A DNA stretch of 38,063 bases from Pseudodesulfovibrio sp. (GTDB lineage Bacteria > Desulfobacterota > Desulfovibrionia > Desulfovibrionales > Desulfovibrionaceae). Position 1 is the first letter of the stretch. The number at the start of each line of letters is the position of its first letter. Location: positions 1 through 38,063 of the forward strand of contig JAFLJT010000030.1 of assembly GCA_022712855.1 (NCBI GenBank). The letters are read 5' to 3'. The position numbers and the translations under genes were made by a program. Of the stretch, positions 1 through 38,063 are shown piece after piece. The notes below the pieces were generated by a model. The model worked only from the letters and a program-made list of their open reading frames with translations. It was not told the DNA's origin and made no database searches.

Positions 1-246
1 GGCCGTGAACGTGCCGCCGTAAAAGGCGAGTTCGTAGGGACCTCGGCCAGCGGCCAAAGCTTCATCAAGGTCGTTATTCAGGCCGTGCAGGATGGATTCG
101 AGTTCCGCTTCGTCGCGCCCGGTTTGTTTGTCCTGTGCGCAAAATACACAGCGGTAGGGACACCCGGCAAAGGGCAAAAAGACGGGCCATACACGCGTCG
201 GTGCTGGCGCTGGTTCCGGGTGAATAAAGGTAATCTGGTCGGGCAT
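1..246 (-). CDS. Radical SAM protein, N-terminal part (cut by window edge)
   Basis: Only the first 82 codons are inside the window; the frame runs open through position 1. The translation contains AGCPYRCVFCAQ, with C29, C33 and C36 forming the CxxxCxxC motif that holds the [4Fe-4S] cluster of radical SAM enzymes. FYGGTFTA near residues 75-82 follows, where the GGE-like strand of the family lies. The FAGCPYRCVFC form followed by GGTFTA resembles the Elp3-like radical SAM branch, so that is the best family guess, but the diagnostic C-terminal part is missing. The ATG at 246 lies 12 bases after the galE stop, with a GGGACGG stretch upstream, which suggests it is transcribed behind galE. The precise reaction cannot be named. 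Confidence 0.8.
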   Translation of the reverse strand, partial: MPDQITFIHPEPAPAPTRVWPVFLPFAGCPYRCVFCAQDKQTGRDEAELESILHGLNNDLDEALAAGRGPYELAFYGGTFTA

Positions 247-258
247 AGTAGGCCGTCC

Positions 259-1230
259 CTAGTCGCGGGTCATCCAGTTCCAAGCGTGCTGGATGGTTTC
301 GACTATATCCGAGTACTGCGGTTCCCAGCCGAGCGTTTTTTTTGCCATGGTACGATCAGCCACCAATCGGGAAGGATCGCCAGCGCGGCGCTCGCCGAGT
401 TTGGGCTGAATATCAACACCGGTCACGGTACGGGCAGCTTCGATGATTTCCTGTACGGAATTACCAGTGCCGGAGCCGAGATTCACAGCAACGGATTCAT
501 TATCCGCAAGGTAATCCAAGGCTCGGATATGCGCATCGGCTAAGTCACATACATGGATATAATCACGGATGCAGGTGCCATCCGGGGTGTCGTAATCAGT
601 ACCAAAAACGGTGATCTCTTTTTCCGGATCATGGGCGGCCTGAAGGACCAACGGGATGAGATGGGATTCCGGGTTATGGGCCTCGCCAACTTCACTGTCC
701 GGGTCAGCTCCGGCTGCATTGAAGTAACGCAAGGCGCAGTGGCGAGTGCCATGGGCCCGGCCGAAATCTTCGAGCATCCGCTCGACCATGAACTTGGACC
801 AGCCATAAGGGCTGATGGGCCATTGGGGATGCGATTCAACGATGGGTACGGAATCGGGCATGCCGTAAACGGCGGCGGTGGATGAGAATACGATACGTTC
901 ACAACCGTGGTCGCGCATGGCTTCCATGACCGTGAGGGTGCCGCAGGAATTGTTGCGATAAAAACTCCCCGGGTCTTTGACCGAGACACCGACCTCAATG
1001 AAGGCGGCGAAATGGATAACGCCGGACGGCTTGTACTTATCGAACACTTCGTCGAGCAGAGCACGATCGCCGATGTCACCCTTGATAAGCGGTCCCCATT
1101 TGACGGCCCATTCGTGACCGTTGGAGAGATTGTCATAGGAAATGGGCGTGTACCCACGCTCGGCCAACGCCTTGCAGGTATGACCACCTATGTATCCGGC
1201 ACCGCCGGTAACGAGGATATTTTTACTCAT
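259..1230 (-). CDS. galE: UDP-glucose 4-epimerase
   Basis: This is a 323-residue extended short-chain dehydrogenase of usual GalE length. It interconverts UDP-glucose and UDP-galactose in the cytoplasm. The N-terminus reads MSKNILVTGGAGYIGG, the NAD-binding glycine motif. FSSTAAVYG (about 115-123) carries the catalytic Ser/Thr, and SPYGWSK gives Tyr142 and Lys146 of the YxxxK pair. RYFNAAGADP near residue 175 and the RAGDPSRLVAD segment near the C-terminus are typical of GalE rather than of dehydratases. An upstream ATG-less extension of eight codons is possible, but the ATG at 1230 has AGTAGGA eight bases before it and starts directly on the Rossmann strand. It supplies UDP-galactose and borders the glycan locus; the radical SAM gene follows on the same strand. 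Confidence 0.95.
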   Translation of the reverse strand: MSKNILVTGGAGYIGGHTCKALAERGYTPISYDNLSNGHEWAVKWGPLIKGDIGDRALLDEVFDKYKPSGVIHFAAFIEVGVSVKDPGSFYRNNSCGTLTVMEAMRDHGCERIVFSSTAAVYGMPDSVPIVESHPQWPISPYGWSKFMVERMLEDFGRAHGTRHCALRYFNAAGADPDSEVGEAHNPESHLIPLVLQAAHDPEKEITVFGTDYDTPDGTCIRDYIHVCDLADAHIRALDYLADNESVAVNLGSGTGNSVQEIIEAARTVTGVDIQPKLGERRAGDPSRLVADRTMAKKTLGWEPQYSDIVETIQHAWNWMTRD

Positions 1231-1344
1231 GCGACGTATCCTACTAGAAAACACTCATGGTGTGAAGAGTTGCCACGCCACATTCCCCCCTCAATAAGAG
1301 CTAAAGAAATCGGCCAACCAACCGATTAGTTACTATGTGAATGG

Positions 1345-1371
1345 TTGACACTCCACTGTTGCCATTATATT
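1345..1371 (+). promoter_or_regulatory. Possible sigma-70-type promoter for the 1689-7772 run
   Basis: A perfect TTGACA at 1345-1350 is followed 15 bases later by TATATT at 1366-1371. The spacer is shorter than the usual 16-18 bases, so this is only a candidate. If used, it would give a leader of about 310 bases containing the stems described for this intergenic region. Confidence 0.3.
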
Positions 1372-1579
1372 CAAAAACAAACCATTGGCAGCATGTTAAA
1401 CGACATATACTCACACCTTACAACCCTGAAATCGCACCGTAGCAGAGATCTAAACTGCTCCACGAGGTGTCGGTTGGCAACGTCTGTACCGACCTCTGTC
1501 AAAATACGGGCAAGATGTGCCCGCTTCCTTTGCCACTCATTCAAAGCTATCTACGCTAAAATACTCCATTTTATCCTCC

Positions 1580-1606
1580 CAAAGAACTCCAGACTGGAGT
1601 TCTTTG
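1580..1606 (+). promoter_or_regulatory. Perfect 12-bp hairpin upstream of the phosphoesterase gene
   Basis: CAAAGAACTCCA at 1580-1591 pairs perfectly with TGGAGTTCTTTG at 1595-1606 around a three-base loop. No T-run follows on the plus strand, so it is not a textbook intrinsic terminator. It lies 82 bases before the start codon at 1689. It could be an attenuator, an RNA-stability element or a protein-binding palindrome; the sequence does not decide between these. Confidence 0.45.
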
Positions 1607-1688
1607 TTCGGTGCGATACTTGCAACACCATTCGCCTCATGGGAGTGTCAGCGTTGTTTCTCAGCCCTTTGATGAGCAGGAATTAAAC

Positions 1689-2390
1689 ATGGGTATTCGC
1701 CTTGGAATCATAAGTGACGCGCACGGAAACGGACCGGCTCTTGAGGCGTGCCTTACTTTTTTCCGGAAACAGGCGGTTGACCGAGTCCTTTTTCTGGGAG
1801 ATGCGGTCGGCTACTTCCCTCTGAGTACCGATGTCTGTGAACAGCTCATGCGAGCAGAAGCGCTTTGCCTGAAAGGCAACCACGAAGCCATGCTGTTTGG
1901 TGAATTGCCTATTTCTCCGGAAGCGGAGGCAGTTGTTCAGCTGGCAACGACGGCGCAGAACCTCCCCAAGGACTGGCGACAGGAGGTGGAGGCCAATGGC
2001 AGTAAACATCTTTTAGAAATCGGTGGTCGCCGTTTTCTCCTGGTGCATGGCTCCCCGGACAATCCTTTGACCAAGAGAATGCATGACCCTGAAAACTGCC
2101 CGGTAGATAGCGGGTTGGACGGCATTTTCATGGGACACACCCACAGGCCGTTTTTGCATCATAAAGACGGATGCCTACTTCTCAACCCCGGCTCATGCGG
2201 TTTGCCCAGAGACCATGGCGAACTGCTCTCCTTGGCCGTGCTGGAGGTGGAATCCATGCATGCTCAGATTTTTCGAATCCCATTTGTTCATGACATGACC
2301 CTCGTGAAACAGACACATGTAAACGTTCAGCAATGCCTGGCCCAGCGGTGTGATACCCCACTGGGTACAGTATGGAGCAAAGCCATATGA
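1689..2390 (+). CDS. Calcineurin-like metallophosphoesterase (YfcE/MJ0936-like)
   Basis: This 233-residue protein has every metal-binding motif of the small bacterial metallophosphoesterases in order: ISDAHGN (Asp10, His12), FLGDAVGY (Asp38), LKGNHEA (Asn64, His65), LVHGSP (His120) and MGHTHRPF (His150, His152). Such enzymes bind two metal ions and hydrolyse phosphodiesters or phosphomonoesters; the substrate cannot be read from the sequence. The length fits the YfcE-type family. I chose the ATG at 1689 because it is preceded by GCAGGAATTAAAC and starts on the first strand; the frame is open further upstream without a good start. Its stop overlaps the next start as ATGA at 2387-2390, so it is probably translationally coupled to the ATP-grasp gene. 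Confidence 0.9.
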   Translation: MGIRLGIISDAHGNGPALEACLTFFRKQAVDRVLFLGDAVGYFPLSTDVCEQLMRAEALCLKGNHEAMLFGELPISPEAEAVVQLATTAQNLPKDWRQEVEANGSKHLLEIGGRRFLLVHGSPDNPLTKRMHDPENCPVDSGLDGIFMGHTHRPFLHHKDGCLLLNPGSCGLPRDHGELLSLAVLEVESMHAQIFRIPFVHDMTLVKQTHVNVQQCLAQRCDTPLGTVWSKAI

Positions 2391-3451
2391 AATCATTAAC
2401 GGTTTGCGTCACAGGCGTCGGCGGTGGCGGCAACGGAGAACAACTCCTCAAGTCGCTACGACTCGCCGAGACCGCCTATCGCATCGTAGGCACGGACATG
2501 ACGCCCCTCAGCACCGGGCTGGCCATGGCGGACATCCCGTGCATCCTCCCCCCGGCGTCGGACCCATCGTATATGGATGAGCTCCTCTCTCTGTGCCGCA
2601 AGCACGATGCCTGCGCCCTGCTCCCAGGATCAGAGCCGGAACTCAGCGTTATCAGCAAAAATCGCCATACCATCATTGACGCAGGAATCTTTCTACCGCT
2701 CAATCCGCCGGACGTCATATCCATGTGCATGGACAAACTGCAGATGTTTGCAACCCTGGCAGGAGAGAAAGTCGAAGTGCCATGGTTCCGTCGTGTGCAG
2801 TCTGAAAATGATATCGCCGATTTTCCACAATTCCCCGTTGTCTATAAACCCTCGACTGGCTCCGGTGGCTCTGCCAACACATTTATCGTCCAGAACAAGG
2901 ACGAAGCGCGCTGGTTCGCTCGTCATCTACTGTCCCTGTACCCGGAGTTCATCGCCCAGGAATACGTCGGCACACCAGAAGACGAATACACCGTGGGCGT
3001 GCTGTCCGATATGGATGGGAATTTCATCAACTCCATTGCCGTACGCCGCTTTGTACTTTCCGCACTGGGCAGCCGTATCAAGCTCCCCAACCGGACAGGA
3101 CGCGATGAACTAGGTAAACAACTGGTCATCAGCAGCGGCATCTCTCAGGGCGAAATAGGCAGATTCCCGGATGTAACCGGTCCCTGTGAGGCAATAGCAG
3201 AGCTGCTCGGATCACGTGGTCCGTTCAACATCCAGTGCCGGTTCGTGAACGGAAAGGTCTATGTCTTTGAAATCAACCCGCGCTTTTCCGGCACCTCTTC
3301 CCTGCGGGCACTGGCCGGTTTCAACGAGCCGGACATCCTCATTCGCCGCCATGTGCTGGGCGAAGAGACCGCACCCCGTTTCCCTTATAAGGAAGGCGTC
3401 ATCATGCGCAGCCTTAAAGAGAACTTCGTCAACACCACTACCGGGCTGTAG
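2387..3451 (+). CDS. ATP-grasp domain carboxylate-amine ligase-like protein
   Basis: The 354-residue protein begins with a Rossmann-like pre-ATP-grasp domain (MKSLTVCVTGVGGGGNG) and then the ATP-grasp fold. FPVVYKPSTGSGGSAN (about 149-164) holds the ATP-binding Lys154 and glycine-rich loop. AQEYV (190-194) and DEYTVGV (199-205) follow, and VYVFEINPRFSGTSS (291-305) carries the Mg-binding Glu295 and Asn297. The layout resembles carbamoyl-phosphate-synthase-like and PylC-like ATP-grasp enzymes, which activate a carboxylate as acyl phosphate for attack by an amine. Substrates are unknown; the glycan context suggests attachment of an amino acid or similar acid to a sugar, which is inference. The start overlaps the phosphoesterase stop (ATGA); an in-frame ATG at 2372 is possible but less likely. 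Confidence 0.85.
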   Translation: MKSLTVCVTGVGGGGNGEQLLKSLRLAETAYRIVGTDMTPLSTGLAMADIPCILPPASDPSYMDELLSLCRKHDACALLPGSEPELSVISKNRHTIIDAGIFLPLNPPDVISMCMDKLQMFATLAGEKVEVPWFRRVQSENDIADFPQFPVVYKPSTGSGGSANTFIVQNKDEARWFARHLLSLYPEFIAQEYVGTPEDEYTVGVLSDMDGNFINSIAVRRFVLSALGSRIKLPNRTGRDELGKQLVISSGISQGEIGRFPDVTGPCEAIAELLGSRGPFNIQCRFVNGKVYVFEINPRFSGTSSLRALAGFNEPDILIRRHVLGEETAPRFPYKEGVIMRSLKENFVNTTTGL

Positions 3452-3509
3452 CTCAAGGCCGTGTAAAGAATACAATCATTTGTAGATACTCAATAATCAG
3501 GAGAGTCCC

Positions 3510-4832
3510 ATGAAGAAAAATATCGCATCCCCCGCTGAATGGCTGACTGACAGCGGATTGACCCAGGCCGGAGAAAAGGCGCGCCAGTCATATTCCAAGT
3601 TCGTCAATTACATGAACGATCTGCCCATGCCCACCTACAAGGTGAGTCGCGCATTGCACCTCATGCAATCCAATAGATACGACACGTCGCTGGATGGCTA
3701 TGCCACCCCGCCCCACACCATCAATTTCTGCGTGAACAACCGCTGCAATCTTCATTGCTCATACTGTGACCTCAACCATGGTCGTGAAGAATGGGAGAAC
3801 CTGAACACGAAGATGAAGCACAACATCATCGACCCGCAGGTCAAGCATGAGTTGCCGCTTGAAACGTGCAAAAGCATCGTGGATCAGGTGGCCTGGTTCA
3901 AGCCGACCATCCGCATCCCCTGGATGGAAGCCCTGCTCTACAGCAATCTGATGCCGTTCATCGAATACACCAAATCTAAAGGACTGCCGTTCTCCATGCT
4001 CACCAACGGCCTGTTGTTGCCAAAATTTGCAGAGCGGCTGGCCGAAGCGGGCGTTGATGCCCTGCGCGTCTCTCTGGACGGTCCCGCCCGTATTCACGAC
4101 ACCCTGTGCGGGGTCAAGGGAGCCAACAAGCAGATCATCAAGGGCCTGCAAATGCTCGTCGAAGAGCGCAAAAAACGCGGCTCCGACATGCAGATCGGCT
4201 GCTACTACACCGTCAGTGACACCAACCACGACACCATGGTCGAATTCCTCGAAGAGATGGAAGAACACGGCCTGTTGGACGAAATGTTCATCGGCTTCTA
4301 CATGTTCAACTACATCTCCGACGACATGGTTGAGGCACACAACCGTGAACATGCTTCCATCTGTGGCGCAACCGTGGAACAGACCAGCGCTCAGTTCATC
4401 GACATCTCGAAGATCGACGTTAAAACCATTCTGGAGCAGCGGGAAGAGATAGAAAGGCGTTTCGTCCCCAAGGGCGCACGCATTCATTTTAGACCAGACT
4501 TCACCCAAAAGAATATCGACTTCTGTCTTGCCAGCGAGGCCGGAGCATACCCCGACAGCCGTTGCGAAACCCATTGGCATACGCTCTTCATCAACCCCGA
4601 CGGGCTGGTCAAACCACTGCCGCAATGTATTCTGGATCACGTGGGCAACATCAATGAAGATAGCTTCATGGATGTCTGGAACAGCGACACCATGCGGGAA
4701 CACCGGATGAAGCTGCAAGAGCACGGGGCTTACTACGGCTGCATGCGTTGCTGGTCCATTTACAGCAACATCGAAGATCTTCAGGACAGTTGGTCGGACA
4801 CGACAAACGATAAAAAAAGTGACGCGGAGTAG
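3510..4832 (+). CDS. Radical SAM enzyme with SPASM-like C-terminal region
   Basis: This 440-residue protein has the radical SAM motif NRCNLHCSYCDL, with Cys79, Cys83 and Cys86 in CxxxCxxC spacing and an additional Cys74. Strand motifs such as MLTNGLLL and LRVSLDGP near residues 160-195 are typical of the SPASM/twitch branch. The last 90 residues contain a cysteine-rich region (RCETHWHTLFINPDG, PLPQC, GNINEDSFMDVWNSD, YYGCMRCW), which is how SPASM auxiliary-cluster domains look. The segment where the usual GGEP lies reads RIPWMEALLYSN, which is unusual. The reaction is unknown; SPASM enzymes modify peptides, sugars or alcohols by radical chemistry. The start is preceded by GGAGAG. It follows the ATP-grasp gene by 58 bases and precedes a methyltransferase by 7. 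Confidence 0.88.
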   Translation: MKKNIASPAEWLTDSGLTQAGEKARQSYSKFVNYMNDLPMPTYKVSRALHLMQSNRYDTSLDGYATPPHTINFCVNNRCNLHCSYCDLNHGREEWENLNTKMKHNIIDPQVKHELPLETCKSIVDQVAWFKPTIRIPWMEALLYSNLMPFIEYTKSKGLPFSMLTNGLLLPKFAERLAEAGVDALRVSLDGPARIHDTLCGVKGANKQIIKGLQMLVEERKKRGSDMQIGCYYTVSDTNHDTMVEFLEEMEEHGLLDEMFIGFYMFNYISDDMVEAHNREHASICGATVEQTSAQFIDISKIDVKTILEQREEIERRFVPKGARIHFRPDFTQKNIDFCLASEAGAYPDSRCETHWHTLFINPDGLVKPLPQCILDHVGNINEDSFMDVWNSDTMREHRMKLQEHGAYYGCMRCWSIYSNIEDLQDSWSDTTNDKKSDAE

Positions 4833-4839
4833 CTAGCCA

Positions 4840-5988
4840 ATGACCGAAACGTCTTTTGCCTGCCCGGTCTGCGAGGCCCTCGACAGCACGAGCCTGTACC
4901 CAAAATACAGGGGGAAATGCATCACGTCCCAAATGTTCTTTTGTGAGGACATCCAGTTGGACAACCGATGCTGCGAGTCATGCGGGTTTATCTTCAATGC
5001 CAAGGGAATCCGGGGCAAGGAAGAGACAATCTACAACACCACAACGTGGAAACCTAAACCGCAGATCATCTCCTTTGGAAAAGATCGCAAGACCACGCAC
5101 CGTCGTGCTCTGGAAACGTTCATGGGAATGGCCGATATTGCCCAGACCGGTTCGCTGCTCGACTTCGGCGCAGGGACCGGGGCTTTTCTCAAAGAGTTTG
5201 TTACCGAGTATCCGGGCTGGCAAGTTTCAGCCATCGAACCGGGTGACGGGCACAAACAACTCGCTGAGATTCCAGGGCTCAAGGACGCCTACAACGCGCC
5301 CTATTACACCCTTGAGATCAAGGATACTTTCGATGCCGTCGTAGTAACGTCGGTACTGGAGCATGTGGCCGATCCCCTTGGGGCGCTGCGCTGGATATAC
5401 GATCGGCTGAAACCGGGCGGCATGCTGATCATGCAGCACCCGAACTTCGAACACCTGCCGGGTGACCTGTTCTGCGCCGATCATATCAACAAGCTCACCG
5501 TGCCGCATACACGGGCGTTATGCGAATGTGCCGGATTTGAAGTAGTGGCTGAAGACGTGGAAACCCTTACCTTCTATTTTTCCCTCATTAAATCCGATGC
5601 ACCTACAAACCGACTGCCCGACTGCGGCGAACAGAACCTGAAAATCGCCAAAGCTGCGGAGCATGTGGCGAAGGCGACTGTCGATGCCGTGGCCCGAGCC
5701 GTAAAAAACGCCGCTGAGACCAATGGAAAGGCTGCCGTATTCGGGTGTACACCCATCAGCTTCATGGCGCATTTCATTCTCGATTGCAGACAGGACATCG
5801 CCTGCTTCGTGGACGAGAATCACCATGTCTGGGGATGGGATATAGACGGCATCAAAGTCGTCGGACCACAGCGCATGCAAGAACTTGGTATCACCGACCT
5901 AGCTATTGCCATCAGCCCGATGTACTGGAAAGCTGTCGAATCCAGTATGAATGATTACGACGTGACCGTGCACGTTCCAACCCCCTGA
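4840..5988 (+). CDS. Class I SAM methyltransferase with zinc and C-terminal domains (sugar C-methyltransferase-like)
   Basis: This 382-residue protein has three parts. A zinc-binding N-terminus carries Cys8/Cys11 (FACPVC) and Cys45/Cys48 (CCESCGF). A SAM-binding domain carries DFGAGTG at 108-114, VTSVLEHVADPLG, and RLKPGGMLIMQHP. A C-terminal nucleotide-binding-like domain carries AVFGCTPISF, FVDEN and VVGPQRMQELG. This order and length match the sugar C-methyltransferase family typified by TylC3, which methylates C-3 of an NDP-4-keto sugar, and related surface-polysaccharide proteins. The exact acceptor is not visible. It starts seven bases after the radical SAM stop; GGAG overlapping that stop serves as ribosome binding site. 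A branched-chain sugar product is a reasonable inference. Confidence 0.85.
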   Translation: MTETSFACPVCEALDSTSLYPKYRGKCITSQMFFCEDIQLDNRCCESCGFIFNAKGIRGKEETIYNTTTWKPKPQIISFGKDRKTTHRRALETFMGMADIAQTGSLLDFGAGTGAFLKEFVTEYPGWQVSAIEPGDGHKQLAEIPGLKDAYNAPYYTLEIKDTFDAVVVTSVLEHVADPLGALRWIYDRLKPGGMLIMQHPNFEHLPGDLFCADHINKLTVPHTRALCECAGFEVVAEDVETLTFYFSLIKSDAPTNRLPDCGEQNLKIAKAAEHVAKATVDAVARAVKNAAETNGKAAVFGCTPISFMAHFILDCRQDIACFVDENHHVWGWDIDGIKVVGPQRMQELGITDLAIAISPMYWKAVESSMNDYDVTVHVPTP

Positions 5989-6011
5989 GTCCATAACACT
6001 CTGGAGAATGC

Positions 6012-6728
6012 ATGACCCCACAGCCCTATACATATGACTACTTCGAGCGCTTCCTGACAAAAGGAACCTCCATTGCTCCTGTGACATCACTCAAGGACTC
6101 CAAGGAATTGGACAGATGCATATTCCTGCGGCATGACGTGGATTTTTCCATGCAACATGCGGCACGACTTTTTTCGTTGGAGCAAAAGCACAACGCGAAA
6201 GCGACCTTTTTCTTCCTGACGTCCGCACTGTCCTACAATGTGCGAGACCGGAAAAACAGGATGATACTGCAAGACATGGCGCGGAAAGGGTTCGAAGTCG
6301 GTCTCCATTTCGACCCAACACTCTACCCTGATACCCCTGACGCCGAATTAACTGCAAAGCTCGATTTTGAAAAAGGCATTCTTGAAGAAATCATCGGGCA
6401 GGAAGTCGTATCGGTCAGTCTGCATAATCCATCGATACATGGGAACTTTCTCGAATTCGACACCATGAACAACGCTTACAGCGCAAGCACCTTCAATAAC
6501 AATCAGTACCTCTCAGACTCGTGCTATGACATGAAGGGAAAGAATCTCCTTGAGTTCGTGGAGAAGGCGGCAGACAAGAACCTGCAAATACTGATTCACC
6601 CCATGCACTGGAATCATGAGCGGCTGACGTACCACGAAATTTTTGACGAATACACCAAAGATATCCAGGAAAGAATCCATCACTACTTTTCGGTCAACAA
6701 GGTCTACTGCCAGGAAAAGGAAGGCTAG
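6012..6728 (+). CDS. Polysaccharide deacetylase (CE4/NodB-like) family protein
   Basis: The 238-residue protein carries LRHDVDFS (His41, Asp42, Asp44), the metal and base motif of the NodB-like deacetylases. It continues with ATFFFLTSAL and GFEVGLHFD, where His99 would be the second metal ligand, and ends with IHPMHWNHE, resembling the C-terminal catalytic His region. It has no signal peptide or membrane segment, so it probably acts in the cytoplasm on a nucleotide sugar or other small amide rather than on peptidoglycan. The formyltransferase gene begins three bases after its stop. That pairing recalls ArnD (deformylase, same superfamily) and ArnA (formylase) of the 4-amino-arabinose pathway. 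The start at 6012 has TGGAGAA seven bases upstream. Confidence 0.82.
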   Translation: MTPQPYTYDYFERFLTKGTSIAPVTSLKDSKELDRCIFLRHDVDFSMQHAARLFSLEQKHNAKATFFFLTSALSYNVRDRKNRMILQDMARKGFEVGLHFDPTLYPDTPDAELTAKLDFEKGILEEIIGQEVVSVSLHNPSIHGNFLEFDTMNNAYSASTFNNNQYLSDSCYDMKGKNLLEFVEKAADKNLQILIHPMHWNHERLTYHEIFDEYTKDIQERIHHYFSVNKVYCQEKEG

Positions 6729-6731
6729 CGT

Positions 6732-7772
6732 ATGCCGAAACTCAAAATATACATGCTCAACACGCTCCAGGATGGGGTCAACCTCGCCAACCTGCTGTCA
6801 AAGGACATCGAGATAGCGGGCATGATCAGTCTGACCGACCGCGATCCGGGCGACGCCATCTCCGGATTCGTCTCCTGCAAAAAAGCATGTTCAACACTTG
6901 ATATCGAGTTTATTGGCGTCGAAAGCTACGATCTTTCCGCCCCTGCCGACAAAGACATCTTAACAGGCCTGGACATCGACATTCTCATCATATCCGGCTG
7001 GCAGCGATTGGTGCCGGACTGGCTCCTCGATCATGTCTCCATGCATTCGATCGGACTGCACGGAAGCCCCTGGGGGATCACCAGAGGGCGCGGACGCTCA
7101 CCCCAGAACTGGGCCTTGCTGCTTGGCGAAAAGTCGTTCTCTCTCTCGCTTTTCAAGGTTTCACCCGGCATTGACGACGGACCCGTTTTCCTGACCCGAC
7201 AGTTCCCATATGACCTGACAGACGATATACGCACGTCCCACCGAAAGGTCGTATTCCTGGCCGCTGAGATGCTCGAGGAGCATGTCACTCGTGTACTTGA
7301 CGGCAATGTGGAGGCAGTACCTCAAGATGGGGACGCTTCCTATCTTCCGCAAAGACGACCGGAAGACGGCATGATCGACTGGACCTGCTCAAGCCGCTCC
7401 ATCTACAACCTGATACGGGCGCTAACCAAACCGTATCCCGGGGCATCGAGCGAAATTGACGGCGTCCCCGTTAAGATGTGGAAGTCGCAATTATTCAGCC
7501 TGAACTCCGACTCACCGGCCACTCCGGGGGAGATCGTTGCCATGTACGAAAACGGGGAACTGCTGGTTGGAACGGGTGACGGTTTTCTGCTCATCGAAGA
7601 ATACGACATCGAAGAATATGGCACCACCCTTTCACCTGGAAATGCTTTCACGTCCGCAGATGTCAGCAAACAGATGGAAATCATCGTAACCAGACACCAT
7701 GAGAAATATCCGGATAATGCCATTGCAGACGAAGTCCATGCCTATCCTGGACGCTGCAAAACGGATGACTAA
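6732..7772 (+). CDS. Formyltransferase family protein (Fmt/ArnA-like, two domains)
   Basis: This 346-residue protein has an N-terminal formyltransferase domain and a C-terminal Fmt-type domain (GMIDWTCSSRSIYNLIRAL, KPYPGASS), as in methionyl-tRNA formyltransferase and the formylase half of ArnA. Such enzymes move a formyl group from 10-formyl-tetrahydrofolate to an amine. The region around the active site reads SIGLHGSPWG ... GRSPQNW and VSPGIDDGPVF, so His110 and Asp148 are present, but the Asn two residues before the His is Gly108. Either an Asn nearby (for example in PQNW) substitutes or the chemistry differs. Because of the glycan context an amino sugar is a more likely substrate than initiator tRNA. 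It is convergent with the next gene, 45 bases away. Confidence 0.85.
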   Translation: MPKLKIYMLNTLQDGVNLANLLSKDIEIAGMISLTDRDPGDAISGFVSCKKACSTLDIEFIGVESYDLSAPADKDILTGLDIDILIISGWQRLVPDWLLDHVSMHSIGLHGSPWGITRGRGRSPQNWALLLGEKSFSLSLFKVSPGIDDGPVFLTRQFPYDLTDDIRTSHRKVVFLAAEMLEEHVTRVLDGNVEAVPQDGDASYLPQRRPEDGMIDWTCSSRSIYNLIRALTKPYPGASSEIDGVPVKMWKSQLFSLNSDSPATPGEIVAMYENGELLVGTGDGFLLIEEYDIEEYGTTLSPGNAFTSADVSKQMEIIVTRHHEKYPDNAIADEVHAYPGRCKTDD

Positions 7773-7817
7773 CACCTGCCACCCGTATCAGTTCAGACCA
7801 CCTCGGCTCATGATATT

Positions 7818-9278
7818 CTAAAACGATTCGCTGACTGACGAGCTTTTTGCCTTTGTGAATTCATGCCGGGAAATCTGGTCCGGCGTCTGATCCGGCATGC
7901 CATACGTGGCCTTCTGTCCTGTGATGACCCAGGATCCTTCCTCTCGCAATCTGCCCATATCCCAACGCGGTACTGTGGCCAGCCGAGTCGGATCATCCGG
8001 CAGAAGCCCTTCGCGGACAAGGCGTTGCAGGTCGGCCTGGGGACTGACCCCATGAACCTGCATGATCTCCAGAGTTTGCTCGTTGAGATAGTCGGGGACC
8101 GTCTCGCCCTCGGGGATGAATGCTCGCATGGAATACAGCGTCGGGTAGATGTCCGCATCATACCGGCCGGTTCTATTGAGCGATTCCATCATATATTCGC
8201 CCACACTCGCCGGGCTGCCGATCCCCATATCGATGTAATCACGGCCTCTCTCTGCAAGGCCACAACGTAGGTCCATGTCTTCCACGACCTGCCGGATCCG
8301 GTCCTTGAGCGTTTCAAATGAAATATTGAGTACGGGCCGATTGCGCGGCATGGGAGATTCCACGCCGTTGTAACTGGATAAAACCGCGCAACCGCTGGCC
8401 ATGCCTTCATAGCCCAACACCCCGCTTCCGCAAGATATCTGGTCGATGAGGATGTCCGCCTCTGTCAACTTGGCCCGCACCACTTCGTGGGGGACATCCT
8501 GCAGCAATTCCAGATGAAAATTCAAACCCTCGGCCTTCAATTGGGCAAGGGCATCTATGATACGGTCCGTTTGCTTGTAGAGAGTGCTGGACGGCGAATG
8601 CAAAATTATCGGCGTACGACGTTTAGGTATATTGCAGACAAATTCACGATTATTAATAATCGGGCCAGACTGGAAATATGGCCGAATCCCCACTGTTTGA
8701 CTCGGCGGAGCACAGACTATCGCGTCGGCATATCGCTCGGCCATGCGAGTATTGTGTAGTTTGTTGGCAAGGGCAGGATGGTAGCGACCAAGGGAAAGAA
8801 TATCGCGGTGGTTGGAGCAGCGCACCTTCGGCGTTTCAATATCACGCTTGTAATACGGATATCTACGGCCATGAGCACTCCAGAAGATCTTAGCCATCTC
8901 CGCATCCCGCACCTCGGTACCACACTGCCTGCAAATAATCGTCTTGCCCCTCTCCTTGAGCATGGGGACATCAACCATACGGGGCAAGAACGAGGTTCCT
9001 CCCACGAATATAAATATATCATATTTATCGACAAAATCGAAAAACTTGGGACCATACTGAACTGTAACACCACCATTGTCATCCTTCATGCAGGTGGTGC
9101 CATCGAGAAATTCGGCATCCATGAAAGTGTAGTCTGTTTTCTTATAAAACGGATGAATGCGGTTTGGCAGGACCAGGCTGTCTGCTTCATAACCCAATTC
9201 TTTGAGTCCCAAAGTAATGCTGGAAGTATACTTTGCCAGCTCTCCGGTGCCAACGAGTATGCGTGGGTTCGTCATCAT
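7818..9278 (-). CDS. Glycosyltransferase, GT-B fold (GT4-like)
   Basis: The 486-residue protein starts RILVGTGELAKYTSSITLGL. It has the C-terminal nucleotide-sugar-binding half of GT-B enzymes: ILHSPSSTLYKQTDRIIDAL, LLQDVPHEVVRAKL, EADILIDQISCGSGVLGYEGMASGCAVLSS and VEDMDLRCGLAERGRDYI. The E-x7-E-like region is represented by GYEGMASG. About 110 extra residues follow with no recognised domain. It would transfer a sugar from a nucleotide donor in the cytoplasm; donor and acceptor are unknown. It is the last gene of the minus operon. Its ATG overlaps the aminotransferase stop as ATGA (9278-9275) and GGGGGAGG lies just upstream. Confidence 0.82.
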   Translation of the reverse strand: MMTNPRILVGTGELAKYTSSITLGLKELGYEADSLVLPNRIHPFYKKTDYTFMDAEFLDGTTCMKDDNGGVTVQYGPKFFDFVDKYDIFIFVGGTSFLPRMVDVPMLKERGKTIICRQCGTEVRDAEMAKIFWSAHGRRYPYYKRDIETPKVRCSNHRDILSLGRYHPALANKLHNTRMAERYADAIVCAPPSQTVGIRPYFQSGPIINNREFVCNIPKRRTPIILHSPSSTLYKQTDRIIDALAQLKAEGLNFHLELLQDVPHEVVRAKLTEADILIDQISCGSGVLGYEGMASGCAVLSSYNGVESPMPRNRPVLNISFETLKDRIRQVVEDMDLRCGLAERGRDYIDMGIGSPASVGEYMMESLNRTGRYDADIYPTLYSMRAFIPEGETVPDYLNEQTLEIMQVHGVSPQADLQRLVREGLLPDDPTRLATVPRWDMGRLREEGSWVITGQKATYGMPDQTPDQISRHEFTKAKSSSVSESF

Positions 9279-10393
9279 TCAGGCCTCCCCCCTTTCAGGC
9301 AGGATTTGAGCATGCCCACCACTATATCCTGCTCGGACCCAGTCATTTCATGATAAAGCGGCAACGTCAGGCAATGATCAAAAGCCCATCGGCTTCCTAT
9401 CATAGAACCCTCAATCCGCACCGAGCCATTGTTGGAAAAAATTGAATGCAGGTGCAGTGCATAGGTGCCTATCTGCACTTCCACTCCCGCCCCGCGCATG
9501 GATTCCATCACGCGATCACGGTTATCGATGAAGATGCAGAACGATTGTCGAGAATGGACACCGCCCGACACAACGTCCGGGAATTCCACACCGGGAACAT
9601 CGGCGAGCAGCGCTTCATAGCGTCGGGCCAATTCTATGCGCCGGGCAAGCATCTCGTCCGCAACCTGCAACTGGGAAAGGGCGATGACCGAGAGCACATC
9701 CGGGAGCATTGCATTGGCCCCCATCTGGTCAAAAAGAGTGTCAGCACGCGTGGCCTGACTGCCTTTCCCAAAACACTTGTACGAACGCAGCCACTGCGCC
9801 CACACATCGTTCTGTGTTGTGATCAAACCGCCACGGGCAGCGGTGAGGAACTTCCTCGGATGCAAGCTGAACACGGTGATGTCAGCCTGACTACCTATCC
9901 GTTCTCCATTGAACTCGGCCCCGAATGCGCAGGCCGCATCTTCGATAACAAGCAGACCATGCTCCTTTTTAAGAGCAGCAAAAGCGTCGTGGTCCAGTGG
10001 ATTGCCAAAGGTGGAGACAGGCATCACCGCCTTGGTGGCCGGCGTTATGGCTGCGCCAATGGCGGCCATGTCGATGTTCATTGATTTGGGTGTGACGTCC
10101 ACAATCACGGGCGTTGCGCCCACGGCCAGGACAGCCAGTCCGGTTGCAGGAAAAGTATAGTCCGGAATGATAACTTCATCACCGGGACCGATCTCAAGGC
10201 AGCGCAAGGCCATTTCCAGCCCAGTAGTGCAGGAATCCACAGCCACGCAATACGCGACACGAAGAAAACGGGCGGCCCCAGCTTCGAGTTCGGCGGTCTT
10301 CGGCCCCTCCACCAGAAAACCTGACTGAAGGACTTCGGTCACGCCCTCGACAGTCCCTTCGGGCAGGTACGGACGGATTAGCGGGATATTCAT
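9275..10393 (-). CDS. DegT/DnrJ/EryC1 family sugar aminotransferase
   Basis: This 372-residue PLP enzyme is of usual length for sugar aminotransferases that convert a keto nucleotide sugar to an amino sugar with glutamate. It shows IIPDYTFPATG (75-85), VIEDAACAFGA with Asp152 contacting the PLP ring nitrogen, and FSLHPRKFLTAARGG with the Schiff-base Lys181 followed by the glycine turn. The tail ends with LPLYHEMT, as in the family. It sits between an epimerase/dehydratase-like gene and a glycosyltransferase gene, with four-base ATGA overlaps at both ends. With the acetyltransferase upstream, the operon could make an N-acetylated amino sugar. Which sugar is not determined. Confidence 0.93.
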   Translation of the reverse strand: MNIPLIRPYLPEGTVEGVTEVLQSGFLVEGPKTAELEAGAARFLRVAYCVAVDSCTTGLEMALRCLEIGPGDEVIIPDYTFPATGLAVLAVGATPVIVDVTPKSMNIDMAAIGAAITPATKAVMPVSTFGNPLDHDAFAALKKEHGLLVIEDAACAFGAEFNGERIGSQADITVFSLHPRKFLTAARGGLITTQNDVWAQWLRSYKCFGKGSQATRADTLFDQMGANAMLPDVLSVIALSQLQVADEMLARRIELARRYEALLADVPGVEFPDVVSGGVHSRQSFCIFIDNRDRVMESMRGAGVEVQIGTYALHLHSIFSNNGSVRIEGSMIGSRWAFDHCLTLPLYHEMTGSEQDIVVGMLKSCLKGGRPE

Positions 10394-11364
10394 GCCTTGG
10401 CACCTTTGGTGTCACGATACCATTCAAGCGTCGCGGCAAGCCCTTTGTCAAAGGACATGGGCGTAAACCCGACCAATTCCTTGAGCCGGGCACTGGTGGC
10501 ATTGTGACACGCCACATCTGAGCCTCGGCCTTCCTTCCTGACAATGGGACCAGTGTAGCCCATCAGCTGCGCCACTTGCTCTACAAGCTGCCCGATGGTG
10601 ATGCAATTTTCAGCGGAAATATTCACCGATTCGCCAGCAGGGAGCGCATCGTAACATTGCATGACTGCATCCACGGTATCGTGCACATGGATGAAATCGC
10701 GGCTCTGCAAACCATCACCATGGATCTCAGGCTCGCCGCCTTCCATGATTCGTCTGGCTGTGATCGGGATAACACCGGCCAGAGGGCCGGAATCGTTTTG
10801 CCGAGGACCGTAGTTGTTGAACGGGCGGACGATAAAGGCGTCCAGGCCGAACATGCGGACATAGCTTTCCACGGCCAGATCCGCTGCGGCCTTACCTGCC
10901 GCGTAGGTGGTCGTAGGATGTATCGGATGGGCCTCGTCCATGGGTTCATAGACAGCCGTGCCGTAGACTTCGGACGTGGAAAAATGACAGAGGGTCGAAA
11001 ACAATCCTTTGCGTTGTAGCTCCAGTAGATTGAGTACGCCGGTCACATTGGTGGCAAAGGCATTTGAAGGATTCATGAACGAGTAGTTGAGCGCCTTGGT
11101 GGCACAATTGAAAACCACATCGATATCATGCCGTTCAAAAATATATTCCAGAGAGGAAGGGAACTCCACATCTTCCCTGTAGAGGACGGCACCCTTGGCA
11201 CGGGCTGCTGCGATGTTGTCGAGGCTACCCAGGAACAGATTGTCCACGACAACCAATTCCCGCGCTCCCTCCAAGATCAGTCTATCCACCAGATGGCTGC
11301 CGATAAATCCAGCGCCGCCAGTCACCAAAACACCTCTGCCAACAATTGATTTTCGCACGCTCAT
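10390..11364 (-). CDS. NAD-dependent sugar epimerase/dehydratase
   Basis: The protein is 324 residues from the ATG at 11364. It has GVLVTGGAGFIGSHLVDRL for NAD binding, VVDNLFLGSLDN on the second strand, FSTSEVYG (about 128-135) and TYAAGK with catalytic Tyr154 and Lys158. NNYGPRQNDSG and SRDFIHVHDTVDA are common to nucleotide-sugar 4,6-dehydratases and epimerases of the extended SDR family. The lack of the Asp-Glu pair next to the catalytic Ser/Thr (it reads STSE) leaves the choice between epimerase and dehydratase open. Its start overlaps the acetyltransferase stop as TAATG and its own stop overlaps the aminotransferase start as ATGA. It probably provides the keto sugar used by that aminotransferase. 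A longer start at 11391 exists but lacks coupling. Confidence 0.9.
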   Translation of the reverse strand: MSVRKSIVGRGVLVTGGAGFIGSHLVDRLILEGARELVVVDNLFLGSLDNIAAARAKGAVLYREDVEFPSSLEYIFERHDIDVVFNCATKALNYSFMNPSNAFATNVTGVLNLLELQRKGLFSTLCHFSTSEVYGTAVYEPMDEAHPIHPTTTYAAGKAAADLAVESYVRMFGLDAFIVRPFNNYGPRQNDSGPLAGVIPITARRIMEGGEPEIHGDGLQSRDFIHVHDTVDAVMQCYDALPAGESVNISAENCITIGQLVEQVAQLMGYTGPIVRKEGRGSDVACHNATSARLKELVGFTPMSFDKGLAATLEWYRDTKGAKA

Positions 11365-11963
11365 TAAATCTTTCCCGCCCCCGGCAACCACGTTGATCCG
11401 TTGAATTCAGGATCATCCTCAACGGGATTTCCATCACTATCCAAGCGAATTCCGTCCTGATTCACATAGCCGATATGTCGTGCCGGATTGCCGATGACCA
11501 TGGAGTAGGCCTCAACATCTTTGGTGACAACGGCTCCTGCGCCGATCATGGCATATTCCCCGATCTCAAGACCACAACGGATGGTGGCGTTGGCACCGAT
11601 GCTTGCGCCGCGCTTGACCAGAGTTGGCGATGCAATCCAGCCCTTACTGAAAGCCCGCGGAATTCTGTCGTTGGTAAAGGCCACATGCGGACCTATAAAG
11701 ACGAGCTCCTCGATTTTGACACCATAATAAATCGATGTGCCATTTTGAATTTTGCAACCATGGCCGATCTCGACGTGCTGGTCGACATAGACGTCTTTGG
11801 CGATGACGCAGTTTTTGCCGATTTTGGCGTGCTCGCGAACCTGCACATTCATCCACAGGGTCGAGCCTTCACCTATCTCGGCGCGATCATCGATCCAGGC
11901 CGTATGATGGGCCCGGTATCCCGGTGCCACAATGGGGGCTTCAAATCTATAGTTCACTGTCAT
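11364..11963 (-). CDS. Left-handed beta-helix N-acetyltransferase (WbpD/WlbB-like)
   Basis: About 199 residues built from hexapeptide repeats: AEIGEG, AKIGKN, VEIGHG, ASIGAN, LEIGEY and [13 protein letters not shown], ending with [12 protein letters not shown]. This is the trimeric left-handed beta-helix fold of acetyl-CoA-dependent acyltransferases that act on amino groups of nucleotide sugars. It plausibly acetylates the amine made by the aminotransferase in the same operon. Start choice is uncertain. The ATG at 11963 lies almost on top of the GAGGAG sequence, while an in-frame GTG at 11957 sits seven bases after it and may be the true start. The gene is 39 bases after the upstream stop and overlaps the next start by one base. 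Confidence 0.9.
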
Positions 11964-12002
11964 TCTCCTCAAAAACGTTCTTCATGCCACCCGGTTCGAT
12001 GC

Positions 12003-12800
12003 TCAGACTGACAAGGACACGTCTTCCGCTACCATCCATATGGGAAGACCATAGGCGAAGACCGGGCTTCCGTCAGCAATATCTGCAATACAGATATCCC
12101 AATTCTCGTGATTCTCCACCGAACCATTCAGGGAAGATTGATCCGCAATAACGATGGCCGCATCGATCTTGTAAACCAATGGCAACCACTGCGCACCAGC
12201 AATGTGCTCAAGACGAGCCTTCATTTTCCTGATGCGCTTCTTCATGGTGGGGACGTAGGTCAGTCCCTTGGTGTAATTCTTGAAATACGCCCTTTTGCCG
12301 AGCTGCTGGGGGACCACATGCAACCAGCTGGGATTGGCGTTGTCAGGCACGTTGTACGCCGACGCCACAATGCCGCCGCCGTTTTGGAAATATGTATCGC
12401 ATACGGATATGAGCCGACTCTCGGAGATAGGCCCGGCATACGGACTGATCACGGCCAGCGGCAGATCATCGGGAATATTCTGCATTACCTTCACAACATC
12501 GCCCCATCGCCACATACCAGGGTTATGAATATTGACATGCAGACTTTCAACGCCATTGGCTTCCAATATTTTGATAGTTGCCGCATCATTGGCCACGCCG
12601 ATGATGCGATCAAAACGCTTGTCCTCGCGCAGGAGGGCGATGCTGTTTTCAAGTATTCCGAGACCGGGGAATGAGCCTGTGTCCAGGAAACGTTCCCTGT
12701 CGGTCACGGCCAGGGCATTAACAACAGCAGTCATCGCCTGGCTGGAGGCCGGGCTGTCCTGACGCGCCTTGGCTGCACGAGAATCTTCCATGAAATTCAT
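12003..12800 (-). CDS. Degenerate acylneuraminate-cytidylyltransferase-like protein
   Basis: The protein is 265 residues and I cannot assign a proven function. By eye its middle lines up with acylneuraminate cytidylyltransferases: ENSIALLREDKRFDRIIGV and ANDAATIKILEANGVE match the helix and TDD-type strand. LPLAVISPYAGPISESRLI and GGGIVASAYNVPDNANPSW match the LLQPTSPLR and SVxSV regions. The N-terminal CTP-binding motif (RxGSKxxxxKN) is missing, replaced by RERFLDTGSFPGLG. It is directly coupled (ATGA overlap at 12800-12797) to an intact cytidylyltransferase gene. It could therefore be a regulatory or structural partner, or an enzyme with altered chemistry. The homology is my reading and needs a profile search. 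Confidence 0.6.
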   Translation of the reverse strand: MNFMEDSRAAKARQDSPASSQAMTAVVNALAVTDRERFLDTGSFPGLGILENSIALLREDKRFDRIIGVANDAATIKILEANGVESLHVNIHNPGMWRWGDVVKVMQNIPDDLPLAVISPYAGPISESRLISVCDTYFQNGGGIVASAYNVPDNANPSWLHVVPQQLGKRAYFKNYTKGLTYVPTMKKRIRKMKARLEHIAGAQWLPLVYKIDAAIVIADQSSLNGSVENHENWDICIADIADGSPVFAYGLPIWMVAEDVSLSV

Positions 12801-13552
12801 ATGCTCACCCCAAAATCATACAAATCGTTCTGTACGACCATTTCTGCAACCCTAAAATCGTTATCGCTGTCTATATCTATCATTTCATAGATATTATCCA
12901 ACTGGATGTAGCATTGCTGAAAGCTTGGATACGGGTAGGTGTAGCCCATGAAATTCGACAAAGGCTTGAAGAATGATTGATGCAACATCCGCTTGTTGAA
13001 CACATCGGTCATGGGAACCGCAGTCTCTTCCTGAAAAAAAAGCTTGTCTGGCGTGGTGTCTGTCCTGACGTAGGTCTTGACCAGCGGCGAAAAATGCATG
13101 CGCTCGATGTACTCTGTCATTTTCTCCACATTCCTGAACGGCGTGGTCGGCAGCAACTGAATGAGCTTGACGAATGGATTGACGGACCTGGGCCAGTATC
13201 CGAATTGGTCCATGAGGAATTGCTGTGTATACGAAAGCAGGGCAGACATCGGAGTCGCGTCTTCGGCAAGATGAGCAGGTCGCAGGAAAGGCACCTCCGC
13301 GCCGAATTCCTTTGCTATGGCCGCATAGTCCGGGGAATCGGTGTTCACCATGACCATGTCAACGCCAGGAATACTTTTGGCAACGAGAATGGAGTAGGCC
13401 ATAAGAGGGAGGCCGTTGAGAGGACGGATATTCTTGTCCTTGAGTCGTTTGGACCCGGACCGTGCAATGATTTCTATCACGACCGGACGTCGTGATGGTG
13501 GCGGCATCGAGGCCCGTGCCCGGGTTTCCGCCAATATGACTTCTTGCCTCAT
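12797..13552 (-). CDS. Acylneuraminate cytidylyltransferase family protein (NeuA/PseF-like)
   Basis: This 251-residue protein has the CTP-binding signature IIARSGSKRLKDKNIRPLNG (about 28-47), then MVMVNTDSPDYAAIAKEFGAE and VKLIQLLPTTPFRNVEKM, as in CMP-sialic acid, CMP-pseudaminic and related sugar cytidylyltransferases. It activates a sugar acid or related sugar with CTP. The exact sugar is unknown, because no sialic, legionaminic or pseudaminic acid synthase is visible in the window. It is the first gene of the minus operon and overlaps the next by four bases. The ATG at 13552 has only a weak GGG upstream. A later in-frame ATG (residue 16) directly before PPPSRRPVVIEI is possible. Confidence 0.85.
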   Translation of the reverse strand: MRQEVILAETRARASMPPPSRRPVVIEIIARSGSKRLKDKNIRPLNGLPLMAYSILVAKSIPGVDMVMVNTDSPDYAAIAKEFGAEVPFLRPAHLAEDATPMSALLSYTQQFLMDQFGYWPRSVNPFVKLIQLLPTTPFRNVEKMTEYIERMHFSPLVKTYVRTDTTPDKLFFQEETAVPMTDVFNKRMLHQSFFKPLSNFMGYTYPYPSFQQCYIQLDNIYEMIDIDSDNDFRVAEMVVQNDLYDFGVSI

Positions 13553-13742
13553 AATTTACCCAACTTGCCCTGTGTCACTGTCAATGGTTTGTACCCGTTT
13601 ATTGAAAGAGCAATTTACGTTCCAAAGACACCCCTTTATCTACCAAACCCCTTGCGACTCCTCCTATTCCCAGTTATTATAAGACCACTCGGTGCATTAA
13701 CATTTTTTGCGCCGCTCCTGCAATTGGCCCGTTAATATTTTT

Positions 13743-13772
13743 TTGACGCTTATACAGGTAATCGGCTAATAG
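13743..13772 (+). promoter_or_regulatory. Candidate sigma-70 promoter for the 13992-21830 operon
   Basis: TTGACG at 13743-13748 and TAATAG at 13767-13772 are 18 bases apart, within the accepted range. The site lies in an A/T-rich stretch and reads toward the GT2 gene, which would leave a leader of about 210 bases. Confidence 0.4.
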
Positions 13773-13877
13773 CACTGTTTACATTAGGGGTTTTAACCAA
13801 ATTCGCTGTGGGTAAAGTTTTTCCCCGATCAAACCGATTACTCAGTTAGTGAAACAGCTTTTCGGAGGGCGCGCCAG

Positions 13878-13955
13878 ATGAAAATATTTTTGTACCATCG
13901 CCCTTGCCCAATTATTGCATACAGTTCCTCGCGGATAAATTTGCCGCGAAACTGA
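13878..13955 (+). CDS. Possible 25-codon leader peptide
   Basis: An ATG at 13878 follows TCGGAGGG by about nine bases and opens a 25-codon frame beginning MKIFLYHRPCPII, ending at TGA 13953-13955. It lies between the candidate promoter and the GT2 gene, with the small CGCGG/CCGCG hairpin overlapping its 3' end. It has no run of a single amino acid that would mark classical attenuation. It may be a chance frame with a good ribosome binding site. Confidence 0.15.
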   Translation: MKIFLYHRPCPIIAYSSSRINLPRN

Positions 13956-13991
13956 CCAGACAACCACATGATGTAAGGACTGAACGAAGCA

Positions 13992-14801
13992 ATGCACAAA
14001 CTCGTATCCATGATCGTCCCGACATACAATCAGGGCCACTATCTCGGCCCCTGTCTGGATTCCATCTGGTTTCAGGACTACCCAAACCTTGAGATCATCG
14101 TCGTCAACGATTGCTCCACTGACAACACCCACGATGTCATCGAGGACTTTGTAGCCCGTGTGGAAACCGACGAGGTCTCCTTTGCCTCTTCTTATAATGA
14201 AGAAGCCGACGAGATTGTGCGCACCCGCCATCCCCGCTATGCCAAGGAAGGCCGCACACTGACCGTCCTGCACAACGAGCAGAACATGGGCTCCACCCGA
14301 ACCTACAACCGAGGATTCCACGCCGCGACCGGCGAATACTGCACATATATCGCCTCTGACGATGTTTGCCATCCGCAGATGATCTCCGAACTCGTGGCTC
14401 CGCTGGATGCCGACGAAGCGGACTTCACCTATTCCGACATGTTCGTTTTCGATGATCAGGGCAGAATCCTGCGTGAATTCAAGGTGCCGGACTACAGCTT
14501 TGAGGCGTGTTTTACACAATGGTATCTGTGCGGTGTCTCCAAGCTCTATCGCCGGAAACTCCACGAGATCCTTGGCTGGTACAACAACGATTTTCTGGGC
14601 AATGATCACGAGATGTATCTCCGTTTTGCCCTGGACGGTGTGCGCTTCAAGCACATAGCCAAGACCCTATATTCGGTTCGCACCCACGACGGGCGCGAGG
14701 AAAATGTCCACAGTTCGTCCAACTGGGCCAAGCTCCTCGAAGAATCGAAATCGCTGGTCAAAAAGGCTCGCGCCGCGCAGGCGAACGGAGATATCTCATA
14801 A
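13992..14801 (+). CDS. Family 2 glycosyltransferase (GT-A fold)
   Basis: The 269-residue protein starts [20 protein letters not shown] and continues with [23 protein letters not shown]. This is the classic GT2 N-terminus that binds the nucleotide part of the donor. [22 protein letters not shown] and [10 protein letters not shown] follow, with SDD in the place of the metal-binding Dx[21 protein letters not shown] near the C-terminus fits the acceptor and catalytic-base region (NDHE for the usual ED). It transfers a sugar to a glycan acceptor in the cytoplasm; no membrane segment is present. The stop overlaps the next start as TAATG (14799-14803). The ribosome binding site (GGACTGAACG) is weak. 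Confidence 0.92.
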
Positions 14802-15862
14802 TGGCCATCTGCCTCATCACCGGTTCCGGTGGACTCATCGGCGGCGAGACCTCGCGCTTCTTTGCGAACAAAGGGTTTGACGTCGTGGGCATCGACAACG
14901 ACATGCGCAGCTATTTTTTCGGCGAGCAAGCGTCCACCCGGTGGCATGTGGATAGCTTGAAAAAGGGCCTGGCCTCCTACACCCATCACAGCGATGACAT
15001 CCGGGACGAAAAAGCCATGGATGCATTATTCGCCCGCTACGGCAAGGATATTGCGGTGGTCGTTCACACGGCGGCGCAGCCGTCCCACGACTGGGCCGCG
15101 CGCGAACCACTCACGGATTTCGATGTCAATGCGCGTGCCACTCTGGTGCTGCTTGAGGCTACCCGCAAGCACTGTCCCGAAGCCGCCTTCATCTTCACAT
15201 CCACCAACAAGGTCTATGGCGACACGCCCAATTCTCTGCCTCTTGTGGAGCTTGAAACACGCTGGGAGCTGGACACGTCCCACCCCTGGCATGCACGCGG
15301 TATTGACGAGACCATGAGTCTGGACATGTGCACGCACAGTGTATTCGGGGCCTCCAAGGTGGCTGCGGACATCATGGTCCAGGAGTACGGACGTTATTTC
15401 GACATGAACACGGTCTGTTTCCGTGGCGGCTGCCTGACGGGCTCGGGGCACAGCGGCGCGGAGCTGCACGGTTTCCTGGCCTATCTGGTCAAGTGCGGCG
15501 TGACTGGCGCGCCTTACACAATCTTCGGCTATGACGGAAAACAGGTCCGGGACAATATCCACAGCTCTGATCTGGTGAACATGTTCTGGCACTATATCCA
15601 GGCCCCGCGCCCCGGCGAAGTATACAACGCAGGCGGCGGGCGCCATTCCAACTGCTCCATGCTCGAAGCCATTGCCCTGTGCGAAAAAACCACGGGCCGT
15701 GCATTCAACTGGACCTTGGGCGAGGACAATCGTGTGGGCGACCATATCTGGTGGATTTCCGATGTCTCGAAATTTCAGAGCCACTACCCCGACTGGGCAT
15801 ACACGCATGGCATTGAAGACATCATCAAAGAGATACACGCCAACAGCGTAGAACGTTCTTAA
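14801..15862 (+). CDS. CDP-paratose 2-epimerase-like NAD-dependent epimerase
   Basis: The 353-residue protein starts [14 protein letters not shown] and follows with [22 protein letters not shown]. This N-terminus is characteristic of the CDP-paratose/CDP-tyvelose 2-epimerase branch of the extended SDR family. [10 protein letters not shown] (about 132-141) gives the Ser/Thr. The usual YxxxK appears as SVFGASK, with Phe182 in place of Tyr and Lys186 kept. I recall related proteins with the same substitution, so it may define a subfamily rather than a broken enzyme. [16 protein letters not shown] and [16 protein letters not shown] are typical of the C-terminal half. If CDP-sugar based, it would need a cytidylyltransferase; the nearest is across the divergent region. 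Confidence 0.88.
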
Positions 15863-15870
15863 GGACCGGG

Positions 15871-16014
15871 CATGAAGAATCGAGCCATCACTACAGAAAA
15901 GGTATTTCCGGGGACTGGAAGAATCACTTCATCCAGGAAAATATTGCTACGGCAAAGGCCATTTGCGGCGACCTACTGGTCGAGCTTGGCTATGAACAAA
16001 ATTTGAGTTGGTAA
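15871..16014 (+). pseudogene. Remnant of a PAPS-dependent sulfotransferase (C-terminal end only)
   Basis: Reading frame 15871-16014 translates to a 47-residue tail that includes HHYRKGISGDWKNHF at 15886-15930 and ends ICGDLLVELGYEQNLSW before TAA. RKGxxGDWKN is the C-terminal PAPS-binding motif of sulfotransferases, and the remaining spacing to the end is also typical. No start codon or upstream sulfotransferase domain precedes it; the frame is preceded directly by the epimerase stop at 15860-15862. The rest of the gene (about 200-250 residues) has been deleted. It shows that an ancestor of this locus carried a sulfotransferase at this point. Confidence 0.72.
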
Positions 16015-16047
16015 ACAATTTGGTTTCCAAAGAACGAGGGTAACACA

Positions 16048-17121
16048 GTGCTACAATTCGCATTGATGGGTTGCGGGCGCATAGCCCAAAGACACGCCGA
16101 CCTCATCGGCTCTGGAAAGGTCGCCGGGGCCGGACTGGCCGCTGTCTGCGACGTAATCGGAGAAAAGGCCGTCCTATTGGGGGAGAAGTATGACGTCCCC
16201 TGGTTCACCGACGCCCACGAAATGATGGAGTCCATGGGAGACAAGGTGGACGTATTAACCATCCTGACCGAAAGCGGACTCCATGCCCGCCACACCATCC
16301 AAATGGCCCGCTACCGCAAGCATATCGTCGTGGAAAAGCCCATGGCCCTGCGTCTGGCTGATGCCGACGAAATGATTCGGGTGTGCGACGCGGCCGGGAT
16401 CAAGCTCTTTGTCATCAAGCAGAACCGATACAACTACCCGGTGCTCAAGCTGCGCGAAGCCATGGAGTCTGGACGATTCGGCAAGATCGTCATGGGCACG
16501 GTCCGGGTTCGCTGGAGCAGGAACCAGGCCTATTACGATCAAGCCGACTGGCGCGGCACCTGGGCTGGTGACGGCGGCGTCTTCTCCAACCAGGCAAGCC
16601 ACCATGTGGATCTGCTGGAATGGATGCTGGGCGAGCCGGTCTCAGTCTTTGCCAAAAGCCGCACGGCCCTGGTGGACATCGAAACCGAAGATACCGGCGT
16701 GGCTATTATCACTTTTGCCAGCGGTGCCATCGGCATCGTTGAAGCGACCAATGCCACGCGACCCAAGGACCTCGAAGGCTCAATCTCCATCCTCGGAGAG
16801 CATGGTACCGTTGAGATTGGCGGATTCGCAGTCAATGAGATGAAGACCTGGAATTTCGAGACCGAGGAACCAGGCGACGAAGAAGTCCTGAGTACCTACA
16901 GGACCAACCCACCGGACGTTTACGGATTCGGCCATCTCTCCTATCTGGAACATGTGGTGGACTGCATCGAAAACAACAGTCCGGCCCTCGTGGATGGTCT
17001 GGAAGGCCGCAAATCACTGGAATTGATCAGCGCCATCTACGAATCCATCGAAACCGGCCAGGAAGTCCGGCTGAAATTTGCACCGAGACTGTGCAGGCTT
17101 GGAGAAGACAATGGCTCGTAA
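16048..17121 (+). CDS. Gfo/Idh/MocA family sugar dehydrogenase (WbpB/GnnA-like)
   Basis: This 357-residue oxidoreductase has the NAD-binding [16 protein letters not shown] and the family motif VVEKPMAL with Glu96-Lys97-Pro98. [36 protein letters not shown] and [17 protein letters not shown] match enzymes that oxidise C-3 of UDP-N-acetyl sugars (WbpB, WlbA, GnnA). It is followed at once by an acetyltransferase and a DegT aminotransferase gene, the partners needed to turn a 3-keto sugar into a 3-acetamido sugar. The start is a GTG at 16048 preceded by GAGGG. The last 11 bases overlap the acetyltransferase gene. Confidence 0.9.
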
Positions 17122-17731
17122 TATTGCCTCGACCGCCGTCATCCATCCGGGTGTCCGCTTCGAAGGTGATGTCGCGATCGAAGACTGGTGCGTCATCGGC
17201 GCACTGCCTGCCGAGACGGATGAACCGCGCCCCGAGACCGTCATCGGCGACGGGGCTGTCATCCGTTCCCATACCATCATCTATGCGGGAACGAGCATTG
17301 GCAAAAACTTTCATTCGGGCAACAAGGCCAATATCCGGGAATACAATATCATCGGCGATGATGTCAGCATCGGTACCCACGCTGTTGTTGAACACCATGT
17401 GACCATGGGCAACGGCGTCCGACTGCACAGCCTGGCCTTTGTCCCCGAGTATTGCGTGCTGGAAGACGGCGCGTGGGTCGGCCCCAATGCCGTGCTCACC
17501 AATTCAAGGTACCCTCTGTCGCCCGAGGCCAAGACCACCCCCATGCCTGTCCGGCTAGGCAAGGGAGCCATTGTCGGGGCCAATGCAACGATTCTTCCCG
17601 GCGTAACCATAGGGGCGAACAGCCTTGTCGGTGCAGGTAGCGTTGTCACCAAAGATGTCGCGGATGACGCCGTTGTTGCGGGCAATCCAGCCAAATACCT
17701 TCGCAGCAAGGACGATCTTCCTTATGAGTAA
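17111..17731 (+). CDS. Left-handed beta-helix N-acetyltransferase (WbpD-like)
   Basis: The 206-residue protein has many hexapeptide repeats ([57 protein letters not shown]) and ends [12 protein letters not shown]. This is the standard fold of nucleotide-sugar N-acetyltransferases such as WbpD, which acetylates the 3-amino group of a UDP-2,3-diamino sugar using acetyl-CoA. The start at 17111 has GGAGAAGACA before it and lies within the last codons of the dehydrogenase gene. Its end overlaps the aminotransferase gene by eight bases. The three overlapping genes look like one enzymatic module. Confidence 0.92.
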
Positions 17732-18854
17732 CGTGAAGATTCCGTTCATGGATCTTTCGGCCCAATATGCGGCCATCGAGCCGGAAATAACCTCTGTCAT
17801 GGCCGAAGTCATCGCAGCCAATGCCTATATCCGAGGACCGTTTGTCGAGCAATTCGAAGAAGACTTTGCCGCGTACAGCCACACGAATCACTGCATTGGA
17901 GTGGCCAACGGCACGGACGCACTGTTTCTAGCTCTCAAGGCTATGGGCATCGGGCCAGACCATGAGGTTCTGGTCCCGGCCATGACCTTTGTGGCAACGT
18001 CCGAGGCCGTCACCATGGCCGGAGCCACACCTGTGTTCGTGGATATCGATCCCGTTACCTTCACTCTTGACCCGGACGCAATGGCAAAGAAAATTTCACC
18101 ACGGACCAAAGCTGTCATCCCAGTCCACCTGTACGGGCATCCGGCAGACATGAAAAGCATCCGGAAACTGGCCGACCACTACAATCTCAAAATCATCCAG
18201 GACGGGGCTCAGGCCCATGGCGCGACCATCGGCGACACGCCCATTGCAACATTCGGTGACTGTACATGTTTCAGTTTTTATCCCGGAAAGAACCTCGGAG
18301 CCTACGGCGACGCTGGCGGTGTTGTCACCAATGACGAGACTCTGGCCCAACAGATCAGGATGCTCGCCAACCACGGTCGCAAATCAAAGTATGACCATGA
18401 ATTCGAGGGCGTCAATTCCCGCATGGATGGACTGCAGGGCGGCGTGCTTTCGGTCAAGCTCAAGTACCTTGATACGTGGACCGACCTGCGCCGCACCTGG
18501 GCCGGAATGTACGATAATGCGCTCAAGGACCTCGACGGCGTAGCCACTCCGACAATGAGCAATGGCATCGGCCACGCCTACCATCTGTATGTCATTCTGG
18601 CCGAAGACCGCGACGCACTGCGAGAATATCTGGCGGATCGCGGCATCGCCACCGGTGTACATTATCCCATCGCACTGCCGTTCCTGGAAGCCTACACTCG
18701 AATGGGACACGGACACGAAGACTTTCCCAACGCGTTCACCGTTCAGAATCACGCCCTGTCACTGCCAATTTTCCCAGAACTCGGCGAAGAGCGAACACTC
18801 CTCGTCGCCCGAGCTGTCACGGATTTCTATGCTTCAAGGAGTGGCAATGCATAA
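17724..18854 (+). CDS. DegT/DnrJ/EryC1 family sugar aminotransferase (WbpE/GnnB-like)
   Basis: The 376-residue enzyme starts [18 protein letters not shown], which is typical of WbpE/FdtB-type aminotransferases. It carries [25 protein letters not shown] with Asp160, [18 protein letters not shown] with the Schiff-base Lys189, and HLYVI. It would transfer an amino group from glutamate to the 3-keto sugar made by the Gfo/Idh/MocA enzyme upstream, in the cytoplasm. The start at 17724 is preceded by AAGGA and lies inside the acetyltransferase gene. The stop lies inside the next gene (eight-base overlap), so translation is coupled through four genes. Confidence 0.94.
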
Positions 18855-20433
18855 GAAGAAACTCCTGTTTTTCCGTTGGCGATACTCGGACCTGTGCGCC
18901 GACTTCGTTCTCAAGAACAAGCTGCTCACCGAGCAGTGCCTTGAGCCTTTTTTCGATGTGGTTTCCACGTCCGAGGATTGTGACTACTCCGAGATGGTGG
19001 ATCTGCACGAACCCGATCTGGTCATGTTCGAAAGCGGCAGCGGCACGCTCCCGTTCTGGCGTCCCAAAATCACTAACACCCGGGCGCATCCCGAAATCCC
19101 TCGCATCGGATTTCTCGAATCAGACCCGCACAGTGGTTCACGGTCCGTGTTCATGGCCGATATGGACCGTCTGGGCATCGACATGTTCTTTTCGCGAATG
19201 AACCCCATGGGTGAATATTTCCCGGAAATCGCCGACAGGCTTTTCCTTTTCCCCTGGCACGCCGATGTCAGTGTCTGCAAAGATTGGGGATTGGGAAAAA
19301 ACATCGTGCTGAACCTGACTGGGGCATGCAGTCCGCCATATCCGTGGCGTATGAAAATGTTCCCGGTTCTCTCGGAATCGTTCCCCGCACTGCGTTCCGT
19401 GCACGGCGGCTACCTGCGCTCGCAGGCCACGACCATGCAATGGGGCGAAGGCTATTCCAGGCAACTCAATGCCTCAAATTTTTCGGCCACCGACGGCACG
19501 GGCTGGCGACTGCTGGTCAAGAAGCATCTTGAAATCACGGCCAGCCGCTGCTGCCTTGTGGCAGAGGACACGCCCATTCTGGCCGCAGCCGGTTTCCGGG
19601 ATATGGAAAACTGTGTTCTGGGCGACGACCGTGATGTCCCGGACAAGATGAACGAACTGCTGACCGACCCTGAGCGTCTGGAGCAGATCACCACTGCCGG
19701 ATATGATCTGGTGCATCGCCGTCACCTGGCCGAACATCGTCCCCAGCTTCGCCAATGGCTCGATCTGGTGACCGAGCACGGCATGGGCGCAGACCTCGTG
19801 CAAGACGGCCCATTTGGCGACGTGACGCTCGCGGAGGGGAACAAAAAAGCCACGCCCCACCTTAAAAATTTCTGCGAGGATCGACTCTACCTTGGCCGGG
19901 GACGGGAGGCTCTGCGGGCTGGAGAACATCACTCGGCAGCCATCATGTTCACCAAGATGCTGGACATGGCGTGGCACATGGCCGAAGGCAACCTCGGCAT
20001 GGCCCAATGCGACCTGCTGGCAGGCAGGCCGGATCTGGCTCAGGACCGACTGCGCATCACGCTCAAATGGTGCATGAAACAGTACAAATGTCACGCCCCC
20101 AACCCCGTGGAATGGGGATGGTACATCGTGACGATGCTCTGCCATGGAAAAAGGGTAAAGGCTGCCCACATGGCCGATCAATTCGGACCGGGCAAGGCAA
20201 CGGAACTCAAGCACAAAGATTACGCCTATGCGCGCATTCTGGTCCGCGTTCTGGCCGGGGAACCTGTGCCGGACGAGCCTGTGGTCAATGATCAGATTCC
20301 CTGCATCCATGCGTCAGTTTACAAGACACTTCCCGCTTTTCTCGATGCGGCGGCGCAGATGCTCAATGCCTGCAAACGCCCCAGTGAAGCCGATACAATT
20401 CGACACGCCCTCAAAACGGCAAACCGCTCGTAG
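18847..20433 (+). CDS. CgeB-like glycosyltransferase with C-terminal helical (TPR-like) extension
   Basis: The 528-residue protein has no clear match at its start ([18 protein letters not shown]). Residues about 210-300 look like the C-terminal half of CgeB-type glycosyltransferases: VAEDTPILAAAGFRDMENCVLGDDRDVPDKM, then LLTDPERLEQITTAGYDLVHRRHLAEHR. The last 180 residues contain alternating helical segments (EALRAGEHHSAAIMFTKML, GNLGMAQCDLLAGRPDLAQD) that read like tetratricopeptide repeats. Such repeats would support binding to a protein acceptor. AAGGAG precedes the ATG at 18847. It overlaps the aminotransferase gene by eight bases and is followed 11 bases later by a formyltransferase gene. 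Sugar specificity is unknown. Confidence 0.7.
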   Translation: MHKKKLLFFRWRYSDLCADFVLKNKLLTEQCLEPFFDVVSTSEDCDYSEMVDLHEPDLVMFESGSGTLPFWRPKITNTRAHPEIPRIGFLESDPHSGSRSVFMADMDRLGIDMFFSRMNPMGEYFPEIADRLFLFPWHADVSVCKDWGLGKNIVLNLTGACSPPYPWRMKMFPVLSESFPALRSVHGGYLRSQATTMQWGEGYSRQLNASNFSATDGTGWRLLVKKHLEITASRCCLVAEDTPILAAAGFRDMENCVLGDDRDVPDKMNELLTDPERLEQITTAGYDLVHRRHLAEHRPQLRQWLDLVTEHGMGADLVQDGPFGDVTLAEGNKKATPHLKNFCEDRLYLGRGREALRAGEHHSAAIMFTKMLDMAWHMAEGNLGMAQCDLLAGRPDLAQDRLRITLKWCMKQYKCHAPNPVEWGWYIVTMLCHGKRVKAAHMADQFGPGKATELKHKDYAYARILVRVLAGEPVPDEPVVNDQIPCIHASVYKTLPAFLDAAAQMLNACKRPSEADTIRHALKTANRS

Positions 20434-20444
20434 TGGAGGAAACA

Positions 20445-21125
20445 ATGTCAGTGAAATCCATAGGCCTCATCACATATCAGGCCCCCCACCTGAAGACGGA
20501 GCAGATATTGCTCCCCCTTATGCAGCGGGGCTACAGGCCGACAATTTATGCCCTCCCCTTCCTCCAAAGGAAGCCCAGAGAGCCTCTCTTTCACCACCGT
20601 CCAGACCACAACGACTCGGTCCACACGAAAGTTCTGGCCCAAAAGCACGGCCTCAAATACATGGCCTGCGAAGCAACTGACATCGACAACGATTGTGACG
20701 TCTACCTGATCATGGGTGCGTCCATCCTTTCTGACGAGGTCGTCTCAGGCAAATTCATTCTCAATTCCCATTCCGGCATCATCCCGCACTGTCGTGGCCT
20801 TGATGCTTTCAAATGGGCGATCCTCTACAAACGCACGCTCGGCGTCACGCTGCACCGCATCGACAAAACCGTCGACTTCGGCAAGATTTATTCCGTGGTT
20901 CCCACCCCGGTATACAAGGGCGACACCATCGAAACCCTTGCCCGGCGACATTACGAAAACGAAAACAACACGTTGCTCGAATTCGAACGCCATCTGGAAA
21001 CCCCGGTCAACACATATGACCACCTTGAAATACATGAACCCACACGGCGTATGAAACGGGAAATCGAGCAGGAGATGCTCGATTCGTTTGATGCCTATGT
21101 GGATATATTCAAGAATACAAAGTAG
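20445..21125 (+). CDS. Formyltransferase family protein (single domain)
   Basis: The 226-residue protein has the complete catalytic triad of the folate-dependent formyltransferases: FILNSHSGIIP gives Asn107 and His109, and HRIDKTVDFGKIY gives Asp144. No C-terminal Fmt domain is present, so it is closer in size to purN-like or small sugar N-formyltransferases. It would formylate an amino group using 10-formyl-tetrahydrofolate. With two aminotransferases in the locus, an amino sugar is the natural guess. The GGAGG eleven bases before the ATG at 20445 overlaps the upstream stop. It contrasts with the two-domain formyltransferase at 6732, whose triad lacks the Asn. Confidence 0.85.
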   Translation: MSVKSIGLITYQAPHLKTEQILLPLMQRGYRPTIYALPFLQRKPREPLFHHRPDHNDSVHTKVLAQKHGLKYMACEATDIDNDCDVYLIMGASILSDEVVSGKFILNSHSGIIPHCRGLDAFKWAILYKRTLGVTLHRIDKTVDFGKIYSVVPTPVYKGDTIETLARRHYENENNTLLEFERHLETPVNTYDHLEIHEPTRRMKREIEQEMLDSFDAYVDIFKNTK

Positions 21126-21170
21126 TACCCAAGCCACTGATCGTAGCAACACCAATCGCAGGAGAAATCA

Positions 21171-21830
21171 ATGACCATGAACCCCTTACAAGAACTCGGC
21201 GAAAAACACGGCCCCACAAAACGATTCCATGATTACCTTAAATGGTACTGGATGCACTTCAGGGACATCCGTGAAGAGGTGAAGAGCGTGCTGGAGATCG
21301 GCGTGGACAAGGGAACATCCCTGACTATGTGGCGCGACTTTTTCCCCAATGCCGAAATCCACGGACTGGATCTCAACCCCGACTGCAAACAATATGAAGG
21401 CGAACGCATCCATATCCACATCGGTGACCAGGGCGACAAATCCGTCCTTGAAGCAGTGCAGAAGGCGGGCGGGCCATTTGACATCATCGTTGATGACGGC
21501 AGCCATTTCCCCGAACACCAGCTCATCGATTTCCGCTTCTTCATCAAGCAGCTGGCACCGGGCGGCATCTATGTTGTCGAGGATATCGGCGTGGGACGCG
21601 GCCATGACAGAAGGTGGCTCAACGATTCCATGAAAGGATTGGTGGATCACATCAATTACTGGGACTATGACATCGAAAGCGAAGGTTGGCTGGAGATGGG
21701 CCGCTTCCCCGAGCACGCATGCTGGCTGGACAAAAACATTGTTGGTGTGTCGTTTTACCGCTTCATCACCTTCATCATGACCGGCGACAATCCCGGCGCG
21801 AATCCCTTCCTGCGAGTGCGAGAGAAGTAG
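21171..21830 (+). CDS. Class I SAM-dependent methyltransferase (sugar O-methyltransferase-like)
   Basis: The 219-residue protein starts with LGEKHGPTKRFHDYLKWY. Its SAM-binding motif is LEIGVDKGTS (41-50), followed by IHGLDLNP, HIGDQGD and FDIIVDDGSHFPEHQ, where the DDGSH box (108-112) binds metal or substrate in related macrolide-sugar O-methyltransferases. APGGIYVVEDIG follows. This set resembles the MycE/macrocin O-methyltransferase-like group and the many related proteins in polysaccharide loci. The acceptor is unknown. GGAGAAATCA precedes the ATG at 21171; a second ATG lies two codons on. It ends the plus operon and faces asnB, with a hairpin between them. Confidence 0.85.
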   Translation: MTMNPLQELGEKHGPTKRFHDYLKWYWMHFRDIREEVKSVLEIGVDKGTSLTMWRDFFPNAEIHGLDLNPDCKQYEGERIHIHIGDQGDKSVLEAVQKAGGPFDIIVDDGSHFPEHQLIDFRFFIKQLAPGGIYVVEDIGVGRGHDRRWLNDSMKGLVDHINYWDYDIESEGWLEMGRFPEHACWLDKNIVGVSFYRFITFIMTGDNPGANPFLRVREK

Positions 21831-21854
21831 CGACTACTGCACAATTTCGCGGCC

Positions 21855-21886
21855 TAGGGTGTGTGGACGATTGTCGACACGCCCTA
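21855..21886. terminator. Hairpin between convergent genes (possible two-way terminator)
   Basis: TAGGGTGTGTGGAC at 21855-21868 pairs with GTCGACACGCCCTA at 21873-21886 around a GATT loop, with one G-U pair and one mismatch. It lies in the 53-base gap between the convergent methyltransferase and asnB genes, and its right arm includes the asnB stop codon. No T-run follows on either strand, so the terminator role is plausible but not shown. Confidence 0.5.
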
Positions 21887-23728
21887 ACGCCGCCCTTTGA
21901 GCATGGCCTGCTCCCAGAAATAGGGGAGCATGGCCGTCCATGCAGCCTCGCCCTGCGCATAGGTGGCATCCGCGTTCTCGATGACACCCATCAAGCGGGT
22001 GCGCGCCAGTTCCTGATTGACCAGATCACTCTGTGCGAATGCGGTGGAGTGCATCTCGTCGAGGAAAAATTCCTTAAGCGGTCCCTGCATCCAATCCACG
22101 ATGGGAGAATTAAAACCGATCTTAGCACGTCTCCAGATGATGTCAGCCGGTACGATGCCGGAAAGCCCCTCACGAACCACGGCCTTGGTATACCCGCCGC
22201 GCACTTTATCGTCCCAGGCCATGGAAAAGGCCAAACTCACGATACGATGGTCCATGAACGGCATCCGTATCTCCACGCCATTAGCCATGGAATACCTATC
22301 AAAATTCCTGAGCAACGTGGGCAAAATCGTCTCGTGCGTGGACACATAGAGCACCTTGGTCAGGTGATCCAGTTCCTGCCAACGCGGATGATCGCTGTCC
22401 CGACACACCACACCACCACGTCCGGTCAGGGTATTGACCAAGCGGTCACGATGAAAGTCGGCTACGAATTTCCAGCGCGGCGGCATGGGAAACTGCGTTG
22501 ATTTGGGCCTGCCATTGTAGAAGGCGTCAACCACGCCCCTTGCGGCCCGGTAATTCAATCCCGCATCAGCCAGAGCTTCCTTGGCATTGAACAGATACCC
22601 CCCAAAACATTCGTCCGCACCGTGTCCGTCCAGACTGACCTTGATGCCGCCCTCCCGGATGGCTCCGTAGGTGAGCATGAGTGGGATGGGAGATGTGAGG
22701 TGCATCTCCTCGAACAGATGCAAATGCTCATAGAAATTTGAGAGGCCAGCAGTCGGGTCAACGACCATGGTGGTCAGCGGGATATCGAGATGCTCGGCCA
22801 CACGGCGCGCATAGCGGGTCTCGTCCAAGGGCGTGCCTGGAAACCCGGCGTTGAACGCATGCTGAAAATCATGGCTGGCACGACTGGCCGGTGAATGCTC
22901 GGCAATCTGCGCCACCGAGCAGATGACTGCGCTGGAATCCAATCCACCGCTGAGCGCACTGCCAATGGGCACATCGCTACGCATGCGGATTCGGCAGGCA
23001 TCAAGAAACGTCTCGCGAAAAAGTTCGGCTCGCTCCTCATGGGTATCCGGCACCTCCACCAGATTATCCAGCGTGTGCCACCAGCGCTTAAGCTTCAGGT
23101 CGTTGTCACGGAATATGCCCAAGTGACCTGCCGGAAAGCGCGATATGCCCTGAATCAGACATTCGTCAGTGGATTCGTAATGCATGATGCGCTTGCTGGA
23201 CCGAGTCAATTCTGGATGCGGCATAACCGTGTCCAGAAGCGGCATAAGCGATTTCATCTCCGAGGCAAAGGCGAAGCCGTGCCGGGTACGGGCATAGAAC
23301 AACGGCTTTTTGCCGAACCTATCACGGGCCAGAAACAGGTTGCGCTCAGTTTCATCCCATATGGCCAGAGCCCACATGCCATTAAAACGGTTGAGGCAAT
23401 CCGCTCCCCACTGGGCATAGGCGGCCAGCAGAACCTCGGTGTCCGAGTCGCTGACAAAGGTTGCACCAAGAGATTCAAGCTCAGCCCGGATCTCTACGAA
23501 ATTATATATCTCGCCGTTGTACACGATGCGGTAACGGCCGTCCGCGTAAGCCATGGGCTGATCGCCCTGCTCGGACAGATCGAGAATGGAGAGTCGACGG
23601 TGAGCCAGAGTGACGCCCACGCCTGACCACAAGCCCGCACCATCCGGGCCTCGATGGGCCAGGAGATCACGGCAGGCTTCCGCTTCTGCCCGGTCAATAT
23701 TACCGACTACGCCAAAAATCCCACACAT
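21884..23728 (-). CDS. asnB: Glutamine-dependent asparagine synthetase family amidotransferase
   Basis: The 614-residue protein starts MCGIFGVVGN, so Cys2 becomes the N-terminal nucleophile of the glutaminase domain. RGPDG (26-30), NGEIYN (71-76) and SDSDTE (93-98) complete the glutamine-binding site. The synthetase domain has the ATP PP-loop SALSGGLDSSAV (258-268) and ends in the region MEIRMPFMDHRIVSLA-like (here VEIRMPFMDHR). All catalytic residues look intact. It makes asparagine from aspartate, or in polysaccharide loci may amidate a sugar carboxylate; the sequence does not decide. The ATG at 23728 was chosen because Cys must follow Met; GGGTGG lies just upstream. It stands alone on the minus strand between two plus-strand operons. 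Confidence 0.9.
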   Translation of the reverse strand: MCGIFGVVGNIDRAEAEACRDLLAHRGPDGAGLWSGVGVTLAHRRLSILDLSEQGDQPMAYADGRYRIVYNGEIYNFVEIRAELESLGATFVSDSDTEVLLAAYAQWGADCLNRFNGMWALAIWDETERNLFLARDRFGKKPLFYARTRHGFAFASEMKSLMPLLDTVMPHPELTRSSKRIMHYESTDECLIQGISRFPAGHLGIFRDNDLKLKRWWHTLDNLVEVPDTHEERAELFRETFLDACRIRMRSDVPIGSALSGGLDSSAVICSVAQIAEHSPASRASHDFQHAFNAGFPGTPLDETRYARRVAEHLDIPLTTMVVDPTAGLSNFYEHLHLFEEMHLTSPIPLMLTYGAIREGGIKVSLDGHGADECFGGYLFNAKEALADAGLNYRAARGVVDAFYNGRPKSTQFPMPPRWKFVADFHRDRLVNTLTGRGGVVCRDSDHPRWQELDHLTKVLYVSTHETILPTLLRNFDRYSMANGVEIRMPFMDHRIVSLAFSMAWDDKVRGGYTKAVVREGLSGIVPADIIWRRAKIGFNSPIVDWMQGPLKEFFLDEMHSTAFAQSDLVNQELARTRLMGVIENADATYAQGEAAWTAMLPYFWEQAMLKGRR

Positions 23729-23951
23729 AAACCACCCTACTGCAAAATATGGGCATTTGGAAAACATTTCCGACCGCAACCACGCGGGAACACGCGAGGA
23801 ATTGACATGAACATACGCCCCGCGTACTCATTTTTCATACATGGGCCAAAAAAAATTCATTCACTCCATAAACAATTTTCCACGGGAGACCGATACTGTT
23901 ATTAATGGCCTCTGTCAGTATTGCACAAACATCAATATCGGTTAAACTCCA

Positions 23952-25061
23952 ATGAGCTACACCTACGTCAAAGTCAGCACTCTGTCGCCACTCTATCTGG
24001 ACGACTTCTACGACCGCCATCCCGGCCTGGATGAGCAGGGGTACGCTGCGCAGTACGACGCGCTCATGGAGGATTCCCACGTCTGGGCGGACCATATCTC
24101 CCGCCACCTGAACGATTGTGGCGCAAGTGCCCATGAAATCATCTACAGTGCCGAACCGCTCCAACGGGCATGGGCGCGAGAACATGGCGTCAATGCTGAG
24201 GGCAAGGCACTGCTTGTGGAGCAACTCAAGACCCTCAAGCCGGATGTCGTTTTCCTGCATACCAGCTATCCCCTCTACGAGGAACTGGTGCCTATGGTGC
24301 GCGATCAGGTGCCCGGCGTAAAGCTGATCCAGGGCTGGGTCTGTGTCGGTTTTGGCGCGAAACATTACCCCCTGTTCCGATCCATGGATTTTGTGACCAC
24401 CTGCGAGACCGGTATTCATCAGCACCTGCTTGATGCCGGGGCCAGGGCCTTCCACATTATGCACGGATTCGAGCACTCATTACTCACCCGCTTAACGAAA
24501 ACCGGGCAACCCAGGCAGGACGTATTTTTCGCAGGCTCCCTGGTCATGTCCGACGAATACCATTTGAAACGAGCAAAACTCCTCGCGTCTCTGATTGATA
24601 TGAACGTGAATTTCGACCTCCATTCCAAACCCGTGGAAGTAAAAAGCACTGTGGCGGACTCCCTGCGAGAACGCATGCAGCCGCCCGTCTACGGTATTGC
24701 CATGTTCAAGGCACTGGCCAACGCGCGCATCGCCTTCAACATGCATATCGACATGACCAGCAGCGCGGCCAATATTCGCATGTTCGAGGCCACGGGCGTG
24801 GGCGCGTGTTTGCTGACCGACCGTCAGCCTGGCCTTGACCTGTTGTTTGAGGAAGACCGCGAAATCGTGGCCTATTCCTCACCCGAAGAATGCGCCGAAA
24901 AAGTGCGCTGGCTCCTCGACCACCCGGATGAGCGCCGGGCCATCGCCGTTGCCGGACAAAAACGGACCCTGACCGACCATCGGCTGGAAGAGAGGGTCGG
25001 CCAGTTGCACAAGATCGTACTCAAAGAATTGGACCGAGCTTCGAACTGGAGGAGCGTGTGA
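23952..25061 (+). CDS. CgeB-like glycosyltransferase
   Basis: The 369-residue protein has an N-terminal half with LKPDVVFLHTSYPLYEELV and a C-terminal half typical of CgeB-type GT-B enzymes: RQDVFFAGSLVM, RIAFNMHIDMTSSAANIRMFEATGVGACLL and EEDREIVAYSSPEECAEKVRWLL, then DHPDERRAIAVAGQKRTL. The R-x-F-E motif (NIRMFEA) is the nucleotide-sugar contact of this family. It transfers an unknown sugar in the cytoplasm. It begins 223 bases from the divergent asnB. Its last four bases overlap the GTG start of the FkbM gene (GTGA at 25058), so the two are translationally coupled. Confidence 0.85.
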   Translation: MSYTYVKVSTLSPLYLDDFYDRHPGLDEQGYAAQYDALMEDSHVWADHISRHLNDCGASAHEIIYSAEPLQRAWAREHGVNAEGKALLVEQLKTLKPDVVFLHTSYPLYEELVPMVRDQVPGVKLIQGWVCVGFGAKHYPLFRSMDFVTTCETGIHQHLLDAGARAFHIMHGFEHSLLTRLTKTGQPRQDVFFAGSLVMSDEYHLKRAKLLASLIDMNVNFDLHSKPVEVKSTVADSLRERMQPPVYGIAMFKALANARIAFNMHIDMTSSAANIRMFEATGVGACLLTDRQPGLDLLFEEDREIVAYSSPEECAEKVRWLLDHPDERRAIAVAGQKRTLTDHRLEERVGQLHKIVLKELDRASNWRSV

Positions 25062-25888
25062 GCGGACTGACGGGCTGGGCCCGCGCCATCTGTGGCATTC
25101 CCCGTTACTGGAAGCGCAGCCACGACACGCAGTACGTACGTCTGGCCATTATGCGCGAGACCACACCACGCTTCACACCCGGATCATATGACTTTCCCTT
25201 TGGCCGCGTGGACTATGCGGACTCAGCATCCTTCGAAGCGCAGTACTTTTCCATCTTCACCAAGGAAGAATATGCATTCGAGACAGACTCGGCCACTCCC
25301 GTCATTCTCGATTGTGGCGGCAACATCGGCCTTTCTTCACTCTGGTTCAAACAAAGGTATCCGGCAGCAAACATCACCGTATTCGAGCCAGGGCCAGACC
25401 TGTTTTCCATACTCAAGACCAACCTCGACCGCTTCGGGTTTGACGATATCCACGCAGAACAGACGGCTGTCTGGAACGAAGACACGACCCTGTACCTTGG
25501 CAACGATGCGGCGGACGGCGGATTTGTCTCCGAAGGTGAACGACAGGGAAGCCGTGCTATCAAAGCGATCAGGCTGGCTGAGCGCATCAATGGGCCGGTG
25601 GATCTGCTCAAACTCGATATCGAGGGTGCTGAATATGACGTCATGCGCGATCTGGCACAGACAGGGAAGCTCAACCACATCCGGGCCATTGCCGGAGAAC
25701 TGCACGCCGGGTCGGATGACACCGGCAATGTCGGTGAGCTTCTGTCCACTCTGCATGACCACGGGTTCAAGACGACCTTGTCCTATGCGCGCCCCGCACC
25801 CGCCTTGTTCTGCCGGACCGAGGCCACTCCGTTCCCGTGCTTGCGCGACGGGAAGTACCTTGCCATTTTCTACGCCTGGAAAGCATAA
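25058..25888 (+). CDS. FkbM family methyltransferase
   Basis: The 276-residue protein shows PVILDCGGNIGLSSLWF, the SAM-binding motif I of FkbM enzymes, then ITVFEPGPDLFSILKTNL and VDLLKLDIEGAEYDVM, the family's most conserved motif. FkbM enzymes O-methylate sugars or polyketides in glycan and antibiotic clusters. The start is a GTG overlapping the previous stop as GTGA, with GGAGGAGC just upstream. The next gene starts three bases after its stop. It would cap or decorate a sugar laid down by one of the flanking glycosyltransferases; the acceptor is unknown. Confidence 0.92.
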   Translation: MSGLTGWARAICGIPRYWKRSHDTQYVRLAIMRETTPRFTPGSYDFPFGRVDYADSASFEAQYFSIFTKEEYAFETDSATPVILDCGGNIGLSSLWFKQRYPAANITVFEPGPDLFSILKTNLDRFGFDDIHAEQTAVWNEDTTLYLGNDAADGGFVSEGERQGSRAIKAIRLAERINGPVDLLKLDIEGAEYDVMRDLAQTGKLNHIRAIAGELHAGSDDTGNVGELLSTLHDHGFKTTLSYARPAPALFCRTEATPFPCLRDGKYLAIFYAWKA

Positions 25889-25891
25889 TTC

Positions 25892-27142
25892 ATGAAGATA
25901 CTCTACCTCAGCACACTCGATATCATGGGCGGCGCGGCACGCGGTGCGTATCGGCTGCATCGCGGCCTGCTCGCCAAGGGTGTTGACTCGACCATGCTCT
26001 GTTGTCGCAAGTTCAGCGACGATCCCACGGTCATGGGACCGAGAAATATCTGGGAAACGCGCTACTGGGATTTCCGGCACTGGGCCACCAAGGGACTGAT
26101 CCGACAGCAACGCTCCGCCAATCCGATCATCCATTCCGTCAATTGCCTGCCCACGGGCATGGCCCGGCGCATCAATAGCTTTGACGCAGACATCGTGCAG
26201 ATGCACTGGATCGGCTCGGAAATGATTTCCATCAAGGAAGTGGCAGACATCGAGCGTCCAATTGTCTGGCGACTGGCCGATCAGTGGGCCTTCAGCGGAG
26301 CCGAGCACTACGCTCTGGCCGGACAAGCCGAACGGTACGCCGAGGGCTACCACACAGACAACCGACCAGCCGGATACAGTGGACTGGACCTTGACCGCTG
26401 GACCTGGGACCGGAAGATGAAACACTGGCTGGACAAGCCTATGACCATCATCACTGGCTCCAAATGGCTAGCCGAGTGCGCCAAGCGCAGTATGCTGTTC
26501 AAAGACAAACGTGTGGAAGCGGTCAAGAGTGGCATCGATACCTCGATCTACAAACCTCTAGGCCGCCAACAGGCACGAGAAATTCTGAACCTGCCACAGG
26601 ACAAAAAGCTGGTACTGTTCGGCGCACTCTCCGCCACCAGCGATCCTCGCAAGGGTTTCCACCATCTCACACCGGCCTTGCAAAACGTGGCCGTAGCTTT
26701 TTCCGGGCAGGTAGAGGCATTGGTTCTCGGCGCTTCCAAACCAGTTAAAGCGCCAGACTTCGACATGCCAGTCCACTACATTCCCAAGCTTTCGGATGAC
26801 GTGAGTCTGGCCTTGGTCTATTCTGCCGCCGATGTGTTGGTGGCTCCCTCGACCATGGACAACCTGCCATTCTCCGTCATGGAAGCCCAGGCCTGCGGCA
26901 CGCCGTGCGTGGCCTTTGCCGTAGGCGGACTGCCAGACATGATCGAACACGACACAAATGGCTGGCTGGCCGCCCCCTTTGATACCAGCGATCTGGCCGA
27001 CGGCGTCAAGCGCGTGCTCGGAGATGAAAGCCTACGCAATGAATGGTCGACACAAGGCAGAGACAAGGCCGTGCGTGAGTATGCCGTAGAAGTTCAGGCA
27101 GACACGTACATCAATATTTACAAAGAAATTCTCGAAGGATAA
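25892..27142 (+). CDS. Family 4 glycosyltransferase (GT-B fold)
   Basis: The 416-residue protein begins MKILYLSTLDIMGGAARGAYRL-like, with the GGAARG loop that in WcaC-type GT4 enzymes binds the acceptor side. Its C-terminal half has VEAVKSGIDTSIYKP, LVLFGALSATSDPRKGF, YSAADVLVAPSTMDN and LPFSVMEAQACGTPCVAF, with the E-x7-E-type donor contact in that last segment. VGGLPDMIEHDTNGWL follows. This is the pattern of retaining glycosyltransferases of colanic-acid and O-antigen loci. No membrane segment is present. It lies three bases after the FkbM gene and six before the epimerase gene, so all are probably one transcript. Confidence 0.93.
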   Translation: MKILYLSTLDIMGGAARGAYRLHRGLLAKGVDSTMLCCRKFSDDPTVMGPRNIWETRYWDFRHWATKGLIRQQRSANPIIHSVNCLPTGMARRINSFDADIVQMHWIGSEMISIKEVADIERPIVWRLADQWAFSGAEHYALAGQAERYAEGYHTDNRPAGYSGLDLDRWTWDRKMKHWLDKPMTIITGSKWLAECAKRSMLFKDKRVEAVKSGIDTSIYKPLGRQQAREILNLPQDKKLVLFGALSATSDPRKGFHHLTPALQNVAVAFSGQVEALVLGASKPVKAPDFDMPVHYIPKLSDDVSLALVYSAADVLVAPSTMDNLPFSVMEAQACGTPCVAFAVGGLPDMIEHDTNGWLAAPFDTSDLADGVKRVLGDESLRNEWSTQGRDKAVREYAVEVQADTYINIYKEILEG

Positions 27143-27148
27143 CCGGAT

Positions 27149-28075
27149 ATGAAAAAAGTATTGGTCACTGGCGGATGCGGCTTTATCGGCGCAAATCTCC
27201 TGCCCATACTCCTTAAGCAGGGGTGCGAAGTGCGCGTGTTGGACAGCCTTATTCTGGGCAGCACCGCGTACATAACAGGTCTGGATGTGGAGTTCATGGA
27301 AGGTGACATCCGCAACGCTGACGACACAGCGCGGGCTGCCACGGGCATGGATACTATCATTCACCTGGCCGCCTTCGGCTCGGTGGTAGCCTCAGTGGAC
27401 GACCCCAAGACAAATTTCGACATGAATGCGGGGGGCACACTCTGCATGTTGCAGGCAGCCGTGGACGCCGGAGTCGAGCAATTCGTGTTTTCATCCACAG
27501 GCGGAGCGCTCATCGGCAATGCCACACCACCTGTAAACGAGCAATCGCTCCCCAAGCCGATCTCCCCTTATGGCGCAGGAAAACTGGCTTGTGAAGGATA
27601 TTTGAACGCCTTTGCTGGTTCCTACGGACTGACCACAAAGATCATGCGTTTTGCCAATGTTTACGGCCCATACAGCGGACACAAACTTGGTGCGGTGACC
27701 GCATTCATCAAGGCGGTAGAGGCGGATGAACCCATCGTCATTTTCGGCGACGGTTCAGCCAGTCGCGATTTTCTCTATGTCGACGATCTGTGCAAGGGCA
27801 TTGTTGATGTCTCTCTGGCGGACCTTGAGCCAGCCACTGTGCTGCATTTGGCATCGGCCCGCGAAACTTCCGTGCTGGAGCTTGCCCGGCTCATCGCACA
27901 GACCGGGGGCAAATCGGACCACCCAATCATCTTGAAAGACGCCCGCCCCGGCGAGGTACAGCGGAATTTTGCCGTCTATGATCTGGCCAAGGAAACCATC
28001 GATTTTAACCCGACCATCAGTCTTGAGCAAGGTTTGCCCAAGACTTGGGATTGGTTCCGGGCGCATGTGCTGTAG
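27149..28075 (+). CDS. NAD-dependent sugar epimerase/dehydratase
   Basis: The 308-residue extended SDR protein begins KKVLVTGGCGFIGANLL, with the NAD motif at 7-13. FSSTGGALIG (114-123) gives Ser/Thr residues, and SPYGAGK gives Tyr141 and Lys145. RFANVYGPYSGHKLG and SRDFLYVDDLCKGI are common to UDP-glucose and UDP-GlcNAc 4-epimerases of WbpP/GalE type. The length is at the short end of this group, but all core motifs are present. I cannot tell epimerase from related activities. It sits directly behind a GT4 gene and 63 bases before the sulfoquinovose synthase gene, and may supply or alter the UDP-sugar used there. Confidence 0.9.
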   Translation: MKKVLVTGGCGFIGANLLPILLKQGCEVRVLDSLILGSTAYITGLDVEFMEGDIRNADDTARAATGMDTIIHLAAFGSVVASVDDPKTNFDMNAGGTLCMLQAAVDAGVEQFVFSSTGGALIGNATPPVNEQSLPKPISPYGAGKLACEGYLNAFAGSYGLTTKIMRFANVYGPYSGHKLGAVTAFIKAVEADEPIVIFGDGSASRDFLYVDDLCKGIVDVSLADLEPATVLHLASARETSVLELARLIAQTGGKSDHPIILKDARPGEVQRNFAVYDLAKETIDFNPTISLEQGLPKTWDWFRAHVL

Positions 28076-28138
28076 CTCCTTGGCTCAACTTTTGCTTAGT
28101 GATGACAAAATTATTTCTTTCACGGAGGACCTGACCAA

Positions 28139-29350
28139 ATGAGCGGACATGTCATCATTCTCGGCGGCGACGGATTTTGTGGCTGGCCGACGGCTCTGGG
28201 GTTTTCTCAGGCCGGATACGACGTCACTATCGTCGACAATCTTTCACGGCGAAAAATTGACATAGAGCTCGAATGCGAGTCGCTAACGCCGATCCAGCCC
28301 ATCCTCCGACGCATCAAGGCGTGGAACAAGCTCACAGGCAAGACCGTCGATTACGTCAACCTCGACGTGGCCGTGCAGTACCACAAGCTTCTGACCCTCA
28401 TCGAGGATACCCGGCCCACAGCCATCATCCATTTCGCCGAACAACGTGCCGCGCCGTATTCCATGAAGAACAGCTTCTGCAAACGGTATACGGTCAACAA
28501 CAACATCAATGCCACCCACAACGTCCTGGCCGCCATTGTCGAATCCGGCGTGGACACCCATCTGGTCCATTTGGGAACCATGGGTGTGTATGGGTACGGC
28601 ACTGCTGGCATGCCCATTCCCGAGGGATATCTCAAGGCGGTGGTCGAAGGTGCCGAGGGCCCCAAGGAAATCGAAATCCTGTATCCCGCCAATCCGGGCA
28701 GCGTCTATCACATGACCAAGACGCAGGACGCCCTGATGTTCTACTATTACAACAAAAATGACGGACTACGGATAACCGACCTGCACCAAGGCATTGTATG
28801 GGGAACCAACACCCAGGAAACCATGAGAGATGAAGCTCTCATAAATCGTTACGACTACGATGGCGACTACGGCACTGTCCTCAACCGATTTTTAATGCAG
28901 TCGGTCATAGGCCACCCCCTGACAGTGTACGGCTGCGGTGGCCAGACCCGCGCCTTCATCCATATCAATGATACTGTCACATGCATCAAGATGGCCGTTG
29001 AAAACGCGCCCAAACGCGGTGATCGGGTCCAGATTTTCAATCAGGCAACTGAAACGCGGACCGTTCGCGATCTGGCCGAGATTGTTGCCGAGCAGACCAA
29101 TGCTGAAGTCCGCTACTACAAAAACCCACGCCGCGAAGACGCCGTTAATCAGTTGCAGGTAGACAACACCAAATTCCTTGAACTCGGGCTCAAGCCGACC
29201 ACTCTTGGCAACGGGCTGATGCAGGAAGTCATCGATGTCGCACAAAAGTACATCGGCCGATGTGACACGTCCAAGATCATCACGGATTCACTCTGGTCGA
29301 AAGAGATGGAAGTGGACACGCGCGGTTCCAGTACACCGTATGAAGAGTAA
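28139..29350 (+). CDS. sqdB: UDP-sulfoquinovose synthase
   Basis: The 403-residue protein matches the SQD1/SqdB family along its length. IILGGDGFCGWPTAL (NAD site) is followed by VDNLSRRKIDIELECESLTP, HFAEQRAAPYSM, HLGTMGVYG with Thr147, SVYHMTK with Tyr190 and Lys194, DLHQGIVWGTNTQET, RYDYDGDYGTVLNRF and GHPLTVYGCGGQTRAFI. The family converts UDP-glucose and sulfite to UDP-sulfoquinovose through a 4-keto-glucose-5-ene intermediate. Thr, Tyr and Lys correspond to the catalytic residues of the plant enzyme. CGGAGG lies nine bases before the ATG. No gene resembling an SQDG lipid synthase stands next to it, so the product may enter a glycan through the neighbouring transferases. The symbol is by family resemblance. 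Confidence 0.9.
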   Translation: MSGHVIILGGDGFCGWPTALGFSQAGYDVTIVDNLSRRKIDIELECESLTPIQPILRRIKAWNKLTGKTVDYVNLDVAVQYHKLLTLIEDTRPTAIIHFAEQRAAPYSMKNSFCKRYTVNNNINATHNVLAAIVESGVDTHLVHLGTMGVYGYGTAGMPIPEGYLKAVVEGAEGPKEIEILYPANPGSVYHMTKTQDALMFYYYNKNDGLRITDLHQGIVWGTNTQETMRDEALINRYDYDGDYGTVLNRFLMQSVIGHPLTVYGCGGQTRAFIHINDTVTCIKMAVENAPKRGDRVQIFNQATETRTVRDLAEIVAEQTNAEVRYYKNPRREDAVNQLQVDNTKFLELGLKPTTLGNGLMQEVIDVAQKYIGRCDTSKIITDSLWSKEMEVDTRGSSTPYEE

Positions 29351-29447
29351 CCTTCCCTTCACGCAGTTGCCTGCTACGCGGTACCGGTTTGGATAAAGCT
29401 GTCCATCTCTTGTTGCCCGTCCCATGCCTTTGGCGTATCAAGAGTCC

Positions 29448-31103
29448 ATGAAAATCGGAATTATGCAACTCAATCCCGTTGTCGGCGATCTCGACGGCAA
29501 TGCGATGAAAATCCGTGAGGCTGTGGCTCAAGCGGCCCGGCTGGGTGTTGATTTCTGCCTGACTTCCGAGCTGGCTCTGACTGGCTACCCACCTCGTGAC
29601 CTCTTGTTGTACGAAGGATTCGTGGACAGGGCCGAAGCTGAAGCGGAAAAGCTCGCCCGCGAACTCAAAGACATGCCGCCGCTGCTCTTGGGCACGATTT
29701 GCAAGAATCGCTCGGAACAAGGCAAGCCTGTTTTCAATTGCGCCCACTGGTGCAAAGACGGCGAAATTAGTCAAACCATCCGCAAAACGTTGCTGCCCAC
29801 CTATGATGTTTTTGACGAAGCCCGCTATTTCGAGCCTGCGCCCACTGGCAGCTCTACACAAAATATCCTTGAATTTAACGGCCAGACCATCGCCGTGACT
29901 ATTTGCGAAGATGCGTGGAACGACAAGGATTATTGGGATACCCGCTCCTATGTGCGCGATCCGCTTGAGGAAGCGAAGGCCCATGACTTCGACTGCATCG
30001 TCAACCTGTCGGCATCGCCTCTTTTCCTTGGCAAACAACTGCTCCGTGAAGATATGCTCGGCGCGGTGGCCCGCAAATATGGTGTCCCGGTCATCTATGC
30101 CAATCAGACTGGCGGCAATGACGATCTCGTTTTTGACGGCCGTTCCTGTGCTTTTGCAGACGACGGTTCGCTGATAGCCCGCGCCCCCGGCTTTGATGAA
30201 GCCGTGCTTGTTGTCGACACCGAGAGTCAAAACAACATCATTGCTGACGACGATTTTTCCCGCGAGGCTGAGACATGGCACGCGCTGGTCCTCGGCACCC
30301 GAGACTATGTGCGCAAAAGCGGTTTTTCCACCGCCCTTGTCGGCTTGTCCGGCGGCATCGATTCCGCCGTCACTGCCGTGGTGGCCGCCGAGGCGCTGGG
30401 CGCAGAAAATGTCACTTGCGTACTCATGCCCTCGCCATACTCCAGCCAAGGCAGTCTCGACGACTCCATCACCTTGGCCGAGAATCTCAATATAAAGACA
30501 CTCACCCTGCCCATTGAGCCGATCATGGGAGCCTTCGACACCGCTCTGGCCGAGCCGTTTGCCGGACGCGGTGTGGATACCACTGAAGAGAACATCCAAT
30601 CGCGCATCCGGGGCAACCTGCTCATGGCGCTCTCGAACAAATCTGGCGCCATGCTCTTGACCACAGGCAACAAAAGCGAACTGGCCGTCGGCTACTGCAC
30701 CATCTACGGCGACATGTCCGGCGGTTACGCCGTCATCTCCGACGTGGACAAAACAGGCGTCTTCGGCGTTGCCCGCTGGTACAACGAAAATATCGGCCCG
30801 AACATCCCCGAACCGATCATCACCAAACCGCCGTCCGCAGAACTCCGACCTGACCAAAAAGACGAAGATTCCCTACCCCCTTACGATATCCTCGACGGCA
30901 TCCTCGCCCTGCACGTAGAAAAACACCAATCCATGCAGCAGATCATCGAAGCCGGATACGAAAAAGAAACAGTCGAACAGGTCCTGACCCTCGTACGATA
31001 CGCCGAATTCAAACGCCGCCAAGCAGCACCGGGCATCAAGCTGACACCTCGTTCTTTTGGTACTGGTTGGCGCATGCCATTAGCTTGCAAACGAGAACTG
31101 TAA
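29448..31103 (+). CDS. nadE: Glutamine-dependent NAD+ synthetase
   Basis: The 551-residue enzyme joins a nitrilase-type glutaminase domain to an ATP-dependent NAD synthetase domain. The glutaminase triad is Glu41 (TSELALTGYPPRDL), Lys113 (RKTLLPTYDVFDE) and Cys153 (TICEDAW). The synthetase has the PP-loop GLSGGIDSAVTAVV near residue 300, MPSPYSSQGSLDDS, and LTTGNKSELAVGYCTIYGDM. It makes NAD+ from nicotinic acid adenine dinucleotide, ATP and glutamine. It is a housekeeping gene sitting within the glycan locus. The start at 29448 (KIGIMQLNPVVGD) has AAGAG upstream; an ATG at 29424 lacks a binding site. The following 450 bases hold hairpins that probably end this transcript. Confidence 0.96.
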   Translation: MKIGIMQLNPVVGDLDGNAMKIREAVAQAARLGVDFCLTSELALTGYPPRDLLLYEGFVDRAEAEAEKLARELKDMPPLLLGTICKNRSEQGKPVFNCAHWCKDGEISQTIRKTLLPTYDVFDEARYFEPAPTGSSTQNILEFNGQTIAVTICEDAWNDKDYWDTRSYVRDPLEEAKAHDFDCIVNLSASPLFLGKQLLREDMLGAVARKYGVPVIYANQTGGNDDLVFDGRSCAFADDGSLIARAPGFDEAVLVVDTESQNNIIADDDFSREAETWHALVLGTRDYVRKSGFSTALVGLSGGIDSAVTAVVAAEALGAENVTCVLMPSPYSSQGSLDDSITLAENLNIKTLTLPIEPIMGAFDTALAEPFAGRGVDTTEENIQSRIRGNLLMALSNKSGAMLLTTGNKSELAVGYCTIYGDMSGGYAVISDVDKTGVFGVARWYNENIGPNIPEPIITKPPSAELRPDQKDEDSLPPYDILDGILALHVEKHQSMQQIIEAGYEKETVEQVLTLVRYAEFKRRQAAPGIKLTPRSFGTGWRMPLACKREL

Positions 31104-31141
31104 AACAGCTCCTCCCCTTCCCCCTTCCTAAAAATTTACCC

Positions 31142-31222
31142 GCGATTTGAGGCGGGAAAAGCGGCGTGCACCTTCCCAATAAGAAGAACGCCATCGCACC
31201 CGCTTTTACCGCCTCAAATCGC
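31142..31222. repeat. Long inverted repeat, 23-bp arms
   Basis: The arms at 31142-31164 and 31200-31222 are reverse complements with one mismatch. They begin GCGATTTGAGGCGG on the left and end CCGCCTCAAATCGC on the right. A few more pairs can form inward with a one-base bulge. The 35-base loop includes GAAGAACGCC. The size and symmetry fit a small non-coding mobile-like or REP-type element, or a strong transcript end for nadE. Confidence 0.6.
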
Positions 31223-31298
31223 CAATCGGCACGGCAGGAACAAAGCCTCTGCGTCCCTGCGCCCTCGCCCAACGGGCGGCCAAAAAGTTTAGGAGAGT

Positions 31299-31330
31299 CC
31301 AGAGAACCCTTTTCTCAAAGGGTTCTCTGG
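31299..31330 (+). terminator. Perfect 14-bp hairpin, probable terminator or repeat element
   Basis: CCAGAGAACCCTTT at 31299-31312 pairs perfectly with AAAGGGTTCTCTGG at 31317-31330 around TCTC. It has no T-run after it, yet its strength makes it a likely end point for transcripts or an RNA-stability element. The flanking GC-rich sequence (GTCCCGCTGAAGGCGGCC) looks like part of a dispersed repeat unit. Confidence 0.5.
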
Positions 31331-31382
31331 TCCCGCTGAAGGCGGCCGTCGGCAGACACCCCGTAGGGTCCCGCTGAAAGCG
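31329..31382. repeat. Two direct copies of a 16-bp GC-rich sequence
   Basis: GGTCCCGCTGAAGGCG at 31329-31344 and GGTCCCGCTGAAAGCG at 31367-31382 differ at one base and are 38 bases apart, start to start. They adjoin the perfect hairpin on its right side and are probably parts of the same repeat block. Confidence 0.6.
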
Positions 31383-31558
31383 CCGCCAGAGGCTCCCTAA
31401 AGAAAAACCCCAGCACACTCACGCCGTTGGCAACAAATTTGCATCGTTTACTCAACTGAACGAAAGATGTAGGTATTTTGACACTGGGCACTGTGCGAAA
31501 CGGCATTCCACATCCCCGGCAAACTATATGTATGACCTTAAAATGATAGGTGATTCTC

Positions 31559-32923
31559 ATGGCTCAAAGTAAGCGTTACTGCATTTTGTTGGCAGCTGGT
31601 TCCGGCAACCGCATGAATTTTCCTACACCCAAGCAGTTCTTGAAACTGGCTGGCCGCACTGTGATCGAGCATACGTTGGATGCTGTGGAAACCCATCCTG
31701 AAGTGGATGAGATTTTCATTGTTATTGATTCGGCATATCGGTCGTATCTGGAAGAAGTGCTGCTGCGGAATAATTATACGAAGGTCACCAAGATTCTGAA
31801 TGGCGGCGCGACGCGGAGGGAAAGCTCTGCATCGGGTATATTTGCGGTGGAAGAGGAAGACGCGCTGGTGCTGCTGCATGACGCGGTTCGGCCTTTCGTG
31901 AGCCATAAGATTGTCAGTGACTGCTTCAAGAAGCTGGAAGAACATGTTGCTGTGGATGTTGCTATCCCGGCCGTGGATACGATCATTGAAGTGGATGATA
32001 CAGAGTGTATTTCATATATTCCTGACCGCTCGATGTTACGCCGTGGCCAGACGCCGCAGGGCTTCCAGGCGAGTGTTCTTCGAGAGGCGCATGAACGCGC
32101 AATGAAGGATACGGGCGTTGAGGTGACGGATGATTGTGGGCTGATCCTGAGATATGGATTGGGTGACGTGCATGTGGTTCCGGGCGAAGAACAGAATATT
32201 AAACTGACGTATCCTGAAGATTTGTTTTTGGCGGATAAGATTTTCCAGTTGAAGACGGTGACTTTGCACCCCGCGCTGGAAAAGGACTCGCTGAGAGGTA
32301 AGGTTATCGTTGTGTTTGGTGCCAGTAGAGGCATCGGAGAGTGCGTCATGCAACAGGGCCGGACAGGCGGGGCCAAGATGTTTGGCTTTTCCCGTAAGGA
32401 TGATGTTGATGTGCGTGATTATGCCTCTTTGGAAAAGGCGCTGAAGGGCGTGTATGATAAGACCGGGCGTATCGATGCTGTTGTTAATACGGCGGCTGTG
32501 CTGCGGTCTGGTACACTGCTGGCTCGTGATATTGATGATATTGAGCAGGAAATCGCCATCAACTACACTGGCTCGGTGAATGCGGTGAAGGCGGGACTGC
32601 CATATCTGAATGAATCACGCGGCTCCATTGCTCTGTTTACGTCCAGTTCGTATACCCGAGGCCGTTCCCGTTACACTATTTATTCCTCGACCAAGGCCGC
32701 TGTGGTCAATCTGGTGCAGGGGCTGGCCGAAGAACTGCACGGCGACGGTGTGCGTATCAACGCCATCAACCCGGAGCGGACGAATACACCCATGCGTCGA
32801 GAGAACTTCGGCGTGGAACCCGAGGGTACACTCCTGTCAGCCGAGGCGGTTGCCAAGGCGACGCTGGAGACACTGATGGCGGACTTCTCCGGTATGGTCG
32901 TCGATGTAAGGCGCGAGGCGTAA
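31559..32923 (+). CDS. Bifunctional ribitol-5-phosphate cytidylyltransferase / ribulose-5-phosphate reductase (Bcs1/Acs1-like)
   Basis: The 454-residue protein is a fusion. Residues 1-235 are an IspD/TarI-type cytidylyltransferase: CILLAAGSGNRM (8-19), Lys25 in PTPKQFL, HDAVRPF (108-114) and RRGQTPQGF. Residues 245-454 are a short-chain dehydrogenase: VVFGASRGIGE (251-261), NTAAVL, and YSSTK with Tyr375 and Lys379. The same order occurs in Haemophilus Bcs1/Acs1, which reduces ribulose-5-phosphate and couples the product to CTP to give CDP-ribitol. The ATG at 31559 has AGGTGA five bases upstream; a GTG at 31550 is less likely. Codons end more often in G and T than in the neighbouring genes, which hints at separate acquisition. 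The transferase gene begins four bases after its stop. Confidence 0.88.
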   Translation: MAQSKRYCILLAAGSGNRMNFPTPKQFLKLAGRTVIEHTLDAVETHPEVDEIFIVIDSAYRSYLEEVLLRNNYTKVTKILNGGATRRESSASGIFAVEEEDALVLLHDAVRPFVSHKIVSDCFKKLEEHVAVDVAIPAVDTIIEVDDTECISYIPDRSMLRRGQTPQGFQASVLREAHERAMKDTGVEVTDDCGLILRYGLGDVHVVPGEEQNIKLTYPEDLFLADKIFQLKTVTLHPALEKDSLRGKVIVVFGASRGIGECVMQQGRTGGAKMFGFSRKDDVDVRDYASLEKALKGVYDKTGRIDAVVNTAAVLRSGTLLARDIDDIEQEIAINYTGSVNAVKAGLPYLNESRGSIALFTSSSYTRGRSRYTIYSSTKAAVVNLVQGLAEELHGDGVRINAINPERTNTPMRRENFGVEPEGTLLSAEAVAKATLETLMADFSGMVVDVRREA

Positions 32924-32927
32924 ACGA

Positions 32928-34088
32928 ATGACAGCGGAGCTGGAACAGATATTAAAGCAGTTCGATGAACTGGCGCGAATCACCCCAAAGGATTCTTCAA
33001 ACATTGTCTTCATAGGTGAGGCCAACGGGTTTTTCACAGGCAATGTGAAACACCTGTTCCTCCATGTTGTCCGGAATCATCCGGAGATCAATGCCACGTT
33101 CCTCACCACCCATAAGCATATCTCCAGAATGCTGCGCGAGGCAAAACTGCCTGTTGTTTTCTTTCCCGAAGACAACTCCGTCACTGTTTTAGCCAAGGCG
33201 CACACCATCGTGGTGGATACGTTTAATTTTAAGCAGAGCACGTTCGCTCCGCTGACCAACTATGCGCGTATCATTCAGCTCTGGCACGGCGTTGGGTTCA
33301 AGAAAATCGGCCTTGTTGAAGAACAGTCCATTGTCACGAAACAATATAATGACATGAATCTTGGCAGGCTTTATTCCGGCTACGATACGGTGGTTTCCAC
33401 CTCGCCGTTCTATTCTGAGGAAGTGTTCAAAAAATCTTTCAATGCCAAACATTTTGTGGACTTTGGCTATCCGCGTAACGACGCACTCTTTCGTCTGCCG
33501 ACCAAGGAGTCCATGCTCAATTGCGACACGGACGCCTTCCGTCTGGTTGGCTCGTTGAAAAAAACGCACAAGACCGTCCTCTATGCCCCCACTTTTCGGG
33601 ATAATGTCGGCTCGCCCTTTTCCGGCGGGCTGGATTTTCAGAAGCTCCAGGAATTTTTGGAAGAAAAGAAGCTCCAGCTCTTCATCAAGACACATACACA
33701 GTCAGGGATAAGCCTGACGTCGACCACGCCGAATATCACCATTTATCGCAATGAGTGCGATGTTTACCCTTTCATGCGCATGATCGATGTCATGATGACA
33801 GACTATTCGTCCATCTACATGGACTACCTTCTGCTCGACAGACCGGTGGTCTTCTACTGCCCGGATTATGTGGAATACATCACCCAGAACCGGGAATTCC
33901 AGTTCCCCTACGATGACATGACCCCCGGTACAAAGTGCATGAATCAAGAAGAGTTACATGCCGCACTCGAACTGGCGGCCTATGGTGATGACGGGTATGA
34001 AGAACAGCGACTCGCTCTCAAAGACAAGGCGTTCCTTCACCATGATGGCGATTCAGCCAAGAGGATCGTCGAGTATATACGCGGATAG
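32928..34088 (+). CDS. CDP-glycerol/CDP-ribitol phosphotransferase (TagF/TarL-like)
   Basis: The 386-residue protein carries the family's marks in order: IIQLWHGVGFKKIG (about 115-128, with the catalytic-type His120), VLYAPTFRDN, LFIKTHTQ and DVMMTDYSSIYMDYLLLDRPVVFYC. These enzymes move glycerol-phosphate or ribitol-phosphate from the CDP form to a glycan or polymer, working at the inner face of the membrane. Being four bases behind a CDP-ribitol synthase gene, it most likely uses CDP-ribitol. It lacks the N-terminal extension of long TagF polymerases, so it may add one or many units. In a Gram-negative cell the product would be a capsule or other ribitol-phosphate-bearing glycan. Confidence 0.9.
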   Translation: MTAELEQILKQFDELARITPKDSSNIVFIGEANGFFTGNVKHLFLHVVRNHPEINATFLTTHKHISRMLREAKLPVVFFPEDNSVTVLAKAHTIVVDTFNFKQSTFAPLTNYARIIQLWHGVGFKKIGLVEEQSIVTKQYNDMNLGRLYSGYDTVVSTSPFYSEEVFKKSFNAKHFVDFGYPRNDALFRLPTKESMLNCDTDAFRLVGSLKKTHKTVLYAPTFRDNVGSPFSGGLDFQKLQEFLEEKKLQLFIKTHTQSGISLTSTTPNITIYRNECDVYPFMRMIDVMMTDYSSIYMDYLLLDRPVVFYCPDYVEYITQNREFQFPYDDMTPGTKCMNQEELHAALELAAYGDDGYEEQRLALKDKAFLHHDGDSAKRIVEYIRG

Positions 34089-34163
34089 CAATTCCGAGGG
34101 CTCGCCGCGCACTTTGCCTACCATGACGTTTCATAGTAAGGTCAACGACAGGCGGTACTCCAT

Positions 34164-34652
34164 ATGAATCTTCACAAGAAACGGCGTCGGAATAAAGGCA
34201 ATGAATGGGCGAGGAATTTATTCTTCGTGGTCGTCGCTGTTGGTGTCGTGATCACATTTTTCAATCTCGACATCATGCAGAAAGGCGAGTCCGTCTTCAG
34301 TCAGACGAGTAAGAATAAACTCACGTTCACCGGCGACTTGAAGGAAAAGGCCTACTCCAAAAAAGAAGTGGCTAGAATTCGGGCCTTCGTCAAACGTAAC
34401 GATCAGATCAAAACCGCCAGGGTCGATTCGCAATTGCAAGACGATTACAAAAAGCTTTCCGGCTCCAGCCAGATGCTGTTCGAAGTCTATCTGATCATGG
34501 TTGATGGCACCACCATCACCACCACGACCAAGCGCACCACCCGCGACAAGCTTACTGCGAATATTATCGCCAAAATCAAGAAGGATACGCGGGTTTATAA
34601 AAAGCTCATCGATGAAGGGAAAACGATGAACTCACTGGTCAATCCCCAGTAA
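34164..34652 (+). CDS. Small single-pass membrane protein of unknown function
   Basis: The 162-residue protein is not recognised. It has a very basic start (MNLHKKRRRNKGNEWARN), one hydrophobic segment at about 19-34 (LFFVVVAVGVVITFF) and a charged remainder, probably periplasmic given the basic residues on the N-terminal side. The rest is Lys/Thr/Asp-rich (TTITTTTKRTTRDKL) with predicted helix and short strands but no known motif. The ATG at 34164 follows CAGGCGG at suitable distance. It stands 75 bases after the phosphotransferase gene and converges with the outer-membrane barrel gene, 25 bases away. The length and clean codon pattern support a real gene. Confidence 0.7.
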   Translation: MNLHKKRRRNKGNEWARNLFFVVVAVGVVITFFNLDIMQKGESVFSQTSKNKLTFTGDLKEKAYSKKEVARIRAFVKRNDQIKTARVDSQLQDDYKKLSGSSQMLFEVYLIMVDGTTITTTTKRTTRDKLTANIIAKIKKDTRVYKKLIDEGKTMNSLVNPQ

Positions 34653-34677
34653 TTTCAAATCGCGCCCACTTTTCTGC

Positions 34678-35823
34678 CTAGAACCACTCACCGACGCTGA
34701 AGTAGACCGCTTTAGAATCAGGGCCAAAGGCGATGTCCATGCCGAGGTTCATTTTCTCCTCTTCGGCAATGAGATACCTGAGACCTACACCACCTGTAGG
34801 GATAACCGGTCTACTGTACAATTCGTCCGGCGTAGTGCCAATCCAACCCAACCCGGCAAAGATGTTGGTGGACCAGCGTTTGGTCAGTTTGTAACGCGCC
34901 TCACCCTGGATGGACGACGACTGTTTGTCGATATACTGGGCATAGGGAAACCCGCGTAAATGCAGGGACGGCATATCGAAAAAGGGTGTGCTGCCCGTAG
35001 ACAGATTGAGGTCATAACGAGCGGCCAGCACCAGCCTTTTCGTCATGGTCCAGTAATGGTTGTAGTTGGTCTCCAACTTACCATACTCGAAGTCACCACC
35101 CCATCTATCGTCATAATTCATGACACTGAATTCTAACTTGCCGCCATCGGTGGCGTAGATGCTATGGTCCGTGGTGTCCCATTCTCCCGCCAAACCGAGT
35201 CCGGCTGTAGTGAAAGTGTGCTTGATATCCGGCAGACTGGCGTGAAGGTCTGAGAAATTAATCCCCAGATCCCATTTGAATATGGAATACTTCGGACCCA
35301 CGTACCAGTTGTCTGCTACGCGAAAATAAAACTTCGGTTGGAACGCCGTGACCTTGGCAGAATATTTAATAGGTCGGTCACGTAAAATCGAATCATCACC
35401 AACGCCATAATATTTCAGGTTAAAATCGCCGTATGCCAGATAGACCGATCCCCGGTATCTGTCGTCGTCGTAAAACCCCTTATGGAAAACGCCCGTGGCC
35501 CAACTCTTATTCGTGGTGGCCATGGCTGCCATTCCGGTGATGGATTGGCGGGTTGCGTTATCCGTCCGTTCCTCGTCGTTCCCAAAATCACCCTCGGGAT
35601 GCATATACATGCCCACGCCGATAATACCCGCCTGCAGGGTCGGATTGACCATGGGAACGGGTGTCACGACGATACGATCGCTAAAAGTCGACCCTTGTTC
35701 CTCGGCCACATCAGACGAACTGTCCATCTGGTCGAGCCAATTAACATCGCCATCGGCAAAGCAGACAGGAGAAAAGCCCGCGGCTGCGATAAGGAAAGTC
35801 AGTATGATGATTAGTTTATTCAT
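34678..35823 (-). CDS. Omp85-type (BamA/TamA-like) outer-membrane barrel without POTRA domains
   Basis: The 381-residue protein has a signal peptide (KLIIILTFLIAAAG, probable cut after VCFA at residue 23). The rest is rich in alternating aromatic strands (KYYGVGDDSIL, NWYVGPKYSIFKW, VLAARYDLNLSTG). HLRGFPYAQY carries the RGF motif of the Omp85 barrel, followed by SIQGEARYKL and the final strand ending VGEWF with a C-terminal Phe. Full-length BamA carries periplasmic POTRA domains; only about 30 residues separate the signal from the barrel here. Such short members occur widely but their role is unknown. The ATG at 35823 was chosen for the signal peptide. It is divergent from the AsmA gene, 153 bases away. 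Confidence 0.8.
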   Translation of the reverse strand: MNKLIIILTFLIAAAGFSPVCFADGDVNWLDQMDSSSDVAEEQGSTFSDRIVVTPVPMVNPTLQAGIIGVGMYMHPEGDFGNDEERTDNATRQSITGMAAMATTNKSWATGVFHKGFYDDDRYRGSVYLAYGDFNLKYYGVGDDSILRDRPIKYSAKVTAFQPKFYFRVADNWYVGPKYSIFKWDLGINFSDLHASLPDIKHTFTTAGLGLAGEWDTTDHSIYATDGGKLEFSVMNYDDRWGGDFEYGKLETNYNHYWTMTKRLVLAARYDLNLSTGSTPFFDMPSLHLRGFPYAQYIDKQSSSIQGEARYKLTKRWSTNIFAGLGWIGTTPDELYSRPVIPTGGVGLRYLIAEEEKMNLGMDIAFGPDSKAVYFSVGEWF

Positions 35824-35976
35824 AAATATCTCATGAGGATTGAACCACACATACGTATGTTGTCCGTTCCATAAATGCAAGAAAAGCAGTTTGCCACCAA
35901 ATTCTTCGGCATTGCACTCCATCGGGTTTCCATTATGATGCATGCTCCCTGGAGCACATAACCACCGGAGCGCGTC

Positions 35977-38019
35977 ATGCCCCTGCCCAAACCTGTTCGC
36001 TGGATACTTCGGATCGTCACCATACTTCTGGTCGTACTTATTCTTGCGGTCTCTTTGATTGCTTTTACCGCCATCCCCATCGATCTGACGCACTACAAAA
36101 AAATAGCCGAACCCGTTTTGTCCACGGCTCTGGGCCGAAATGTCACCATTGATGGCGCGATCACGATGACAACATCCCTGTCGCCGTCCTTCACCCTTGA
36201 AGGCCTACACGTCGGCAATCCCGAAGGATTCGACGGTGACTTCGCAGCCATGAACAAGGCCCATGTCCGGGTTGACCTGCTGCCGCTGCTGCTCCTCAAG
36301 GCCCATGTTCGCGAACTGGCCGTGGAGGGCTTACTTCTCGATCTGCGGGAAAAATCGGACGATACCGCCACATGGATTGTACCACATACCGACACCAAAA
36401 AATCAGCACCAGCCGAACAACCAAAAGCAGATTCCAAAGGGCATTCTTTCACCCTTGCGTCCGATTCGCTCGTTTTGGACAAGCTCGATATCAGCAACAT
36501 CACGGCCACTTATCACAATGAAGCGATGAAAGAACCCATGGTGTTTGTCATGGAATCATGGACAGGCAACGGACTGCCCAGCCAACCCTTTGTCATGGAC
36601 ATGCGTGGCAGTTTCGATACCCATCCATTCACCGCCGCCATCAAGGCCGGCTCCATCAAAGAGTTTCTCGAAACGTCCAAAACATGGTTGGATGTGACCA
36701 TAGACGTGGCCGAAACAACCCTGTCCATGAACGGCATGTTTGATCTGGCTCCCAGTAGTCGGGCCGTGACCGTGGACCTCGCCCTGCGCGGCGACCAACT
36801 GGACAGCCTCAGTCATTTGATCAGGGTCAAGCTGCCCACAATTGTGGACTACGAAGCCACCAGCAAATTCAAGCTTACAGAAGACCGCATCGATATGGAT
36901 GATTTCCTGATCCGCGTCGGCTCAAGCAGTCTCGTTGGCACCATGGACATAGACAATAGCGGTCCCCTGCCTGTGGCAGATATCAAGCTCACAGCCCCAA
37001 CCATCGACATTAAAGACTTCCTACCGCCGGATTTCGCACAACCAGACGACCCAACTGCGCAGAAAGCCCCGAAGGCAGCAGGAACAGCCACTCCACAGCA
37101 AGCCGCCAAAAAGACGACAGAAGAAGTGCGGAACTTTTTCAACCCGGAAGTGCTGAACGCATTTCAAGCCGCCCTCGACATCAAGGTAGAAAACGTCCGG
37201 TCCGGCAAAGACAACCTCGGTAGCGGGCAGCTGCAAGCACAGGTCAAAGATGGCCTGTTCACTCTAGACCCGTTGACCATCAACATTCCCGGCGGCTCGT
37301 TCTTCTTTGCATTGGCGGGTAAAGAAGGCTCCGCCTCTCTCCGAGGTGTGGTGGAAGATTTTGATTTCGGCATCATCTATCGCATGTACCAACCCGAAAC
37401 TGACATGGGCGGCACCGTCAGCCTCAACTTCGCGTTGGATTCCAAGAGCGAGACCCTCGACAAGCTCCTTGCCAATGCCAATGGGTATATCGACATCAAT
37501 TCCCACCCCGAAAACCTGCACGCGGGCATTGTGGATCTCTGGGCCGTGAATCTCGTTGCATCAATCCTCAGCCGAAACGAAGATGACAAAGGCTCTACAG
37601 TTAATTGCGCCGTAGCACGCATGACCATGAAGGACGGCATCCTCACTACAGACGTCTTTGCCATCGACACCACTGCCATGCGCATCTGCGGGCGCGGGCA
37701 GATCGATTTCAAAAACGATAGCATCGATCTCGATGTCCGCCCTTCAGCCAAAAAAGCGGAGTATTTCAGTCTCGCAACGCCGCTCGAAATACGCGGGTCC
37801 TTCACCGATTTCAAATTCGGCATCGCACGAGGCGGCATCTTCGGCACCGCCGTCGGGTTCATCACCAGCCCCATCACCGCCACAGCACGACGATTCGGCG
37901 GCACATCTTCCATGCCACTCGACGGCAGCGACATATGTTCTATGATCATAGGCGCAAAAAACCGCCCCACCACCCCCATCAAAGGCTGCCTCCCCGCCAA
38001 AAAATCGTATCAAAGGTAG
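35977..38019 (+). CDS. AsmA family protein
   Basis: The 680-residue protein has an N-terminal membrane anchor at about 9-33 (ILRIVTILLVVLILAVSLIAF), followed by IDLTHYKKIAEPVLSTALGRNVTIDG, which matches the AsmA N-terminus. SPSFTLEGLHVGNPEGFDGDFA, VRVDLLPLLLLKAHVRELAVEGL and, near the end, GRGQIDFKNDSIDLDVRPSAKK are AsmA repeats. The family spans the periplasm with a bridge-like beta structure and is linked to lipid movement to the outer membrane. It ends 44 bases before the window edge. The ATG follows CGGAGCGCG. Divergence from the Omp85-like gene suggests both serve the cell envelope. Confidence 0.92.
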   Translation: MPLPKPVRWILRIVTILLVVLILAVSLIAFTAIPIDLTHYKKIAEPVLSTALGRNVTIDGAITMTTSLSPSFTLEGLHVGNPEGFDGDFAAMNKAHVRVDLLPLLLLKAHVRELAVEGLLLDLREKSDDTATWIVPHTDTKKSAPAEQPKADSKGHSFTLASDSLVLDKLDISNITATYHNEAMKEPMVFVMESWTGNGLPSQPFVMDMRGSFDTHPFTAAIKAGSIKEFLETSKTWLDVTIDVAETTLSMNGMFDLAPSSRAVTVDLALRGDQLDSLSHLIRVKLPTIVDYEATSKFKLTEDRIDMDDFLIRVGSSSLVGTMDIDNSGPLPVADIKLTAPTIDIKDFLPPDFAQPDDPTAQKAPKAAGTATPQQAAKKTTEEVRNFFNPEVLNAFQAALDIKVENVRSGKDNLGSGQLQAQVKDGLFTLDPLTINIPGGSFFFALAGKEGSASLRGVVEDFDFGIIYRMYQPETDMGGTVSLNFALDSKSETLDKLLANANGYIDINSHPENLHAGIVDLWAVNLVASILSRNEDDKGSTVNCAVARMTMKDGILTTDVFAIDTTAMRICGRGQIDFKNDSIDLDVRPSAKKAEYFSLATPLEIRGSFTDFKFGIARGGIFGTAVGFITSPITATARRFGGTSSMPLDGSDICSMIIGAKNRPTTPIKGCLPAKKSYQR

Positions 38020-38063
38020 AGAGAGGATGCGTCCGGCGGCTGGGGGGAAGGGAAGAGGGAAAC
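38020..38063. other. Edge of a GC-rich intergenic block, possibly a dispersed repeat
   Basis: The last 44 bases read into a G-rich stretch (TCCGGCGGCTGGGGGGAA then GGGAAGAGGGAAAC). It resembles in style the GC-rich flank of the hairpin at 31299-31330 in reverse orientation (CCGCCTTCAGCGGGACCAGAGAACCC). It may be the first half of a similar element, cut by the window edge. Confidence 0.2.

Follow-up and report, generated by a model that had tools for sequence, protein, structure and literature searches.

The stretch of DNA analysed here (the window) is one whole contig of 38,063 nucleotides from a Pseudodesulfovibrio sp. genome that comprises 369 contigs and is 87.7% complete. Exactly at 28139-29350 on the forward strand, it carries an intact open reading frame (ATG start, zero internal stops) for a protein of the UDP-sulfoquinovose synthase (SQD) family, the single close match to this protein in its own genome. 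The SQD gene is the last of a tight run that reads glycosyltransferase, FkbM, GT4, epimerase, SQD, with gaps of −4, 3, 6 and 63 bp (Table 1). This run is conserved in one other genome of the genus (G023) and, without the FkbM gene, in another (G006). Whether the NAD+ synthase gene downstream is part of the run is uncertain. The GT4 glycosyltransferase is a candidate user of the sulfonated nucleotide sugar considered below. A sequence-only reading of this DNA had placed glycosyltransferase, FkbM and epimerase genes ahead of SQD and no synthase of the sulfolipid SQDG beside it. Our annotation agrees: these genes lie upstream, and an adjacent SQDG synthase was not recognised.

Table 1. The SQD gene run and the gene that follows it
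Feature	Position	Strand	Basis
Glycosyl transferase-like protein (Glyco_trans_1_2), first gene of the run	23952..25061	+	Pfam; conserved in G006 and G023
FkbM-family methyltransferase	25058..25888	+	Domain matches; conserved in G023, not seen in G006
GT4 glycosyltransferase	25892..27142	+	Pfam; conserved in G006 and G023
NAD-dependent epimerase, SQD-linked SDR clade, 308 aa; Tyr141, Lys145, Lys179	27149..28075	+	Profiles, tree, neighbourhoods
UDP-sulfoquinovose synthase family protein, clade B, 403 aa	28139..29350	+	Homology, alignment, tree
Glutamine-dependent NAD+ synthase, 73 bp downstream of SQD	29424..31103	+	NCBIfam; in G023, not seen in G006

The wider window holds DegT aminotransferases, further epimerases, formyltransferases, a cytidylyltransferase, an IspD-SDR fusion and a CDP-glycerol glycerophosphotransferase-family protein. 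Its ribitol-phosphate-type and cytidylyltransferase genes fit several surface polymers, with O-antigen, capsule and flagellar glycan as candidates, and the window ORFs scanned gave no match to flagellar families. At 31550-34088, the IspD-SDR fusion is followed 4 bp later by the CDP-glycerol glycerophosphotransferase-family gene, an arrangement that may add a decoration of the ribitol- or glycerol-phosphate type to a Gram-negative glycan. On the minus strand, a 486-aa ORF (7818-9278) overlaps a DegT gene by 4 bp and has no Pfam match at E 0.001.

Among solved structures, the best relative of the SQD protein is Arabidopsis SQD1 (1i24; E 7e-92, residues 4-396), while other SDR families match at 1e-9 or worse. 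The top NCBIfam match is UDP-sulfoquinovose synthase (NF041015), with 324 bits against a cut-off of 575. We dropped this shortfall as a disqualifier and give it no weight, since a related protein from Sinorhizobium meliloti scores 332 bits and fails equally. All five members checked of the branch to which both proteins belong (clade B, see below) fall under the cut-off, as do two proteins of the other branch, clade A (453 and 501 bits).

The catalytic triad (Thr147, Tyr190, Lys194) is present, as are the glycines of G-XX-G-XX-G (G9, G12, G15), which are invariant in our alignment A1. The protein also matches the family fingerprint [ST]MGxnYx3K, as given in the accessible text of a review (PMC8987622), with T147, M148, G149, Y190 and K194. 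For Agl3 of Sulfolobus acidocaldarius, the available portion of PMC4388408 reports that alanine mutants are inactive at the His of HFAEQR, the Arg of EQR, the Met of TMG, the Tyr and the Lys. Counterparts of all five are found here (H98, R103, M148, Y190, K194). The same portion of that paper describes the Thr mutant T144A as still active, and the alanine mutant of Glu147, which follows TMG, as strongly impaired with residual activity. The counterparts of Agl3 Glu147-Tyr148 are Val150-Tyr151, with a two-residue insertion after Val150 (TMGVYGYGT versus TMGEYGT), and the SQD1 stretch NPRVEAEEHYY reads NPRREDAVNQL. Each of the 14 clade-B rows in alignment A1 has these changes, including that of the S. 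meliloti gene, which lies in an sqdBDC-like operon. The Glu after TMG is also missing from eight clade-A proteins with TMGVYG and hence does not define the family. The sequence-only reading credited the protein with all SQD1/SqdB motifs; the triad and the fingerprint bear this out, the Glu after TMG and the EEHYY stretch do not, and the claim thus appears slightly overstated.

A quick tree of 133 rows (LG+G4, SH-aLRT support only, Agl3 outside the row set) divides the SQD family into two branches with a support of 97. Clade A (39 rows) includes SQD1, and clade B (94 rows) includes the window protein, which is 55–89% identical to other clade-B proteins and 33–42% identical to those of clade A. 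Clade A also takes in two long-branched plasmid proteins (L070, L071), flagged by the tree tool as unsure in position, and holds the SQD genes of most SQD-bearing Desulfobacterota genomes examined. Grouping with non-sulfonating epimerases would have spoken against the sequence-only reading; the protein instead groups with SqdB-type synthases, far in sequence from other epimerases. Within the genus, two of the 35 other genomes carry a clade-B gene (G006 and G023; 89% and 87% identity to the window protein), six carry clade A instead, and most are without a full-length SQD.

Clade B is a large group: a genome scan yielded at least 593 stretches with the pattern and at least 579 confirmed relatives, of which the best 80 were kept. 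Counts on these 80 loci thus describe the nearest relatives and not the whole of clade B. The 80 come from Pseudomonadota, Actinomycetota, Bacillota, Cyanobacteriota, Chloroflexota, Nitrospirota, Thermodesulfobacteriota and others. One clade-B SQD gene (L081) comes from a Candidatus Pacearchaeota bin, where its contig is 9 kb long, and groups in the tree with a Desulfohalobiaceae gene, which reflects either transfer or a binning error.

What clade-B proteins make is suggested by their neighbours. In S. meliloti and on three Rhodobacterales plasmids, the clade-B gene (product 58–61% identical to the window protein, with TMGVYGY in common) precedes two genes that are homologous across these loci, for a glycosyltransferase and an NAD(P)-dependent oxidoreductase/epimerase, which is the sqdBDC arrangement. 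Accessible parts of two papers name SqdB, SqdC and SqdD for S. meliloti (PMC10315480) and report that deletion of sqdB from the sqdBDC operon abolished SQDG in Rhodobacter sphaeroides (PMC11346425). From its neighbours, the S. meliloti clade-B gene would be the studied sqdB; the R. sphaeroides SqdB is likened here by operon gene order alone. Separately, the SQD gene of a record labelled pSymB (L063, CP090106.1) adjoins tol-pal, ruvAB and tilS, a chromosomal-looking setting, and the label may be wrong.

By clustering, seven of the 80 nearest clade-B loci have within 4 kb of SQD a GT4 gene that we take to be SqdX-type, from its N-terminal sequence and its gene setting. Five of these seven loci also supplied tblastn queries, and one such GT4, when scanned, passed no NCBIfam cut-off. 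In tblastn searches of the same 80 loci (E 1e-15), a PAPS-reductase homologue lies within 1.7 kb of SQD in nine and none lies beyond 4.5 kb in 691 kb (binomial p 0.0015; p 0.003 with eight loci, the two Moorena records being taken as one). Four of the loci counted (L064, L065, L144, L149) also supplied queries, and an earlier clustering had found the reductase in six of the 80 (8/93). Two plasmid SQD genes likewise have a homologue 1.0 and 2.8 kb away, and that of a Pelagovum plasmid passes the NCBIfam phosphoadenylyl-sulfate reductase cut-off. Such a neighbour is the expected signature, as an enzyme that makes sulfite then adjoins one that uses it. Because clade B contains sqdBDC-type operons along with SqdX-type and PAPS-reductase neighbours, we accept the window protein as a putative UDP-sulfoquinovose (UDP-SQ) synthase.

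No PAPS reductase or dedicated sulfite-producing gene was found among the window ORFs scanned. The sequence-only reading had made its argument about sulfite conditional on the host being a sulfate reducer. The genome contains dsrA (592 bits, cut-off 393) and aprA (1054 bits, cut-off 642), both above curated cut-offs that none of 14 control genomes passed. By these markers the host very probably gains energy by reducing sulfate, a process in which sulfite is an intermediate, and the sulfite for SQD most likely comes from the dissimilatory APS reductase.

The epimerase gene just upstream of SQD encodes an SDR protein with YxxxK that lacks the Tyr of the usual I/VYG motif. The nearest solved structures are UDP-glucose 4-epimerases (4zrm, E 8e-52), and the resemblance to 4zrm, a Thermotoga-type GalE, covers nearly the whole length and includes YxxxK and an STGGA stretch. 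Unlike GalE, the protein misses the NCBIfam galE cut-off (152 of 262 bits), and in a tree of the phylum matches described below its clade is parted from GalE-type matches with 98 SH-aLRT. A stretch with Lys179 reads GPYSGHKLGAV, where GalE-type matches mostly have GPRQxxxSAVIP. This lysine is invariant in 29 linked epimerase rows and is not exclusive to them, being found in 3 of 25 GalE-type rows as well (L196, L204, L215). As a guess, Lys179 and the small residues at 118-120 might face the C6 sulfonate. Neither the equivalog cut-off nor tree placement makes this protein a GalE, though by its homology it may still work like a C4-epimerase.

Relatives of the epimerase adjoin SQD genes in distant loci of clades A and B. 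In 394 other genomes of the phylum, where the best 4 or 5 candidates per genome were scored and members may thus be missed, we obtained 144 epimerase matches at E 1e-45; SQD was found at E 1e-60 in 35 genomes. A location ≤1.5 kb from SQD was seen for 11 of 16 matches with at least 200 bits, 2 of 25 with 180–200 bits and 1 of 103 with less than 180 bits; a match co-located with SQD in G314 scores 175.9 bits. All 41 matches with at least 180 bits were fetched and sorted into 16 members of the window epimerase clade and 25 GalE-type sequences. Thirteen of the 16 lie ≤1.5 kb from SQD, versus none of the 25 within 8 kb (Fisher p 3e-8), a comparison that is partly post hoc, as the clade features were first read off linked members and then applied. 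Two clade members have SQD elsewhere in the same genome (G074, G290), and one lies near a contig end in a genome with no SQD at E 1e-15 (G060). A profile of the linked members, which themselves score high on it by construction, gave 414–471 for the three unlinked members and ≤313 for GalE-type sequences. Among 59 relatives, an epimerase match of at least 170 bits was present in 7 of 12 genomes with SQD and in none of 47 without, each of the seven ≤5.4 kb from the SQD gene; one of the relatives (G040) has a 161-bit partial match and no full-length SQD.

By profile, a clade member lies within 6.5 kb of SQD in 19 of 41 clade-A loci (all 11 from the relatives and 30 of 31 phylum genomes, G198 being left out) and in 9 of 93 clade-B loci. 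Beyond G006 and G023, the latter comprise two Desulfobacterota-type bins, two Sphingomonadales, Marinicaulis, Nocardioidaceae and Rubrobacter, and two of them (L107, L118) have a PAPS reductase next to SQD in addition to the linked epimerase. The epimerase is absent from 11 lipid-linked clade-B loci, which versus 9/82 is not significant (p 0.59). A plasmid search at E 1e-40 gave matches to the window epimerase in 29 records, none of them one of the 22 SQD plasmid records; two of the 29 were examined and neither belongs to the SQD-linked clade, a second epimerase query gave nothing at E 1e-45, and four SQD plasmid loci (L070, L071, L235, L236) contain no clade member. The epimerase thus belongs to an uncharacterised SDR clade that recurs beside SQD genes of both branches, a new element of such loci.

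In the pathway that we propose, the synthase would oxidise UDP-glucose at C4 with bound NAD+, eliminate the C6 hydroxyl, add sulfite to the resulting 5,6-ene and reduce C4 again, giving UDP-SQ. This mechanism is the one proposed for Agl3 and SQD1, transferred here by homology. Sulfite would be supplied by the host's dissimilatory APS reductase. The adjacent epimerase would convert UDP-SQ before the neighbouring glycosyltransferases act, with C4 epimerisation as the likeliest step, and the sulfonated sugar would enter the surface glycan of the surrounding locus and not a sulfolipid. Taken part by part, it is probable that the clade-B protein is a UDP-SQ synthase feeding a surface glycan, and the chances that the epimerase acts on UDP-SQ look evenly balanced. 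More tentatively, and rather less likely than not, the two enzymes may form a route to UDP-sulfofucose (UDP-6-deoxy-6-sulfo-galactose) in which the epimerase inverts C4. Since the epimerase looks like a specific partner of SQD, the final sugar may not be sulfoquinovose itself.

One alternative is that UDP-SQ is made for SQDG by an unrecognised transferase and that the SQD gene stands among glycan genes by chance. Being in clade B does not by itself settle the choice between lipid and glycan, because clade-B genes elsewhere adjoin SQDG genes, namely the seven SqdX-type loci among the 80 nearest and four plasmid loci with SqdD. The window GT4 is itself weakly SqdX-like (1.1e-11). In the genome as a whole, an SqdX query returned partial GT4 matches only (best 1.2e-13) and SqdD had no match at E 10. 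The sequence-only reading had called for a search for sqdX and sqdD, and neither SqdD nor an SqdX that would serve as SQDG-forming glycosyltransferase was found in this genome. At 87.7% completeness, a lipid-side transferase could be missing from it. The two genus mates with the same gene, both near-complete, likewise have no SqdD and no SQD-specific SqdX, and seven clade-B Desulfobacterota genomes gave no SqdD match at E 1, with both control records positive. G006 and G023 do hold a PHP-GT4 fusion ('PHP' being our reading of the N-terminal sequence, Pfam showing the GT part only) whose similarity to SqdX extends along most of the protein (1.7e-47 and 1.2e-45). We rejected this fusion as a dedicated SQDG synthase: at E 1e-40 it is in 31 of 36 genus genomes, and hence not tied to SQD, and it is absent from the genome studied here. 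With the gene run and its neighbours glycan-type, this lipid role is improbable. Still less probable is that the SQD protein can no longer sulfonate and instead produces a different nucleotide sugar, for example the 5,6-ene or a 4-epimer. The Val in place of Agl3 Glu147 and the altered C-terminal stretch would fit this; against it, the same changes occur in the S. meliloti sqdBDC-like gene and in genes beside a PAPS reductase, Agl3 E147A keeps residual activity, and the other residues probed in Agl3 are conserved. A sulfonated surface sugar, as the sequence-only reading had it, is the best reading of the locus. Its glycan setting, kept in G006 and G023, and the lack of a recognised lipid-side transferase stand; sulfonation is deduced from homology, and the flagellar variant of that reading found no family match among the window ORFs scanned.

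A stronger challenge concerns the epimerase, which may well be an ordinary sugar epimerase (e.g. for UDP-galactose) unrelated to sulfoquinovose; we hold this quite possible, somewhat short of even. Its nearest structures are UDP-glucose 4-epimerases with which it shares STGGA, epimerases are common in glycan loci, and no clade member was seen in the available flanks of 22 of 41 clade-A and 84 of 93 clade-B loci. Yet the contrast in proximity to SQD between clade members and GalE-type sequences argues against this explanation, as does the pairing itself, which spans both SQD clades and three phyla in differing gene orders.

Compared with known systems, the locus differs from sqdBDC operons in that SQD stands in a glycan run and the window has no SqdD or SqdC homologue. 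Arabidopsis SQD1 shares full-length homology, the triad and HFxEQR with the window protein, but SQD1 falls on the other branch (97 SH-aLRT), retains the Glu after TMG and the EEHYY stretch, and serves plastid sulfolipid, unlike the glycan setting here. Agl3 is alike in purpose, being described in the accessible text of PMC4388408 as a UDP-SQ synthase used for glycan and not lipid, as proposed here. It differs in serving an archaeal N-glycan and in having Glu147. Clade-B relatives in polysaccharide-type loci can also be pointed to, in a hand-picked set: L079 (UDP-GlcNAc 2-epimerase, GT2, hexapeptide and DegT neighbours), L080 (flippase and sulfotransferase), L116 (sulfotransferase) and L164 (flippase).

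As far as its accessible text goes, a 2026 review (PMC12890257) assigns SQ production to phototrophs and certain archaea. Clade B would widen the candidate producers to sulfate reducers, Actinomycetota, Bacillota, Chloroflexota and others, partly in polysaccharide loci, and if our reading of the locus is right, dissimilatory sulfite would be tied to cell-surface chemistry. Sulfofucose occurs in glycolipids of Fucaceae and N-glycans of Thermoplasma acidophilum, according to the available part of a 2025 paper (PMC12421959), which states there that its biosynthetic pathway had not been identified so far. The SQ synthase of T. acidophilum is given in PMC4388408 as NP_394533. In the open-access literature searched, we found neither an enzyme for sulfofucose biosynthesis nor any description of sulfate-reducer glycans that contain SQ or sulfofucose. 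The linked epimerase clade is a concrete candidate for such an enzyme and turns a plausible annotation into a testable pathway. Should the route to UDP-sulfofucose exist, this clade would supply the first enzyme proposed to make the sugar; sulfate reducers and other bacteria would place sulfofucose in surface glycans, the former drawing the sulfite from energy metabolism; and such bacteria would be a source of the sulfofucose degraded by Paracoccus.

Some other SQD loci have features of their own. Of 41 clade-A loci, 24 have a PseB-like SDR gene with an SDK motif ≤100 bp from SQD and 28 have one ≤2 kb away (e.g. L023:2451-3515, L025:7072-8307, L030:6348-7418), compared with a single weak match ≤2 kb away in 93 clade-B loci. 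In Desulfobacterota, clade-A SQD may thus be one step of a longer route to a nucleotide sugar. In a Desulfovibrionaceae locus (L165:406-16248; SQD the same as in L098), a clade-B SQD gene is flanked on one side by GT2-like and radical-SAM-like genes, labels that are our reading of the sequences, and on the other by a TolC-like gene together with the gene for a 2099-aa protein with pre-peptidase C-terminal repeats, possibly a glycosylated secreted protein. On a Natrinema plasmid (L236:9171-11164), a haloarchaeal SQD homologue is directly followed by two NAD-dependent epimerase genes outside the SQD-linked clade. Finally, one genome of the phylum carries two SQD genes ∼3 kb apart (G065:C1:72406-77935), whose products are 42% and 39% identical to the window protein.
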